NCBI GenBank assembly: GCA_016873255.1
Contig: VGXR01000005.1
Location: 1-64,000 of the forward strand
Direction: 5' to 3'
Length of the DNA: 64,000 bases
Origin: Planctomycetota bacterium
GTDB lineage: Bacteria > Planctomycetota > Phycisphaerae > Phycisphaerales > SM1A02
Both the position numbers and the translations under genes were made by a program. Shown in pieces: positions 1-64,000 of the stretch. A model generated the notes under the pieces. It saw only the letters and a program-made list of their open reading frames with translations. It was not told the origin of the DNA and ran no database searches. Position 1 is the stretch's first letter; each line of letters opens with the position of its first letter.

Positions 1-1
1 C

Positions 2-1078
2 ATGGACGACCGCTTCGACCTGGTGCTGCCCACGCTGCAGCTGGCGGACGGCAACGGCATCTCCTGGATCGCCAATTCCTGCCGGGCCGTGGGCAACGAC
101 GGCAACCACTTCGACCAGGCCGTGAATGCCGGCAACAACACCTACTTCCCCGGCAACGTGGCACGGTCGAACGCTTTGGCCAATGCGCTGCACGACGCCG
201 CCGACCACATTCCCGTGCTGATGGACTTCACCGTGCCGGCCTGGAACACGGCCGTCCTCGGCACGGTCCCCGCGCGCGTCGTGCAGGGCGCCACCGCCAC
301 CGCCGAGGTGCGCGTGGCGAACGACGCACCGGGCGACAACGCCGTGGGCGTCGACGCCCTCGACTACACGGTCGCAGGCACGGGCGTGCTCTCGGGCACT
401 CTCTCGGGCACCGCGGTGCTGACGCCCTCGTTCACCTCGGTGAACGTGCCGATCGTCACCACGACGGTCGGGCTGCGCACCGGCACCGCGACCGTCACCA
501 GCGCCAACGAGGCCGTGCAGAACCCGAGCATCGCGCTCCCGGTCTCTGTCCGCGTGCTCCGTGCGAGCAACCCGTCGTTCTCTTCCACCTCGGATGCCAA
601 CTCGACCACCGTGACGTTCGCCGCGACGCTCGGCGGGCCGGCGGTTGACGTGGCGGTCCCGGTCTCGAACTTCGGCTTCACGGCGGACCAGTGCACCATG
701 GACATCGACCAGGTGCAGATCCCCGCGGGCCGCTTCTCGCTGGTCTCCGGCACCGGCACCGGCCACGGCGCCGCGCCCGCCACCGTCACCATCCGGTTCA
801 ACCCGACGGGGCTCGTTGCGGGCACCTACACCTCGACCGCGACGATCCTCACCAGCGACGAGAACATCCCCGGCGCCACGTCGGCGCAGGTGGTGGCGAC
901 GCTCTCGGCCACCGTGACGGGCGGCAACCCGGCCGACCTCAACGGCGATGGCCGCGTGGACGGCGCCGACCTCGGCCAGCTGCTTGCGGCATGGGGCATG
1001 CCCGGTCCCACCGACCTCGACGGGAGCGGCTTCACGGACGGCGCCGACCTCGGGATCCTCCTCACCAATTGGGGCTGA
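2..1078 (+). CDS. Secreted endonuclease/exonuclease/phosphatase-like protein with C-terminal GC-type dockerin (5' partial)
   Basis: The reading frame is open to the window edge, so the Met at base 2 is probably internal and only the C-terminal 358 residues are present. The first 75 residues match the end of an endonuclease/exonuclease/phosphatase fold: a DDRFDLVL strand and, near residue 70, DHIPVLMDF, which resembles the SDHLPV-type catalytic His signature. Next come about 230 residues of Thr/Val-rich beta-sandwich sequence. The last 45 residues hold two calcium-loop modules, DLNGDGRVDGADLG and DLDGSGFTDGADLG, each followed by an LL..W.. segment. This is the dockerin-like tail seen on other secreted proteins in the window. 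It is probably exported and tethered, acting on extracellular nucleic acid or phosphoester. The enzyme class is inferred from a fragment; the tail is clear. Confidence 0.72.
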   Translation: MDDRFDLVLPTLQLADGNGISWIANSCRAVGNDGNHFDQAVNAGNNTYFPGNVARSNALANALHDAADHIPVLMDFTVPAWNTAVLGTVPARVVQGATATAEVRVANDAPGDNAVGVDALDYTVAGTGVLSGTLSGTAVLTPSFTSVNVPIVTTTVGLRTGTATVTSANEAVQNPSIALPVSVRVLRASNPSFSSTSDANSTTVTFAATLGGPAVDVAVPVSNFGFTADQCTMDIDQVQIPAGRFSLVSGTGTGHGAAPATVTIRFNPTGLVAGTYTSTATILTSDENIPGATSAQVVATLSATVTGGNPADLNGDGRVDGADLGQLLAAWGMPGPTDLDGSGFTDGADLGILLTNWG

Positions 1079-1080
1079 TG

Positions 1081-1400
1081 ATGCGACTCCTCCTCCGCGC
1101 CGGAGTGCCTGCGCTCGCCGCCGCGGCCGCGCTCGCGGCCCCGTGGGCGTGAACGGCGGCGGCACGCTGCGCCGCGCGCTCGTGCGCTTCGACCTCTCGT
1201 CCATCCCCGCGGGAAGCCGCATCCTCTCCGTCGGCTTCCGTGCGTACATGAGCCAGACGAACTCCGGCTCGCACAACTGCGCGCTGCACCGGATGCTCGA
1301 GGCCTGGGGGGGCCAGGCCGGCGGCCCGGCAGACCTCAATGGAGACGGCATCGTCGGCGGCGCCGACCTGACGGTCGTGCTCACCAACTGGTCCGCGTGA
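1081..1400 (+). pseudogene. Wrecked DNRLRE-type secreted protein: signal peptide, domain fragment, single dockerin repeat
   Basis: An ATG at 1081 opens a clean signal peptide (MRLLLRAGVPALAAAAALAA) but the frame stops at 1150-1152. From about 1143 the +3 frame continues with GVNGGGTLRRALVRFDLSSI, YMSQTNSGSHNCALHRML and EAWG. This is the conserved core of a DNRLRE-type beta domain found in secreted planctomycete proteins. It then jumps straight to one dockerin-like repeat (DLNGDGIVGGADLT) and a stop at 1398-1400. An intact gene would be expected to have the start of the DNRLRE domain, several hundred bases after LHR..EAWG and a second calcium loop. The remnant therefore appears to carry at least one frameshift and one or two internal deletions. 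The pieces are visible; the deletion history is inferred. Confidence 0.6.
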
Positions 1401-1427
1401 GCGATCGCGCAGCGCGGCGCGCCGCGG

Positions 1428-1901
1428 TCAGGCCGTGACCTTGGTCATGCTGGGCAGCGTTCCGACCGGGCGGTCGCCCGCGCCGGTCTTGAGCGCCGCG
1501 ATCTTGTCCACCACCTCGATGCCCTTGGTGACCTTGCCGAAGGCCGTGTACTTGCCGTCGAGGTGCGGGACGCTGCCGAGGCAGATGAAGAACTGGCTGC
1601 CGGCCGAGTCGGGGTGCGCCGAGCGCGCCATCGAGAGGACACCCTTCACGTGCTTGCGGTCGTTGAACTCCGCATTTACCTTCCAGCCCGGTCCGCCCAT
1701 GCCGTTGCCGTTGGGGCATCCGCCCTGGATCACGAAGCCCGGGATGATGCGGTGGAAGCCGGTGCCCGCGTAGAAGCCCTGGCGCGCGAGCTTCTGGAAG
1801 TTCTCCACGTGCATCGGGGCCACGTCGTTCCAGAGCTCGACCTCGATGGTGCCGTGGTCGGTCTCGATGGTCGCGGTGGGGTAGGCGGTCTTGGTGGTCA
1901 T
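1428..1901 (-). CDS. Peptidyl-prolyl cis-trans isomerase, cyclophilin type
   Basis: A 157-residue single-domain cyclophilin that catalyses cis-trans isomerisation of Xaa-Pro bonds. The family signatures are present in order: VELWNDVAPMHVENFQKLAR, GTGFHRIIPGFVIQGG (catalytic Arg in FHRIIP), AGSQFFICLG and LDGKYTAFGKV. No signal peptide is present, so it is probably cytoplasmic, like small PpiB proteins. The ATG at 1901 places the conserved TIETDHGTIEVEL strand at the usual distance from the N terminus. It lies opposite the dockerin remnant and downstream of the secreted unknown on the same strand; 53 bp separate the two. Standalone housekeeping chaperone. Confidence 0.93.
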   Translation of the reverse strand: MTTKTAYPTATIETDHGTIEVELWNDVAPMHVENFQKLARQGFYAGTGFHRIIPGFVIQGGCPNGNGMGGPGWKVNAEFNDRKHVKGVLSMARSAHPDSAGSQFFICLGSVPHLDGKYTAFGKVTKGIEVVDKIAALKTGAGDRPVGTLPSMTKVTA

Positions 1902-1954
1902 GGGCGGGAGAGGATACCCGCACCGCCGGACGCGGCCGCGCGGCGGCCGATCGC

Positions 1955-3040
1955 TCACGGCCCCAGGAACTTGTCGGCCTTCAATGCCCGTGCGCGGGTG
2001 ATGAGGAGGTAGTTGCGTTCCTTCGCCACCACCACCTCCCCGCTCAGGAGCCACGGCGAACCGATCGCGGCCTGCCGCACCCCGCGCACGAGGGCCTCGA
2101 GCGCGAGCGACGGGAGGATCTCCATGGACGCCTCCGCGCCGTCGTGCGCGCCATCGCCCGGGCGTCCGGTGTCGAGCTGCGCACGCCACACGCCTGTCAG
2201 CGGGTCGCGCAGCACCGAAGCCCGGCGCTCCTGGAACCGGGTGGCCGGCGGCAGGAGCATGCGCCGGTCGTGCGCGCCCTCTTCGCGCTTGAGCGCGGTG
2301 CCGGTTCCGGTCGACGCGATGCCTGCGTCGAGGCGGCGTTCGAGATCGTCGGCGAACCCGTCGTCGAGCCCCGGGAAGGTGGTGGTATCGGGTTCGTGCG
2401 GGAGGCGCGTGCCGGTGCCGCGGTCGCGTGCGAGCGAGAGGGCGCCCGGCGCCTCGCCGGAGAGGTACGCGTCGATCCGGGGCGCGGTGGGCAGCTCGCC
2501 GGGAAGCGGCGGCGGCACCAGTTCGCGCGGCGCGATTCGCGCGAGCATGCCGGGCGGCGGCGGGCTGCGGAGCGCGATGATCGCGGTCGGCAGCAGGTAC
2601 GCGCGGCCCTCGTACTCGTACACCTCGCCCGAGACCTCGAACCGGCTGGGACCGTCGATGCGCGGATCCGCCAGCACGGCCTTCACGTCGTCGGTGGGGT
2701 CGCACGGCATGGCGAAGAGCGCGCGGCCGGTGCTTGCGCCGCGCGTCTCGTCGAAGCGGAACACCAGGAGCCCCGGCTCGCGCAGCGAGCGCACGAAGTA
2801 GCCGGGCACGGAGTTGAGGATCACGCCTTCCTGCAGGGCCGCGCTTGACGCCCGTGCCCGCGGGCTGGCCGCGGAATCGGGCTGCGATGCCGAGAGGCCG
2901 GGGTCCGGACTCGACGCGATGCCGCCCTGTGCGAACGGGTTGGCGCGGTCGGGATCGTCGGGCTGGGACTGGGCGTGGCCGGGCGCGGACGCGAGGGCGA
3001 TAAGCAGTGCGCTGACGGCGATGGAGGTCGTCGTGGTCAT
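1955..3040 (-). CDS. Secreted hypothetical protein
   Basis: A 361-residue protein with a Sec-type signal peptide (MTTTTSIAVSALLIALASAPGHA, cleavage near AHA/QSQ), then a Pro/Ser/Asp-rich linker to about residue 70. After that comes an alpha/beta region with EGVILNSVPGYFVRSLREPG and SGEVYEYEGRAYLLPTAI. The C-terminal repeat-like segment LSGEVVVAKERNYLLITRAR resembles the earlier YEYEGRAYLLPTAI block, which suggests two related halves that each end in a hydrophobic strand. I do not recognise a family and see no catalytic motif. The ATG at 3040 is the only start that gives a good signal peptide. It is expected in the periplasm or envelope. It could be a planctomycete-specific envelope protein. 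Confidence 0.7.
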   Translation of the reverse strand: MTTTTSIAVSALLIALASAPGHAQSQPDDPDRANPFAQGGIASSPDPGLSASQPDSAASPRARASSAALQEGVILNSVPGYFVRSLREPGLLVFRFDETRGASTGRALFAMPCDPTDDVKAVLADPRIDGPSRFEVSGEVYEYEGRAYLLPTAIIALRSPPPPGMLARIAPRELVPPPLPGELPTAPRIDAYLSGEAPGALSLARDRGTGTRLPHEPDTTTFPGLDDGFADDLERRLDAGIASTGTGTALKREEGAHDRRMLLPPATRFQERRASVLRDPLTGVWRAQLDTGRPGDGAHDGAEASMEILPSLALEALVRGVRQAAIGSPWLLSGEVVVAKERNYLLITRARALKADKFLGP

Positions 3041-3101
3041 CCGCGGCGGCCGGAACCGTTGCCAATCGCGCCGAAGTTCCGATTCGGCACCGTCGGGCGC
3101 G

Positions 3102-3133
3102 TTGACGGCGGCAGGGCGGTGTGCCACTATACG
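3102..3133 (+). promoter_or_regulatory. Putative promoter of tRNA-Cys
   Basis: TTGACG at 3102-3107 and TATACG at 3128-3133 resemble sigma-70 -35 and -10 boxes, but the 20 bp spacing is long (18 bp if ACTATA at 3126-3131 is the -10). The -10 lies 9-11 bp before the first base of the mature tRNA at 3143, as expected. Read by eye only. Confidence 0.4.
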
Positions 3134-3142
3134 AGTTCGGCC

Positions 3143-3216
3143 GGCCGCGTACCCAAGTGGCCTAAGGGGACGGATTGCAAATCCGTTATTCGTGGGTTCA
3201 AATCCCACCGCGGCCT
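3143..3216 (+). tRNA. trnC: tRNA-Cys (GCA)
   Basis: A full cloverleaf can be drawn. The acceptor stem GGCCGCG (3143-3149) pairs perfectly with CGCGGCC (3209-3215). The D arm is CCC...GGG. The anticodon arm is ACGGA/TCCGT around loop TTGCAAA, giving anticodon GCA. The T arm is GTGGG/CCCAC around TTCAAAT. The discriminator is T at 3216, and no CCA is encoded. It is a 74-nt standard Cys tRNA. Its last 18 nt are duplicated 145 bp downstream as part of a longer direct repeat. Confidence 0.95.
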
Positions 3217-3285
3217 TTCGCTCACCGGCGCGGCGCCCTTGCGGGCGGCGCGCCGGTTCGCTCTCTGGCCGCGGTGCGTCCCGGC
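3199..3285 (+). repeat. 87-bp direct repeat, copy 1 (tRNA-Cys 3' end plus hairpin)
   Basis: Bases 3199-3285 are identical to 3344-3430, an offset of 145 bp. Copy 1 begins in the T loop of tRNA-Cys and runs through the downstream GC hairpin. The 58 bp between copies are GC-rich and show nothing recognisable. Either a local tandem duplication or an att-like scar of a lost integrated element could produce this. Confidence 0.9.
3225..3256 (+). terminator. Strong GC hairpin after tRNA-Cys
   Basis: CCGGCGCGGCGCCC (3225-3238) and GGGCGGCGCGCCGG (3243-3256) form a 14-position stem with one G-G mismatch and a TTGC loop. It is followed by TTCGCT, so there is no real U-tract. It is likely a transcription terminator or 3'-processing signal for the tRNA. 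The second repeat copy carries the same hairpin at 3370-3401. Confidence 0.5.
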
Positions 3286-3343
3286 CGGGGGCCGGTCCGC
3301 GGCCCGCGCTTCGCGCGTGCCTGGGCTTCGGCGCCGGGGGCGG

Positions 3344-3430
3344 CAAATCCCACCGCGGCCTTTCGCTCACCGGCGCGGCGCCCTTGCGGGCGGCGCGCCG
3401 GTTCGCTCTCTGGCCGCGGTGCGTCCCGGC
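3344..3430 (+). repeat. 87-bp direct repeat, copy 2
   Basis: Perfect copy of 3199-3285. It starts CAAATCCCACCGCGGCC, the 3' part of tRNA-Cys, but lacks the rest of the tRNA, so it is not a second tRNA gene. It carries a second copy of the terminator-like hairpin. The next gene starts only about 65 bp later. Confidence 0.9.
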
Positions 3431-3495
3431 GCGGTCCGAAAAACGCGCGGTTCGCGCATGAATCGGTTGCGATCGGGGCGAAGGCGTGTCACGCT

Positions 3496-4584
3496 ATGGG
3501 CTCAGGCGGGGGTACTCCCCGCGGCACGATGCCGGTCACTCGCAGATCGGATTCCTCCTCGGAGCAGCAGCGGCTCGACGCCCTCGAGCGCCTGGCTGTC
3601 CTGTACACCCCCGCGGAGGAGTGCTTCGACCGCGTGACCCGGCTCGCGGCGCGGGTCTTCGCGGCGCCGATCGCCACGTTCGCGCTGCTCGGGGAGCGGG
3701 GCGTCTGGTTCAAGGCGCGCACCGGAACCGACCTCAGCGAGGTGGCGCGCGACGACGGCTTCACCACCACCGCCACGCGCAGCGCCGGCCCGCTCGTCGT
3801 CGCCGATGCGCTTGCCGACCCGAGGTTCGCGCGCTGCGGCCTCGTGGTCAACGCTCCGTACGCGCGCTTCTACGCGGGCATCGCCATCCGTTCCCCCGAC
3901 GGCGCCAAGATCGGCGCGCTCGGCGTGATCGACAACGAGCCGCGCCATGTCGCCGACTCCGAGATCGTCTACCTGCGCGACCTCGCCGCGATCATCGAGG
4001 ACGAGCTCCACCGCCGCCAGCTGGCGCTCGCGCAGGGCGACATGCTCCGTGAGCTCGGCGAGGCACGGCGCCGGTCGATGGTCGACCCGCTCACGAGCGT
4101 GTGGAACCGCGCGGGCCTCGACACCATCCTGACGCGCGAGCTCGAGGCATCCGCGATGCGCGGCTCGCCGCTCTCGCTCGCCATGGTGGACCTCGACCAC
4201 TTCAAGGCGGTGAACGACAAGTTCGGGCATGGCGTCGGCGACACCGTGCTGTCGGAGGTCGCGCGCCGCCTGCGCGCGGCCGCGCGCCCGGTGGACTCCG
4301 TGGCGCGGTTCGGCGGCGAGGAGTTCGTTGTGATCCTTCCCGGATGCGGCGCCGACGACGCGCGCGCCGTGGCGGAACGCCTGCGCAGCAGGCTCGCGGA
4401 CCACCCCGTCGTCGTGGGCCAGTCGCTGCAGCTCGACGTCACGGCGTCGATCGGCATCGCCACCGCGGAGCCCGGCGAGCCGCCGAGCGTGCTGCTCACG
4501 CGCGCGGACGTGGCGCTCTACGACGCCAAGCGCGGCGGACGCGACCGCGTGGCGGTGGCCGAGCCGTCGATGCGCGCGCACTGA
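3496..4584 (+). CDS. GAF-GGDEF diguanylate cyclase
   Basis: A 362-residue cytoplasmic enzyme predicted to make cyclic di-GMP from two GTP. An N-terminal GAF sensor domain (about residues 20-180) has the typical EQQRLDALERL opening and ends with GALGVIDNEPR. A short coiled linker (about 180-205) leads to a GGDEF domain with DPLTSVWNRAG, VDLDHFKAVND and RFGGEEF. The signature is GGEEF, a catalytically competent variant. RPVD five residues before it matches the RxxD inhibitory site, so product inhibition is expected. ATG 3496 is preceded by GAAGG; ATG 3529 is an equally possible start 11 codons later. No membrane segment is present. An HD-GYP protein at 53.8 kb may provide the opposing hydrolysis. 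Confidence 0.9.
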   Translation: MGSGGGTPRGTMPVTRRSDSSSEQQRLDALERLAVLYTPAEECFDRVTRLAARVFAAPIATFALLGERGVWFKARTGTDLSEVARDDGFTTTATRSAGPLVVADALADPRFARCGLVVNAPYARFYAGIAIRSPDGAKIGALGVIDNEPRHVADSEIVYLRDLAAIIEDELHRRQLALAQGDMLRELGEARRRSMVDPLTSVWNRAGLDTILTRELEASAMRGSPLSLAMVDLDHFKAVNDKFGHGVGDTVLSEVARRLRAAARPVDSVARFGGEEFVVILPGCGADDARAVAERLRSRLADHPVVVGQSLQLDVTASIGIATAEPGEPPSVLLTRADVALYDAKRGGRDRVAVAEPSMRAH

Positions 4585-4606
4585 GTGCCGTCCGTATCAT
4601 CCGGCG

Positions 4607-6145
4607 ATGCCCGCTGCGCAGAATGCGGCCGTGAGGAGCGTCCGGCTCATGGTCGGACTCGAGATCCACGTCGAGCTGGCCACGCGCAGCAAGATGTTCA
4701 CCCGCGCGGGCAGTCCCGGGCACCCCGACTTCTACGACCGCGAGCCCAACTCGCTGGTGACGCCGACCGTCGCCGCGCTCCCCGGCACGCTGCCGGTGAT
4801 GAACCGCCGCGCCGTCGAGATGAGCATGATGGTTGGCCTGGCGCTCGGCTGCTCCATCGCGCGCCGGTCGAAGTGGGACCGCAAGAACTACTACTACCCC
4901 GACCTCCCCAAGGGGTACCAGATCAGCCAGTACGACCTGCCGCTCTGCCACGACGGCGCGTTCGAGCTGCCGCTCCCGGGCGGCGCCACCAGGCGCATCG
5001 GCATCATCCGCGCGCACCTCGAGGAGGACACCGGCAAGCTCGGGCATGAGCTCCCGGGCGGGTTCAGCTACGAAGGCTCGCTCGTCGACCTCAACCGCGC
5101 GGGGACGCCGCTCCTGGAGATCGTGACGGCGCCTGACTTCGACTCGGCCGACGACGTGGTGGCGTTCGCGCAGGAGCTGCGCGGGATCTGCAGGTTCCTC
5201 GGGGTCACCGAGGGCATCATGCAGAAGGGGCACATGCGGTTCGAGCCCAACATCAACGTGATCATCGAGCTCGAGGGCGGCGGCACCGTGAAGACCCCGG
5301 TGGTCGAGGTCAAGAACCTCAACTCCTTCAAGGCGCTCAAGGGCGCGATCGAGTTCGAGGCCGCGGCGCAGGTGGACCGCTGGCGCGAGGACGGCCGAGT
5401 GATGGGCCCGGGCGCCAAGAGCACGCGCGGCTGGGACGACGTGCGTTGCGCCACCGTGCTGCAGCGCGAGAAGGAGGACGCGCACGACTACCGCTACTTC
5501 CCCGACCCCGACCTCGTGCCGGTGACGGTGGACGATGCGTGGCTCGCGCGCGTGCGGGCCGAGGTCCCCGAGCTGCCGCACGCGCGCCGGGCGCGCTTCG
5601 TCGGGTACGGGCTGGAGGCGAAGGACGCGGCGGCGCTCGTCGAGGACCGCGAGCCGTGCCTCTTCTTCGAGCAGGTGGTCGCGGAGCTCGGCGGCGGCGC
5701 GAAGGCCGGCTACGCGGCCGGCAAGTTCCTCCTCAACCAGCTCTCCAAGCGTGCCAACGAGCTCGGCTGCGGGCTGCACCGCGCGGGGCTCACGGCCGCG
5801 CAGGTCGCGGGCATCGTGTCGCTGCGCGAGTCCGGCGCGCTCGGCGCGCAGAACGTCGATGCGCTGGTTGCGGCCATCGCGGGATCGGCGCAGGACCCGA
5901 AGTCCGCCGCCGAGGCCGCGGGACTGCTGGTGGTCCGCGACGACGCGGCCCTCGACGCGTGGGTCGACCGGGCGATTGCGGCGAATGCGCAGGCCGCCGC
6001 GGACGTGCGCGCGGGCAAGATGGCGGCGATCGGTCGCATCGTGGGTGCGGTGATGAAGCTCGCGGGCGGCACGGTCGATGCCAAGACCGTGAACGAGCGG
6101 ATCGTCGCACGGCTCAGGGTTGCACGGCTCGGGGAGGGCGCGTGA
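4607..6145 (+). CDS. gatB: Asp-tRNA(Asn)/Glu-tRNA(Gln) amidotransferase subunit B
   Basis: A 512-residue GatB, the tRNA-binding and kinase subunit of GatCAB, which amidates mischarged Glu-tRNA(Gln) or Asp-tRNA(Asn). The sequence opens VGLEIHVELATRSKMF and contains RKNYYYPDLPKGYQISQYD and VNRAG-type (VDLNRAGTPLLEIV) blocks diagnostic of the GatB cradle. It ends with a helical YqeY-like tail (GKMAAIGRIVGAVMK). Length is slightly above the usual 470-490. No Shine-Dalgarno is obvious; TATCAT sits 6 bp before the ATG, which suggests a very short or absent leader. It overlaps hpt by one base (TGATG), so the two are probably cotranslated. gatA and gatC are not in this window. Confidence 0.96.
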   Translation: MPAAQNAAVRSVRLMVGLEIHVELATRSKMFTRAGSPGHPDFYDREPNSLVTPTVAALPGTLPVMNRRAVEMSMMVGLALGCSIARRSKWDRKNYYYPDLPKGYQISQYDLPLCHDGAFELPLPGGATRRIGIIRAHLEEDTGKLGHELPGGFSYEGSLVDLNRAGTPLLEIVTAPDFDSADDVVAFAQELRGICRFLGVTEGIMQKGHMRFEPNINVIIELEGGGTVKTPVVEVKNLNSFKALKGAIEFEAAAQVDRWREDGRVMGPGAKSTRGWDDVRCATVLQREKEDAHDYRYFPDPDLVPVTVDDAWLARVRAEVPELPHARRARFVGYGLEAKDAAALVEDREPCLFFEQVVAELGGGAKAGYAAGKFLLNQLSKRANELGCGLHRAGLTAAQVAGIVSLRESGALGAQNVDALVAAIAGSAQDPKSAAEAAGLLVVRDDAALDAWVDRAIAANAQAAADVRAGKMAAIGRIVGAVMKLAGGTVDAKTVNERIVARLRVARLGEGA

Positions 6146-6711
6146 TGCAGTCGGATTCACCCGCCGCGCGTGCGTCGCTCGGCCGCGTCCTCGTTTCCGC
6201 CGAGCAGATCCGTGCGCGCATGCCCGAGCTGGCCCGCGACATCCAGGCGTGGGTGGGCGACGGCGAGGACGAGGTGGTGCTGGTGCCCGTGATGACCGGT
6301 GCGTTCATCTTCGCTGCCGACCTGGTGCGGCACATGCCCGTGCGCATGCGCATCTCGCTGGTGACGGTGTCGAGCTATCCCGGCGCGTCGACCACGAGCC
6401 AGGGCGTGCGCCCGCTCGGCGAGCTGCCCGCCAACCTGGAGGGGCGTCGCGTGCTGGTGATCGACGACGTGCTCGATTCCGGCCGGACGCTCCGTTTCCT
6501 GCGCGAGCAGTTCGCCTCGCAGCGGCCGGCGCGGTTCGCCACGGCGGTGCTGCTGCGCAAGACCATCCCCGCTGCGCTCGAGACGCCCTGCGAGTTCGTG
6601 GGCTTCGACATCCCCGACGAGTTCGTCGTCGGCTGCGGCCTCGACTTCGACGGATGCTTCCGCAACCTTCCCGACGTGCGGGTGCTGCACCCCAAGGGCA
6701 CGGGCGCGTGA
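6145..6711 (+). CDS. hpt: Hypoxanthine phosphoribosyltransferase
   Basis: A 188-residue purine-salvage phosphoribosyltransferase that converts hypoxanthine or guanine plus PRPP to IMP or GMP. The PRPP-binding loop is VLVIDDVLDSGRTL, with the acidic pair DD and the following S-G. VPVMTGAFIFAADLVRH and VSSYPGASTTS are the other family blocks, and the C-terminal GFDIPDEFVVGCGLDF is the base-binding region. The start overlaps the gatB stop (TGATG). The next gene starts on a GTG overlapping its stop (GTGA). Confidence 0.95.
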   Translation: MQSDSPAARASLGRVLVSAEQIRARMPELARDIQAWVGDGEDEVVLVPVMTGAFIFAADLVRHMPVRMRISLVTVSSYPGASTTSQGVRPLGELPANLEGRRVLVIDDVLDSGRTLRFLREQFASQRPARFATAVLLRKTIPAALETPCEFVGFDIPDEFVVGCGLDFDGCFRNLPDVRVLHPKGTGA

Positions 6712-7259
6712 CCGCGGGGATCCGCCGCACCCCGGTGCGCGCGCCGTTCGCGACCACCGCGATCGAGGAATCCGGCGTGCCGCTGTTCGCGGCTTCGATG
6801 CTCGAGCCCGCGGAGATCATCGTGGGCGTGTTCCGCCCGAGCCTGCTGTGGATCGCGTTCCGGTCGCTGCGCTGGCTCCTGGCGGTGTGCTGCATCGCGG
6901 TGCTTGCCATCACGCTGGGTGCGCTGGAGCCGTGGTCCGGCACCGTGCTGCAGATGGCGACGGCGGTCGCGGTGGCGCGCGTCGTGGTCGCGACCACGGA
7001 GTGGGCCAGCAGGGTCTACGTGCTCACCGACCGGCGCGTCCTGCGCCGGCGCGGCGTGCTGGCGCCGACCGTGTACTCGGCAAACCTCAACGCGCTGCGC
7101 CGCGTCGAGCTGCTGCAGGAGGGCGCCGACCGCGCGCTGCGCACCGGCACCATCACCTTCAGCACCCGAAGCGAGGGAACGTGGGATGCCGCGTGGGTCA
7201 TGGTGCCGCGCGCCCGCGAGGTGCTCGAGCTGGTGGAGTCCGCCCGCCGCAAGCGCTGA
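6708..7259 (+). CDS. Bacterial PH-domain membrane protein
   Basis: A 183-residue protein that starts on GTG overlapping the hpt stop. It has two adjacent membrane segments at about residues 55-95 (WLLAVCCIAVLAITLGAL and TVLQMATAVAVARVVVA), followed by a bPH2/YdbS-like beta domain with YVLTDRRVLRRRGVL. That motif, membrane helices then S/YxxLTxxRV, is characteristic of the PF03703-type family. The C-terminal helix EVLELVESARRKR completes the PH-like fold. Function in the family is poorly defined (membrane or envelope association). Its stop TGA coincides with the left end of an inverted-repeat element. Confidence 0.8.
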   Translation: MTAGIRRTPVRAPFATTAIEESGVPLFAASMLEPAEIIVGVFRPSLLWIAFRSLRWLLAVCCIAVLAITLGALEPWSGTVLQMATAVAVARVVVATTEWASRVYVLTDRRVLRRRGVLAPTVYSANLNALRRVELLQEGADRALRTGTITFSTRSEGTWDAAWVMVPRAREVLELVESARRKR

Positions 7260-7356
7260 ATCCGTTCCCGGCCGGTTTGGCACCAATTGACTGCTCCGGG
7301 GAATCGCGCCGTTCTCGGGAGAGAGGAACTGGTGCCAAACTAACCAGGGGCGAATC
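7259..7356. repeat. Inverted-repeat intergenic element, copy A (bidirectional terminator-like)
   Basis: The left arm (7259-7289) contains GTTTGGCACCAATTG. The right arm (7327-7356) is its inverted counterpart, AACTGGTGCCAAAC, continued by TAACCAGGGGCGAATCT. The arms are about 30 nt with roughly 22 identities, plus wobble pairs in RNA. The loop contains a TTCTCGGGAGAG palindrome. It fills the gap between convergent genes: the upstream TGA stop abuts the left end, and the right arm supplies the last five codons and the TAG stop of the dnaJ-like gene. The same half-site recurs at 15.5, 16.0 and 57.2 kb. Confidence 0.8.
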
Positions 7357-8320
7357 TCTCGCCGGACCTCGGGTTCGCGAGACGCGGGGCGAGTTCCTCG
7401 ACGAGGCGGCGCGTCTGGGCGTCCATCTCGCGCGGCGCCTCCACCTGGATCACCGCGTAGAAGTCGCCTGGCGTTCCCTTCGCGGGTGCGATGCCCTTGC
7501 CCTTCACGCGCAGGCGCTGGCCGCTCTTCACGCCCGCGGGCACCTTCAGCTGCACCGAGCCCTGCAGCAGCGGCACGCGCACGGTGGTGCCGAGCGCGGC
7601 CTCCGCGATGTTGAGCGGCACGTCCATGAGCACGTCGTTCTCCTCGCGGCGGAACCACGGGTGCGGCGTCACGGTGATCGTGATGATCAGGTCGCCCGCC
7701 TGCCCGCCGCGCGCGCCCGCGCCGCCCTTGCCGCGCACCGCGAGCTTGGCGCCGCTGCGGATGCCGGCCGGGATGCGCACCTCGATCGCCTCCCCGTTCA
7801 CGCGGAAGCTCCGCGTCCCGCCGAGCGCCGCGGTGAGGAAGTCGACGGTCTCGCTCGCGGCCGCGTCCGTGCCCTGGTGGGGCTCGTCCTCGGCATCGTC
7901 GAATCCGCCGAAGCCGCCGCGCCCACGTCCCCGCGCCCGCCCGCGCCCGCCGCCGAACATCGACCCGAACACCTCCTCGAAGGTCGACGGGTCCACGTTC
8001 TGCCAACCCTGCCCGCCGCCGCCGCCGCCAAACGGCCCCGCGCCGCCGAACGGATCGCCGCCCGCGCGTCCGCCGCCGGGCGCGCCGCCGCCGGCACCTG
8101 CGCGCACCCCGGCAATGCCGAACTGGTCGTAGAGCTTGCGCTTCTCGGGATCGGAAAGGATGTCGTAGGCGTCCTGGATCTCCTTGAAGCGCGCATCCGC
8201 TCCGGGATCCTTGTTGACGTCAGGGTGGTAGGTGCGCACCAGGCCGCGATGCGCCTTCTTGAGTTCGTCGGCGGATGCGGCCTTCGTGACGCCGAGGATC
8301 TCGTAGAGGTCGCGTTCCAT
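7340..8320 (-). CDS. DnaJ C-terminal domain protein, CbpA type
   Basis: A 326-residue type II (zinc-finger-less) Hsp40 co-chaperone that delivers clients to DnaK and stimulates its ATPase. The J domain occupies residues 1-70 with HPD in YHPDVNKD. It is followed by a long Gly/Phe/Arg-rich linker (about 75-135, GGGGGGQGW and RGRARGRGRGGFGGF), then a tandem beta-barrel substrate-binding region (about 150-310) with VRIPAGIRSGAKLAVRGKG and VPAGVKSGQRLRVKGKG. No CxxCxGxG zinc motifs are present. The last residues (RFAPG) are encoded by the arm of repeat element A. The start at 8320 gives the canonical MERDLYEILGV opening. Confidence 0.93.
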   Translation of the reverse strand: MERDLYEILGVTKAASADELKKAHRGLVRTYHPDVNKDPGADARFKEIQDAYDILSDPEKRKLYDQFGIAGVRAGAGGGAPGGGRAGGDPFGGAGPFGGGGGGQGWQNVDPSTFEEVFGSMFGGGRGRARGRGRGGFGGFDDAEDEPHQGTDAAASETVDFLTAALGGTRSFRVNGEAIEVRIPAGIRSGAKLAVRGKGGAGARGGQAGDLIITITVTPHPWFRREENDVLMDVPLNIAEAALGTTVRVPLLQGSVQLKVPAGVKSGQRLRVKGKGIAPAKGTPGDFYAVIQVEAPREMDAQTRRLVEELAPRLANPRSGERFAPG

Positions 8321-8398
8321 CGCGGAGGCGCGAGTATAGGAGCCCCGCCCGCGCGGCCCCCGCGCGCCGCTTGCGCCGCGGCCCGTACGATTCCCGCG

Positions 8399-10447
8399 AT
8401 GGAACACTGCAGCGGCACCCCTCGCCCCGGCACCGCGCTGTCGCTGCCGGTGCTTGCCTCGCCGAGCGCGCCCCGCCGGGCCTCGTTCGGCACCCGCCGG
8501 GGAAAGGTGCGCGCGCTGGTGCTGGCCGGCGTCTGGGCGTTCATGGTGCTCCATGTCGTGCAGTGGCTCGTGACCCCGTCGTCCACCACGCTGGCGCCCA
8601 TCGAGCCCAGCGAGTCGATGGCCACGGTGAAGGACGGCGTGGTGACCGTGGGGGCCATCTTCTTCGCGCTGGCGCTCCTCTCCACGCTCCTCCTCGGGCG
8701 CTGGTTCTGCGGCTGGGGCTGCCACTGGGTGGCCATCCAGGACGCCACCGCCTGGCTCCTCGCGCGGCGGGGCATCCGCCCCAAGCCGTTCCGGTCGCGG
8801 CTCCTCCTGTGGATGCCGCTGTGCCTGGCGCTCTACATGTTCGCGTGGCCGCTCTTCTACCGGTTCGCGATCGCGCCCTGGACCCGCCCCGACCTGCGGT
8901 GGCCGGGCTTCACGATGCACGTCACCACCACCGACTTCTGGGCCACGTTCCCCGGGCTTGCCATGGGCATCCCGTTCGTGCTGGTGAGCGGCGTGCTGGT
9001 GGTGTGGCTGCTGGGGACCAAGGGCTACTGCTCCTACGCGTGCCCGTACGGCGGCTTCTTCGCGCCTGCCGACGAGATCGCCCCGATGCGCATCGTCGTG
9101 GACCACGACCGCTGCCACCAGTGCGGCCACTGCACCGCCGCGTGCACGAGCAACGTCCGCGTGCACGAGGAGATCCGCGACTTCGGCATGGTGGTCGACA
9201 CCGGCTGCATGAAGTGCATGGACTGCGTCACCGCGTGCCCCAACGAGGCGCTCTCGTTCGGCCTCGGCCGGCCCGCGGTGCGCATCGACCGCGCGGGGAG
9301 CCGGTCGGCCGCCGCCGCCGAGCGGCGCTGGGACCTCTCGTGGCCCGAGGAGATCGCGCTCGCCGTCGTGGCGCTGGCGTCGCTCCTGGCCGTGCGCGGC
9401 ATCTACATCGGCGTCCCGCTTCTGTTCGCCTCGGGCATCGCCGCCTGCACCACGTTCATCGCATGGAAGTCGGTGCGCGTGCTGCGCGACTCGTCTGCGT
9501 CGTTCCACGGCGCGCGGCTGCGATTCCGCGGCCGCATCTCCGGCGCGGGGATCGCGTGGCTGGCCTCGGCCGTGGTGGCGCTCGGGGGCGTCTGCTACGT
9601 CGGTGCGCTCAACGGCATCACCTGGCTCGCGGACCGCGCCGACGCCCGCGTCACGATCCCCGCCGAGGCCATCTTCCTGGCCGACGGCACCGAGCCCGAT
9701 CCGGCCATGCGCGCCGACGCGGAGCGCGCGCTCGCGCTCTACTCGCTGGCGGCGCCGCCGCCCGACGGGTGGTCCGTGCTCCCGTTCGGCTGGCGGCAGG
9801 TGGACCTTCGACGTGCGTTCCTCCTGAGCGCGCTTCGCCGGTTCGGCGAGGCCGAGGCCATCATGCTCCGCTCGTGGGAGCGCGACGGTGCCGACGAGGC
9901 CGTGGCCGCGGTCATCGGCCGAGTGCTCCGCGTGCAGCCCTCGCGCCGGGACGACGCGATCGCCTGGTACGACGCCGCGCTCGCCGTCGGCCCCGCCTGG
10001 CAGCGGCTCCGCGAGGAGCAGCTCACGTGGCTCGACAACGAGGGCGAGTACGCGCGCATGGTCGCGAGCGCGCGCGACGGCCTCGCGGCCGCGCCCGAGG
10101 ACCTGTTCGCCATGCGCCGCTTCTCGCTTGCGCTCACCGAGCGCGGGGCAGGGCCGCAGGACGTGGCCGAGGGCGTCGAGCTGATCCGGCGCACGCTCGT
10201 GCTCGCACCCGACAACGGCTTTGCGCATGCCGCGCTGGCCCGCGGCCTGATGCGCCTCGGCCGCATGGACGAGGCGGCCGCCGAGTTCCGCCGCGCGCTG
10301 GAGCTTGAGCCCTCGTCCGAGATGGTCCGTGCCATGGCCGACGAGTTTGAGTCCATGCTCGCCACGCAGCAGGATGCTGCGCCGCCTGCGCCAGCGCCGG
10401 CCCCGCCGCTCGGCTCGGAGCTCATGCCCGATGCCGCGCCGCGCTGA
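8399..10447 (+). CDS. Polyferredoxin-type membrane protein (NapH/NosR/CcoG-like) fused to TPR repeats
   Basis: A 682-residue electron-transfer membrane protein. Transmembrane segments occur near residues 40-60, 80-100, 135-155, 185-205, 320-360 and 385-405. The NapH/NosR family motifs are RWFCGWGCHW (about residue 104) and YCSYACPYGGFFAP (about 210). Two bacterial 4Fe-4S motifs follow: CHQCGHCTAAC and CMKCMDCVTACPNEA (about 235-285). The C-terminal 220 residues are soluble and helical, with TPR units (for example NGFAHAALARGLMRLGRMDEAAAEFRRALEL). The likely role is passing electrons across or along the membrane to a partner docked on the TPR region. CcoG-like copper maturation is an alternative given the oxidase genes elsewhere in the window, but it is not adjacent. 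TACGAT lies 7 bp before the ATG. Confidence 0.82.
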   Translation: MEHCSGTPRPGTALSLPVLASPSAPRRASFGTRRGKVRALVLAGVWAFMVLHVVQWLVTPSSTTLAPIEPSESMATVKDGVVTVGAIFFALALLSTLLLGRWFCGWGCHWVAIQDATAWLLARRGIRPKPFRSRLLLWMPLCLALYMFAWPLFYRFAIAPWTRPDLRWPGFTMHVTTTDFWATFPGLAMGIPFVLVSGVLVVWLLGTKGYCSYACPYGGFFAPADEIAPMRIVVDHDRCHQCGHCTAACTSNVRVHEEIRDFGMVVDTGCMKCMDCVTACPNEALSFGLGRPAVRIDRAGSRSAAAAERRWDLSWPEEIALAVVALASLLAVRGIYIGVPLLFASGIAACTTFIAWKSVRVLRDSSASFHGARLRFRGRISGAGIAWLASAVVALGGVCYVGALNGITWLADRADARVTIPAEAIFLADGTEPDPAMRADAERALALYSLAAPPPDGWSVLPFGWRQVDLRRAFLLSALRRFGEAEAIMLRSWERDGADEAVAAVIGRVLRVQPSRRDDAIAWYDAALAVGPAWQRLREEQLTWLDNEGEYARMVASARDGLAAAPEDLFAMRRFSLALTERGAGPQDVAEGVELIRRTLVLAPDNGFAHAALARGLMRLGRMDEAAAEFRRALELEPSSEMVRAMADEFESMLATQQDAAPPAPAPAPPLGSELMPDAAPR

Positions 10448-10468
10448 GCGCGCCCGGCACGCGCCCGG

Positions 10469-11998
10469 TCAGTTCGCCCCGCCCCAGTTGCCGAGCAGGA
10501 TGCCCAGGTCGAGTCCGCCCACGGTTCCGTCGTCGTCGAGGTCGGCGAGGCAGTCGTAGCCGCCGGTGCCCCAGGCGCCGAGCAGCAGGCCCAGGTCGAA
10601 GCCGCCCACCTCGCCGTCGCGGTCGATGTCGCCCAGTCCCATCAGCGTGCGCGCGCGGCGCACCGCCGCGCCGGCATCGATGCGCCCCCAGCCGGTGCGG
10701 TCGTCGAAGCCGGCGTTCGACACGTCGACGCACGCGAGGCGGAGCGCTTCCTCGAGCTGCGCCGGCGCCGCGCCGGGCGCCACCGCCCGCATCAGCGCGA
10801 GCGTGCCCGCCACGTGCGGCGCCGCCATGCTGGTGCCGCTCCTGAAGTCCGACTGCGAGGTGCCCACGCAGGAATAGATCGCGACGCCAGGCGCCGCCAT
10901 GTCCACCTGCGGGCCCACCGCGGTGTTGCCGGCCGGCGAGTCGAATGCGTCGATCGAACCCACGGCGATCACCTCGGGCCAGCGCGCAGGCACCGCCACG
11001 CCGCTCGTCCCGGTGTTGCCCGAGGCCGCCACCACCAGCGCGCCGCCGCCGATGGCGTAGGCCACCGCGTCGCGCAGGTACTGCGTCTCGACCGAGTACT
11101 GGAGGCTCAGGTTCATCACGTGCGCGCCCCGGTCGGAGGCCCAGATCAGTCCGTCGGCAAGCCACACGGTGAAGCCCGTGCAGCCGCTGAGCACGGTCAC
11201 CGGGAGCAGCTTCGCGTTCCAGTCCATGCCCGCGGTGCCCGAGCCGTCGTTGCCGCGCGCGAGCGCGATGCCGGCGCAGTGGGTGCCGTGGCTCGAGCAC
11301 TGGTCGCCGGTGTCGGCGTTGCCCGCGGGCACGTTCCAGCCGGGCAGCATGCGCGCGGCGAAGTCCGCGTGCGCACCGACGCCGGAGTCGAGCACGGCGA
11401 TGATGGTGTCCGGAGACCCGGTGGTCAGGTGCCACGCGGCGCGAGCTCGCACGTCGGAGCCCGCGTTGCCGGCCACGCCGTTCACCGACTGCCCCGTGTT
11501 CTCCAGCCCCCACTGCAGCGGGTAGCCCGGGTCCGTCGGCGCGGGCGCATCCGCCGCGATGCCGCCGATTCCAACGAGCTCCGCGACTTCCACCGTCGGC
11601 AGCGCCGCGAGGCGCGCGACTGCCGCGGGCGCGTCGCTTCCCCTGGGCAGCGAGAGCTCGAACCACCGATCGATGCCGATCGCCGCCGCGCGTGCCGCAT
11701 CCTGCGCGCCCACCGAGGACGCGCGCGTCGCGTTGGCCACGCCGAGCTCGCGCATCGCCGCCGCGAGCGCGGCGTCCGGCGCGCCGTCGGCACCGCGCAC
11801 CGCGATCGAGCCGTCACGCTCACGCCAGGCCGCGGCCCCGCGCGCAAGCTTCACCAGGACGCGGTCGCTCGCCCAGCCGCCCTCGCGGTCCGCCTGCGCG
11901 ACCGCCGGAACCATCGGCAGCGCGACACCGCCCGCGTGCGCGCACGCGGCGGCGAGGAGCGATCCGGCGAGGACGTTGATGGCACGCATCGCGGGCAT
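10469..11998 (-). CDS. Secreted subtilisin-like serine protease with GC-type dockerin
   Basis: A 509-residue preproenzyme. The signal peptide is at residues 1-25 ([17 protein letters not shown]), then an inhibitor-like prodomain to about 150 ([14 protein letters not shown]), then an S8 catalytic domain. The triad is visible: Asp in [15 protein letters not shown], His in [14 protein letters not shown] and Ser in [17 protein letters not shown], with the oxyanion Asn in [11 protein letters not shown]. The C-terminal 60 residues carry two calcium loops ([21 protein letters not shown] and [21 protein letters not shown]). It should be exported and activated by prodomain cleavage, then anchored or assembled through the dockerin. 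ATG 11998 is chosen; ATG 11989 three codons later also leaves an intact signal peptide. Confidence 0.93.
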
Positions 11999-12156
11999 GT
12001 GAGGAAGTACGCCTCCCGGCATCGGGTCGATCGGCCGTTCCGGGAACTTTCCAAGAGTAGGTTGTGGCGCGGCCGCGTCCATGGAAATCGGCCCCGATGG
12101 GCCGCAAACCGGCTTCGATTCCCGGCCCGCGGGCGCCCCGTCATGCGTTGCCGCGT

Positions 12157-12185
12157 TTGCGGCGCCCCCGGGCGACCGATAGCAT
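12157..12185 (+). promoter_or_regulatory. Putative sigma-70 promoter of metK
   Basis: TTGCGG (12157-12162) and TAGCAT (12180-12185) are separated by 17 bp, about 60 bp upstream of the metK ATG. The 250-bp region between the divergent protease and metK holds no gene. I looked for SAM-riboswitch cores and did not recognise one. Confidence 0.45.
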
Positions 12186-12248
12186 CTGCCCTCTTCCCGG
12201 CGCGCCCCGCCGGCCGTTGACGCAAGCACACCTCCCTGGAGCCAATTC

Positions 12249-13493
12249 ATGTCCGACAAGCGCTACCTGTTCACCAGCGAATCCGTCTCGATGGGCCACC
12301 CCGACAAGCTGGCGGACCAGATCAGCGACGCGGTGCTCGATGCCATGCTCGCGCAGGATCCGCGCAGCCGCGTGGCGTGCGAGACCCTCGTGACCACCGG
12401 CCTCGCCGTGGTGGCGGGCGAGGTGACCACGAACGCCGTGGTGAACGTGCCCGACATCGTGCGCGATGCCGTGCGCCGCGCCGGCTACGACGACGCCGCC
12501 AAGGGCTTCGACTGGAAGAGCTGCGGCGTGAGCGTGGTGCTCGGCAAGCAGAGCCAGGACATCGCCATGGGCGTCGACCGCGAGGGCGCGGGCGACCAGG
12601 GCATGATGTTCGGCTTCGCGTGCAAGGAGACCCCGGAGCTGATGCCGCTGCCGATCGCCATCTCGCACGAGCTGGTCAAGCGCCAGGCCCAGGTCCGCGA
12701 GAAGGGCACCATCAAGGGCCTCCGCCCGGACGCCAAGAGCCAGGTCACCGTCGAGTACGTGGGCCTCAAGCCAACGCGCATCGACACGGTGGTGCTCTCC
12801 ACGCAGCATGACCCGATGTGGAACGGCACCGCAGGCCAGAAGAAGCTGAAGGCCGAGGTCATCAAGCACATCATCAAGCCGGTGCTCGGCAAGTGGTGGC
12901 ACAACGGCATCACCGTGCACGTCAACCCGACCGGCCAGTTCGAGATCGGCGGGCCGCACGGCGACTGCGGCCTCACGGGCCGCAAGATCATCGTCGACAC
13001 CTACGGCGGCCGCGGCCGCCACGGCGGCGGCGCCTTCAGCGGCAAGGACCCGACCAAGGTCGACCGCAGCGCGGCGTACATGGCGCGGTACATCGCCAAG
13101 AACGCGGTGGCCGCCGGCCTCGCCGACGTGTGCGAGGTGCAGCTGAGCTACGCGATCGGCGTTGCCAGGCCCACGAGCGTGCTCATCGACACGCAGGGCA
13201 CCGGCAAGGTGCCCGACGCGTGGCTCGCCGAGCAGGTGCAGAAGCACTTCGAGCTCACGCCGCGCGGCATCATCTTGTCGCTCGGCCTGCGCAAGCCCAT
13301 CTACCGCGCCACCGCGACGCACGGCCACTTCGGCCGCAAGCCCGGCGAGGGCGGCGCCGGCACCTTCACCTGGGAAGCCACCGACAAGGCGGCAGCCCTG
13401 CGCAAGGCCGCGGAGAAGGCTGGCCTGCTCGGCGGCAAGGCCGCGAAGGCCGCCAAGCCCGCGAAGGCCAAGCGCCAGTTGGCCATGGCGTGA
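12249..13493 (+). CDS. metK: S-adenosylmethionine synthetase
   Basis: A 414-residue MAT enzyme that forms SAM from methionine and ATP. Signatures are [18 protein letters not shown] near the N terminus (catalytic His/Asp), [13 protein letters not shown], and [22 protein letters not shown], the phosphate/Mg loop. The start ATG has TGGAG 8 bp upstream. The last 30 residues are an unusual Lys/Ala-rich tail ([18 protein letters not shown]) not needed for the fold. The stop overlaps the GTG start of rsmB (GTGA), which places a SAM-making and a SAM-using enzyme in one operon. Confidence 0.97.
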
Positions 13494-14896
13494 GCCCCGG
13501 AGTGGCCGAGGAACAGCGCACGAATGGACCCTCGCCTGCCCGCGTCGCGGCCCTTGACCGCCTCGCGCGGCAGGCGGGTCGCTTCCCGGATCTTGAGTTC
13601 GTCGACGCCGGCGGCGCGCCGACCGCGGGCGGCCAGCCGCTCGACGCCCGCGATGCATCGCTCGCGCGCGCCATCGAGCACACGGTCGCGCACCGCTGGG
13701 CGACCCTCGCCGCGATCGCGCGCGCGTGCATCGACCGCCGCTGGGAGAACGTCGACGCGCGCGTGCAGGCGGCGCTCCTGGCCGCGGGCGCGCAGCTCTT
13801 CCTGTTCGGAAACGCCGCGGACCACGCGGTGGTGGACAACACCGTCGAGTGGACCAAGGACAAGGGCCGCCGGGGCGCGCCGGGCTTCGTCAACGCCGTG
13901 CTGCGGCGGATGATCGAGCTGCGCGGCGAGGTCGTCGACGGATCCGAGGCGGAGCCGCACGCGTGGCGCGACCGGCGCGACCTGCTGCCGCTTCCCGACG
14001 GGCGCGTGATGCGGCTGACGAAGCCGGTCTTCTCGGGCGACGCCGTGGCACGCGTCGCCGAGCAGGCGAGCCTGGGCGAGGACCTGCTGCTGCACTGGAT
14101 CAACGTGGCGGGGCGCGATGCCGCCTTCGCGCGCGCCGTGCACGGCCTGCGTCCCGCTCCCACGGTGGTTGCCGGGGTTCCGGCGGAGGCGCTCGCGGCG
14201 GGCGCGCAGTTCGCCGCGCACATGGTTCCGCACGAGATGCCGGGCTTCCACGTGTGGACCGGCGAGCATCGCGAGCTGGTGGCGCTGCTTGCGGCGCATC
14301 CCGGCGCGCGCGTGCAGGACGCCGCGAGCGCGCAGCCGATGCTCCTCTCCGACCGCCTGCGCCCCCGCCTCATCCTCGATGCGTGCGCGGGGCGCGGCAC
14401 CAAGACCAGGCAGCTTGCGTCGCTCCACCCCGATGCGGAGGTCGTCGCCACCGATGTCGACGGCCACCGGCTGCGCGCGCTCGCGCTGGCGTTCGAGGGA
14501 CATCCGCGCGTCAAGGTGACCACGCCCGAGGGCCTGCGTCGCGTCGTCGGCAAGGTGGACCTGCTGGTGCTCGACGTGCCGTGCTCCAACACCGGGGTGC
14601 TGCCGCGCCGCCCCGAGGCGAAGTACCGCTTCAACCGCGCGCGCCTCGACTCGGTGGTGCGCCTGCAGCGGCAGATCGTGGAGGAGCACCGGCCGTTCCT
14701 GGCTCCGGGCGGATCGGTCCTCTATTCCACCTGCAGCCTCGAGTCGCTCGAGAACCAGGCGCAGGCCGAGTGGGCCGCGGGCCGCACCGGGCTTCGGGTG
14801 TCCCGGGTGGAGGTTCGCGAGCCCCGCGGCGTGCCGGGCGGGCCGGACGCCGGCTACGCGGACGGCGGCTTCGGCGCCCTCCTGAGCGCTTCCTGA
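13490..14896 (+). CDS. rsmB: 16S rRNA m5C methyltransferase, RsmB/NOL1-NOP2-SUN family
   Basis: A 468-residue SAM-dependent RNA cytosine-C5 methyltransferase. The N-terminal 150 residues are NusB-like helices ([29 protein letters not shown]). The methyltransferase domain carries the SAM motif [19 protein letters not shown]. The two catalytic cysteines are in [22 protein letters not shown] and [13 protein letters not shown]. The middle of the protein (about 150-280) is longer and less conserved than in E. coli RsmB. The start is GTG 13490, overlapping the metK stop; another GTG at 13502 is possible. Confidence 0.9.
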
Positions 14897-14929
14897 ACGG
14901 CAGTCGGCATCCGCGGGCATCCCCACCCC

Positions 14930-14956
14930 TTGACCGACGGGCGGCATTGGTAGCAT
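14930..14956 (+). promoter_or_regulatory. Putative promoter of the ptsN-like gene
   Basis: TTGACC (14930-14935) and TAGCAT (14951-14956) are spaced 15 bp. TAGCAT is also the proposed -10 of metK and occurs in the ctaB/ctaA divergent region. The spacing is short, so this is a weak call. Confidence 0.33.
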
Positions 14957-14991
14957 TCCGCGATTCGCCTGAAACCATGCCGGAGCTCCGC

Positions 14992-15462
14992 ATGCCAGTG
15001 CCCATGACCGTGACAGACCTCCTCGACCCGCAGTGCGTGGTGGTGCCGCTCAACGCGTCCACGAAGCGCGAGGCGATCGACGGGCTGGTGGACGCGATGG
15101 CCTCCACCGGACGCGTCTCGGACGCGGCCGCGGTGAAGAAGGCCGTGTGGGAGCGCGAGCAGCAGCGCTCCACGGGCATCGGCGAGGGCCTGGCCATCCC
15201 GCACGGCAAGACATCGGCGGCGCACGGCCTGTGCCTGGCCGTCGGCCGCCTCGCATCGCCGATCGAGTACGACTCGATCGACCGCAAGCCGGTCCGGCTG
15301 GTGGTGCTCCTCGTCTCGCCGCCGGAGCGCACCAGCGACCACATCCAGGCGCTCGGACGGATCTCGCGCCTCATGACCAGCCCGTCGTTCCGCGAGCAGG
15401 TGTACGCGGCCGAGGATGCGCAGCAGCTGGTGTCGCTCTTCCGTGCGGCCGAGCGCAGCTGA
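14992..15462 (+). CDS. PTS IIA-like nitrogen-regulatory protein (EIIA-Fru/PtsN type)
   Basis: A 156-residue PTS_EIIA_2 domain protein. The phospho-acceptor His lies in GEGLAIPHGKT, preceded by AVWEREQQRSTGIG. The rest (RLASPIEYDSIDRKPVRLVVLLVSP and HIQALGRISRLM) matches PtsN-like regulators. There is no IIB or IIC domain, so a regulatory role through phosphotransfer is likelier than sugar uptake. ATG 14992 has CGGAG 6 bp upstream; ATG 14977 and 15004 are alternatives. The TGA stop is fused directly to the 16-bp tandem repeat that begins the next intergenic region. Confidence 0.87.
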   Translation: MPVPMTVTDLLDPQCVVVPLNASTKREAIDGLVDAMASTGRVSDAAAVKKAVWEREQQRSTGIGEGLAIPHGKTSAAHGLCLAVGRLASPIEYDSIDRKPVRLVVLLVSPPERTSDHIQALGRISRLMTSPSFREQVYAAEDAQQLVSLFRAAERS

Positions 15463-15524
15463 AATCCGCGCCTGCCGAAATCCGCTTCTGCCGAAATCCG
15501 CTTCTGCCGAAATCCGCTTCTGGT
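15461..15524 (+). repeat. 16-bp tandem repeat, four units
   Basis: GAAATCCGCTTCTGCC is repeated with a 16-bp period (15461, 15477, 15493, 15509); the first unit differs at two bases and the last runs into the inverted-repeat arm. The unit core AAATCCGCTTCT is the outer end of the dispersed inverted-repeat element, so the array looks like local amplification of the element's tip. It starts inside the stop codon of the ptsN-like gene. Confidence 0.85.
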
Positions 15525-16030
15525 TGGTTTGGCACCAATTGTCCTTTCCAGAGAAGTCGCCGTGGGGGCTTTGAAGTCGGGCGGCTGACGGGTCGCGGTG
15601 GTTCCGGCGGTCACCGCGCCCCTTCGTTGCGCCGGGACCCGCCGTCTCGCGCACGGCACCATGCGCCCGATCGCCTCCCGACGCTCGTCGCCCCGAGCCG
15701 ACAGCGAACGGTGGTGGCCTCATCAAGCGAGTTGTTGCACGCCCCGGCCGCGCGCTCCTCGCCGCAGATGCACCCGTCGCGTGCAACTTGTCCGAGCGAC
15801 TGAGGCCACCGCCGGTCGCCGAGGCGTCCAGGCACGCACCGCGCCGCGCGACCGCCCCCACCGCCGGTCGCCGAGGCGTCCACGCCGCCGCGAACCACGC
15901 ACACGCGGCGAACCCCACCGCCGGTCGCCGAGGCGTCCACGCCGCCGCACATCACCACGCGCGCAACCGAATCACCGTCCCGATTTCTCCAGAGAAAACC
16001 ACTGGTGCCAAACTCACGAGGAGCGGACTT
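15510..16030. repeat. Expanded inverted-repeat element, copy B, filling a 600-bp gene-free interval
   Basis: The left arm at 15510-15541 (GTTTGGCACCAATTG) and the right arm at 16002-16030 (ACTGGTGCCAAACTC then GAGGAGCGGACTT) are inverted copies of the half-site found in copies A and C. TTCCAGAGAA (left) and TTCTCCAGAGAA (right) sit on the inner sides. Between them are about 430 bp of GC-rich sequence with no convincing gene, including three spaced repeats near 15.8-15.95 kb. The interval 15463-16060 otherwise holds only the 16-bp tandem array and a short region before the DUF151 gene. Confidence 0.7.
15806..15948 (+). repeat. Three spaced repeats, about 55-bp period
   Basis: A 25-bp core, CCACCGCCGGTCGCCGAGGC plus GTCCA, occurs at 15806-15830, 15858-15882 and 15915-15939. 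The second and third copies are identical over 36 bp (15856-15891 and 15913-15948). The spacers are 21-32 bp and GC-rich. On the minus strand the repeat would read VDASATGGG in an open frame that lacks other coding features. It has too few units and no cas genes, so it is not a CRISPR array. Confidence 0.75.
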
Positions 16031-16060
16031 CGCCGGGCACGGTCCTACACTTCGGGCGCG

Positions 16061-16519
16061 ATGCTCGTGCCCGTCCACCTCTCCCGCATCCTGATCCGCG
16101 AGATGGCGGACATGCAGGTGATCGAGCTCAGCGAATCGGGCGGTACGCGCCGGTTTCCCATCGTGATCGGGCTGCCCGAGGCGTTTGCCATCGACCGGCG
16201 CATCAAGGGGGTGCAGGTGGCGCGGCCGCAGACGCACGACCTGCTTGCCGAGACCATCCGCGCGCTCGGCGGCTCGCTGCGGGCCATCCACATCCATGAC
16301 CTCGAGTCCGGCACCTTCTTCGCGAAGCTGGTGATCGACCGCGACGGCGAGGTCATCGAGGTCGACTCGCGCCCCTCCGATGCCATCGCCCTCGGGGTGG
16401 CCGACGGCGTGCCGATCATGGTGGAGGAGCACGTCATCGAAGAGGCCTCCGCCGACGCGGCCGTGGAGCCGCCGCCGGAGTTCGGCGCCGATGCCGGCGA
16501 GCCCGGGGACGCGGAGTGA
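16061..16519 (+). CDS. DUF151 bifunctional-nuclease-domain protein
   Basis: A 152-residue protein whose first 125 residues are a complete DUF151 domain: IVIGLPEAFAIDRRIKG, RPQTHDLLAETIRALGG, FFAKLVIDRDGEVIEVDSRP and SDAIALGVADGVPI. Some family members have weak DNase/RNase activity and roles in host or stress response; the function here is unproven. The C-terminal 25 residues are an acidic tail. TACACT lies 9 bp before the ATG and there is no Shine-Dalgarno, so the transcript may be leaderless. Its stop overlaps the GTG start of the HAD gene (GTGA). Confidence 0.87.
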   Translation: MLVPVHLSRILIREMADMQVIELSESGGTRRFPIVIGLPEAFAIDRRIKGVQVARPQTHDLLAETIRALGGSLRAIHIHDLESGTFFAKLVIDRDGEVIEVDSRPSDAIALGVADGVPIMVEEHVIEEASADAAVEPPPEFGADAGEPGDAE

Positions 16520-17142
16520 CGGTGCCGCGGCTCGTGGTCTTCGATCTGGGCGGGGTGGTCGTGCGCATCTGCCGCGGCTGGGACGAGGCCTGCGCGGCCG
16601 CCGGGATCGACGCGCGCCCGCTCCGCGATCCGCGCTCCCATCGTCACCTGATCGCGCCGGTGGTGCATGCGCACCAGCGCGGCGCCATGGAGTGCGACCG
16701 CTATGCCGCCGAGCTCGCGTCCATCGTCGGCGGCGTGACCGCGCAGGAGGCGCGCCGGGTCCATGACGCGTGGATCCTCGGCGACTACCCGGGCATCGCG
16801 CAGGCCATCGATCGCATCCACGCGGCAGGGGTCGACACCGCCTGCCTCTCCAACACCAATGCCTCGCACTGGGAGCAGCTTCACTCAAGCGACGCGTTCC
16901 GCCGCATCCGGCGCCGCCATGCGAGCCACCTCCTCGGGCTCGTGAAGCCCGACGCCGCCATCTATCGCGCCTTCGAGCGCCACGCCGGCGCCGCGCCCGC
17001 GGACATCGTGTTCTTCGATGACCTGCCCGAGAACGTGGATGCGGCGCGTGCCTGCGGCTGGAACGCCGTAGAGGTGGACCACGCCGGCGACACCGCCGCG
17101 CAGGTGCTCGATGCGCTCCGCGCGCTCGGGGTGCGGGCATGA
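16516..17142 (+). CDS. HAD-superfamily hydrolase
   Basis: A 208-residue class IA HAD phosphatase-like protein. Motif I is VVFDLGGVVV, where the second acidic residue of DxD is Gly, as in the YihX-like branch. Motif II is CLSNTN, motif III has the Lys in GLVKPDAAIY, and motif IV is IVFFDDLPENVDAA. The expected substrate is a small phosphorylated metabolite. It starts on a GTG overlapping the DUF151 stop, and its end overlaps the truD ATG by 4 bp (ATGA), so it belongs to a DUF151-HAD-truD operon. Confidence 0.88.
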   Translation: MTVPRLVVFDLGGVVVRICRGWDEACAAAGIDARPLRDPRSHRHLIAPVVHAHQRGAMECDRYAAELASIVGGVTAQEARRVHDAWILGDYPGIAQAIDRIHAAGVDTACLSNTNASHWEQLHSSDAFRRIRRRHASHLLGLVKPDAAIYRAFERHAGAAPADIVFFDDLPENVDAARACGWNAVEVDHAGDTAAQVLDALRALGVRA

Positions 17143-18497
17143 GCGCGGGCCAGGGCGATTCCCCGGCAGGCGCACCTTCCGCCGGCACCGATCCGCGCGT
17201 GCGCGCTCCTGGGATCGCGCTTCCATCGCCGCTGGCCGCGCGACGCCTGGTGCAGGCGCCGCCCATCGACGGCGCGCGCATCAAGGAGCGCCCCGGCGAC
17301 TTCCTCGTCGAGGAGCTGCAGCTCTACGACCCGTGCGGCGAGGGCGAGCACCTCTACCTGCGCATCGTGAAGGAGGGCGTCCCGCACCACGAGATGGTGG
17401 ACATCCTCTGCCGCCACTTCGACGTGCCGCCCGGCGCCATCGGCCACGCCGGCATCAAGGACCGAGTGGCCGTCACCAGCCAGACCGTCAGCATCCACCT
17501 GCCGCACAAGCCGCAGGTGGGCGCGCTCCAGGACCCGCGCATCCAGGTGCTGTGGGCCACGTGGCACGCCAACAAGCTGCGCCGGGGCCACCTTGCGGGC
17601 AACCGCTTCTCCATCCGCATCCGAGGCATCGAGCCCGTGCGCGCGCCGGCCATCTGGCGCGCCATCGGCCAGCTGCAGCGCACCGGCGTGCCCAACCACT
17701 TCGGCCCGCAGCGCTTCGGCATGCGCACGAACGGCCACCTGCTCGGTGCGCTGCTCCTCGCCGGCCGGCACGAGGAGCTGCTCGGCGAGCTGCTCTCCAC
17801 GCGAGGCAGCGCGTTCCCTGACTCGGAGCGCCCCGCGCGCGAGGCGGTCGATGCCGGCCTCTACCACGAGGCGCTCCGGCTCTGGCCGCGCGGGCTCGAT
17901 GCCGAGTACGCCGCCACGCGCGCGCTGCACCGTGGCGCGGATGCGCGTGCCGCCGTGCGCGGCATCCATCGCGACGTGACCGAGCTCTGGACCGATGCGT
18001 GGCAGTCGGCCGTCTTCAACCGGCTGCTCGACGACCGCATCGCCGCAGGGACGCTTGCCTCCATCGAGCCGGGCGACGTGGTGTCCAAGCATGCAAACGG
18101 CGCGAAGTTCATCGCCGACGAGGCGGCGTTCGCGGCCGCGGGCGACGAGTCGCTCGCCGCGCGCGCGGCGCGACTGGAGGTCTCCGCCACGGGCCCGCTC
18201 CCCGGCACCGACGCGATGCGCCCGCTCGGCGCGGTCGCCGAACGCGAGCGCGCCGCCATCGTGGCCCTCGGCGTGGACCCGGCGCGGCTCGAGCCCGGGA
18301 TGCGCGGCCCCGCGGGCGACCGCCGGCCGTTCCGCATCGCGCTCTCCAACCCGGAGATCGAGGCCGGCTTCGACGACCACGGCACCTACGCGCGCGTCGC
18401 GTTCGACCTTCCGCCCGGCGCCTATGCCACGGTGGCGCTGCGCGAGGCGCTCGGCGACGGCCTGGCGGACGCGTCGCGCGACGCCGCGCGCTCCTGA
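17139..18497 (+). CDS. truD: tRNA pseudouridine(13) synthase TruD
   Basis: A 452-residue pseudouridine synthase of the TruD family, which isomerises U13 in tRNA-Glu. The catalytic block is GHAGIKDRVAVTSQTVSI, with Asp in KDR. KERPGDFLVEEL at residue 45, GNRFSIRIRG and VPNHFGPQRFG are other TruD signatures. The C-terminal lobe (about 370-450) contains NPEIEAGFDDHGTYARVAFDLPPGAYAT. The length exceeds E. coli TruD by about 100 residues, mainly through the N-terminal Pro/Ala segment and inserts. Its last 76 bp overlap the 3' end of tadA on the opposite strand. Confidence 0.94.
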   Translation: MSAGQGDSPAGAPSAGTDPRVRAPGIALPSPLAARRLVQAPPIDGARIKERPGDFLVEELQLYDPCGEGEHLYLRIVKEGVPHHEMVDILCRHFDVPPGAIGHAGIKDRVAVTSQTVSIHLPHKPQVGALQDPRIQVLWATWHANKLRRGHLAGNRFSIRIRGIEPVRAPAIWRAIGQLQRTGVPNHFGPQRFGMRTNGHLLGALLLAGRHEELLGELLSTRGSAFPDSERPAREAVDAGLYHEALRLWPRGLDAEYAATRALHRGADARAAVRGIHRDVTELWTDAWQSAVFNRLLDDRIAAGTLASIEPGDVVSKHANGAKFIADEAAFAAAGDESLAARAARLEVSATGPLPGTDAMRPLGAVAERERAAIVALGVDPARLEPGMRGPAGDRRPFRIALSNPEIEAGFDDHGTYARVAFDLPPGAYATVALREALGDGLADASRDAARS

Positions 18498-19012
18498 CGC
18501 CGGCGCGCGAAGAACGACGTCAGCTGCCGGCCGCACGGCCTCGCGAGGATGCCCGACACCAGCGGCGGGCGGTGGTTGAGCCTCGCGTCCGCGGGGATCG
18601 TCCACAGGCTGCCGCATGCGCCGGCCTTCGGGTCGTGCGCGCCGAAGAACACGCGCCCGATCCTCGAGTTGACGATCGCCCCCGCGCACATCGCGCACGG
18701 CTCGAGCGTCACCGCGAGCGAGCAGTCCGACAGCCGCCAGGCGCCGCGCGCGCGTCCGGCCTCGCGCATCGCCACCAGTTCCGCGTGGCCGGTGGGATCG
18801 CCCGTGGTCTCGCGGTCGTTCGCATGCTCGGCCACCACGTCGCGGCCGCGGTAGACGACGGCTCCCACCGGCACCTCGCCGCGCCGCGCCGCGTGGCGGG
18901 CCAGCGCCATGGCCCGCAGCATCATGCCGATGTCCACCGCGCGCGTCCCGCGGCGCAGCGCCGCCGGCCCGGCCATCCGCAGGAGCGCGCCCCGGCCGCG
19001 CCGCCCGCGCAT
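18422..19012 (-). CDS. tadA: tRNA-specific adenosine deaminase
   Basis: A 196-residue TadA, which deaminates A34 to inosine in tRNA-Arg(ACG). The zinc-binding and catalytic residues are visible: His and Glu in GHAELVAM, and two cysteines in LEPCAMCAGAIVNSRIGRVFFGA. The first 30 residues are an Arg-rich extension before the core (MMLRAMALARHAARRGEVPVGAV). The start at 19012 overlaps the tatC stop by one base (TGATG). The last 25 residues (RRRQERAASRDASARPS..) are encoded in DNA shared with the convergent truD. Confidence 0.93.
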   Translation of the reverse strand: MRGRRGRGALLRMAGPAALRRGTRAVDIGMMLRAMALARHAARRGEVPVGAVVYRGRDVVAEHANDRETTGDPTGHAELVAMREAGRARGAWRLSDCSLAVTLEPCAMCAGAIVNSRIGRVFFGAHDPKAGACGSLWTIPADARLNHRPPLVSGILARPCGRQLTSFFARRRQERAASRDASARPSPSASRSATVA

Positions 19013-20064
19013 CACTCGTCGCCCTCGTCGCCGTCGGTCCTGCGCGCGCGGTACCTCGGCTTGCCGACCATCGTGCCCAGCGCGTTGCGCACCACTCCGC
19101 CCTCGGCCACGGCCTGCGCGGGCGCCACCACCAGCAGCACGATTCCCAGCTCGTAGAGCAGGTAGAGCGGGATCATCAGCCCGAGCATCGACACGATGTC
19201 GATGGTGGGCGTGACCACTGCCGCGACGATGGCGCAGACGAAGACGGCATGGCGCCTGTACTTGCGCAGGAAGCGCGTGTTCAGCAGCCCGATCCAGCCC
19301 AGCAGCAGCACCGCCACCGGCATCTGGAACGCGATGGCGATGGCCAGCGCGAAGAAGATCACGAAGTCGATGTACTCCTGCAGCCGGTACTGCTGCGACA
19401 GCGCCCCGGTGGTGCGCGTGGCGACGGTGCGCACCTCGAGGCGGCCATCCTCGCGCCCGGCGTCCACCGCCAGGTAGAGCTGCGAGTCGCCCTTCAGCAT
19501 CCATACCTGGCCGGGCTCGGCGGACGCGGGGTCCTGCTCGAGCACCTGCACGCGCGGCACCGCGGCATCGAGCGCGCTCGGCGGGGCGGCGACCGTCCTC
19601 GGCGCCTCGGTGCCGAAGCCGATCATCACCTGCATCATGTAGGGCAGCGTGAGGTAGAAGCCCGTCAGGCCCGCTGCCACGAGCAGCGTCGAAAGCGGCA
19701 CCAGGAACCGCGCGTACCTCCGCTCGTGCGCGTAGAGGCCGGGCGCCACGAAGCGCCACAGCTGCCACAGGATCCACGGCACCGACACCACCACCGCCGC
19801 CCAGATGGACAGCTGCAGGTCCACCATGATGGTCTCGGTGGGGCTGAGCACCTGCAGGTTGGTCGGCTGGTTCGTGGCCTCCAGCGCCTCCACCAGCGGC
19901 CGGAGGATGAACCCGCGCAGGTACGCGGCATTCATGAACACCACCATCGCAAGCACCACCGGCACGATCGCCGCCTTGATGAGCCGCATGCGCAGCTCGT
20001 CGAGGTGCGCGCCGAGCGACATCACGCCGTTCAGTGCCTCGTGCTGTTCCTGGTCGAGCGGCAT
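19012..20064 (-). CDS. tatC: Sec-independent protein translocase TatC with enlarged periplasmic loop
   Basis: A 350-residue TatC, the twin-arginine signal receptor; typical members have about 250. The N-terminal conserved HLDELRMRLIKAA is present. Transmembrane segments lie near 30-48, 85-108, 120-148, 228-252 and 262-308 (the last containing two). Between the third and fourth segments is a roughly 75-residue hydrophilic insertion (150-225, including VWMLKGDSQLYLAV), probably a folded periplasmic domain. A natural client lies downstream on the other strand: ActB has a twin-arginine leader. It precedes tadA and follows tatD on the same strand. Confidence 0.93.
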   Translation of the reverse strand: MPLDQEQHEALNGVMSLGAHLDELRMRLIKAAIVPVVLAMVVFMNAAYLRGFILRPLVEALEATNQPTNLQVLSPTETIMVDLQLSIWAAVVVSVPWILWQLWRFVAPGLYAHERRYARFLVPLSTLLVAAGLTGFYLTLPYMMQVMIGFGTEAPRTVAAPPSALDAAVPRVQVLEQDPASAEPGQVWMLKGDSQLYLAVDAGREDGRLEVRTVATRTTGALSQQYRLQEYIDFVIFFALAIAIAFQMPVAVLLLGWIGLLNTRFLRKYRRHAVFVCAIVAAVVTPTIDIVSMLGLMIPLYLLYELGIVLLVVAPAQAVAEGGVVRNALGTMVGKPRYRARRTDGDEGDE

Positions 20065-20078
20065 TCGTCGTGGTCAGG

Positions 20079-20870
20079 CTAGCGCCCGGTGCCCTCCGGA
20101 AGGCCGAAGAACCTGCGCGCATTGGCATCGATGATCCGCTCGAACTCCTCGAACGGCACCCCGCGCAGCATGGCCACGTGCCGGCCGGTGTGCATCACGT
20201 AGCCCGGAAGGCAGGGCTTCCTCGAGCGCACCGGCTCCGGCGAGATGAACGGGGCATCGGTCTCGCACATGATGCGGTCCGCCGGCACCAGCCGCGCGCA
20301 CTCGGCCACCTCCGTCGCGTTCCGGAACGTGACCACGCCCGTGAAGCTGATCCACGCGCCGAAGTCGAGCACCGCGCGCGCGTCGTCTTGGGTCTCCGTG
20401 AAGCAGTGGAACACGAACCGCTCGGGCGGCAGGGCGGAGGCACGCAGCACGGGAACCAGGTCGCGCACCGCGCGCCGGCAGTGGATGACCACCGGCTTGT
20501 CGATTCCCTCCGCCCGCCAGCCGTTGATGCGCGCGAGCTGCTCCTCGAGCACCGAGCGCTGCAGCGCCGCGTCCGGGGTGGGGTAGTGGTTGTCCAGTCC
20601 CAGCTCGCCCCAGGCCACGCACTTGGGGTGCATGGCCGCACGGCGCAGGTGGTCCCAGTCGATGGGGTCTGCCGCATGAAGCGGGTGGATCCCCGACGTG
20701 CACCAGACGTCCGGATGGCGGTCCGCGACCGCAAGCCCCGCCACCGCGTCGGCCGAGGTGGTGGCGATGGTGATGAAACCCCCCACGCCCACGGACCGGG
20801 CTTCCGCGAGCACCGCGTCGAGACGCTCGCGAATCCCGTCGTAGAGCAGGTGGCAGTGGGTGTCGATCAT
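20079..20870 (-). CDS. tatD: TatD-family metal-dependent hydrolase/DNase
   Basis: A 263-residue TIM-barrel hydrolase. Metal ligands are visible in MIDTHCHL, the Glu in WGELGLDNHY, the His in VVIHCRRA, the His in FHCFTET and the Asp in MCETDAPFISP. TatD proteins are Mg-dependent 3'-5' DNases/RNases and are not part of the Tat pore. The ATG at 20870 gives the canonical MIDTHCH opening; TATAAC (minus strand, 20871-20876) precedes it. The gene for the true Tat component TatC follows at once, 14 bp away. Confidence 0.93.
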   Translation of the reverse strand: MIDTHCHLLYDGIRERLDAVLAEARSVGVGGFITIATTSADAVAGLAVADRHPDVWCTSGIHPLHAADPIDWDHLRRAAMHPKCVAWGELGLDNHYPTPDAALQRSVLEEQLARINGWRAEGIDKPVVIHCRRAVRDLVPVLRASALPPERFVFHCFTETQDDARAVLDFGAWISFTGVVTFRNATEVAECARLVPADRIMCETDAPFISPEPVRSRKPCLPGYVMHTGRHVAMLRGVPFEEFERIIDANARRFFGLPEGTGR

Positions 20871-20960
20871 GTTATAAGACTTTAGGGCGCCGCCGCCGAT
20901 TGCGGTCTCCCGTTCATCGGCAGATTGCCCCTTGGGGGCCACGCGGCCCCGTCCCGGGGT

Positions 20961-20990
20961 TTGACCGCCTCGCGGCGGGTGCCTTACCAT
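20961..20990 (+). promoter_or_regulatory. Putative promoter of the ACIII-oxidase operon
   Basis: TTGACC (20961-20966) and TACCAT (20985-20990) are separated by 18 bp. This is the best sigma-70-like pair in the 207-bp interval between divergent tatD and actA, and no other strong promoter was seen before the 14.8-kb gene string that follows. Confidence 0.45.
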
Positions 20991-20999
20991 TAAGGGCGG

Positions 21000-21023
21000 A
21001 CTTCGTGAAATATCGCACGAAGT
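21000..21023. promoter_or_regulatory. Perfect inverted repeat just after the putative act promoter
   Basis: ACTTCGTG (21000-21007), 8 bp AAATATCG, then CACGAAGT (21016-21023) form an exact 8-bp dyad about 10 bp beyond the proposed -10. The position suits an operator for a dimeric regulator or a 5'-leader hairpin. The local AT-rich centre stands out from the GC-rich surroundings. Confidence 0.5.
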
Positions 21024-21077
21024 TGTTTGGCGTTGCCTCCCGGCCCCCCTGCCGATGGCCCTGCACGGACAAACCTG

Positions 21078-21731
21078 ATGAGCAGATTCCTGTTTCCTCG
21101 CTGGTCGAACGCCCTCCTGCCCTTCGTGCTGGTGGTCGGTGCCATCGCCCCGCTCTACGTGACGCTCCTGGTCGCCTACGGGTTCAGCCCCAAGACGCTT
21201 GAGGGCCAGTACCAGCCGGTGCAGCCGGTGCCGTTCAGCCACGCGCTGCACGCGGGCAAGCTCGGCATGGACTGCCGCTACTGCCACAACACGGTGGAGA
21301 ACGCCGCGCACGCGGCGGTGCCGCCCACGCAGACGTGCATGAACTGCCACACGCAGATCCACCGCGAGAGCCCCAACCTCGCGAAGGTCCGCGACAGCTA
21401 CGTCACCGGCATGCCCATCGAGTGGATCAAGGTCCACAAGGTCGGCGACTACGCGTACTTCAACCATGCCGCGCACGTGACGCGCGGCGTGAGCTGCGTG
21501 GAGTGCCACGGCCGCGTCGACCAGATGGAGGTTGTGCACCGCGCGCAGCCCCTGTCGATGGGCTGGTGCCTCGGCTGCCACCGCAACCCCGTTGACCACG
21601 TCCGGCCGCCCGAGGCCGTGTTCGAGCTTTGGAAGGACACGACCACCACCTGGTCGAAGGATGAGCGGCTGGGCCTGATCAACCGCTTCGACATCCACCC
21701 GAACGAGTACTGCTCCACTTGCCACCGCTGA
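21078..21731 (+). CDS. actA: Alternative Complex III subunit ActA, pentahaem cytochrome c
   Basis: A 217-residue membrane-anchored multihaem cytochrome. One N-terminal transmembrane helix (LPFVLVVGAIAPLYVTLLVA) is followed by five CxxCH sites: CRYCH, CMNCH, CVECH, CLGCH and CSTCH. These match the pentahaem ActA of quinol:cytochrome c oxidoreductases (ACIII), which passes electrons from the iron-sulfur/quinol module towards the oxidase. Haems are attached outside the membrane. It is the first gene of the act-cox operon; actB follows after 38 bp. Confidence 0.93.
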   Translation: MSRFLFPRWSNALLPFVLVVGAIAPLYVTLLVAYGFSPKTLEGQYQPVQPVPFSHALHAGKLGMDCRYCHNTVENAAHAAVPPTQTCMNCHTQIHRESPNLAKVRDSYVTGMPIEWIKVHKVGDYAYFNHAAHVTRGVSCVECHGRVDQMEVVHRAQPLSMGWCLGCHRNPVDHVRPPEAVFELWKDTTTTWSKDERLGLINRFDIHPNEYCSTCHR

Positions 21732-21769
21732 GCCGCAGCGAGCATCCCGCGACACCGAGAGAAACAGAC

Positions 21770-24700
21770 ATGCACGACGGCTGCAACCACGGCTCCACCC
21801 CCGAGACCACCGCCTCCGCCGAGACGAAGCCTTCCGGAGGGCCGGCCCGCCGCTCGGCGTACTGGCGGTCCGTGGAGGAACTGGCCCAGACGCCGGAGTT
21901 CCGCTCCCACATGGAGCGTGAGTTCCAGCCCGGCGCGAGCGAGGCCACCGACGACGACCGCCGCAGCTTCGTCAAGGTGATGGGCGCGTCGTTCGCGCTC
22001 GCCGGCCTGGCCGCATGCCGCCGCTACCCCGAGGCGAAGTTCGCGGAGTACGCGTCGCGTCCTGCCAACCGCTCGCCCGGCATCCCCGTCACCTACGCCA
22101 CCAGCTTCGAGCTCGGCGGCATGGGCTTCGGCGTGCTCGCCACCAGCTTCGACGGCCGCCCGATCAAGCTCGACGGCAACCCCGCCCACCCGTCCGCACC
22201 GCTCGCAGGCGGCGCCAACGCAGTCGACCCCGCTGAGCTCGTCAAGCGCGGCGCGCCGCTCGTCGGTCCCTCCAACTCGATGTTCCAGGCGCGCGTTCTG
22301 GAGTTCTACGACCCCGAGCGCAGCCGCATCGCCCTCGAGAACGGCAAGGAGAGCACGGCGAAGGCCCTCGATGCGTTCCTCGACGCGCGCCGCGCGGAGT
22401 GGAAGAAGGACGGCGGCGCCGGCCTCGTGGTGCTGGCCGAGCCGACCAACTCGCCGTCGCTCCTCGCCGCGCGCGAGCGCCTGATGAAGGCGTTCCCCAA
22501 GGCCATCTGGGCCGCATGGTGCTCGGTCAATGACGACAACGCGCTCGAGGGCACCTCGGCGGCATGGGGCTCCGCGCGCAACATGCAGCCGAAGTACGCG
22601 GAGGCGGAGGTCATACTCAGCCTCGACTGCGACTTCCTGCACGAGTGCCCCGGCTCCGTGGCGAACGCCCGGGCATGGGCCACGGGCCGCTCCCTCGTCA
22701 AGCGCGAGGGCGGCAGGCTCGTTGCCAAGGACCCCGGCTCCGCCGCGATGAGCCGCGTCTACCAGGTGGAAGGCCTCCTCACCGTCACCGGGATGAGCGC
22801 GGACCAGCGCCTGGCCATGAAGCCCTCGCTCATCGCGCCGTTCGCGGCCGCCGTCGCCGACCGGCTCGGCGTGGAGGGCGCGCGCGCCATGGCGCAGTTC
22901 GCGCCGAAGCTCGGCGAGCACGAGAACGAGATCGTCGATGCGCTGGTGGCCGACCTGCAGAAGGCCGGCCGCAGGGCGCTGGTGGTGGCGGGATCGCGGC
23001 AGCCGGCCATCGCGCACGCCGTGGCCGCCGCGATCAACGCCAAGCTCGGCGCCTACGGCAGCACGGTCGAGACGCGCGCTGCCGAGGGCGGCACCTGCAC
23101 GGCGGGGATCGCCAAGGTCGCCGCGGCGCTCGGCGCAGGCAGCGTGGACACGCTGGTGCTCCTCGGGACCAACCCGGCGTTCGACGCGCCCGCGGACCTT
23201 CGCTTCGCGGACGCCATGGCCAAGGCGAAGCACGTGGTGCACCTGGGCTTCCGGGCCGACGAGACCGCGCGCGCCAAGGGCTGCACATGGCACGTGCCGA
23301 TGACCCACTTCCTCGAGAGCTGGGGGGACACGCGAGCGGCCGACGGCACCATCGCCGTCACGCAGCCGCTCATGGCCCCGAACCTCGACCTTGCCGACGG
23401 CGGCCGCAGCGCGCTCGAGCTCTGCGCGGCGCTTGCCGGCGACGAAGTGCGCTCGGGCATGGAGCTCGTGAAGCGCACGCACATGGCGCGCACCGGCAAG
23501 TCGGGCGCCGACTTCGAGCGCGCGTTCCGGGCGGAGCTTGACCGCGGCACCTGCGCGGGCACCGCGTGGCCGCGCGAGGGCACGCCCGACCCCAACCTCG
23601 CCTCCAAGGCCATGTCGCAGTGGGTGGATCGCCGCACTGACGCCGAGGGCATGGAGCTTGCGTTCTTCTCCGACGGCAAGGTCTTCGACGGCCGCCTCGG
23701 GAACGTCGGCTGGCTGCAGGAGCTCCCGGATCCCGTCACCAAGATCACCTGGGACAACGCGCTGCTCATGTCCGCCGGCACCGCCGCCAAGCTCGGCGTT
23801 CGCAACGGCGACATGGTCTCGCTCACCGTCGCCGCGGCCGCGGGCAGCGCCGCCGCGTGGGTGGTGCCGGGCATGGCAGACGACGTGCTTGGCCTCGCCG
23901 TCGGCTACGGCCGCGGCGCCGAGGCGGGCACGATCGCCGCGGGTGCCGGCTTCGCCGCCGCCCCGATGCGCACGTCCGCCGCGTTCACGCTCGCCACCGG
24001 CGTCAAGGCCGCCAAGGGGCAGGGCACCTACGACTTCGCGCACACGCAGGACCACGGCACCGCCGATGCGGTGGTGCCCTCGATTCCCGCCGACAGCATC
24101 CAGGAGCGCCTGCCCACCCTCATCCGCGAGGCGACGCTGGCGCACTACAGGGAGCACCCCGACTTCGCCAGGCATGCCACCCACGTGGCGCACCGCCTGT
24201 CGATGTGGGAGGAGACCAACCTCGACGGCGCCAAGTACCGCTGGGCGATGACCATCGACCTCGCATCGTGCACGGGCTGCAGCGCCTGCGTCACCGCGTG
24301 CCAGGCCGAGAACAACATCCCGATCGTGGGCAAGGACCAGGTGGCCCGCGGCCGCGAGATGCACTGGATCCGAATCGACCGCTACTTCAAGGGCGGCGAC
24401 GCATCGAGCCCCGACGCGTATCGCGTGCAGCCGGTCACCTGCGTGCACTGCGAGAACGCGCCGTGCGAGCAGGTGTGCCCGGTGGCCGCCACCGTCCACG
24501 ACAAGGACGGCCTGAACAACATGGTCTACAACCGCTGCATCGGCACCCGCTACTGCAGCAACAACTGCCCGTACAAGGTGCGGCGCTTCAACTTCTTCGA
24601 CTACAACCGCCGTGACCCCGTCCGCGAGGGCGACGTCCTGATGACGAAGCCCGAGTACTACCTCAAGGACGGCCCGAACGAGTGGCTGCGGATGCAGTTC

Positions 24701-25143
24701 AACCCGGAGGTCACGGTGCGCATGCGCGGCGTGATGGAGAAGTGCTCCTTCTGCACGCAGCGCATCCAGGCGGCCAAGATCGCCTCCAAGAACCGATGGG
24801 TCCGCGCGGGCGGCATCGAGGGCGGCGCCGCGACCAACTCGATCGCCGACGGCATGGTGCAGACGGCCTGCCAGCAGGCCTGCCCGACCGGCGCGATCGC
24901 CTTCGGCGACCTCAATGTCGAGACCAGCGATGTCCTGCAGCTGCAGCGCTCCAAGCGCAGCTACGACCTGCTGGAGGAGCTGAACACCAAGGCGCGCCTG
25001 AAGTACCTCGCGCGCGTCGACAACCCCGCCATCGACCACGGTGCCCACGACCATGGCCATGACCATGACCATGGCCACGACCACGACCACGACCACGACC
25101 ATGGCGGCCACGCAGGTGCCGCGGGCGCCAAGGGAGGCAAGGC

Positions 25144-25147
<4 letters not shown>
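21770..25147 (+). CDS. actB: Alternative Complex III subunit ActB, molybdopterin-oxidoreductase-like plus iron-sulfur protein
   Basis: A 1125-residue peripheral subunit. A Tat leader lies at about residues 63-85 ([22 protein letters not shown]), with the twin arginines RRSF. A molybdopterin-oxidoreductase-like region follows to about 790; in characterised ACIII this domain holds no cofactor. The C-terminal ferredoxin region has four cysteine clusters: [35 protein letters not shown] and the group [15 protein letters not shown], fitting three 4Fe-4S and one 3Fe-4S centre. The final 40 residues are extremely His/Asp-rich (repeats of DHDH and GHDH). It should be exported folded by Tat (tatC is 1.7 kb away). 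The stop overlaps the actC GTG start. Confidence 0.94.
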
Positions 25148-26646
<1,499 letters not shown>

Positions 26647-26668
26647 ACACGACACACGGAGACCACGC

Positions 26669-27289
26669 GTGACCACCATTGCCACCCAGATCAGGACCAC
26701 GGCAGCCACGGGCGCACCCGCCCGCCTGAACTGCCTTCTGGCCGAGTACGAGAATCCCGCGCAGCTGCTGGCCGCGGCCGAGCAGATCCGCGACAGGGGC
26801 TACCGCTACTGGGACTGCCACACCCCGTTCCCCGTGCACGGCCTCGACCGGGCCATGGGCATCCAGCGCACGCTGCTGCCCGTGATGGTGTTCGCCGCCG
26901 GCGCCGCCGGCTGCACCGCGGGACTGGTGCTGCAGCTCTTCACCAACTCGTTCGAATTCACGGTGTGGGCGATGGTGTGGGTGACCGGCTACCCGTTCCT
27001 CATCAGCGGCAAGCCGGCCCTGAGCATCCCCGCGTTCATCCCGGTGATCTTCGAGCTCACGGTGCTGTTCTCCGCGCTGTCCACGGTCGGGCTGATGCTC
27101 CTCCTCAACCACCTTCCGCGGCTGCACCACCCCCTGCTGGCGTGCAACCGGTTCCGCCGCGCGTCCGACGACCGGTTCTTCATCTCGATCGAGGCGCGCG
27201 ACCCGCGCTTCTACCGCTCCAAGACCGAGGCTGACCTCCGCGCCACCGGCGCCGCCGCGGTCGAGGCCGTGACCGAGGGAGACGACTGA
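26669..27289 (+). CDS. actD: Alternative Complex III subunit ActD (DUF3341)
   Basis: A 206-residue DUF3341 protein with two transmembrane helices (about 70-92 LLPVMVFAAGAAGCTAGLVL and 125-150). It opens with the family motif LLAEYENPAQLLAAAEQIRDRGY and continues with YWDCHTPFPVHGLDRAMG. A DPRFYRSKTE-like end (EARDPRFYRSKTEADL) is also typical. The start is GTG 26669 with GGAG upstream. It is a structural subunit without a cofactor, sitting between the ActC and ActE genes as in other act operons. Confidence 0.93.
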   Translation: MTTIATQIRTTAATGAPARLNCLLAEYENPAQLLAAAEQIRDRGYRYWDCHTPFPVHGLDRAMGIQRTLLPVMVFAAGAAGCTAGLVLQLFTNSFEFTVWAMVWVTGYPFLISGKPALSIPAFIPVIFELTVLFSALSTVGLMLLLNHLPRLHHPLLACNRFRRASDDRFFISIEARDPRFYRSKTEADLRATGAAAVEAVTEGDD

Positions 27290-27291
27290 AC

Positions 27292-27945
27292 ATGCTGCCG
27301 AAGTTCCCGAAGATCCTTGTGTACGGGCTGCTCGTGGGCGGCTCGCTGGCGCTGATCCCGCCGGTGGCGTTCGCGCGCATGCGCGCCACCCCCAGCCCCA
27401 ACCGCCCGATCCACATCTTCTACGACATGGACTTCCAGCCGAAGTTCAAGGCGCAGGCACCCAACCCCCTGTTCGCCGACGGCCGCGCGATGCGCCCGAT
27501 CGCCGACGGCGCGGTGGCACGCGGCGAGGCGTATGCCGACGCCCACATGGACGAGGGCGTGGTCGAGGGCCAGTGGGCCGTGACGCTGCCGGCGCAGATG
27601 GAGATGAGCACCGCCACGCTCGAGCGCGGCCAGCAGCGCTTCAACATCTACTGCTCCGCATGCCACGGCTACGCGGGCTTCGGCGACGGCGCCGTCAACA
27701 AGCGCGCCATGGAACTGGTCGCCAACGCCGCCGGCCCGGTGAACGGCACGCAGTGGGTTGCCGCCAAGAGCCTGCACGACGAGACCACGCGCAACCAGCC
27801 CATGGGGCAGCTCTTCAACACCATCACCCACGGCATCCGCAACATGGCCGGCTACGGAGCGCAGATCCCCACGCAGGACCGCTGGGCGATCGCCGCGTAC
27901 GTCAAGGCGCTGCAGCTGAGCCAGGACGCCCCGTCCGCCAAGTGA
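27292..27945 (+). CDS. actE: Alternative Complex III subunit ActE, monohaem cytochrome c
   Basis: A 217-residue cytochrome c with an N-terminal membrane or lipid-type leader (ILVYGLLVGGSLALIPPVAFA) and one haem site, CSACHG, in the segment QQRFNIYCSACHGYAGFGDG. The distal methionine is probably in IRNMAGYGAQI. In ACIII this subunit carries electrons from ActA to the oxidase or a soluble carrier. It lies two bases after actD. Confidence 0.92.
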   Translation: MLPKFPKILVYGLLVGGSLALIPPVAFARMRATPSPNRPIHIFYDMDFQPKFKAQAPNPLFADGRAMRPIADGAVARGEAYADAHMDEGVVEGQWAVTLPAQMEMSTATLERGQQRFNIYCSACHGYAGFGDGAVNKRAMELVANAAGPVNGTQWVAAKSLHDETTRNQPMGQLFNTITHGIRNMAGYGAQIPTQDRWAIAAYVKALQLSQDAPSAK

Positions 27946-27973
27946 CCCCCGGCACGATCCAGGAACACACGAC

Positions 27974-29269
27974 ATGGCCCACCACGACCACCACGCGCCC
28001 GACCTCTCCGCCGGCAACATCGGCGGCGGGAAGTTCGGTGCGCTCGCCCCCCGGCTCTTCCTGGCCGGATGGCCCCTGTTCGCGTTCGGCTGCTGGATGG
28101 CCCTCCGCGGCGACAACATCGCCGACGGCGCACGCGCCTACCTCGTGGCCATGGTGCTGGCGCTCGCCACGTGCCTCGGCGCGCTCTTCTTCGTCATCGT
28201 GCAGCACCTGACCCGCGCGGGCTGGAGCGTTGCGGTGCGCCGCCCGGCGGAGGCCATCGCGCAGAACCTGCGCTGGATCTGGATCCTCTTCCTCCCGATC
28301 GCATGGATGGGCTGGACGGGCAAGCTGGTGGACCTCTACCCGTGGGCCGACCTGGGCGTGCTTCGCAGCATCGCCCCCGCCGAGGCGGAGCTGGTGGCCA
28401 ACAAGGCCGGCTACCTCAACCAGAAGTTCTTCTTCGTGCGCTCCGCCGCCTACTTCGCGGTGTGGGCGCTCCTGGCCAACTTCTTCTGGAGCTCGTCCGT
28501 GCGCCAGGACCGCACCGGCAGCCCCTCGATCAGCGCCAGGTGCCGAAAGTGGTCGGGCCCCGCGATGATCCTCTTCGGCCTCTCCACCACCTTCGCGTCG
28601 TTCGACTGGATCATGAGCCTCTCGCCCGCGTGGTTCAGCACCATGTTCGGCGTCTACTTCTTCGCCGTCTGCGCCACCTGCGGCCTCAGCGCCGTCACGC
28701 TGACCTGCATCGCGCTGCAGCGCGGCGGGCAGCTGCGCGGCATCGTCACGGCCGAGCACTACCACGACCTGGGCAAGCTGCTGTTCGCCTTCGGCATCGT
28801 CTTCTGGGCGTACATCGCCTTCAGCCAGTTCATGCTGATCTGGTACGGCAACCTCCCCGAGGAGACGGCGTGGTTCCTGCCGCGCCAGGTCGGCCAGTGG
28901 TACTGGATCAGCTGGGGCCTCCTGCTCGGCCACTTCATCCTGCCGTTCGTGCTGCTGATCTCGCGCTGGCCCAAGCGCTGGCCGTCGTCGCTGGCGGTCG
29001 GGTGCGCGTGGATGTACCTCTTCGGCGTCGTGGACATCTGCTACCTGGTGCTGCCGCACATTCCGCACGACCTCGCCGAGTTCACCGACTACCGGGCCTT
29101 CGCCGAGAAGCATGCCGCCGACGGGCCGCACGGGCCCGGGCTGCCGTTCCTCGTGGCCGGCGCCGTGCTGCTGGTGTTCGCGGGCACGGCACGCGCCCTC
29201 CGCCGCGAGCAGTCGCTCGCCTCGCGCGACCCGTCGCTCGCCGAGAGCCTCGCCTTCGAGAACATGTGA
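27974..29269 (+). CDS. actF: Alternative Complex III subunit ActF, second NrfD-like membrane subunit
   Basis: A 431-residue polytopic protein with about ten helices, paralogous to ActC but shorter. The sequence includes QNLRWIWILFLPIAWMGWTG, FDWIMSLSPAWFSTMFGVYF and WYWISWGLLLGHFILPFVLLI, all typical of ActF. The N terminus is His-rich (MAHHDHHAPD). With ActC it forms the membrane heart of ACIII. Confidence 0.92.
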   Translation: MAHHDHHAPDLSAGNIGGGKFGALAPRLFLAGWPLFAFGCWMALRGDNIADGARAYLVAMVLALATCLGALFFVIVQHLTRAGWSVAVRRPAEAIAQNLRWIWILFLPIAWMGWTGKLVDLYPWADLGVLRSIAPAEAELVANKAGYLNQKFFFVRSAAYFAVWALLANFFWSSSVRQDRTGSPSISARCRKWSGPAMILFGLSTTFASFDWIMSLSPAWFSTMFGVYFFAVCATCGLSAVTLTCIALQRGGQLRGIVTAEHYHDLGKLLFAFGIVFWAYIAFSQFMLIWYGNLPEETAWFLPRQVGQWYWISWGLLLGHFILPFVLLISRWPKRWPSSLAVGCAWMYLFGVVDICYLVLPHIPHDLAEFTDYRAFAEKHAADGPHGPGLPFLVAGAVLLVFAGTARALRREQSLASRDPSLAESLAFENM

Positions 29270-29289
29270 CCGGACCAACGGAGACTTCC

Positions 29290-29703
29290 ATGGCCACCGC
29301 TCCCCAGACCAACGAGTTCGAGACCTCCACCGGCGTCCTCTGGGACGACCCCGAGGCCGGCAAGACCTGGACGGCCTCGCTGATGGGCGTGACGATCCTG
29401 ACCGCGCTGGTGGTGGCCCTCAGCGTCATGTACTTCAGCTCCGAGCAGCGCGAGGTGGAGGCGAAGGTCATCGCCCCCGAGTACCTGGCCCTCAAGGAGC
29501 TCAAGTCGAGCCAGCTCGACCTCCTCGCCTCGCGCGGCGCCTACGCCGTGGAGGTGAACGGCGTCAAGGCCGAGCGCAACCGGATCCCGGTGGGCGACGC
29601 CATCGTCATGATGTCCCAGAATCCCTCGTTGGCCGCCCCCGACCCGGCCGCCAAGCCCGCTCCCGCGCCTTCCGCACCGGCACCGGCCGTCGCCAAGCCC
29701 TGA
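29290..29703 (+). CDS. Small single-pass membrane protein of the ACIII operon
   Basis: A 137-residue protein with one transmembrane helix (SLMGVTILTALVVALSVMYF, about residues 31-50), a mostly outward helix-rich region (EYLALKELKSSQLDLLASRG), a short beta segment and a Pro/Ala tail (PAAKPAPAPSAPAPAVAKP). No cofactor motif is present. It lies between actF and SCO1, the place where accessory ACIII subunits are encoded, so an extra structural subunit linking ACIII and the oxidase is possible. This is inferred from position and topology only. Confidence 0.75.
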   Translation: MATAPQTNEFETSTGVLWDDPEAGKTWTASLMGVTILTALVVALSVMYFSSEQREVEAKVIAPEYLALKELKSSQLDLLASRGAYAVEVNGVKAERNRIPVGDAIVMMSQNPSLAAPDPAAKPAPAPSAPAPAVAKP

Positions 29704-29722
29704 CCGCTCCTACCGTTCGCAG

Positions 29723-30604
29723 ATGTCCCTCCGCCGAGCCATCCTCGCCCTGACCGCCGCCGCGCTCGCCTGCGCGGCGCCGTCGCAGGCACAGGTTCGC
29801 CTCGGCGGGACCTACGAGGAGCCGGCGCCGACCGTCGATGCGCTGCCGGAGCTGGAGGGCGTCAACATCATCGACAAGCTCGACTCGCAGGTGCCGCTCG
29901 ACGCGACATTCCGCGACGAGAGCGGCCGCACGGTCTCGTTCCGCGACGTGCTGCCCAAGGACCGTCCCGCGATCCTGCAGATCGGCTACCTGCGCTGCCC
30001 CATGCTCTGCAGCCTCGTGATGAACGCGCTGGTGCGCGGCATCCAGGGCGTGGACTGGACGGTGGGCGGGCAGTACGACATCATCTCGCTGAGCGTCAAC
30101 CCCAGCGAGGGCCCCGAGCTTTCCGATGCCAAGAAGGCCGGCTACGTGGCCGAGTACGGCCGGCCGCAGTCGGCGCCGGGCTGGCATTTCCTCACCGGCG
30201 ACGAGGCGCAGATCCGCCGCGTGACCGAGGCCGTCGGCTTCGAGTACCGGCTGCAGGAGAACGGCGAGTATTCGCACGCCGCGGCGGTGTTCGTGCTGAC
30301 GCCCGAGGGCCGCCTCAGCCGCGTGCTCTACGGCGTCAAGTACCAGCCCACCGACCTGCGAATGGCGCTCCTCGAGGCGTCGCAGGGAAAGATCGGCACC
30401 ACCCTCGACCGCATCATCCTCTGGTGCCACATCTACGACGCGAGTGCCGGCGGCTACGTGCTGCTCGCGATGCGCGTCATGCAGCTCGGCGGCGCACTCA
30501 CCCTCGCCGTCCTCGGCGGCGGGCTCGGGTGGTTCTGGTGGCGCGAGTCGAGTGCACGCGCCCTTGCCGCCCCCGCGCGAGTCGCGCAGGAGCCGGCGCG
30601 CTGA
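29723..30604 (+). CDS. SCO1/SenC-type copper chaperone with C-terminal membrane anchor
   Basis: A 293-residue protein with a cleavable signal peptide (AILALTAAALACAAPSQAQ), a thioredoxin-like SCO domain and a C-terminal transmembrane helix (QLGGALTLAVLGGGLGWFWW). The copper motif CxxxC is LRCPMLCSLV (about residue 94), and the third ligand His is likely in GEYSHAAAVFVL. SCO proteins insert copper into the CuA centre of CoxB, whose gene follows directly. A C-terminal anchor is less usual than an N-terminal one but common in SCO proteins of act operons. Confidence 0.9.
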   Translation: MSLRRAILALTAAALACAAPSQAQVRLGGTYEEPAPTVDALPELEGVNIIDKLDSQVPLDATFRDESGRTVSFRDVLPKDRPAILQIGYLRCPMLCSLVMNALVRGIQGVDWTVGGQYDIISLSVNPSEGPELSDAKKAGYVAEYGRPQSAPGWHFLTGDEAQIRRVTEAVGFEYRLQENGEYSHAAAVFVLTPEGRLSRVLYGVKYQPTDLRMALLEASQGKIGTTLDRIILWCHIYDASAGGYVLLAMRVMQLGGALTLAVLGGGLGWFWWRESSARALAAPARVAQEPAR

Positions 30605-30635
30605 AGGCCCCACGGACCACGGACACCGACCACCC

Positions 30636-31790
30636 ATGCCCACCATGCTCCAGCTCCTTCCCAACGCGGCCGCCCACGCAGTCGCCGCCGCCGCGGCTGC
30701 CCAGTCGGGCGCCGCGGAACCGTCGCCGCGCACCTTCTGGATGCCCCCCGGTGCGTCCACCATCGCCCCCGGCGTGGACCTGACGCTCGAGGTCATCAAC
30801 TGGATCTGCTACGCCTTCTTCGCGGTCATCGTGGCGCTGATGGTGTACTTCGTGGCCAAGTACCGCCACCGCAGGGGCGAGCGGTTCCGGACGGAGTTCC
30901 CGCACCACAACACGCCGCTGGAGATCGGCTGGTCGGTGCTCCCCACGCTGATCGTGATCGGCATCTTCGTGGTGGGCTTCCGCAGCTACCTCGACATCTA
31001 CACGGCGCCGAAGAACGCCTTCGACATCAAGGTGACCGCGCAGAAGTGGGGATGGACCTTCCAGTACCCCAACGGCGCGCAGTCCGAGGACCTGTACGTG
31101 CCGTCCGGCAAGCCCGTGCGCCTGGTGCTGCGCTCGAACGACGTGCTTCACTCGCTGTACATCCCCGACTTCCGCGTCAAGCGCGACGTGGTGCCGGGCC
31201 GCTACACCTACATGTGGTTCCAGTGCGACCACCCGACCGGCCTGCCCGGCGCCGAGCTTCGCGACCCGAACGCCAAGACGGTCTCGGGCCCGCTCGATGC
31301 GTCGCAGCGCCACGCGCTGCACTGCACGGAATACTGCGGGACCGGTCACTCCAAGATGAACCGGTACGTCTATGTCCTCGACGAGACGACCTTCGGCGAG
31401 TGGATGTCCAAGCAGGCCCAGTGGATCGACGACATCCCCGAGGAAGAGCTGTTCTTCAAGGCCGGGCCCAAGCTGTTCCAGCGCTGCGTGCAGTGCCACA
31501 GCCTCGACGGCGTGAACGGCATCGGGCCCTCGTGGAAGGGCATCATCGATCGCGTCAAGGCATACCCCATGGTGGGCGAGGGCAAGAAGTACGCCACCTA
31601 CCAGGACTACATCCGCACCTCCATCCTGGTCCCCGGCGACTATGTCGTCCCGCCGTACGCCAACGCCATGCCCACCTTCAAGGGACAGCTCAACGACAAG
31701 GCGATCGACGCCCTGATCGGCTACATGGAGCACCTCGACGACTTCGACCCCAAGACCGGCAAGTACCTGAAGGCCCCCGCGGCCAAGTGA
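30636..31790 (+). CDS. coxB: Cytochrome c oxidase subunit II fused to cytochrome c (caa3 type)
   Basis: A 384-residue subunit with two transmembrane helices (about 55-75 and 100-120), then a cupredoxin domain with the CuA site in HCTEYCGTGHSKM (two Cys, Glu, His, Met) and the upstream His in DVLHSLYIPDF. The C-terminal 110 residues are a fused class I cytochrome c with CVQCHSLDG and a distal Met in NAMPTFKG. The fusion defines a caa3 oxidase that can take electrons directly from the complex III analogue. Confidence 0.95.
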   Translation: MPTMLQLLPNAAAHAVAAAAAAQSGAAEPSPRTFWMPPGASTIAPGVDLTLEVINWICYAFFAVIVALMVYFVAKYRHRRGERFRTEFPHHNTPLEIGWSVLPTLIVIGIFVVGFRSYLDIYTAPKNAFDIKVTAQKWGWTFQYPNGAQSEDLYVPSGKPVRLVLRSNDVLHSLYIPDFRVKRDVVPGRYTYMWFQCDHPTGLPGAELRDPNAKTVSGPLDASQRHALHCTEYCGTGHSKMNRYVYVLDETTFGEWMSKQAQWIDDIPEEELFFKAGPKLFQRCVQCHSLDGVNGIGPSWKGIIDRVKAYPMVGEGKKYATYQDYIRTSILVPGDYVVPPYANAMPTFKGQLNDKAIDALIGYMEHLDDFDPKTGKYLKAPAAK

Positions 31791-31832
31791 CGCGAGCCTG
31801 ACCCCCACGACCCTGCACAGGAAGTACCAGCC

Positions 31833-33541
<1,709 letters not shown>

Positions 33542-33545
<4 letters not shown>

Positions 33546-34561
33546 CCCAGATCGCACACGATCACCACGCGCCCGCGCATGGCCACGGCCATTCCCACGG
33601 GCATGATGCCCACGGGCATGATGCCCACGGGCATGGTGCCCACGGCCATGACGGGCACGGGCACCATGATCCGCACCTGGCCCACCACTTCGACAGCCTG
33701 GCGCAGCAGTTCGACAGCGCGAAGCTCGGGATCTGGCTGTTCCTGGCGACCGAAGTCCTGTTCTTCGGCGGGCTTTTCGTGGCCTACGCCATCCTGCGCA
33801 TGCGCTTCCCCGAGGTGTTCAGCTTCGCCAGCCACTACCTCGACACCATCATGGGCGGCATCAACACCTGCGTGCTGATCATCAGCTCGCTGACGATGGC
33901 GCTGGCCGTGCGCTATGCGCAGACCGACAACCGCAAGGGGCTGATCACCTGCCTCGTGCTCACCTTCCTGGGCGCGGTGGGATTCCTGGTGATCAAGTAC
34001 TTCGAGTACACGCACAAGTTCCACGACAACCTGGTGTGGGGCCCGTCGTTCTACGTGCCCCCGCACTCGGCCGAGGGTGACCTCGAGGGCGCGGTCCTGA
34101 AGACGGCCCCGGCGCCGCCGGGTGCGGCCATCACGGTCGTAAACCCCGCGCCCTGGCAGGTGCCGGACCTGGCGAGGAAGCCCGCAGTCGATGCGTCGGC
34201 CGTGAAGGCCGCCGCGATGGGGCCATCGGGCGTCGCCCGCGCCAACGGCACGCCCGCCCCGGCCCCGGCCGCGGAGCCCGCGCCCGATGCCAAGGACCAG
34301 GCGCACCCCGGCACGCACCTCGAGGATGCCTCGATGCCGCCGAACACGCACCTCTTCTTCGCCATCTACTACGCCATGACCGGCCTGCACGGCATCCACG
34401 TGGTGGCGGGCATGGGGATCCTGGCGTGGCTGACCTGGCGCGCGGTGCGCGGCGACTTCTCGAGCAAGAACTTCACGGCGGTCGACACCGGAGGCCTGTA
34501 CTGGCACATCGTCGACCTCATCTGGATCTTCCTCTTCCCGCTCTTCTACCTGATCCACTGA
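33542..34561 (+). CDS. coxC: Cytochrome c oxidase subunit III with His-rich N terminus and long Pro/Ala insert
   Basis: A 339-residue subunit III that starts on a TTG overlapping the coxA stop. Residues 6-45 are His/Gly/Asp-rich (repeated HGHDA). The core begins at [21 protein letters not shown], with further helices at [15 protein letters not shown] and [18 protein letters not shown] hydrophilic Pro/Ala/Lys insert of about 95 residues (about 170-265) then precedes [22 protein letters not shown] and [20 protein letters not shown]. The core is normal for the family; the insert and tail are additions. CoxC is a structural subunit of the oxidase. Confidence 0.93.
33596..33655 (+). repeat. 15-bp tandem repeat encoding the His-rich coxC N terminus
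   Basis: CACGGGCATGATGCC is repeated at 33596, 33611 and 33626 (last copy with one change), then decays. It encodes HGHDA-type pentapeptides. Slippage at this array could change the number of histidine repeats. Confidence 0.8.
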
Positions 34562-34583
34562 CCCAGGACTCGCGAGGATTCCC

Positions 34584-35006
34584 ATGGCACACCATGCACA
34601 CCCGCACGGCGAGGCGCACCCGGAGGTCGGGCACGTCGTGCCCGTGAAGTACCTCGTCGGCGCCGGTGCCGCGCTCCTGTTCCTGACGGTCATCACCGTG
34701 GCCACGCACTACGTGGACATGGGCGAAGCCAACCTGCCTGTGGCGCTGGCCATCGCCATGGTGAAGGCCACGGTCGTGGCCCTGATCTTCATGCACCTGC
34801 GCTGGGACCGTCCGTTCAACCTGCTGGTGCTGGTGGGATCGGGGATCTTCGTGCTTCTCATGCTGGCCTTCGCGGGAATGGACGTGAACCAGTACGAGGC
34901 GACGATCTTCGACGGCAACCCGACGCAGGTGAATCAGACGCTGCAGGCCAACGCGCCCGGTGCGCCGCTGGCGCAGGTGAAGAGCACCAACGGCGGCGCG
35001 AACTGA
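34584..35006 (+). CDS. coxD: Cytochrome c oxidase subunit IV-like protein
   Basis: A 140-residue protein with a His-rich N terminus (MAHHAHPHGEAHPEVGH) and three hydrophobic helices (YLVGAGAALLFLTVITVATHY, LPVALAIAMVKATVVALIFMHLRW and LLVLVGSGIFVLLMLAFAGM). This is the prokaryotic COX4 (CtaF/CoxD) pattern, including the KATVVALIFMHLRW signature. The C-terminal 35 residues are a soluble tail. It is an accessory subunit of the caa3 oxidase. Confidence 0.9.
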   Translation: MAHHAHPHGEAHPEVGHVVPVKYLVGAGAALLFLTVITVATHYVDMGEANLPVALAIAMVKATVVALIFMHLRWDRPFNLLVLVGSGIFVLLMLAFAGMDVNQYEATIFDGNPTQVNQTLQANAPGAPLAQVKSTNGGAN

Positions 35007-35012
35007 GCCTGT

Positions 35013-35032
35013 CGCGCGGCCTGGGCCGCGCG
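35013..35032. terminator. GC hairpin between coxD and the second subunit III gene
   Basis: CGCGCGGCC (35013-35021) and GGCCGCGCG (35024-35032) form a perfect 9-bp dyad seven bases after the coxD stop. There is no T-tract. It could attenuate the operon or stabilise the upstream mRNA. Confidence 0.4.
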
Positions 35033-35068
35033 CAGCGCACGGGCCGCCTCCACGGAAGGCCCCGGCCC

Positions 35069-35680
35069 ATGTCCGTCAAGACCCTCACCCACGTTGACCC
35101 CTTCGACTCGTCGCGCCAGCGTGGGTCGGCCGGCATCTTCGGCATGTGGGTGTTCATCGCCGTCGTGGTGATGATCTTCGCGGGCTGCATACTCGGCTAT
35201 GTGGTGGTGCGCCTCGACCAGCCGCCGGGGCGGGAGTGGATGCCCAGGGGCACTCCGCCGCTGCCGGGCGCGCTGCTCCTCTCGACCGTTGCGCTGCTGG
35301 CCTCGAGCTGGACGATGCAGGATGCGGTGCGCGCCGTGCGACAGGGGCGCACTGCGCGCGCAGAGCACGCGATGGCCGCGACGCTCGGGCTGGCGGCGCT
35401 CTTCCTGGTGGTGCAGGTGCTGGCGTGGACGCAGCTCTGGCGCGCGCAGGCCACCATCATGAGCGGCCTCTACGCGTGGACCTTCTACGTGCTCACCGGC
35501 ACGCACGCGCTGCACGTGCTCGGCGGCCTGCCGCCGCTCCTCATCGCCTACCGCGGCATCCGGGATGGTCGCTACACGGCCGCCGACCATGCGGGGCTCG
35601 TCATGTGCGCGATGTACTGGCACGCGCTCGACGTGATCTGGGTCGTCCTGTACGCGACGCTGTGGGCGGGGTCGAGGTAG
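35069..35680 (+). CDS. Second haem-copper oxidase subunit III-like protein
   Basis: A 203-residue five-helix protein: GIFGMWVFIAVVVMIFAGCILGYVVV, GALLLSTVALLASSWTMQDA, LGLAALFLVVQVLAWTQLW, YAWTFYVLTGTHALHVLGGLPPL and MYWHALDVIWVVLYATLWAG. The fourth and fifth match subunit III (TGTHALHVLGG, YWHALDVIW). A second, shorter subunit III is common in ACIII-linked oxidase operons. It is distinct from coxC and lacks its insert and His-rich tail. Confidence 0.88.
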   Translation: MSVKTLTHVDPFDSSRQRGSAGIFGMWVFIAVVVMIFAGCILGYVVVRLDQPPGREWMPRGTPPLPGALLLSTVALLASSWTMQDAVRAVRQGRTARAEHAMAATLGLAALFLVVQVLAWTQLWRAQATIMSGLYAWTFYVLTGTHALHVLGGLPPLLIAYRGIRDGRYTAADHAGLVMCAMYWHALDVIWVVLYATLWAGSR

Positions 35681-35748
35681 GGTCGATTCGGGCAGTGAAC
35701 GGTGCCGATGATCGGCTGCGCTATCCTGCATGCAGAGAGGTACCCGGG

Positions 35749-35877
35749 ATGTCCCTGTTCCTTGCTCACGATCGACTTTCCCCCGGCAGCTGGGTGCTTG
35801 CGCTGGTCGCCGCCATCGTGGCGGTCGTTGTCTGGGAGATCGTGCGTCCGCCGCCTCCACCCCCGCCGGGGAAGTAG
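35749..35877 (+). CDS. 42-residue single-pass membrane peptide
   Basis: MSLFLAHDRLSPGS, then a hydrophobic helix (WVLALVAAIVAVVVWEIV) and a polyproline end (RPPPPPPPGK). It is the last cistron of the act-cox string, 68 bp after the second subunit III. TATCCT at about 35722 might be a separate -10. Its size and topology recall tiny accessory subunits of terminal oxidases (CydX/CcoQ-like), but there is no sequence match I can name. It could be non-coding. Confidence 0.55.
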   Translation: MSLFLAHDRLSPGSWVLALVAAIVAVVVWEIVRPPPPPPPGK

Positions 35878-35907
35878 CTGGAAGCCGCACTCACGAAGGC
35901 GCCACGC

Positions 35908-37047
35908 TCATCCCCCCGCAAACCACAGCCGCGCCACCACCATCGCCGGCTTCCCGTCCGCCGCGCGCACGAGGACGGCGAGGGGGGCGTCCTGCACGGT
36001 GGCCTCGAACTGGCGGCTGCCGACCTCGAAGCGGTAGATGCCGTTGGTGGCGCCGGCGACCATCTCGGCGACGGAGAGCACCGTGCGATCGTCGCCTTCG
36101 CGCACCTCGACGACGGCGGTCTTGCGGCTGCGGGGCCCGCCGGCGCGCACGGCCTCGAGCGCGGCGTTCGGGGTCTGCGGCTCGGGCACGGCAGGCACCA
36201 GGTCCTTGACCGGGTACTCCACGCGCGGCGTCAGGAAGTAGCGCGCGTAGCTGAATTCCTTGTAGCGGCTTGACTGCGAGGGGTCCCCGGTGGCCACCTG
36301 CGTGTCCGGCCACGCCGCAAGCCACAGGCGCCATGAGGTGATGTTGGTGTCCGGCAGTGCCGTGAGCGAGAGCCCCTCGGCGGCCGCGGGGCCCGCGATG
36401 GCGCGCATCTCGAGCTGGCTCCAGAGAGACGAGCCCGCGGCGGCCGCAGCGGCTGCGCCCGGGGTGGCCGTGCCAGCGACTGCCTGCGCCTCCTCCACGA
36501 CGTCGTACATCACCAGGTTGGCGTTGCTCAGCAGCCCGCTGACGCGGAAGGTGCGCTCGCGCCCGCCGACGCGGCGGTCGAACGCCACCAGGCTGTCGGT
36601 GAGCGGGCTGTAGGTGATCGCCACCGGCACGCCGCCCACCACGTCGTTCACCACCTCGTGCGCGTTGAGGATGGCCAGCGGGTACGCGCGCGCCTCGCCA
36701 TTGACGACGATCCCGGCCACGCGGTCGGTGCTGACGAGGAGCTTCATCCGGTGCTCCTGGTTCCAGCGCAGCACCTCGGAACCGCGGATGGCGGCCGGGC
36801 GGTCGAGCGGTGCGAGGAAGTCACGCGAGTTGCCGCTTCCCACGAGCATGGCGCGGTCGACGAGGAGCGGCTCGAGCACGAAGCCGTAGTTGGCGGGATC
36901 GGTTCCCCGGCCGCCGGGGCGCTCGGCGAGGAACACGCCGCTCAGGGCCCACGCGAGGAACGCGAGGAGCAGCACCGCGGCGGCGACGATGACCCATCCG
37001 CCGCCGCGGAAGGTGAGGGTGGGGAAGCCGTTGCGCGGGGCCGTCAC
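35908..37047 (-). CDS. DUF3179 membrane-anchored protein
   Basis: A 379-residue protein starting on a GTG that overlaps the ctaB stop (GTGA). One N-terminal transmembrane helix (WVIVAAAVLLLAFLAWALSGVFL) is followed by a DUF3179 domain: FLAPLDRPAAI, GIVVNGEARAYPLAILNAHEVVNDVVGGVPVAITY and YKEFSYARYFLTP. DUF3179 has no known biochemical role. Close coupling to haem O synthase and position behind the oxidase genes suggest a role at the membrane near oxidase assembly, but this is contextual inference only. A poly-Ala stretch near the middle is probably a linker. Confidence 0.85.
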   Translation of the reverse strand: MTAPRNGFPTLTFRGGGWVIVAAAVLLLAFLAWALSGVFLAERPGGRGTDPANYGFVLEPLLVDRAMLVGSGNSRDFLAPLDRPAAIRGSEVLRWNQEHRMKLLVSTDRVAGIVVNGEARAYPLAILNAHEVVNDVVGGVPVAITYSPLTDSLVAFDRRVGGRERTFRVSGLLSNANLVMYDVVEEAQAVAGTATPGAAAAAAAGSSLWSQLEMRAIAGPAAAEGLSLTALPDTNITSWRLWLAAWPDTQVATGDPSQSSRYKEFSYARYFLTPRVEYPVKDLVPAVPEPQTPNAALEAVRAGGPRSRKTAVVEVREGDDRTVLSVAEMVAGATNGIYRFEVGSRQFEATVQDAPLAVLVRAADGKPAMVVARLWFAGG

Positions 37048-38027
37048 GGCTCGGGTACCTCGATGACGCGCGCACCGTCGCCCTGGGTGGCCGTGGGCAC
37101 CACGCTGCCGCGGTCGAGCACCATGGCACCGAGCACCACGGGAAGGTACGCCAGGCTCGCGAGGAACAGCTTGCGCGCGCGTGCATCGGTGCGCTCGCGC
37201 AGGAATCGCGTCGAGAGGCCCGCAAGCCACAGCCCGCCGGCGAGCGCCACCGCCGCATAGGCGATCCCCGCCACGCCCGTGAGCGTGCACAGCAGGCCCA
37301 CCGGCACCAGCATCAGGCTGCTGAGGACGCAGGCCTGCCCCGTGGCCGCGCCGGACGGGTCACGCGACGGCAGCATGGCGAACCCGCCCGCCTCGTAGTC
37401 CGCGCGGTACAGCCAGGCAAGTGCCAGGAAGTGCGGGATCTGCCACACGAAGAGCACGCCGAAGAGCGACCACGCGCCCGGCGCCATGGTGCCCGTCACC
37501 GCGGTCCAGCCGATGACCGGCGGGATGGCTCCGGTCACCGCGCCCACCAGCGTGTTGAAGGTGGTGCGCGGCTTGAGCGGCGTGTACAGCACCACGTACA
37601 GCAGGATGTTGATTCCCGCGAGTGCGGCGGCAAGCGCCGTGGCCTTCCAGAGGAGCACCGCGCAGCCCGCGTAGCCGAGCACCACGGCCACCGCGAACAC
37701 GAGCTTCGCGTCGACATGCCCCGCGGGGATCGGCCGCGCGGCGGTCCGGCGCATGAGCGCATCCCGGCGACGCTCGGCCACCTGGTTCAGCATGGCGGCG
37801 CTCGCGGCCGCGAGCCCCGTCCCGAGGCAGGTGAACCCGAGTCTCGGCCACCAGTCGGCGTCGTTCCGTGCGGCCGGCGCCACTGCGTAGCCCGCGGCGG
37901 CGGTCAGGAGCACCAGTGCGCTGAGCCGCGCCTTGGACAGCTGCGACCACGTGCGCGCCGCGCTCGGCGCCGCGTGAATGGCGGATTCCGCCGCGTGGAC
38001 GGGGGTATTCGTGGTCACTTCGGCCAT
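37044..38027 (-). CDS. ctaB: Protohaem IX farnesyltransferase (haem O synthase)
   Basis: A 327-residue polytopic UbiA-family prenyltransferase that adds farnesyl to haem B. The characteristic aspartate-rich region is [23 protein letters not shown] (N-x-x-x-E-x-x-x-D type for CtaB), and the second loop is YTPLKPRTTFNTLVGAVTGAIPPVIGW. Seven to nine helices are evident. The ATG at 38027 is used; an upstream Arg/Pro-rich stretch is discarded. It is divergent from ctaA, with which it makes the haem A of the caa3 oxidase. Confidence 0.95.
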   Translation of the reverse strand: MAEVTTNTPVHAAESAIHAAPSAARTWSQLSKARLSALVLLTAAAGYAVAPAARNDADWWPRLGFTCLGTGLAAASAAMLNQVAERRRDALMRRTAARPIPAGHVDAKLVFAVAVVLGYAGCAVLLWKATALAAALAGINILLYVVLYTPLKPRTTFNTLVGAVTGAIPPVIGWTAVTGTMAPGAWSLFGVLFVWQIPHFLALAWLYRADYEAGGFAMLPSRDPSGAATGQACVLSSLMLVPVGLLCTLTGVAGIAYAAVALAGGLWLAGLSTRFLRERTDARARKLFLASLAYLPVVLGAMVLDRGSVVPTATQGDGARVIEVPEP

Positions 38028-38089
38028 GTCGCGGATCGGCAGGGGTCGACGGGAATAGCATAGGGACCCCTTTAGCCGAGAGGCCAAGC
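38028..38089. promoter_or_regulatory. Divergent ctaB/ctaA promoter region
   Basis: The 62-bp gap contains TAGCAT (38056-38061) in the forward direction; the overlapping minus-strand reading is ATGCTATTCC. Both haem biosynthesis genes are likely controlled from here. No matching -35 was found. Confidence 0.35.
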
Positions 38090-39508
38090 ATGACGATGCC
38101 GCTTGCCCAGGATGCCGCCGTGATGACCCCCGCCCCTGATCCACTGGGGCTGGGAGCCCTCCTTGCGCTCTTCGTGGTGGGCGGTGCCGTGACCCTCGCG
38201 TGGGCACGATGGGTGCGCCCCATGAACCTTGCGATCGGCTTCGCCACCACGGTGGCCATGTGGACCCTGAGCTTCATCGCCATGCTGCAGCCCGGGCAGG
38301 CGGCGGGCGAGGTGCTGTTTGCGGGCGCGGTGGCGTGCGTGCTTGCCGGCGGGTTCGTGGCAGGGCGCATGGCGCCCGGCGCGGCGAACGGCCTCAGCGT
38401 CGGGCTCGTGTCGGCCACCGTCAACCTGCTGGTGATCGGCGCATTCCTGCGCGACGAGCAGGGCGGCGGCGGCCTCTACCGGCCGGCGATGTACGTGCTG
38501 GGCCTCTTTGCCGTGAGCGCATTGCTCGGACTGGTGGGCGACGCGATCGGCCGTGCGCGCACCTCGGTGCGCCGGCTCCCCGCGGCACCCACCCTCATGG
38601 GCATCGTGGCCGTCGCGAACATCCTGGTGATGATCGTGATCGGCGGCCTGGTCACGGGCTACGAGGCGGGGCTCGCGGTGCCCGACTGGCCGAACAGCTT
38701 CGGCCACAACATGCTGCTCTACCCCATCTCCGAGATGAAGGGCGGCATCTTCTACGAGCACGCGCACCGGCTCTTCGGCATGCTGGTTGGGACGACGGTG
38801 CTTGCGTTCGTGGCGTGCAGCTGGCGCCTGGGCGGCGCGGCGCGCGCGCTGTCGCTCGTCCTGCTCGCCCTCGTCATCGTGCAGGGCACGCTCGGCGGCC
38901 TGCGCGTGACGGGCAACCTCACGGCCAGCATGGATTCGCGCGACCTGAGCCCTTCCACCGCGCTCGCGATCGTGCACGGCATGCTGGGGCAGGTGGTGTT
39001 CGGCGTGGCCCTGCTCGCCACCTTCGCGGCAAGCGGCGTGTGGGACTCGGTGCGTGGGCGCGCGGCCTCCGGCGCCATCCGCATGCTGCCCACGGCGGCC
39101 CTCGCGGCGCTCGTCTGCCAGCTCTTCCTGGGCGCATCGATGCGTCACCTGCAGTCGACGCCCACCGCGGACGCCGGTGCAAAGATCCCCGCATGGGCGC
39201 TGCACGGGCACGTCACCATGGCACTGGTCGCCTTCATCGTGGTGTTCATCGCGGGCATGCGGTGCGGCCGCCTGACCGACATCCGCCCGGTGCGTGCGCT
39301 CGGGAAGGCGCTGATGCACTCGGTGTCGCTGCAGCTGCTTCTCGGCATTGCCGCGCTGGTGGCGGTGCTCCTGCGCCGCGGCGAGTCGGTTCCGTGGTGG
39401 GAAGCCAGTTCCACCACTGCCCACCAGGCCCTGGGCGCCGTCCTGCTTGCGTCCGCGCTGGCGCTGACGGCGCTCGCGTGGCGCGCAAGCTCGCCCGTCA
39501 CTCGCTGA
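38090..39508 (+). CDS. ctaA: Haem A synthase, COX15/CtaA family, with extra N-terminal helices
   Basis: A 472-residue polytopic protein. The C-terminal 310 residues form the eight-helix COX15/CtaA core with the four haem-ligand histidine regions IFYEHAHRLFGM, AIVHGMLGQVVF, ALHGHVTMALV and STTAHQALGAV. The early signature VTGYEAGLAVPDWPNSFG is also typical. The first 160 residues add about four helices (GLGALLALFVVGGAVTLAWA and others) not present in canonical CtaA. It oxidises haem O to haem A. The 3' end overlaps the convergent DUF1573 gene by 11 bp. Confidence 0.92.
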   Translation: MTMPLAQDAAVMTPAPDPLGLGALLALFVVGGAVTLAWARWVRPMNLAIGFATTVAMWTLSFIAMLQPGQAAGEVLFAGAVACVLAGGFVAGRMAPGAANGLSVGLVSATVNLLVIGAFLRDEQGGGGLYRPAMYVLGLFAVSALLGLVGDAIGRARTSVRRLPAAPTLMGIVAVANILVMIVIGGLVTGYEAGLAVPDWPNSFGHNMLLYPISEMKGGIFYEHAHRLFGMLVGTTVLAFVACSWRLGGAARALSLVLLALVIVQGTLGGLRVTGNLTASMDSRDLSPSTALAIVHGMLGQVVFGVALLATFAASGVWDSVRGRAASGAIRMLPTAALAALVCQLFLGASMRHLQSTPTADAGAKIPAWALHGHVTMALVAFIVVFIAGMRCGRLTDIRPVRALGKALMHSVSLQLLLGIAALVAVLLRRGESVPWWEASSTTAHQALGAVLLASALALTALAWRASSPVTR

Positions 39509-41957
39509 CGAGCACCGGCTTGATGGCTTCCTCGAGCGCAAGCACCGCGTAGACGGTGACCAGCTCCGCCTGGCCTTCCTGCCAGCGGTCGGCGCCGTTC
39601 ACCCAGCTCCCGTCCGGGCGCTGCGCGGCAAGGAGCGAGGCCACCAGGTCATTGCGCCAGTTGCGCTTCGTCCCCGCCGACTCGCCGGCGGTGGGCTCCA
39701 CGGTCGGCTGCCCGAACGCCCACAGCGCGCGCGCCGCGGCATGCAGGTAGTAGAAGCGTCCCTGCTGCCCCAGCCCCGGGTTCTCGGCGAATCCGTAGTT
39801 GCGGCGTATCCAGTCCCACGCGGCGGTGACGCGCGGGTCATCCGGCGCCAGTCCCGCGTAGAGCATGCTCTTGAAGCCGGCGTAGGTCATGCTGCCGTAG
39901 CTGCGCAGCGTGCGCGTGCCGGGCGGCATCTTCTCTCCGTAGCGGCCCTCGCCCGCGGCGTCGCTCGCGAAGCTCTCGCCTCCGTTCGCGGGCGTGTAGA
40001 CGAAGCCGCCGTCGGCCGTGCCGTTGCGCGCCCAGGAGGCGTCGTTGTCCATGGTGTTCTGCGTGCGCCTCACGAAGGCCAGGGCACGCTGCACGGCCGG
40101 GTCGTCGGTCGACATCCCGGCGTCGTGCAGCGCGTCCAGCATCAGCTGCGTGTTGGAGAGGTCGGGGCGGCCATGGTTGCCGTAGCCCGCACCGCCGAAC
40201 CAGTCGGCCTCGGGCGCGATGCCCTCCGCCTGGTCCCACTGGCTGCGCACGAGCCACTCGCGCACGCTCGCGATGCGCGGGGCGAGTTCCTCGTCCTGCT
40301 GCGCGGACAGGCCCATGAGGAGCATGCTGGCCACGTAGTTGGCAAGGCCGCCGCCGAGCTCCGGGTCGAACTTGCCGCCGGCACCGGTGGTGGAGAGGGC
40401 GTAGTCGAGCGCCTTGCGCGCGGTGGCGTCGGTGCGCGCCGCGAAGCCCGCCTGCGCGAACGCCTTGAGCGCAAGGCCCGTGACCGCCGCGGGCACCGCG
40501 GTGCTCGGCTTCGCCTGGTCGGTGGCCTTGGCGGCGGTGGACTCCATCCAGCCCCCGTTCGGGCCCTGCGTGCCGCGCAGGTAGTCGAGGCCCTTCACGA
40601 TGGCCGCGCGTGCCGCGTCGAACCTCGCGGGGTCCATCGGCACCTCGCTCGGGCGCTCGGCGATGCGCAGCACCACCGGGAGCGGCGCGCGCACGCGCGC
40701 CGGAACCGTGGGCACCGCGAGCGTGGTGATCCTGTCGCCCTTCACCCGCTCGTCGCGCGGGCCCGCGGGCGCGAGCACCTCGGCGCGCACGGCATCCGGC
40801 ACGGCGATCTCCCGCGCGCCGACGGGCTTGGCCTCGAGCCTGGGCATGGGCTTCTCGACCTTCGCGTAGATCAGGAAGTCGCTCTGGCGCGGCGTGGTGG
40901 CCACCGGCTGTCCGGGCGGCACCGGCGTCTTGGGGTCTGGACCCACGCCCACGAAGCGCAGCGGCGCAAGCACCATGCCCTGCGCGTCGGGCCGGGCAGT
41001 CACCCCCACGGCCACCAGGATGCCGTCCTCCGCGCCGGTCCGCTGCCCGAGGATCCGCGCCTCGAGCCGCGCGTCGGTGCTTGCCACCGAGTCGATGCGC
41101 ACGCCGTTGGCATGCTTGATCTCGACCTCGAAGGTCCTGGTCTCGCCGGGGGCGATCACGCCCAGGTTCTCGCGGTACTGCGCGAAGCTGAACGCCGGGT
41201 TGATGCGCGTGCACTCGTGGCGGACGCGCAGGTCGATGAGCCGGGCATCGGGGCGGTCGGTCTCGATCACCAGGTACTTGGGCACCTGCTCGCACGGGAG
41301 CGCGGAGAAGTCGTAGCGCACGCGGTAGCTCTCGCGCGGCTGCTGGTTGGCGGGGTCGAAGTCCACGTACGACGTGGGCAGGCCGCCGACTCCCGTCACC
41401 CGGAACGGCGCGCCGTCGATCGACTCGACCGTGATCTCGCCCTTGACGTTGGCCTTGTTGTCGAAGGCGTTGATGAACGGGTCGCGGCGCTGCTTGCCGT
41501 CGGGGCCCGTCGACATCTGGAACGCCCGCACCGGGTACGTCACCTCCGCGCGGATGGAGAGCTCCACCAGCCCGGGAACGTCCTTGAACATGAGCACGAC
41601 TTCCGCGGTCTTCTCGCCCGTGGCGCCGCTCGTGCGCATGGAGAGCGGGACGGTGATGGTGCCGCCCGCGGGGATCACCTTCCCGAGCATGTCCACCGTG
41701 GTGCACGTGCAGCTGGGCGAGCTGCGCACGCACGTCACCGGCCGGTCGAGGGTGTTCATGAGGGTGGCCTCGAACCTCACCTCGGTGTTCGGCCGCACCA
41801 GCCCCGCATCCAGCCGGGCCTGCGGCGTCTTGACCGGGCAGAGGGCCATCTGCTGGGCCACCTGCCGCGCGCGCTCGGCCATCTGCTGCTGCTGGGGCAG
41901 CGCGGAGGCGGGCATCGAGAGCAGGGCGGCAAGCAGTGCGGCAAGCGTGCGTTGCAT
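39498..41957 (-). CDS. Secreted DUF1573 / alpha-toroid (prenyltransferase-squalene oxidase repeat) fusion protein
   Basis: An 819-residue secreted protein. The signal peptide is at 1-20 (TLAALLAALLSMPASA). An N-terminal DUF1573-type beta domain follows (about 40-300: FEATLMNTLDRPVTCVRSSPSCTCTTVDM, GKVIPAGGTITVPLSM). The C-terminal half (about 460-815) is a helical repeat region like the squalene-cyclase/prenyltransferase toroid (GLDYLRGTQGPNGGW, DLVASLLAAQRPDGSWVNG, RALWAFG). No DxDD or zinc cluster was seen, so it is probably a binding scaffold. GGAG eight bases before the ATG at 41957 supports the start. Confidence 0.82.
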   Translation of the reverse strand: MQRTLAALLAALLSMPASALPQQQQMAERARQVAQQMALCPVKTPQARLDAGLVRPNTEVRFEATLMNTLDRPVTCVRSSPSCTCTTVDMLGKVIPAGGTITVPLSMRTSGATGEKTAEVVLMFKDVPGLVELSIRAEVTYPVRAFQMSTGPDGKQRRDPFINAFDNKANVKGEITVESIDGAPFRVTGVGGLPTSYVDFDPANQQPRESYRVRYDFSALPCEQVPKYLVIETDRPDARLIDLRVRHECTRINPAFSFAQYRENLGVIAPGETRTFEVEIKHANGVRIDSVASTDARLEARILGQRTGAEDGILVAVGVTARPDAQGMVLAPLRFVGVGPDPKTPVPPGQPVATTPRQSDFLIYAKVEKPMPRLEAKPVGAREIAVPDAVRAEVLAPAGPRDERVKGDRITTLAVPTVPARVRAPLPVVLRIAERPSEVPMDPARFDAARAAIVKGLDYLRGTQGPNGGWMESTAAKATDQAKPSTAVPAAVTGLALKAFAQAGFAARTDATARKALDYALSTTGAGGKFDPELGGGLANYVASMLLMGLSAQQDEELAPRIASVREWLVRSQWDQAEGIAPEADWFGGAGYGNHGRPDLSNTQLMLDALHDAGMSTDDPAVQRALAFVRRTQNTMDNDASWARNGTADGGFVYTPANGGESFASDAAGEGRYGEKMPPGTRTLRSYGSMTYAGFKSMLYAGLAPDDPRVTAAWDWIRRNYGFAENPGLGQQGRFYYLHAAARALWAFGQPTVEPTAGESAGTKRNWRNDLVASLLAAQRPDGSWVNGADRWQEGQAELVTVYAVLALEEAIKPVLVSE

Positions 41958-42009
41958 GGCGGGTTCTCCGGAAGGCATCGTAGGTTGCCGGGTCCTACAC
42001 TCGGCCCCC

Positions 42010-43041
42010 ATGCGCGCCATCGAAGTCCTGCGTCAGGGAACGCCCGTCACGCCGAACGTCCGCTTCACCGCCGACCGCGCCCCGTGCGCAGCGGGCCCCG
42101 GCGAGGTGCGGGTGCGCACCGAGGCAAGCGCGCTGAACCACCTCGATCTCTGGGTCGGGCGCGGGCTGCCGGGCATCGAGGTGCACTGGCCGACGGTGGG
42201 CGGCTCCGACGGCGTCGGCATCGTGGAGTCCGTGGGCGCGGGCGTGGATGCATCGTGGGTCGGCCGGCGCGTGGTTGTGAACGCCGCCGTCATGCGCCCC
42301 GAGCAGCCGGTGCCCGGGCGCGCGCCCGCGGGCGAGGACATCTGGATGATCGGCGAGCACGGCCCCGGCACGCACGCCGAGTCCTTCACGGCGCCTGCCG
42401 CGAGCGTGCTTGCGGTCGACGGCATCGACCCCGTGCAGGCGGCCGCGTTCGGGCTGACGCACCTGACCGCGTGGCGCATGCTGGTGACGCGCGCTCGGCT
42501 GCAGGCGGGGATGACCGTGCTGATCCCGGGAATCGGCGGCGGCGTGGCGCTCGCGGCGCTCGCCATCGCGAGGCACTTCGGCTGCACCACCGTGGTCACC
42601 AGCCGGCATGCCGCGAAGCTCGAGCGTGCCAAGGCGCTGGGTGCCGATCACTGCGTGCTCGACTCCGGCACCGACTGGTCGCGCGAGGTGCGCAGGGCCA
42701 CCGGCGGCCGCGGCGTGGACATCGTGGCCGAGAGCGTCGGCAAGTCGGTGCACATGGCGTGCATCAAGAGCATGGCGCGCGGCGGCACGCTGGTCACGTG
42801 CGGCTGCACGACGGGCCCCGACCCGTCCACCGACCTCGCGCGCGTCTTCTGGAACCAGCTCTCGATCGTGGGCTCGACCATGGGCACCATGGACGAGTTC
42901 CGCGCCGTGGTCGCGCTCCTGCGGTCCGGTGCATTGACGCCCGTGGTGGACGAGGTCTTTGCGCCGGAGGATGCGCAGCGCGCGTACGGGCGCTTGGAGG
43001 CCGGGGAGCAGTTCGGCAAGCTGGTGTTCCGGTGGAATTGA
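42010..43041 (+). CDS. MDR-family (zinc-type alcohol dehydrogenase-like) oxidoreductase
   Basis: A 343-residue medium-chain dehydrogenase/reductase. The GroES-like N-terminal half (EASALNHLDLWVGRGLPG, TVGGSDGVGIVESVG) is followed by a Rossmann domain with VLIPGIGGGVALAALAIA, VVTSRHAAKLERAKALGADH and GGRGVDIVAESVG. The structural zinc cysteine cluster is absent, and His in GEHGPGTHAESF is the main metal-like residue, so it may be a quinone-oxidoreductase type using NADPH. TACACT lies 8 bp before the ATG. The substrate is unknown. Confidence 0.88.
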   Translation: MRAIEVLRQGTPVTPNVRFTADRAPCAAGPGEVRVRTEASALNHLDLWVGRGLPGIEVHWPTVGGSDGVGIVESVGAGVDASWVGRRVVVNAAVMRPEQPVPGRAPAGEDIWMIGEHGPGTHAESFTAPAASVLAVDGIDPVQAAAFGLTHLTAWRMLVTRARLQAGMTVLIPGIGGGVALAALAIARHFGCTTVVTSRHAAKLERAKALGADHCVLDSGTDWSREVRRATGGRGVDIVAESVGKSVHMACIKSMARGGTLVTCGCTTGPDPSTDLARVFWNQLSIVGSTMGTMDEFRAVVALLRSGALTPVVDEVFAPEDAQRAYGRLEAGEQFGKLVFRWN

Positions 43042-43113
43042 CCGGGAATTGATGCCAATAACCGGATATTGCTCTTGAAATCCCGAGCGCGTTCGGGGTC
43101 TACTTGGAGGTTC

Positions 43114-43434
43114 ATGTCCAGCGAGCACTCGATCCAGGAAGCGCCCGATGGGGGCACGGCAGCCCTCGAACCCGACGTCGCGCCGCCGCAGCGCAAGCCG
43201 ATGCGCGGGTGGGCAGTGCTCCTGCACAACGACGACGTGAACGAGTTCCTGTTCGTCGCGCGCTCGGTGGTGGAGTTTGCGCGGCTTTCCGCGCATGACG
43301 CCATGGAGCGCACCATCGAGGCGCACGACGCCGGCGTGGCGCTCCTCCTGGTGACCCACCGGGAGCGCGCGGAACTGATTCAGGAGCAGTTCCAGACGCG
43401 CGGCCTCACCGTGACCATCGAGCCCTCGCGTTGA
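43114..43434 (+). CDS. clpS: ATP-dependent Clp protease adaptor ClpS
   Basis: A 106-residue ClpS that hands N-degron substrates to ClpAP. The N-degron pocket is recognisable in WAVLLHNDDVNEFLFVARSVVE, and the ClpA-binding face in THRERAELIQEQFQTRGLTVTIEP. The first 28 residues are a flexible Pro/Glu-rich arm. TTGGAGG is spaced 4-5 bp before ATG 43114. No clpA is in the window. Confidence 0.93.
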   Translation: MSSEHSIQEAPDGGTAALEPDVAPPQRKPMRGWAVLLHNDDVNEFLFVARSVVEFARLSAHDAMERTIEAHDAGVALLLVTHRERAELIQEQFQTRGLTVTIEPSR

Positions 43435-43440
43435 CGCCAC

Positions 43441-43462
43441 CGCGCCCGTTTCGGGCGCGTTT
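43441..43462. terminator. Intrinsic terminator-like hairpin after clpS
   Basis: CGCGCCCG (43441-43448), TTT loop, CGGGCGCG (43452-43459), then TTTC. A perfect 8-bp stem six bases after the clpS stop; the T-tract is short. Confidence 0.6.
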
Positions 43463-43567
43463 CAGCCATCCTTGAACGCCTCGGAAGGGCGGACCTCGGC
43501 CCGGTTCGGACATGTTCCGGGACATACACTTTGCGTTCGCCTCCACAGGCCCGCCGGCCAGCCTTCA

Positions 43568-44917
43568 ATGCGCAAAGCAATCGTCATCTCCACCGTGTCG
43601 CTTGCCGTCCTGGGGCTGGTGGCGCTGTTTGCCGGGAAGGACATCTGGAAGGCCCTGGACTTCGGGGCACCTGAGGGCACCGCGGTCCGCATGGAGCCGG
43701 TGGAGGAGGGAGTGGTGGTGGAGACGGTGTCGGCCCCCGGCATCGTGGAGCCCATCCGGAAGGTCGACATCTCCGCGGAGGTCTCCGCGCGCATCGTGGA
43801 ACTGCCCCGTCGCGAGGGTGACCGGGTCCGTGCCGGCGATCTGCTGATGCGTCTCGATGACCGCGACCTGAAGGCCGCGCTGCAGAGCGCGGAGGCCCGC
43901 CGCGACGGCGAGCGCTACCGCCTGGAGGCCGAGCGCTCGCGCATCGTGGGCAGCCAGAACAACCTGGAGAACGCCAAGGCCATCGCCCTGCGCCAGGAGT
44001 CCCTGTTCCGCGCCGGCGACGTGAGCCGGCAGTCCTACGAGGACGCGGTGACCCGCGCGCGTGACCTCGAGAGCCAGTTCCAGGCGCAGAAGAACACGAT
44101 CGTCCAGCTGGAGAAGAGCCTGGCCGCCGCCGAGGCGGCCATCGAGCAGCAGCGCGAGGCCCTCCGCCGCACGGTGGTGGTGGCGGCCATCGACGGCGTC
44201 GTCACGCAGCTCAACGCCGAGGTGGGTGAACTGGTGGTGGTTGGCACCATGAACAACCCGGGCACCAAGATCATGACCATTGCCGACCTGAGCAGGATGA
44301 AGCTCACGGCGAAGGTCAGCGAGACGGACGTTCCCCGCGTGGCCAAGGGCCAGTCCGCCGAGGTGCGCATCAACGGCTACAAGAACCGGGTGTTCAAGGG
44401 CGTCGTCGACGAGGTGGCGCTGAGCCGCACGGTCGAGGCGAAGGACGGCACCGGCTACTTCAAGACGGCCGTGCTCCTCGACCTCGGCGGCGAGCAGGTG
44501 TTCAGCGGCCTCGGCGGCAACGTCGAGGTCTCCATCGCCGCGCACAGCGGCGTGCATGTGCCCAGCCAGGCGGTGGTGGAGCGCAAGATCGACCTGATGC
44601 CCGAGGCCCTTCGCGAGAGCCCGCTCGTCGTTGCCGGCAAGAAGACAGTCAACCTCGTCTTCCGGGTGGTTGACGGCAAGGCCGTGGCCACCGTGGTGGC
44701 GACCGGTGCCTCCAACCTCACCAACACGGTCATCGCCGACGGGCTGAAGGCCGAGGAGACCGTGATCACCGGTCCCTACAAGGTGCTCGAACGGCTGAAG
44801 GACGGTGACGCGGTGCACAAGGAATTCGGCGGTTGGGACGACGATTCCGGCGGAGATCCCAGCGGCGGCATGCGCATGGGCGGCGGGCCTGGTCGCGGCG
44901 GCCGGATGAGGTTCTGA
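43568..44917 (+). CDS. Periplasmic adaptor (membrane fusion protein), MacA/HlyD family
   Basis: A 449-residue adaptor with an N-terminal transmembrane segment ([20 protein letters not shown]). The lipoyl/barrel-sandwich halves are [29 protein letters not shown] and [23 protein letters not shown], separated by a long coiled coil (about 110-220). A beta-barrel follows, and a Gly/Met/Arg-rich tail ([17 protein letters not shown]) ends the protein. TACACT at 43525 may be its -10. With the ABC ATPase, MacB-like permease and TolC-like protein downstream it forms a tripartite exporter. Confidence 0.92.
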
Positions 44918-44934
44918 GGCTCGGCACGACGAAC

Positions 44935-45711
44935 ATGGAAGAGCCGATCATCCAGCTCCGCGGCATCACCAAGGTCTACCGCGTCGGCGTGGAGACCATC
45001 CATGCGCTGCGCGAGCTGGACCTGGACATCCATCGCAACGAATTCGTGGCCATCATGGGAAGCTCGGGAAGCGGCAAGAGCACGCTGATGAACATGCTCG
45101 GGTGCCTCGATCGCCCCACCTCGGGCGAGTACCGCCTCGGCAGCCGGCTGGTGAGCTCCATGAAGCCCGACGAGCTGGCGCTGATCCGGAACGTCGACAT
45201 CGGCTTCGTGTTCCAGAGCTTCGAGCTCCTGCCCCGCCAGACGGCGCTGGAGAACGTGGAGCTGCCGCTCATGTACTCGGCCACCGCGGGCGGCTTTCGC
45301 GCGCGCCGCGCGCGCGCCGCGGCGGCGCTCGAGCGCGTCGGCCTGGGCAATCGCATGGACCACCGCCCGAACCAGCTCTCCGGCGGGCAGAAGCAGCGCG
45401 TGGCCATCGCGCGCGCCATCCTGAGCAACCCGAAGATCCTGATGGCCGACGAGCCAACGGGAAACCTCGACACCGCCACCACCGGCGAGATCCTCGCGCT
45501 GTTCACGCAGCTGCACCGCGAGGGCCAGACGATCATCATCGTCACGCACGAGAACGACGTGGCCGCGCACTGCCGGCGGGTGGTCCGCCTGCGCGACGGG
45601 CGCATCCTGAGCGACCTTCCCGCCGAGGAGGACCCCGAGGTGGCGTCGCACGTGGCGGGTGCCCGCGAGGCGCAGGCGGCGCGGCTGGCGGCCGCGGGGG
45701 CCGCGGCATGA
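44935..45711 (+). CDS. ABC transporter ATP-binding protein, MacB/LolD type
   Basis: A 258-residue ATPase with Walker [14 protein letters not shown]-loop [20 protein letters not shown], signature [14 protein letters not shown], Walker [13 protein letters not shown] and H-loop VTHEND. The [15 protein letters not shown] stretch is characteristic of the MacB/LolD group. A C-terminal Ala-rich tail is extra. The stop overlaps the permease ATG (ATGA). Confidence 0.95.
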
Positions 45712-46994
45712 GCGCGCGCGGCACCGGCAGCGCGCCGCGCGGCGGCCTCAGCGGGTTCTTCTTCCTGAAGACCATCGGCATGGCGCTGAGCCAGATCTGG
45801 GCCAACAAGACGCGGTCGTTCCTGACGGCGCTCGGCATCATCGTCGGCGTGGCCAGCGTCACCGCGGTGATCGCCGCGCTGACCGGCCTGAAGACCAAGG
45901 TGCTGACCGAGTTCGAGAGCGTGGGCGCGGCGCGCCTCTACGTCTTCCCGAACCGGCCCGACAACGTGCCCCGCAGCAAGATCCCGTGGGAGAAGTGCCG
46001 CCTGCGCATCGAGGAGGCGCGCGCCATCGCCGACCAGTGCCCCTCGCTCAAGGGCATCTCGCCGCTCGTGGACATCACGCTGAGCGTGGAGAGCGACACG
46101 CAGCTGATCGAGGGCATGAGCATCACCGGCATCTGGCCGGCGTGGCACGACGCCATCGGCCGCAAGGTGCTGCGCGGCCGGCCCTTCACGCAGATCGACG
46201 TTGAGACCGCCCGTCAGGTCGCCCTCGTCAACGAGGCCGCGGTCGAGGAGCTCAGCCTCGACGAGGCGGGCAGCGGCGGCATCGGCTCGCACGTGCTGCT
46301 CGGCGGACGGCGGTTCCTGGTGGTGGGCGTGGTGGAGACGCTCCAGGCCAGGATGTTCGGCATGAACTCCAGCCAGGCCGAGATCTTCGTGCCGTTCAGC
46401 GTGGCGGAGAAGCTCCTCGAAGGCTGGTACTTCATGCAGTTCGTTGCCATCGCCAGGAGCCCGGAGGTGGCCGAGGAGGCCAAGGCGGAGATCGAGTACG
46501 TGCTTCGCCGCCAGCGTGGCCTGACCAAGGAGGATCCCGACACGTTCCGCGTGGCGGCGATCGACCAGTTCATCAACCAGTTCAAGAGCCTGGCCTCCGG
46601 CGTCACCGCGATCGCGGGCGGCATCGTCGGCATCTCGCTCCTGGTGGGCGGCATCGGCATCATGAACATCATGCTGGTGTCGGTGAGCGAGCGCACGCGC
46701 GAGATCGGCCTGCGCAAGGCAGTCGGCGCCACCAGCTCGGCCATCCTGCTGCAGTTCCTGCTGGAGGCGGTGACGCTCACGCTTCTGGGCGGGCTCGTGG
46801 GGCTGGTCATCGGCAAGCTGATGGCGCTCTCGCTCACCTTCATCCCCGGCGCCAACCTGGAGCAGGCCGACGTGCCGCCGTGGGCCATCGCCGTGGCACT
46901 GGTCTTCAGCGCGGGCGTCGGCGTGCTGTTCGGCATGTGGCCCGCGTACAAGGCGTCGAGGCTCGATCCCATCGAGGCGCTGCGCCATGAGTGA
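45708..46994 (+). CDS. ABC transporter permease, MacB type
   Basis: A 428-residue permease with four transmembrane helices: one N-terminal ([21 protein letters not shown]) and three C-terminal (about 300-325, 350-380, 390-415). A large periplasmic MacB_PCD-like domain lies between. FtsX-family motifs are [15 protein letters not shown] and [17 protein letters not shown]. It is predicted to use ATP to drive transport or mechanotransmission from the periplasm rather than export from the cytoplasm. It overlaps the TolC gene by 8 bp. Confidence 0.94.
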
Positions 46995-48702
46995 GCGGGC
47001 GCGGGCCATCCTCGGGCGGATCGCGCTCGCCGCGGCCGCCGCGGCCGCCGGCGGCTGCCAGACCGACCTCTTCAAGGCGCAGGTCACGCCGTACACCGCG
47101 CCCGACGAGGCGCGCCGCGAGATCCAGCCGCTCGCGCTCTCGGAGGTGGAGTTCGGGCCGCCGATCCCGACCGAGGAGGCCGTCTCCAAGGCCACGGTGG
47201 GCGGGTTCAAGGGCACCCAGTACGACGAGAGCCGCACGCTCTCCATCTCCGAGGTGCGCGCGCTGTCGCTGGCCAACAACCTCGACCTGCGCGTGCAGCT
47301 GGTGGCCCCGGACATCGCGCGCACCACCATCACCGAGGAGGAGGCGAAGTTCAACAGCGTGTTCTTCGCCAACTACAGCCAGAACAACCAGAACACCGCC
47401 AACCAGCTGCAGAACTCGCAGGGTGTGTTCGCGGAGCAGGCGCAGGTGGGCGTGCGCGTGCCGCTCGCCACCGGCGGCACGGTGAGCTTCCAGCCGCAGT
47501 ACACGACCAGCTCCACGCAAGGCGTCCAGGACCAGGGCGGCCTGCTGTTCTCGATCAGCCAGCCGCTGCTGCGCGGCGCGGGCGTGGACGCGAACACCGC
47601 CTCCATCCGCGTGGCCAAGCTGCAGGGGCAGATCACCGACACGCGCACCAAGCTCGAGGCCATCCGCATCCTGTCCAACGCGGACAAGGCCTACTGGAAC
47701 CACTACCGCAGCTTCCGCGAGCTGGAGGTGCGCAAGCAGCAGTACGACCTCGCCATCATCCAGCTCGAGCGCGCGCAGCGGCGCGTGGACAACGGCGATG
47801 CGCCGCAGGTGGAGCTCCTGCGCGCGCAGAGCGGCGTGGGCTCGACGCTGGAGGCGCTGATCCTGGCCGACGCCGGCCTGCGCAACCGGCAGCGCGACCT
47901 GAAGCGCATCCTCAACGACCCGGACATGCCCATGCAGGACGGGACGCTCGTCATCCCGGCCACGCAGCCCAACCCGCTCGGGCTGCAGCTGGACGCCAAC
48001 GTGATGGCCGACGGCGCCGTGCGGAACCGCATGGAGATGCTGGAGCTCGAGTTGCAGCTCGCCGTGGACGCGTCCAACGTGGAGGTGGCTCGCAACGCAT
48101 CGCTGCCCCTCCTCACCGTCGACTACACCTACGAGAGATTCGGGCGCGGCAGCGGCTTCTCCGAGACATTCAGCAACCTGAGCGATGCGGACCAGTACCG
48201 GGTCGCCGCGCGCGCCGAGATCCCCATCGACAACGAGGCGCGCCTCAGCCAGCTGCGCCGCGCCGTGCTCAGCCGCGTGCAGCGGCTGGCCACCAAGGAC
48301 GCGCGCGCGCTTGCCATCCGGCAGGAGGTGTTCAACGCCGTCGACAACCTCGACACGGCGTGGCAGCGAATCCTGGCGGCGCGGCTCGAGTCCATCCTCG
48401 CGGCGCGTACCTACGAGGCCGAGGTGCGGCAGTTCGAGGTGGGCCTGCGCACGAGCATCGATGTCCTCGAGGCCGCGTCGCGCCTCGGCGACGCGCAGAC
48501 GCGCGAGGTGAACGCCCTCTCGGGCTACGAGATCGCGCTGATCGACGCGGCATTCGCGACGGGCACCACCGTGGGCGGAACGCGCATCCGCTGGGACGAG
48601 CTGCCTGCCCGCAACCCGTCCTCCGAGCCGCTCACCGGCTCGGATGGCGAGCTGCGTCCCGAGTCGGTCCCGGGCCCGACAGCTTTAGCTCCGCCATCCT
48701 GA
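46987..48702 (+). CDS. Outer-membrane efflux lipoprotein, TolC/NodT type
   Basis: A 571-residue outer-membrane factor with a lipoprotein signal (ALAAAAAAAGGCQTD, Cys 24 as lipidation site) and two OEP repeats. The first contains LSISEVRALSLANNLDLRVQLV, the second NRMEMLELELQLAVDASNVEVARN. Long coiled-coil helices (for example VRQFEVGLRTSIDVLEAASRLGDAQTREVNAL) match the TolC tunnel. The C terminus is Ser/Pro-rich. It overlaps the permease start region and, convergently, the sigma-partner gene by 71 bp. Confidence 0.92.
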   Translation: MSERARAILGRIALAAAAAAAGGCQTDLFKAQVTPYTAPDEARREIQPLALSEVEFGPPIPTEEAVSKATVGGFKGTQYDESRTLSISEVRALSLANNLDLRVQLVAPDIARTTITEEEAKFNSVFFANYSQNNQNTANQLQNSQGVFAEQAQVGVRVPLATGGTVSFQPQYTTSSTQGVQDQGGLLFSISQPLLRGAGVDANTASIRVAKLQGQITDTRTKLEAIRILSNADKAYWNHYRSFRELEVRKQQYDLAIIQLERAQRRVDNGDAPQVELLRAQSGVGSTLEALILADAGLRNRQRDLKRILNDPDMPMQDGTLVIPATQPNPLGLQLDANVMADGAVRNRMEMLELELQLAVDASNVEVARNASLPLLTVDYTYERFGRGSGFSETFSNLSDADQYRVAARAEIPIDNEARLSQLRRAVLSRVQRLATKDARALAIRQEVFNAVDNLDTAWQRILAARLESILAARTYEAEVRQFEVGLRTSIDVLEAASRLGDAQTREVNALSGYEIALIDAAFATGTTVGGTRIRWDELPARNPSSEPLTGSDGELRPESVPGPTALAPPS

Positions 48703-49111
48703 CCATCGTCCGCACCTCCGCGGGGACCGAGTCGTCGGCGGTCACGCTGCGCAGCGCGCGCAGGAGCGCCTCGTCGTCGTGGTTGGAGATGCGCTCGCCG
48801 TGGAAGAGGAAGGCGCTGGCGGTGGCGGCCACCGCGAGCCGGCTTCCCATGGTCCGCTCCCCGGTCGTCTCGCCTTCGGCGCGCAGCGCGGCCCAGAGCA
48901 CGCGGGCGCGGCGGATGCGGGAGACCGGGGTCGTGGGGTCGGTGAGGAGCGCCACCGCCGAGGGGCGCGAGGGATCCACCTCGTGGGCGATCCAGTCGCC
49001 GGCCGAAATCGCCGGCTGGTCGAAGGCGCGCAGCACCCAGGCCAGCGTGTCGCGCAGGGACTCGTCGTCGAGGGGCTCGGGGCGGTGGTTGCGGTCGGTA
49101 TCGCCGTTCAT
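48632..49111 (-). CDS. Unknown protein translationally coupled to an ECF sigma factor
   Basis: A 159-residue soluble protein with no membrane helix, zinc motif or recognised domain. The N-terminal part (DDESLRDTLAWVLRAFDQPA) and the rest are helical. A hydrophobic patch (MGSRLAVAATASAFLFHG) is too short and polar to be a clear membrane span. The start ATG at 49111 overlaps the sigma-factor stop (ATGA), so the two are made together. An anti-sigma or sigma co-regulator is the natural guess; this is inference. The last 71 bp overlap the convergent TolC gene. Confidence 0.7.
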   Translation of the reverse strand: MNGDTDRNHRPEPLDDESLRDTLAWVLRAFDQPAISAGDWIAHEVDPSRPSAVALLTDPTTPVSRIRRARVLWAALRAEGETTGERTMGSRLAVAATASAFLFHGERISNHDDEALLRALRSVTADDSVPAEVRTMVRMAELKLSGPGPTRDAARHPSR

Positions 49112-49830
49112 GCGGAACGTCCTTCCATGAGTGCAAGCAGTGCGCGCAGCTCGTCGCGCGCGGCGGCGTCCGAGCGGTCGACGGTGGTGCCGACGAGCCG
49201 CAGGAGGTGCCCCGCGAACGCGCGGCGCATCGAGACGATGGTGTTCGAGACCTTGCTGGGCACGTCGAGGCCCCAGCGCCTCATCAGCAGCTCGTACGAA
49301 GCCGGCTCGGCGCCCTCGAGCATGGGCCGGAGGATGCGCGACTCGAAGATGTCCCACGCCGCGCCGCGGCCATTGGCCATGCAGTCGTTGCGCAGGGCAT
49401 CGGAGGCATCGCGGATGAGCATGCTGATCCACGCGCGGTGGAACGCGGCCTCCGGGGCGGCATGGCGCGGGTCGCCAACCGCATCCGCGGCGAGGTCGTC
49501 GTTGCGGACCACGCGGCCATCGGCGGGCTGCCGGCGCGCCGCATGGTCGTGGCGGTAGCGGTCGGCCAGGTAGTTGCGCACCGCGCTCAGGAGGAGCGTG
49601 CGGAACTGGCCCCGGCGCTCGTCGAGCTTGGAGGTGAGGTCGCGGCCGAGGAGCACGTCGGCGATGAACCCCTGCGTGAGGTCACGGGCCTCCTCGTCGC
49701 GGCGGCCGGCCTGGCGGATGTAGGCGTAGATGACCCCCCAGTAGCGCGTGGCCGCCTCTGCCGCGGAGGCGGGGGGGCGTTCGCGGAGGTCGCGAGCGGG
49801 GTCCGGGGACGGGTCGCTGGGCGTGGTCAT
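49108..49830 (-). CDS. ECF-type RNA polymerase sigma factor
   Basis: A 240-residue sigma-70-family protein. Region 2 is recognisable in TRYWGVIYAYIRQAGRRDEEARDLTQGFIADVLL, LDERRGQFRTLLLSAVRNYLADRYR. Region 4 is poorly conserved: the C-terminal part (YELLMRRWGLDVPSKVSNTIVSMRRAFAGHLLRLV) retains a helix-turn-helix-like stretch. This form, with a long divergent middle, is typical of the planctomycete ECF groups with GQFRTLLL. ATG 49830 is chosen; GTG 49863 and ATG 49854 are alternatives. Confidence 0.83.
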   Translation of the reverse strand: MTTPSDPSPDPARDLRERPPASAAEAATRYWGVIYAYIRQAGRRDEEARDLTQGFIADVLLGRDLTSKLDERRGQFRTLLLSAVRNYLADRYRHDHAARRQPADGRVVRNDDLAADAVGDPRHAAPEAAFHRAWISMLIRDASDALRNDCMANGRGAAWDIFESRILRPMLEGAEPASYELLMRRWGLDVPSKVSNTIVSMRRAFAGHLLRLVGTTVDRSDAAARDELRALLALMEGRSA

Positions 49831-50003
49831 GCAGGTGTCCGGGGACGGTCGCATGGGTTGCACCAGTCCCTGATACGGAAGACGACGGCCGATCCATGCA
49901 GGTGCGGCGGACTTCCGCAGGCCGGCCGCGCGGCCGTCCGATAAGGGCAGGCGCCGAAACGACGATCCCCCGGGCCATGGCCGGGGGATGGTGCGCGTGA
50001 GAG

Positions 50004-50351
50004 TGGAGCCGAGGGGAGTCGAACCCCTGTGCCGAAACAGTCCGCACGGTGCCTCTACGCGTGTGTCTGCGGAACGATTGTCGTCCGGGCGTGTCCCCGC
50101 AGCGGGGCGCTCCGTTCCAAGACATGCGTCATCTCGACCCGCCGAGGCATGTCAGCCCATTGGGTCCAGCCTGATGTTTGACAGCGGCTCCCTTACTCAG
50201 GCGTGGGAGAGCTCGCTGCGTCGCCTAATTAGGCGGCGAGAGCGTACTGCGTGTTGGCAGTCGTAAGGTTTGCATGCTATTTACGTGGCCGGCATGCTCC
50301 ACGACGCGCCACACCGTGCGTTGCCTGTCCGGTCGATGCCGGTACGGCCCC
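50004..50351 (-). ncRNA. ssrA: Transfer-messenger RNA (tmRNA)
   Basis: The minus strand begins GGGGCCG (5' end at 50351) and ends CGGCTCCA (3' at 50004). The two ends form a 7-bp acceptor stem with one G-T pair, and the 3' part carries a T arm, AGGGGTTCGACTCCCCT. The tag reading frame at 50273-50229 encodes ANLTTANTQYALAA followed by TAA; the ALAA end is the standard degradation signal for ClpXP-type proteases. CCA is not encoded. This one-piece tmRNA is about 348 nt. The interval also contains G/C-rich pseudoknot-like inversions. smpB is not in the window. Confidence 0.95.
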
Positions 50352-50445
50352 AGGTTGAGAAAGAACTCCGACACGAGGAGTGTACGACTCAGGGCGCCGC
50401 CCGAAGGTCGGAAAATGGAGCGGAGCCGCAGTTTCCGGTTCTCAC

Positions 50446-50925
50446 ATGAGCACGAAGCACGAAACGACGCGCGTCCTCTTCCTCTGCCTCGGCAACATCT
50501 GCCGCAGCCCGGCTGCGGAGGGCATCTTTATCCACCGCGCTCGCGAGCGCGGCGTGCTCGGCCGCTTCGAGGTGGACAGCGCCGGCCTCGGCGGCTGGCA
50601 CGCGGGCGACCGCCCGGACCCGCGCACGCTCAACGAGGCCGCCCGGCGCGGCATCCACCTGCCGAGCGTCGCGCGGCAGGTCACCGCGCGAGACTTCGAC
50701 CACCATCACCTGATCGTCTACATGGATGCGCAGAACCTGGCGGGGCTGGAGCGCCGGGGCGCACCGCGCGAGAAGCTGCGCGCGATGACGGACTTCGGCG
50801 CGGGTGCCGCACCCGACGACGTCGCGGACCCCTACGAGCACGGCCCTGAGGCGTTCGCGGCGATGTTCGACCACCTCGAGCGCGCGGTGGATGCCATGCT
50901 CGACGAGCTCAGCGGCGCCGGCTGA
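50446..50925 (+). CDS. Low-molecular-weight protein-tyrosine phosphatase
   Basis: A 159-residue LMW-PTP or arsenate-reductase-like fold. The P-loop CLGNICRSPAAEG gives the C(x)5R catalytic signature near residue 14. The general-acid Asp lies in DVADPYEHGPEAF. The start ATG follows the tmRNA promoter region; the first 22 upstream codons in frame are not used. It probably dephosphorylates protein tyrosine or small arginine-phosphate substrates; with no adjacent tyrosine kinase the target is unknown. Confidence 0.92.
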   Translation: MSTKHETTRVLFLCLGNICRSPAAEGIFIHRARERGVLGRFEVDSAGLGGWHAGDRPDPRTLNEAARRGIHLPSVARQVTARDFDHHHLIVYMDAQNLAGLERRGAPREKLRAMTDFGAGAAPDDVADPYEHGPEAFAAMFDHLERAVDAMLDELSGAG

Positions 50926-50998
50926 CCCCATCGCAGGACGGCGCCGTGCTGCGGATCGTGCGCCCGCCGAAGATGGTCCGGGAGGAACGGGAGCAGTC

Positions 50999-51658
50999 TC
51001 AGTGCCACTCGACGGCGTGCCCGAGCGCGGCGCGGCCCGCGGGGATCGGGGCGCGCTCGCGCGTGGTGCAGTAGTCGCTGCCGCCCATGCGGCCGACCGC
51101 GCGCAGGAGGTCGGCATGCACGTGCATGCGCTCGTTCACCAGCCCGTCGGCCAGGTGCACGCGGACCACCTCGCCGACGAGCAGGTTGCCCGCGCCCTGG
51201 CGCCCGGGAGCCATGCGGATCACCTGCAGCGTGCGGCACTCGAACGTGACCGGGCTCTCCGCGGGCCGCGGCGCGCGCACCGCGCTGCCCGCCACCGGCG
51301 TGAGCCCGGTGAGCTCGAACTCGCTCTCGCCGTGCGCCAGCGGCTCGGCGCACGCCACCACGCGCGCGATGTTCGCCTCGGTGGCCACGCTGACCGTGAA
51401 CTCGCCGGTGCCGCCCTCGGCCACGGGCTTGGCGTTGCGGAGCGTGTCCTTCTCGCCCGTGCCTCCCGGCGGGTTGGCGATGCTCACCACCAGCGTCATC
51501 GGGTCGGACCCGCAGCCCATGAAGAAGCTGAAGGGCGCCAGGTTCGGCCGTCCTTCCGTGCTGCTTGTGCCGACCACCGCGATGGGGCGGGGCACGATGG
51601 CGCCGATCATCAGGTTGTAGCGCAGGCTGGCGGGGATGGACGCGACGTCGAGTTCCAT
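50999..51658 (-). CDS. Flavin reductase-like domain protein
   Basis: A 219-residue protein with a flavin-reductase-like (PF01613-type) split-barrel fold: NLMIGAIVPRPIAVVGTSSTEGRPNLAPFSFFMG at the start, VVSIANPPGGTGEKDTLRNA, and GNLLVGEVVRVHLADGL with HVHADLLRAVGRMGGSDYCTTRE. FMN binding is likely. Partners are unknown; no oxygenase neighbours. It is 16 bp downstream of the SerA-like gene on the same strand. Confidence 0.85.
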   Translation of the reverse strand: MELDVASIPASLRYNLMIGAIVPRPIAVVGTSSTEGRPNLAPFSFFMGCGSDPMTLVVSIANPPGGTGEKDTLRNAKPVAEGGTGEFTVSVATEANIARVVACAEPLAHGESEFELTGLTPVAGSAVRAPRPAESPVTFECRTLQVIRMAPGRQGAGNLLVGEVVRVHLADGLVNERMHVHADLLRAVGRMGGSDYCTTRERAPIPAGRAALGHAVEWH

Positions 51659-51674
51659 GGCGCGTCCCCGCCGG

Positions 51675-52940
51675 TCACATCCGCCGTGTGATGGTGCTGA
51701 GCGTCGCGCTGAGGATGTTCGCGTTGGCGCGGATGGCCTTCAGCTGGTCCTCGCTCGGCGCCTTGGCCACCTGGATGCGGGCCAGGCCCGCCTCGCCGCC
51801 GGCGTAGACGATGTTCTCCATCTCCTCGACGTTGATGCTGGCCTCGCCCAGGATCTCGAACACGTGGGCAAGCACGCCCGGGCGGTTGACATGCCGCACG
51901 GCGAGCAGGTTGGTGGCCGGCGTGGCCACCGCGCGGTTGACGCAGTTGGGCACGTGCCCGCGCTCCGTCCATGCGCGCACCACGCGCACGACCTCGTCGG
52001 CCACGGCCCGCTGCGCCTGCTCGGTGAGCGCGCCCACGTGGTGCGTGCCGATCACGCCGGCCTCGTGCACCAGCGGATCCGCGAACGTGCCCTCGTGGCC
52101 CTCGGGCTCCTCGGCCCACACGTCGAGGCCCACTCGCAGCCCGCGCGTGCGCACGGCGTTGCGGAGCGCGGCCTGCTCGATGACGCCGCCGCGGCTCGTG
52201 TTCACGAGGATGGCGTTCGGCTTCAGCGCGGCGATGAACTTGTCGTTGATGAGGTTGTCGGTGTCCTCGCCGCCGCCGACGCTCACGCTCACCACCTCGC
52301 TGAGCTTGGCGAGGTTCAGGAGGCTTCCGCAGAAGCCGCATCCGTGCTCGAGCGCCTTCTCCTCGGTGAGGTTGCGGCTCCAGGCGATGACGTCCATGCC
52401 GAACGCGCGGCCGATTCCGGCGATCTCCTGCCCGACCTGCCCGAGGCCCACGATGCCGAGCGTGCGGCCGTGCAGGCCCGCGGCCTGCGCGAAGTCGCGC
52501 CGGCGCCAGTGCCCCGCGCGCAGCGCCTCGACCTGCTCCGGCAGGCGCCGGTCGCAGCCGAGGATGAGGGCCCATGCCAGCTCGGCCACCGCCGTGGCGT
52601 TGCGGCCGGGGCAGTTGGCCACGAAGATGCCCCGGCGGCTCGCCGCGGCCACGTCGACGTGCTCGGTGCCGGTGCCGGCGACCACGATCATCGCCAGCCG
52701 CGGGCTGGCCGCGATGGCCTCGGCGGTGACGGGCGTGGTGCCCGTGATGAGGACCTCCGGTGCCGTGTCCTTCACCGCCCGGGCCAGGGTGCCCTCGGCG
52801 AGCTCCGGGTCGTTCATCACCAGGCAGCCGAGCCCCCTGAGCGCGTCGAGCCCGCTCTTGGCGATCGGGTCGCACACCAGCACCTTGGCGGGACCGGCGT
52901 TGCTTGCGGCGGACGGGCCCTGCGATGCGAAGGCAGTCAT
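51675..52940 (-). CDS. D-3-phosphoglycerate dehydrogenase-like 2-hydroxyacid dehydrogenase with C-terminal ACT domain
   Basis: A 421-residue NAD-dependent D-isomer 2-hydroxyacid dehydrogenase. NAD is bound by LGIVGLGQVGQEIAGIG. The catalytic Arg is in LVNTSRGGVIE, Glu in GLDVWAEEPEG and His in VIGTHHVGALTEQA. The C-terminal 80 residues are an ACT-like regulator domain (VNRPGVLAHVFEILGEASINVEEM), as in SerA, which is inhibited by serine. Serine biosynthesis is the most likely role; another 2-hydroxyacid cannot be ruled out. Confidence 0.88.
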   Translation of the reverse strand: MTAFASQGPSAASNAGPAKVLVCDPIAKSGLDALRGLGCLVMNDPELAEGTLARAVKDTAPEVLITGTTPVTAEAIAASPRLAMIVVAGTGTEHVDVAAASRRGIFVANCPGRNATAVAELAWALILGCDRRLPEQVEALRAGHWRRRDFAQAAGLHGRTLGIVGLGQVGQEIAGIGRAFGMDVIAWSRNLTEEKALEHGCGFCGSLLNLAKLSEVVSVSVGGGEDTDNLINDKFIAALKPNAILVNTSRGGVIEQAALRNAVRTRGLRVGLDVWAEEPEGHEGTFADPLVHEAGVIGTHHVGALTEQAQRAVADEVVRVVRAWTERGHVPNCVNRAVATPATNLLAVRHVNRPGVLAHVFEILGEASINVEEMENIVYAGGEAGLARIQVAKAPSEDQLKAIRANANILSATLSTITRRM

Positions 52941-52986
52941 GCAGGAAGTGTAGCCGTGGGCAGGGCGCGGCCCGGCCGCACGCAGG

Positions 52987-53682
52987 TCAGGCGACCGGCC
53001 GGCTCGTGACGAACAGTCCGCAGCGCGGCGCGAGCGGGCCGGTGGCCGCGGCGACGTCGCCGTCGGGCGTGATGATGACGAGCGGCATGGTGCCGTGGAG
53101 GTGCGCGGCCACGACCTGTGCCGCGCCGCCGCGCAGCTCCTCGGCCGCGAGGTCGGCGAGCGCCGTCACGTACGCCTGCGGATGGCGCACGTCCCATGCG
53201 CTGTGCGTCGAGCCATCGGTCGGCGACACGAAGTGGTAGGCGGGCCGCTCGTTGGTGTCGCACACGAACTGGTACGACAGGTCCGGCGACGCATCCGTGC
53301 ACACGAGCCCCGGCACCAGCTGCGCGCCGATGGCGTCGAGGTCGGCCTTGGCGGCCGCGATCTCCTCGTCGGAGGCGGCGTTCGGGAAGAGGTGCACCAG
53401 GTCGCGCGTGTCGGCCGCGCAGACAAGCCCCATCCAGCGCTTGCCGCCGTGCGCGGCGCGGTACACGAACATCCGGGGCGTGGTGTCCTCGGCCAGCGCG
53501 CCGCCCTGCACCAGTTCGTCGAGCGCGGCACGGACCGCAGCGCTTCCCGTGACGCCGCCGAGCACGCGTGCGAACGTGGTGGCCGGGATGGCCGCGGTGT
53601 CGGCGCCTGCGTCCGGGGCGCAGGCAACTTCGACGGCGCGAGCCTTGGGTGGACGGAACATCGTGGTCGCGGCGACGCGCAT
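52987..53682 (-). CDS. Degenerate DUF1015-like protein
   Basis: A 231-residue protein resembling a shortened DUF1015. It starts MRVAATTMFRPPKARAVEVA, reminiscent of the FRG/PPYD opening, and carries FVYRAAHGGKRWMGLVCA and an expected (Asp/Glu)-loop DLVHLFPNAASDEEIAAAKADL. The YIADGHHR block of the family is replaced by QVVAAHLHGTMPLVI. Thus the fold is likely kept and the presumed active site altered. The ATG at 53682 is chosen. It is divergent from the HD-GYP gene. Confidence 0.6.
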   Translation of the reverse strand: MRVAATTMFRPPKARAVEVACAPDAGADTAAIPATTFARVLGGVTGSAAVRAALDELVQGGALAEDTTPRMFVYRAAHGGKRWMGLVCAADTRDLVHLFPNAASDEEIAAAKADLDAIGAQLVPGLVCTDASPDLSYQFVCDTNERPAYHFVSPTDGSTHSAWDVRHPQAYVTALADLAAEELRGGAAQVVAAHLHGTMPLVIITPDGDVAAATGPLAPRCGLFVTSRPVA

Positions 53683-53843
53683 GGCCGGGCCGAATTCTAG
53701 TGGGCGCGCCTGCGGGGCAGCGGGGAGGGTTATTCCCGGCCCTTCGCGCGTTCGTCGGAAAAAGCGGAGCAGTCGCTTCAGTCGGCCCATGGCTGCGCCG
53801 ATCGCCTCGCTGCGGCGCACGGCGCCAGGAGGTCAGAAGCAAG

Positions 53844-54611
53844 ATGCAGGACCCGATCGAACGCACCCGCCCCGAGATCGCCCCCACCGATGCGCCCGCC
53901 GGCCAGCTGCCGCGTGCCGCGCGCTCGGCATGGATCCGCGCGGAGCCGCGGTCCACGCCCGTGGACCCGGTGCCCGCGCGCCCGCTCACCGACTGCAGCC
54001 TGTCGAGCCTGGTCGGCGAACTCGTCGAGCAGATCGATGCCGCCGACCCCCTGCAGTCCGGGCACGCCGTTCGCGTGGCCGCGCTCGCCACCATGCTCGG
54101 CTCCTCGCTCGGCATGGACGCGGCCGAGCTGCGCAACCTTCGGATCGGCGCGCTGCTGCACGACGTCGGCAAGATCCTGGTCCCTGCGGAGATCCTGCAG
54201 AAGGCCGGTCCGCTCACCGTCGCCGAGGCATCGACCGTGCGCCGGCACACCGTCTACGGCGGCACCATCCTCCGCCGGATCCCGGTGCTGGCGTTCGCGG
54301 CCTCGGCCGCCCGCTGGCACCACGAGCGCTGGGACGGGCTTGGATACCCCGACGGGATGGTCGGGAACGGCATTCCGCTTCATGCCCGGATCGTGTGCGT
54401 GGCCGATGCGCTTGATGCCATGACCAGCGTTCGACCGTACCGCGCGCCCGTGGCGCTCGACCAGGCCTTCGAGGAACTCGAGGTCCAGTCCGGCGCGCAG
54501 TTCGACCCCATGGTCGTCTCCGCGGTCGGGCCACTGGTCCAGGCCATGGGCTTCCGGGATTCTTGGGATTCCCTCGCAAACCAAATCAATGCCTTGCCCG
54601 CGGCGGCGTGA
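53844..54611 (+). CDS. HD-GYP domain protein (probable cyclic di-GMP phosphodiesterase)
   Basis: A 255-residue protein. About 60 Pro/Arg-rich residues precede an HD-GYP domain: SGHAVRVAALATMLGSSLG, LLHDVGKILVP (HD), RRHTVYGGTIL, WHHERWDGLGYPDGM (HHExxDGxGYP) and CVADALDAMTSVRPYR. All metal ligands are retained; the GYP loop is present. It should cleave cyclic di-GMP or related dinucleotides. AGGAGG lies about 12 bp upstream. The diguanylate cyclase at 3.5 kb is the other half of this signalling. Confidence 0.9.
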   Translation: MQDPIERTRPEIAPTDAPAGQLPRAARSAWIRAEPRSTPVDPVPARPLTDCSLSSLVGELVEQIDAADPLQSGHAVRVAALATMLGSSLGMDAAELRNLRIGALLHDVGKILVPAEILQKAGPLTVAEASTVRRHTVYGGTILRRIPVLAFAASAARWHHERWDGLGYPDGMVGNGIPLHARIVCVADALDAMTSVRPYRAPVALDQAFEELEVQSGAQFDPMVVSAVGPLVQAMGFRDSWDSLANQINALPAAA

Positions 54612-54653
54612 TTTCGTGTAACTTCCCGATCGCGGTGGCGGCGGTCGGAGTTT

Positions 54654-54671
54654 CGTGCCCGCTCGGGCACG
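54654..54671. terminator. GC hairpin between HD-GYP and sigma-like genes
   Basis: CGTGCCCG (54654-54661), CT, CGGGCACG (54664-54671): a perfect 8-bp dyad 42 bp after the HD-GYP stop, without a T-tract. The terminator or regulatory role is not clear. Confidence 0.45.
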
Positions 54672-54749
54672 GTCGACACGGATGTTGATGTTCTGGCCCG
54701 CCAGCCGAAGGCCGGTGTTTCAGCCGAAGCGTTGCAAAGGAGTGCACGC

Positions 54750-55073
54750 ATGTCGGATGTCATCGAACTGCGGGAACGGAAGGTCAACCGCTGCACAACG
54801 GCGGGTCGTGGCGATGTCCTGCTGCCGGAGGTGCTCGAGGCTCGCGACGGGTTCCTCGCGCGGGTGCTCGAGATGCTCTCGCACCATGAACGCATGGCGC
54901 TGCGCCTGCACCACAGCAATGGGCTCACCTATGGCGCGGTTGCGGCTCGCATGAAGCTGCCGGAGTCGATCGCGCGTGACCTGATCGCAAGCGGCGAGCG
55001 CACCATCCGTGCGGCGCAGCTTGCGTTGCTCGAGGCGCTCTCCGAGCAGGCCCCGCGGGCGGCCGTGCGCTGA
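54750..55073 (+). CDS. Sigma-70 region 4-like HTH protein
   Basis: A 107-residue protein with only a sigma region 4-like helix-turn-helix: MLSHHERMALRLHHSNGLTYGAVAARMKLPESIARDLIASGERTIRAA, which matches the RNA polymerase sigma recognition helix in form. No region 2 is present, so it cannot bind core like a full sigma factor. AAAGGAG precedes ATG 54750 by 8 bp. Perhaps a regulator of flanking genes or a remnant of a sigma factor; unresolved. Confidence 0.72.
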   Translation: MSDVIELRERKVNRCTTAGRGDVLLPEVLEARDGFLARVLEMLSHHERMALRLHHSNGLTYGAVAARMKLPESIARDLIASGERTIRAAQLALLEALSEQAPRAAVR

Positions 55074-55117
55074 CGCGCCGGGTGCGCTCCGCGGGCGCGG
55101 GGCGCGGCATCGTGGCC

Positions 55118-56200
55118 TCAGCCCCAGGCGCCGAGCAGGAGCCCCAGGTCGGATCCGTTGACCGTGCCGTCGTGGTTGAGGTCTGCGCCCGAGGTGCTGC
55201 CATCGGTGCCCCATGCCCCGAGCAGCAAGCCGAGGTCGAAGCCGTTCACCGCGCCGTTGCAGTCGAGGTCGGCGAAGCGGCACGCGGGCCCGGTGGCGAC
55301 GTCCAGTTCCAGGCGTGGCGGCTGCGAGATTCCCAGCTGCACGTAGACGTTCTCCTTGGCGATGAACGCCGGGAACTGGCCCGCCTGCTGCTGCACGAAC
55401 GTGAGGCTCGAAAGCGCGAGGAAGACGCGTCCGCCGTTCAGGCCGGCGCGGAGGTAGTCCTGGATGGCCGGGTTGGCGACGTCGATGTCGAAGGTCATCT
55501 GCGTGCCGGCGGCGACGAGCGATCCCGGCGCCAGCCCGGCGATGGTGCCGACGGCGAAGGGCACCGGATCTCGGCGGTCGCGCGGCGACTGGGACACGTC
55601 GGCGACGATGCCGCCTGAGAGCGCCTCGGCTGCGAATGCGTTGCGGATGCCGGGCAAGAGGAGGTTGGAGCCGGTGGGCGCGTAGGGCGAGTTCTCCTGG
55701 AAGGTGGTCGCCGTCCAGCCGTTGCGGAAGCCGACGCCGTGGCACTCCACGGGCTGGCCTGGGTCTGCGTCGGGCGTCCACGCGGGGTCGCCGGTGGCCA
55801 CGAAGCACTGCCACGGGTCCTGCGTCGGGTCGTAGACGAAGATCAGGTTGTTTGAGACCTCGACCGTGAGCCGTGCGCGCGTGACCGTCAGCGCGTTTCC
55901 TTGGCCGATGGGCACCTGCGAGCCGGTGGCGAAGGCCGCCAGCATCTGGCCGTCGCGGCTGTCGAACTCCGGTGCGCCCGGCGTGCTGCCGAAGGTGCTG
56001 ATGACGGCGCGCGAGCCGGGCGTCGAGTTGAACGGGTACATCCAGCGATCGAGCGCGGGCGCGGGGAACGACGCCTGGATGGTGTCCGCGGCCGAAACGC
56101 GCTCGGCGCCGGCCGCGGCGACCGCTGCCGAGACGACGGCGATCAACGGCGCGGCGGAGCGCGTGGCGGCTCGTGCGGCGAGTGTCGGGGGAGCGTTCAT
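55118..56200 (-). CDS. Secreted protein with GC-type dockerin
   Basis: A 360-residue secreted protein with a long Ala-rich signal peptide (to about residue 38), then a beta-rich domain (about 40-300: FPAPALDRWMYPFN, PVECHGVGFRNGWTATTFQE, FIAKENVYVQLGISQPPR) that I cannot place in a family. Two calcium-loop modules close it: [21 protein letters not shown] and [21 protein letters not shown]. It is probably displayed or anchored through the dockerin, like the protease at 10.5 kb. Only 27 bp separate its ATG from that of the divergent prepilin-like gene. Confidence 0.82.
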   Translation of the reverse strand: MNAPPTLAARAATRSAAPLIAVVSAAVAAAGAERVSAADTIQASFPAPALDRWMYPFNSTPGSRAVISTFGSTPGAPEFDSRDGQMLAAFATGSQVPIGQGNALTVTRARLTVEVSNNLIFVYDPTQDPWQCFVATGDPAWTPDADPGQPVECHGVGFRNGWTATTFQENSPYAPTGSNLLLPGIRNAFAAEALSGGIVADVSQSPRDRRDPVPFAVGTIAGLAPGSLVAAGTQMTFDIDVANPAIQDYLRAGLNGGRVFLALSSLTFVQQQAGQFPAFIAKENVYVQLGISQPPRLELDVATGPACRFADLDCNGAVNGFDLGLLLGAWGTDGSTSGADLNHDGTVNGSDLGLLLGAWG

Positions 56201-56227
56201 AGGGGGTGGAATACTATGGAGGGTTCC

Positions 56228-57145
56228 ATGTGCTGCTTCCACCAATCTCCGTACGAACGCGGTCCGGGGACAGCGGGTTCGGGGGAATTCCGCACGGTGG
56301 CCCGCGTGCGCGGCTTCACGGTGGTTGAACTGCTGGTGGTGCTAGCGATTATCGGTGTATTGGTGGCGATTCTCGTGCCCGTGGCGTTGGGTGCGCGCCG
56401 CACCGCGGCGCGGGTGCGCGAGGCAGCGGCGCTGCGGGCGGTGGCCGCGGCGTGGGTGGGCTACGCGGCCGACCAGGGCGGCGCGGTGCTGCCTGGCTTC
56501 CGTGCCGGGCTGGATGCCCGCGACGAGACCGGCGCGCCCATCCCGCCCGAGGCGTACGGCGGCGACGTCGAGGTGCGCAAGCGCTACCCGTGGCGCCTCG
56601 CGCCGTGGCTCGACCAGGACTTCCGCCGGCTCTATGTCGGCGAGAACGCGGACACCCTCGAGCGGCTCCGGCTGGGGGACCGCAACCAGTACTACTACTT
56701 CGCCTCGCTCTACCCGAGCTTCGGCCTCAACAGCGCGTTCGTCGGCGGGGACGAGGCGCGGTTCCCGTCGGATCCGCAGCTTGCCAACGGCGCGGACAAC
56801 CCGTTCGCGAGGTACTGCGTGACCCGGCTCTCGGGTGCGCGGCGGCCGCAGCGGACGGTGGTGTTCGCGAGCGCGCGGACCAATGCGACCGCTGACGGCA
56901 CCATGAACGAGGGCTACTTCCGAGTGGATGCTCCCTGGCTCAACACGCCGGCGTTGCGCTGGGCCGCGGAGTACTCGTCGGAGGACCCTGCCAGCTGCGG
57001 CAGCGTCAGCCTGCGCGGCGGCGAGGAGGCGGCCACGGCCACCGTGGATGGTGCGGTCGAGTTCCTCGGCATCGATGCGCTCCGCGACATGACGCGCTGG
57101 TGCGATGCCGCCCCGGAGCGCGAATGGTGGATCGGGAAGCCGTAA
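56228..57145 (+). CDS. Prepilin-like (type IV pilin/pseudopilin) protein
   Basis: A 305-residue protein. After a 32-residue leader, the prepilin peptidase motif RGFTVVELLVVLAIIGVLVAILVP gives a Gly|Phe cleavage site and the Glu at +5, followed by the hydrophobic helix. The rest is a mixed soluble domain with about 30 aromatic residues (YYYFASLYPSFGLNS). The start ATG 56228 is chosen because GGAGGG lies 5 bp upstream; ATG 56216 is an alternative. Its TAA stop forms the left end of repeat element C. It is likely part of a type II secretion-like or pilus system not encoded here. Confidence 0.82.
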   Translation: MCCFHQSPYERGPGTAGSGEFRTVARVRGFTVVELLVVLAIIGVLVAILVPVALGARRTAARVREAAALRAVAAAWVGYAADQGGAVLPGFRAGLDARDETGAPIPPEAYGGDVEVRKRYPWRLAPWLDQDFRRLYVGENADTLERLRLGDRNQYYYFASLYPSFGLNSAFVGGDEARFPSDPQLANGADNPFARYCVTRLSGARRPQRTVVFASARTNATADGTMNEGYFRVDAPWLNTPALRWAAEYSSEDPASCGSVSLRGGEEAATATVDGAVEFLGIDALRDMTRWCDAAPEREWWIGKP

Positions 57146-57243
57146 GTCCGCTCCTTCTTAGCGTGGCGCCATTTTCCTGATTCAGAGACCCGGGCAGTTC
57201 TCTGGAGAAGGCAATTGGTGCCAACCTAACCAGGAGCGGATTT
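57144..57243. repeat. Inverted-repeat intergenic element, copy C (bidirectional terminator-like)
   Basis: The left arm AAGTCCGCTCC..GTGGCGCCA (57144-57175) and the right arm CAATTGGTGCC..CCAGGAGCGGATTT (57212-57243) match inverted over about 33 nt with roughly 26 identities. TTCTCTGGAGAA lies beside the right arm. The TAA stops of the prepilin-like gene (left) and acs (right) overlap the two outer tips. The 96-bp gap between these convergent genes is wholly occupied by the element. Confidence 0.8.
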
Positions 57244-59230
57244 ACTCGTCGCTCTCGCGCAGCTTGGCGAGGACGCCGAAGTCCTCGAGCGTGGTGGTGT
57301 CCTGCGTCGTTTCCTTGCCGGCGGCGATGTCGCGCAGCAGGCGGCGCATGATCTTGCCGCTGCGGGTCTTGGGCAGCGCATTGGTGAAGCGGATGACGTC
57401 GGGGCGCGCGATGGCGCCGATGTCCTTCGCCACGTGGTCCATCAGCCGGCGGCGCACCAGGTCGCCCGCGTCCTTCGCGTGGTCGGGGTGCAGCACGCAG
57501 AACGCCGCAACGCCCGTGCCCTTGATCTCGTGCGGCATGCCGACCACCGCCGCCTCCACCACCAGCTTGCTGCCGACGAGCGAGCTCTCGACCTCCGCCG
57601 TGCCGAGCCGGTGGCCGCTGACGTTGAGCACGTCGTCGATGCGCCCCATGATCCAGAAGTAGCCGCGCGAGTCGCGCCGCGCGCCGTCGCCGGCGAGGTA
57701 CATGCCCTTCACGCGCGACCAGTAGGTGTCGACGAATCGCTGGCGGTCGCCGTGCACGCCGCGCAGCATGCCGGGCCACGGCCGGCGGATGACGAGCAGG
57801 CCGCCCGTGTTCGCCGGCTGCTCGTGGCCGTGGTCATCGACCACCGCCGCGTCCACGCCGAACATCGGCAGGGTGCAGCTGCCCGGCACCGTGGGCGTCG
57901 CGCCGGGCAGCGGCGTGATCACGTGACCGCCGGTCTCGGTCTGCCACATGGTGTCGACGATCGGGCAGCGGCCGCCGCCGATCCGCTCGTGGTACCAGAT
58001 CCACGCCTCCGGGTTGATCGGCTCGCCGACGGTGCCGAGGACGCGCAGGCTGGAGAGGTCGTGCTTCGCCGGGTGCGCGTCGCCCCAGCGCATGAAGCTG
58101 CGGATCGCGGTGGGCGCGGTGTAGAAGTGCGTGGCCTTGTGCCGTGCCACGATGGACCAGAAGCGGTCCTCCGCCGGGAAGTTCGGCGCGCCCTCGTACA
58201 TCACCGTGGGCACGCGGTTCGGCAGGATGCCGTAGACGATGTAGCTGTGCCCGGTGATCCAGCCGAGGTCGGCGGTGCAGAAGTAGACCTGCCCTGACGC
58301 CGGCACCAGGTTGAACGTCCAGCGCGCGGTGGCCGCGGTGTAGACCATGTAGCCGCCCGTCGTGTGCACGATTCCCTTGGGCTTGCCCGTGCTGCCGGAC
58401 GTGTACAGCAGGAAGAGCGGGTGCTCGCTGTCGACCGGCTCGCACGCGCGCGTGGCGGGCTGCTTCGCGACGACGTCGTGCCACCATGCATCGCGGCCCG
58501 GCTTCATGGCGCAGTCGCCGCCGGTGCGGCGCAGCACCAGCACGTGCCGCACGTCCGGCAGCTTCTCGCACGCTGCGTCCACGTTCGCCTTGAGCGGCAC
58601 GACCGCACCGCGCCGCCATGCGCCGTCGCAGGTGACGATCAGCTTGCTCGCGGCATCCTGCACGCGGTCGACGATGGCCTGCGCGGCGAACCCGCCGAAG
58701 ATCACGCTGTGCGGCGCGCCGATCCGCGCGCACGCGAGCACCGCCACCGCAAGCTCCGGGACCATGCCCATGTAGATGGTCACCACGTCGCCCTTGCGCA
58801 CGCCGAGCGACTCGAGCGCCGCGGCGCAGCGGGCCACCTCGTCCCGCAGCTCTCGGTAGGTGATGCGGCGCACCTCCGGGCCGGCGGCACCGACGGGCTC
58901 GCCTTCCCAGATGATGGCGGTCTCGTCGCCGTGCCCCTCCTCCACCTGGCGGTCGACCGCGTTGAAGCACGCGTTGGTGGTGCCGCCGACGAACCACCTC
59001 GCATCGGGCAGCTCCCACTCGAGCACCTTGGACCACGGCGTGAACCAGCGGAAGCCGCGCGCGACCTCGGCCCAGAAGCCCTCCGGGTCCTTCATGGAGC
59101 GTTCGTGCATGGCCGCGTACGTGGCCATGTCGGGCACCTGGACCGTGCCCATGCGCGCGGCGAAGTCGGCCGGCGGCGGGAAGACGCGGTCCTCGGTCAG
59201 GACGGAACGGATGGAGGCGGAGCCGGTCAT
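57242..59230 (-). CDS. acs: Acetyl-CoA synthetase
   Basis: A 662-residue AMP-forming ligase making acetyl-CoA from acetate. ATP/AMP loop YTSGSTGKPKGIVHT, acyl-adenylate segment MWQTETGGHVITPLPG, hinge GRIDDVLNVSGHRLGTAEVES and the acetylation-regulated lysine in RSGKIMRRLL are all present. A usual Acs N terminus (VFPPPADFAARM) follows the ATG at 59230. The TAA stop is part of element C. Confidence 0.97.
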   Translation of the reverse strand: MTGSASIRSVLTEDRVFPPPADFAARMGTVQVPDMATYAAMHERSMKDPEGFWAEVARGFRWFTPWSKVLEWELPDARWFVGGTTNACFNAVDRQVEEGHGDETAIIWEGEPVGAAGPEVRRITYRELRDEVARCAAALESLGVRKGDVVTIYMGMVPELAVAVLACARIGAPHSVIFGGFAAQAIVDRVQDAASKLIVTCDGAWRRGAVVPLKANVDAACEKLPDVRHVLVLRRTGGDCAMKPGRDAWWHDVVAKQPATRACEPVDSEHPLFLLYTSGSTGKPKGIVHTTGGYMVYTAATARWTFNLVPASGQVYFCTADLGWITGHSYIVYGILPNRVPTVMYEGAPNFPAEDRFWSIVARHKATHFYTAPTAIRSFMRWGDAHPAKHDLSSLRVLGTVGEPINPEAWIWYHERIGGGRCPIVDTMWQTETGGHVITPLPGATPTVPGSCTLPMFGVDAAVVDDHGHEQPANTGGLLVIRRPWPGMLRGVHGDRQRFVDTYWSRVKGMYLAGDGARRDSRGYFWIMGRIDDVLNVSGHRLGTAEVESSLVGSKLVVEAAVVGMPHEIKGTGVAAFCVLHPDHAKDAGDLVRRRLMDHVAKDIGAIARPDVIRFTNALPKTRSGKIMRRLLRDIAAGKETTQDTTTLEDFGVLAKLRESDE

Positions 59231-59392
59231 GCGGGGCAACTTACCGCGGGCGCGCGGACCGGCGGGGGAGCCGCCGTCGGCGGCGCGCCCGGCGACCGGC
59301 GCGGCCGAGCGGGAACTTCTGCCGTGCCCACCGATGCGCTTCCGCACGGCCCGTACCGTCAGCCGCGTGTGGAACCGAAGGAGGATGACGGG

Positions 59393-59893
59393 ATGGAACG
59401 GACCGATCGAGGATGGTTCGCCGCGCCGGTGCTCGCGGCCGTGATGGCATGGATCCCGGACGCACCGCCGGCCGTTGCGGGGCCGCATGCCGAGCAGGGG
59501 CCCGCGGCCGTGACCTGCCCGCTGGTGCGTGCGGGCACGCGCGTGGTGTGCCGCGTCCCCGAGGACACGTGCGACAGCGGATTCGTCACCTCGTACGCGG
59601 CGTGCATCAACGACACGGCGACCGACGGCAGCCCGGGCGTGCTCGCGGAGGCGTTCCGGCCGGTGTCGCAGGGCGGCCGGTTCCGGGTGAACGTGGAGCC
59701 GTGCCCGGTCGAGGTGACGGTGTACCGGTGCAGCTGCACCCCGCTGGGCGACTACTGCGCGTTCGGGAGCCAGTGCAAGCGGACGGCGGTGATCTCCGGC
59801 ACGGTGATCCCGCCCGACGCCTATGCGCTCGCCGTGCCGTGCGGACCCAACTCGCCCCTGCCGCCCGGCCCGACCGGGCCGATGGTCGCATGA
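59393..59893 (+). CDS. Secreted cysteine-rich protein of unknown function
   Basis: A 166-residue protein with a signal-like N terminus (APVLAAVMAWIPDAPPAVAG), ten cysteines between residue 40 and 155 (including TCPLVRAG, DTCDSG, YRCSCTP and SQCK) and a Pro/Gly-rich end. The even Cys count suits disulfides in an extracytoplasmic protein. AAGGAGG is 8 bp before ATG 59393. Its stop overlaps the next start (ATGA), so it leads a three-gene coupled operon. I do not recognise the family. Confidence 0.65.
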   Translation: MERTDRGWFAAPVLAAVMAWIPDAPPAVAGPHAEQGPAAVTCPLVRAGTRVVCRVPEDTCDSGFVTSYAACINDTATDGSPGVLAEAFRPVSQGGRFRVNVEPCPVEVTVYRCSCTPLGDYCAFGSQCKRTAVISGTVIPPDAYALAVPCGPNSPLPPGPTGPMVA

Positions 59894-61734
59894 GGGCTGC
59901 GCTGCTCCTTGCGGCGGCGCTCCTCGGTGACGGCGCGGCGCAGCTGCCCCGCGCCGCCACCGACCTCGGGCGCATCGACCCGCCGTTCGCCGAGCCGATC
60001 CAGGCGAGCGTCCTCGTGCGCAACGCGGGCGCGGCGGAGGCGGCGATCGACCGCGCCGTGCCGCACTGCGCGGGCTGCACGCGCATCGCGTCCGCGCCGC
60101 GGTCGATCCCCGCGGGCGGGACCGGCGAGGTGCGCCTGCTCCTCGAACCGGGGCGGTCGCGCGGTCGCCTCCGCTTCGGGGCCACGCTCCTGAGCGGCGG
60201 TGCGCCCTAGTGCACGGCCGAGGTCACGATGCTCGTGCCGGGGATCGACGCCGGCGCGTCCGGTGCGATCGACCTGGGGAACGTGGCGCCGGGCGCCGCG
60301 ATCGAGCGCGCAATCCCGGTTCGGATCGTCGCCGCGCCCGGGGCGGCATGCTCGGCCGTCGCGCGCGGCGACGCGGCGCGCGCGTGGTTCGAGTCCGGCG
60401 GGGCTGCGGGCGTGCCGCTCGGCCACGGGCTCGAGGAGCGGCGCGGTCGCGCGGTGGTCGCGATCGAGGTGCCGCCCGAGGCGCCCGACGGTGCCATCGA
60501 GCGGGCGGTGGACATCGAGCTCTCCGAGGGCGGCCGGGTGGTCGACCGATCGCGCGTCATGGTCCGTGCGACGATCACCCGCCCGTCCGCGGCCGAGCCG
60601 GCGGCGCTGTTCGTGACGGCGTCGGCGGATGGGGGCGAGCGCGAGTTCGAGGTCCTCCTGCCCGCGTGCGGCGCACGGGTCGAGGCGGAGGGCGCCAGGA
60701 TCCTGGGCGTCGTCGTGGACGGCGCGGGCTCGAGGGTGAGGCTGATGCCGGACGTGGCCGCCGGTGAGTGGGCGCGCGGCGTGCGTCGGGGCGTGATCCG
60801 CCTCCGATGCGGTGCCGCGGCACACGATGTCCCGTGGCTCGGCTGCGACCTCGATCCCGCCGACCCCCCGCCGACGCCCGCCGCGCTCCGGGAGGTCATC
60901 GCCTTCAAGCGCGACATCGTCCGGGCGTCCACCAGCGCCTACCTCGAGGACACCTTCGTGGCCGCCGAGTTGCTGCGCGGACCGCCTCCCGGCGCCCCGC
61001 CCGGGACCGGCGTCCGGATCCGGCGCTGGGTCCACCGGAGCCATGACGGCTGCTTCCGCACGACGGCCATCCGTCCTGACGGTGCGCAGGGCGTCGATGT
61101 CACGGTGAGCGACGGGCGCATGGAGGCGCGCGGCGGCCGTGATGGCGCGGTGGCGGTCCGGGAGGAGGCAGGCGCCGCCGGGCACGCGCTGCGTGCCGAG
61201 TGGGAAGCCGTCGCGGGCATGCTCGGGTCGGTCGCCCGCGGGACGGCGCGCGATGGGCTCGAGGACCTCGCGGAGGCGATTGACCGGGAACCCGCGGGCG
61301 CCGTGCAGGTGGCATGGGATGCCCCCGAGGAGGGCGGCCGCGCGCTCCTTCGCGTCACCCTCGGCGGCGGCTCGCCGATGCGCGTCTGGCTGGACCCGGG
61401 CCACGGGCTCGCGGTGGTACGCCGCGCGCAGTCGGTCGACGACGGGTCCGTCGTCGACCGCGTGGCCTGGACGGCCGATTCGTTCTTCGCGACGCCGTGC
61501 GGCATCGAGCTTCCCGGACGCGTCCGCTCGATCCAGGAGCGCGGCCCCGCCGCCGCCGAACATCACGGCGCACCGCACCGTACCGTGCACGAGCAGGCCA
61601 TGCGTTGCCTGGCGTTCCGGATCGACCCGCCCGCGGGCGAGGTCGATCGGTCGCCGGAGCGGTGGTCGGAGCAGGTGCGGCAGCAGGCCCTCGCCATGTG
61701 GGACGAGGGGTGCCCGCGGCAGGAGCATCCATGA
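59890..61734 (+). pseudogene. Secreted protein with DUF1573-like N terminus, interrupted by in-frame TAG
   Basis: From ATG 59890 (overlapping the preceding stop) a signal peptide and a beta domain (DLGRIDPPFAEPIQASVLVRN, HCAGCTRI) run to a TAG at 60208-60210. The same frame then continues without a stop to 61734: CTAEVTMLVPGIDAGASG and IDLGNVAPGAAIERAIPV, plausibly the other half of the same beta-sandwich. A start at ATG 60229 could restart translation but would lack a signal peptide. CAG to TAG or GAG to TAG would be the simplest single-base change. The C-terminal half holds no motif I know. Either a nonsense mutation or a sequencing error. Confidence 0.68.
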
Positions 61735-63662
61735 CGATGAGGCATCCGCGCGTGATCCAGGTCCGTCGCACCATCGTGCTGGCCGCCGGCATCTCGGCGT
61801 GCGCCATCGGCGCCGTCGCGCGGCCGGCCCGCGCGCAAGGTTGCTTCGGGCCCCCGGTGCCGACCGTCTCGCCCGCGGACGCCGTCGCGCTCGCGCGCGC
61901 CTGCGGCGGCGGCGACGGAGGGATCGCCGTGGCGCTCGCGCTCCAGTCCGACCGGTTCGCGGAGTGGTCCGCGCGTTGGGAGGGCGGAGCCGAGCCCGGC
62001 GGCGCGGAGGCCTTGTGGCTCCGCGTGCTCGGCGCCCGGCGCGATGGGTCCGGCAAGGTCATGGCCGCGGATGCGCCGCGGCTGCGGGCCTCCGGGCAGG
62101 CCGCGCGCGACGACCTCGCGGTCCAGCGCCGCGCGGACCGTGCACTCCTCGACGCCATCGTGGCGAACGCGTGCCCGGGCGGCAACGTGGCCGCGGTCCG
62201 CGCGCGCGCCGCGGCGATCATCCGCCGGCCAATGATCTTCGAGACCCGCGGCGTCCTCGTCACCGACCCGCTGCAGTTCCTCGAGTGCGACCCGGCGGTC
62301 GTGGCGCGCCTCGTGTCGCTCGGCGGCGGCGAGGCGCTCGCCGCCGCTGGGAAGTCAGTTGAGGAGGCGTTCGCGGCACGGCAGCTCGTGGCGGTCAACC
62401 GGATGCTCGAAGCCGCCCTCGACAACTCGGATCCGTGGAACGACCCGAAGTTGGATGCGGCGAGCGACGGCGTATGGTCCGCGTTCGGGCGCGCCTCCCA
62501 GGCGATCGGGGCCGTGGACCCTGCCGCGGGCGCGTGGCTGCGCCTCCGCGCCGCGAACGACCGCGCCTCGAAGGCGCCGCCCCGCACGCCCACGGAAGAC
62601 GAGATTGCCGCGCGCATCGGCCAGGTTCCCCTCGAAGATGGCGACGGCGAGTTGGAGCGATACGCCGCCCGCCGGAAGGCCCTGCTCGACGACCTGCTCA
62701 CCCAGCGCCGCCGGCTCGAGCGCGCGGCCTCGCGGATGGAGGCCGCGCTTGAGTCGGTGGTCACGCAGCCGCCGACGCCGGAGATCCTCGCGCTCGGTGC
62801 GCGCCTGGCCCCGGATTCCTCCGCGATCGCCGCGGCCCTCGACCGGGACGGGCCGCTCGACGCGCGTGACGTCGACCGCCTCTCCGCCCGCGCGGCGGCG
62901 GCGGCAGAGGAGGTGCTCGCCGCGGTGCCGTCGCCGCGGACGTTCGCCGTCCGGCCCGGCGAGGTCTATCGGCTTGCCTCGTGGGTGATGGAGCCGTGGA
63001 TCCTCGAGTCCAACGACGAGGCGGAGGGCTGCGACTGCAAACCGACCGCGTGGCTCGAGACCGGCTGGCCGGCGCACGCGGCGCTCGCCTGCGTCGATGT
63101 CGGCACCATCGCCGGCTGCGCGGCCGTCGATCGGTCGCCGCACTGCAAGGCGCTCGCCGCGCTCAACGCGGAGCGCGCATCGATCCCGCTGGGGCAGGGC
63201 GACCCGGCCGCCGCGGAGCAGCTGTCGGACCTCTTGCGGCGGGCCCGCGACCGGATGTTCGCCGCGCTGCGTGCCTCGATCGCCGCGCTGCCCGACGCCG
63301 AGGCCCAGCCGGAGCGGCGCGCCGCGGCGCTGCGGGGGTGGTGCCTCTCCGCGTTCCCCGGGCTGCGCCAGGTGCACGACGACGCCGTCCGCGACATCCG
63401 CGCGGCCGGCCCGCAGGACGCGGATGCGCGCATCGCCGCGATGGACCGCGCCGTCACGGGCGCGATGGAGCGCATCTTGGCGATGTCCCCCGGGTCCGCG
63501 ACGCAGGATCCCGCCGCCGGCCTCCGCGCGGTGCTCGGGTCCCAGGCCGCGCTCCGGTCCGTGGCCAACGCGTTCGAGCAGGCGGCCGCATCCCTGGCGC
63601 CTCCCCCGGCCGACGACGGCGTGGGCGCGATCGGAGCACGCCTCCGCGACGAACTGCCGTAG
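61731..63662 (+). CDS. Large secreted helical protein of unknown function
   Basis: A 643-residue protein with a signal peptide (VRRTIVLAAGISACAIGAVARPARA) and mainly alpha-helical sequence rich in Ala, Arg and Asp. A long amphipathic helical part (about 300-360: YAARRKALLDDLLTQRRRLERAASRMEAALESVV) suggests a coiled coil. A Cys pair (EGCDCKPTAW) and scattered Cys may form disulfides. The ATG overlaps the end of the broken upstream gene (ATGA). No domain is recognised. Confidence 0.65.
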   Translation: MTMRHPRVIQVRRTIVLAAGISACAIGAVARPARAQGCFGPPVPTVSPADAVALARACGGGDGGIAVALALQSDRFAEWSARWEGGAEPGGAEALWLRVLGARRDGSGKVMAADAPRLRASGQAARDDLAVQRRADRALLDAIVANACPGGNVAAVRARAAAIIRRPMIFETRGVLVTDPLQFLECDPAVVARLVSLGGGEALAAAGKSVEEAFAARQLVAVNRMLEAALDNSDPWNDPKLDAASDGVWSAFGRASQAIGAVDPAAGAWLRLRAANDRASKAPPRTPTEDEIAARIGQVPLEDGDGELERYAARRKALLDDLLTQRRRLERAASRMEAALESVVTQPPTPEILALGARLAPDSSAIAAALDRDGPLDARDVDRLSARAAAAAEEVLAAVPSPRTFAVRPGEVYRLASWVMEPWILESNDEAEGCDCKPTAWLETGWPAHAALACVDVGTIAGCAAVDRSPHCKALAALNAERASIPLGQGDPAAAEQLSDLLRRARDRMFAALRASIAALPDAEAQPERRAAALRGWCLSAFPGLRQVHDDAVRDIRAAGPQDADARIAAMDRAVTGAMERILAMSPGSATQDPAAGLRAVLGSQAALRSVANAFEQAAASLAPPPADDGVGAIGARLRDELP

Positions 63663-63668
63663 CCGAGC

Positions 63669-63713
63669 CGATCCGTCGGTCGCCGATCCGTCAGTCGCCG
63701 ATCCGTCAGTCGC
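63669..63713 (+). repeat. 15-bp tandem repeat at the alaS 3' end
   Basis: CGATCCGTCAGTCGC is repeated at 63669, 63684 and 63699 (first copy with one change). It spans the 43-bp gap before alaS and includes the alaS stop (63706-63708). A replication-slippage scar. Confidence 0.75.
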
Positions 63714-64000
63714 CGAGCCGCGCGCCCGCGAACGCCTTCGCCGCGCGCAGCGCCTCGGGCAGGCGCGCGGGCTCCTTGCCGCCGGCCTGCGCGAAGTCGG
63801 GGCGGCCGCCGCCCTTGCCGCCGCACGCCTCGGCCGCCGCTCGCGCCCAGTCGCCGGCTCGGAGGCCCTTGTCCTGGAGCGCCTTCGGCACGTCGGCCGC
63901 GATCGAGACCTTCCCGGCGTCCTCGTCGGCGCTCATGAGCAGGATCGCGCTGTCGGGACGCTTCGCGCGCACCGCGCTCAGCGCCGAGAGCAGCGCCGCC
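63706..64000 (-). CDS. alaS: Alanyl-tRNA synthetase, C-terminal end (5' partial)
   Basis: The last 97 codons of an AlaRS; the gene continues beyond the right edge. The DHHA1 part is recognisable from VRAKRPDSAILLMSADEDAGKVSIAADVPK to ACGGKGGGRPDFAQAGGK, the Gly-rich motif conserved at the very end of AlaRS. The stop lies in a 15-bp tandem repeat. It aminoacylates tRNA-Ala; nothing unusual in this segment. Confidence 0.93.
   Translation of the reverse strand, partial: AALLSALSAVRAKRPDSAILLMSADEDAGKVSIAADVPKALQDKGLRAGDWARAAAEACGGKGGGRPDFAQAGGKEPARLPEALRAAKAFAGARLGD

Follow-up and report, generated by a model that had tools for sequence, protein, structure and literature searches.

An in-frame amber codon within a secreted-looking two-part gene of a Phycisphaerales bacterium

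The locus and its reading frames

The window analyzed here is a stretch of 64,000 nucleotides (contig VGXR01000005.1, positions 1 to 64,000) from a Planctomycetota bacterium of the order Phycisphaerales. Toward its end lie three genes, all on the + strand, with overlapping stop and start codons. The upstream gene (59393..59893) encodes a small, Cys-rich protein with a signal-like N terminus, 166 residues long from a start that was picked for its Shine-Dalgarno-like sequence. Its stop overlaps the start of the second gene, referred to here as the A-B gene for its two parts, in an ATGA at 59890-59893. The A-B gene is interrupted. A first open piece of 106 residues (59890..60210, +) is closed by an in-frame amber codon, TAG, at 60208..60210 (+), residue 107 of the frame. 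The second open piece, counted from the first in-frame ATG (60229..61734, +), has 501 residues and covers the remainder of part A plus part B. Another ATGA, at 61731-61734, joins the stop of the A-B gene to the ATG (61731) of the downstream gene (61731..63662, +), which has its own AGGAG upstream and encodes 643 residues with an N terminus that looks signal-like by eye. The initial annotation had described ATGA overlaps at both junctions of the interrupted gene, and they are present at these positions; the genes on either side are intact. The assembly, probably derived from a metagenome, is a draft of 152 contigs with 97.48% completeness, and the contig with the TAG is 77,943 bases long, with the site away from its end.

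The TAG, which comes after 106 codons, is the sole stop between ATG 59890 and the TGA at 61732-61734; the 507 codons 3' of it contain no second in-frame stop. Across 59890-61734, the other two forward frames have 7 and 6 stops, and one antisense frame has none. An opposite-strand frame of 635 codons (59821-61728), which has a mixed coding score, was considered and set aside as the mirror image that GC-rich genes usually produce. GC content by codon position is similar on either side of the TAG (0.80/0.64/0.94 before and 0.80/0.58/0.91 after) and in the downstream gene (0.79/0.58/0.93). The training set for a codon score consisted of 224 open frames drawn from 375,854 bases of the genome (the window and 20 further stretches), and the piece after the TAG is itself among them. 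This score is above zero in 13/13 blocks of the A-B frame (the final block is short). In both alternative forward frames and one antisense frame, every block falls below zero, and the remaining two antisense frames give a mixture. The locus thus displays what is expected of a gene interrupted by a nonsense codon, namely, an open, coding-like frame flanking a single stop.

Does the coding signal establish that the two pieces are one gene? The 60 codons before the TAG score 12.3 and the 60 codons after it score 18.2; in gene interiors, the 5th percentile is -0.8, the 25th is 19.2, and the median is 27.7. Both flanking scores are above the 5th percentile and below the 25th, so codon usage by itself is no proof of an interrupted gene, and the decisive point is homology to an intact relative (locus L026, described below). 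Of 1305 candidate stops scored in the genome sample, 23 have coding-like sequence on both sides; these were inspected by eye. The number of TAG triplets on both strands of the window, 270 observed versus 291 expected from shuffles, is unremarkable.

Part A is Ig-like and resembles DUF1573, while part B is without a recognized fold. The 106-residue piece begins with an N terminus judged by eye to be signal-like and contains the greater part of one DUF1573-like domain. Residues 23-93 match positions 7-74 of the 98 in the PF07610 (DUF1573) profile, with scores of 23.0 bits for the 106-residue piece and 18.8 bits for the read-through frame, neither of which reaches the gathering cutoff of 26.1 bits. 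The match stops 13 residues short of the final residue that precedes the TAG and is not extended past the TAG when the stop is read as X, so the continuity of the domain rests on homologue alignments. These place the TAG in a variable turn that leads into the final strand of the first Ig-like domain and at no domain boundary, and a low-confidence structural model agrees that it falls inside the domain. For the piece after the TAG, part B included, there was no Pfam match at E values up to 1. The predicted fold of the read-through frame is poor, with a mean pLDDT of 45.1 and residues 87-113 below 50; part B folded separately reaches 38.6. A PDB fold search with the weak read-through model gave, among the best 50 of 1921 matches, chains of the ciliary central-pair apparatus first, followed by cadherins, RAGE, and other repeat proteins, at TM-scores by query of 0.11-0.20. 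On the basis of the model, part A may be called beta-sandwich-like and nothing beyond. A solved structure related by sequence was not found, nor was literature linking DUF1573 with Planctomycetes. The window has a further DUF1573 domain at 41541-41822 (-), scoring 40.7 bits, above the cutoff, in a frame of 844 codons.

Relatives of the A-B gene

The second half of the A-B frame is matched in 3 of 61 genomes: its own, one of the same genus (G005), and one of the same family (G015). The match in the same genus lies at L026, on contig CAMDUT010000011.1 of a MAG labelled Phycisphaera mikurensis by its depositors (isolate LE-05nov19-197); G005 and L026 are treated as one locus. Its A-B frame is uninterrupted, with 811 codons from stop to stop and 709 residues from the chosen start. 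The 106-residue piece of the window aligns to L026 4704-4976, and the sequence after the TAG aligns, in the same frame, to 4986-5603 and 5778-6704. Identity over the whole read-through is 38%, and this is the only full-length homologue that spans both sides of the TAG. The gene context is the same as well. The upstream gene has a homologue at L026 4199-4594 (41% identity), residues 31-372 of the downstream gene match 6797-7798 (33% identity), and pilin-like and dockerin-like genes are nearby in both places. Common to the two loci, then, are the two-part A-B protein and the genes upstream and downstream of it, while L026 differs in having no stop in the A-B gene. The initial annotation had proposed that the TAG splits the frame of one protein. 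With the TAG as the sole stop and the L026 homologue contiguous in one frame, that proposal stands, and the alignments identify the window locus as one gene, interrupted.

The two loci differ in other ways. Between its A and B parts, L026 has some 75 residues that are absent from the window frame (60811-60840, compared with L026 4608-6734). Given these missing residues, it is possible that the A-B gene was already undergoing change when the stop arose, or that it carries a defect besides the stop. Moreover, 12 of the 14 genomes of the genus that were searched, several of them incomplete, have no A-B match, so that the gene looks dispensable. An acetyl-CoA synthetase gene, acs, is found on the - strand both in the window (57242-59488) and in L026 (8561-10549), with 87% DNA identity. 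It comes before the three-gene block in the window and after it in L026, and gene order therefore varies within the genus.

How rare is such a stop among more distant relatives? In the family, there are 21 matches in 15 of 181 genomes, and an inner stop is found in 1 of the 21, that of this genome. In the order, with the A part as the query, 31 matches in 28 of 400 genomes again include a single one with an inner stop, and it is again this genome's. Eight of the 31 exceed 150 bits (5 of these 8 also supplied the query alignment), and the other seven of the eight run through the TAG position; some weaker matches end near it. The column at the TAG in 12 aligned homologues contains W, P, L, K, R, or N in 10 and gaps in 2, with Trp in the closest homologue. 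A smaller alignment gives W, L, L, and T, so the placing of the column depends on the alignment. The column is variable, lying in a turn between two strands, and does not reveal the ancestral codon. The initial annotation had suggested a transition from CAG to TAG; with Gln in 0 of the 12 homologues, CAG is not supported. Among the loci compared, L089 (G100:C6) and L090 (G177:C262) are from genomes of two genera and have A proteins that are nearly identical over the stretch shown. This likeness possibly comes from a stray contig, since G100 is listed at 7% contamination.

In G184, G180, and G183, three genomes from another genus of the same family, neighboring but distinct genes encode A and B (L010 1492-3489, L013 1-2013, and L014 95-2160). 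The A proteins have 315-358 residues and the B proteins 330-353, and the genes are separated by 3 nt in two loci and overlap by 4 nt in one. As in the window, homologous A and B are adjacent on one strand; unlike in the window, each gene has its own start, and the boundary separates A from B instead of falling within A. The join corresponds to about residue 310 of the window frame, some 200 codons past the TAG. Orthologues with two separate genes had been named in the initial annotation as the finding that would speak against one interrupted gene. They exist in form, but with the boundary near residue 310 and not at 107, and they do not explain the break. The occurrence of fused and split forms in different genera suggests that A and B belong together and may work together. 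As an observation in its own right, a secreted-looking A/B pair that is fused in one genus and separate in another represents a gene fusion or fission.

Translation at and after the amber codon

Might the TAG be read as an amino acid? The 47 predicted tRNAs of the genome, which cover the 46 Rfam places, include none with a CUA anticodon. That tRNA set has gaps, as tRNA-Asn is also missing from the 47 in this 97.48% complete genome. The best profile score for PylS was 17.2 bits against a cutoff of 178.15. An RF1-like protein is present at 331.3 bits, under the curated cutoff of 423.25, with the PAT motif at the expected place. The terminators of the 224 sampled frames are TGA in 188 cases, TAG in 28, and TAA in 8. 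TAG is an ordinary terminator in this genome, and neither a loss of RF1 nor an avoidance of TAG was found. Inner stops in this genome number 0 in 45 matches to ABC_tran and 0 in 21 matches to N_methyl. The RNA around the TAG is not unusually stable (z -0.96), and a dedicated RNA structure at this site was rejected as well. Taken together, the tRNA set, the PylS and RF1 searches, the use of stop codons, and the absence of inner stops in these two families make recoding of TAG very unlikely, and it was dropped as a candidate. Selenocysteine uses UGA and so has no bearing on the TAG here. A table in one review includes a DUF1573 selenoprotein (PMC9312934). Elsewhere in the window, a tmRNA gene at 50001-50351 (-) is detected with Rfam at 107.4 bits and is absent from the ARAGORN output for the same window.

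What, then, of ribosomes that terminate at the TAG? Four start codons, in any frame, lie within 40 nt of it, and the only one with a Shine-Dalgarno-like match is the ATG at 60229, 18 nt past the TAG, which is preceded at a spacing of 4 nt by GAGGT (60220..60224, +). A review describes bacterial reinitiation in vivo with a radius that exceeds 40 nt, using the first start that has a Shine-Dalgarno-like sequence ahead of it (PMC5972666). As ATG 60229 alone within 40 nt has such a match, weak reinitiation there is plausible, and this site, named in the initial annotation, is the likeliest one. Also as anticipated there, the product of about 500 C-terminal residues (501) has no signal peptide that can be seen by eye; it begins inside a domain. 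A Shine-Dalgarno-like match is found at 4 of the 33 internal ATG/GTG codons of the A-B gene, 60229 included. In addition, the same GAG codon recurs in G005 at the equivalent place, with no ATG after it, so the GAGGT element is explained by protein coding.

Origin and meaning of the stop

What kind of event leaves an in-frame stop, a frame that is open and coding-like to either side of it, an intact homologue, and neighbors that have been kept? The probable answer, and the one we favor, is a recent nonsense allele interrupting one secreted-looking two-part gene. That the stop is a real feature of the genome and not an error in the consensus, that it is recent, and what becomes of the products are our inferences. 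The A-B gene would encode a secreted-looking protein in which an Ig-like, DUF1573-like part A is fused to part B, and a premature amber codon would have interrupted it recently in this genome, an event whose recency the 507 further open codons fit. Ribosomes starting at 59890 would halt after 106 residues, and their product would be exported as a fragment without the last strand of the first domain. A minority of ribosomes may reinitiate at ATG 60229, giving a 501-residue cytoplasmic product.

A consensus with one wrong base would look identical to a nonsense allele. It is rather unlikely, though to be taken seriously, that the TAG is such an error or a minority strain variant and that the population has a sense codon and an intact gene. 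The draft state of the assembly would fit this, as would a frame that stays open and coding-like for all of the codons past the TAG; nothing direct speaks against it, the site being well inside its contig. A different proposal is that the split is functional, with translation stopping at the TAG and reinitiating at ATG 60229 to yield two intended polypeptides, one of them exported. This is possible by virtue of the start signal, the sole positive evidence for it, which lies within the distance reported for reinitiation in vivo. It is nevertheless improbable, given that similar matches occur at other internal codons, that the GAG is accounted for by the protein, that the break is inside a domain and leaves the second product without a signal peptide, and that none of the other matches in the order is interrupted. 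Should the TAG further be fixed in the species, it would divide a formerly single exported protein in two, a fragment that is still exported and a cytoplasmic A'-B protein made by reinitiation. We regard this as highly improbable; if it were true, one nonsense codon would change the cell compartment of the second half, and nothing here requires it.

Programmed readthrough, or decoding of the TAG as an amino acid by way of pyrrolysine or a suppressor tRNA, would agree with a frame that is open on either side. It is extremely unlikely in a genome with no CUA tRNA, no PylS, an RF1-like protein, TAG as an ordinary terminator, and no inner stops in 66 matches to two other families, and the variable residue column and the RNA z value also tell against it. 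Equally remote is the idea that two real genes of separate origin share a frame by chance. The three genomes with separate, adjacent A and B genes lend it some appeal, but their boundary lies well downstream of the TAG, the 106-residue piece is part of a domain that continues past the stop, and L026 contradicts it.

Bacterial pseudogenes and null alleles made by premature stops typically have one in-frame nonsense codon in a frame that is otherwise open, with the neighboring genes kept. The same features are seen here, and nothing was found that sets the window gene apart. The simplest account is either a nonsense allele that arose recently in a single lineage or an incorrect consensus base, and the finding is real but ordinary. 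Annotations should enter the pair of open frames as a single interrupted gene instead of two proteins.
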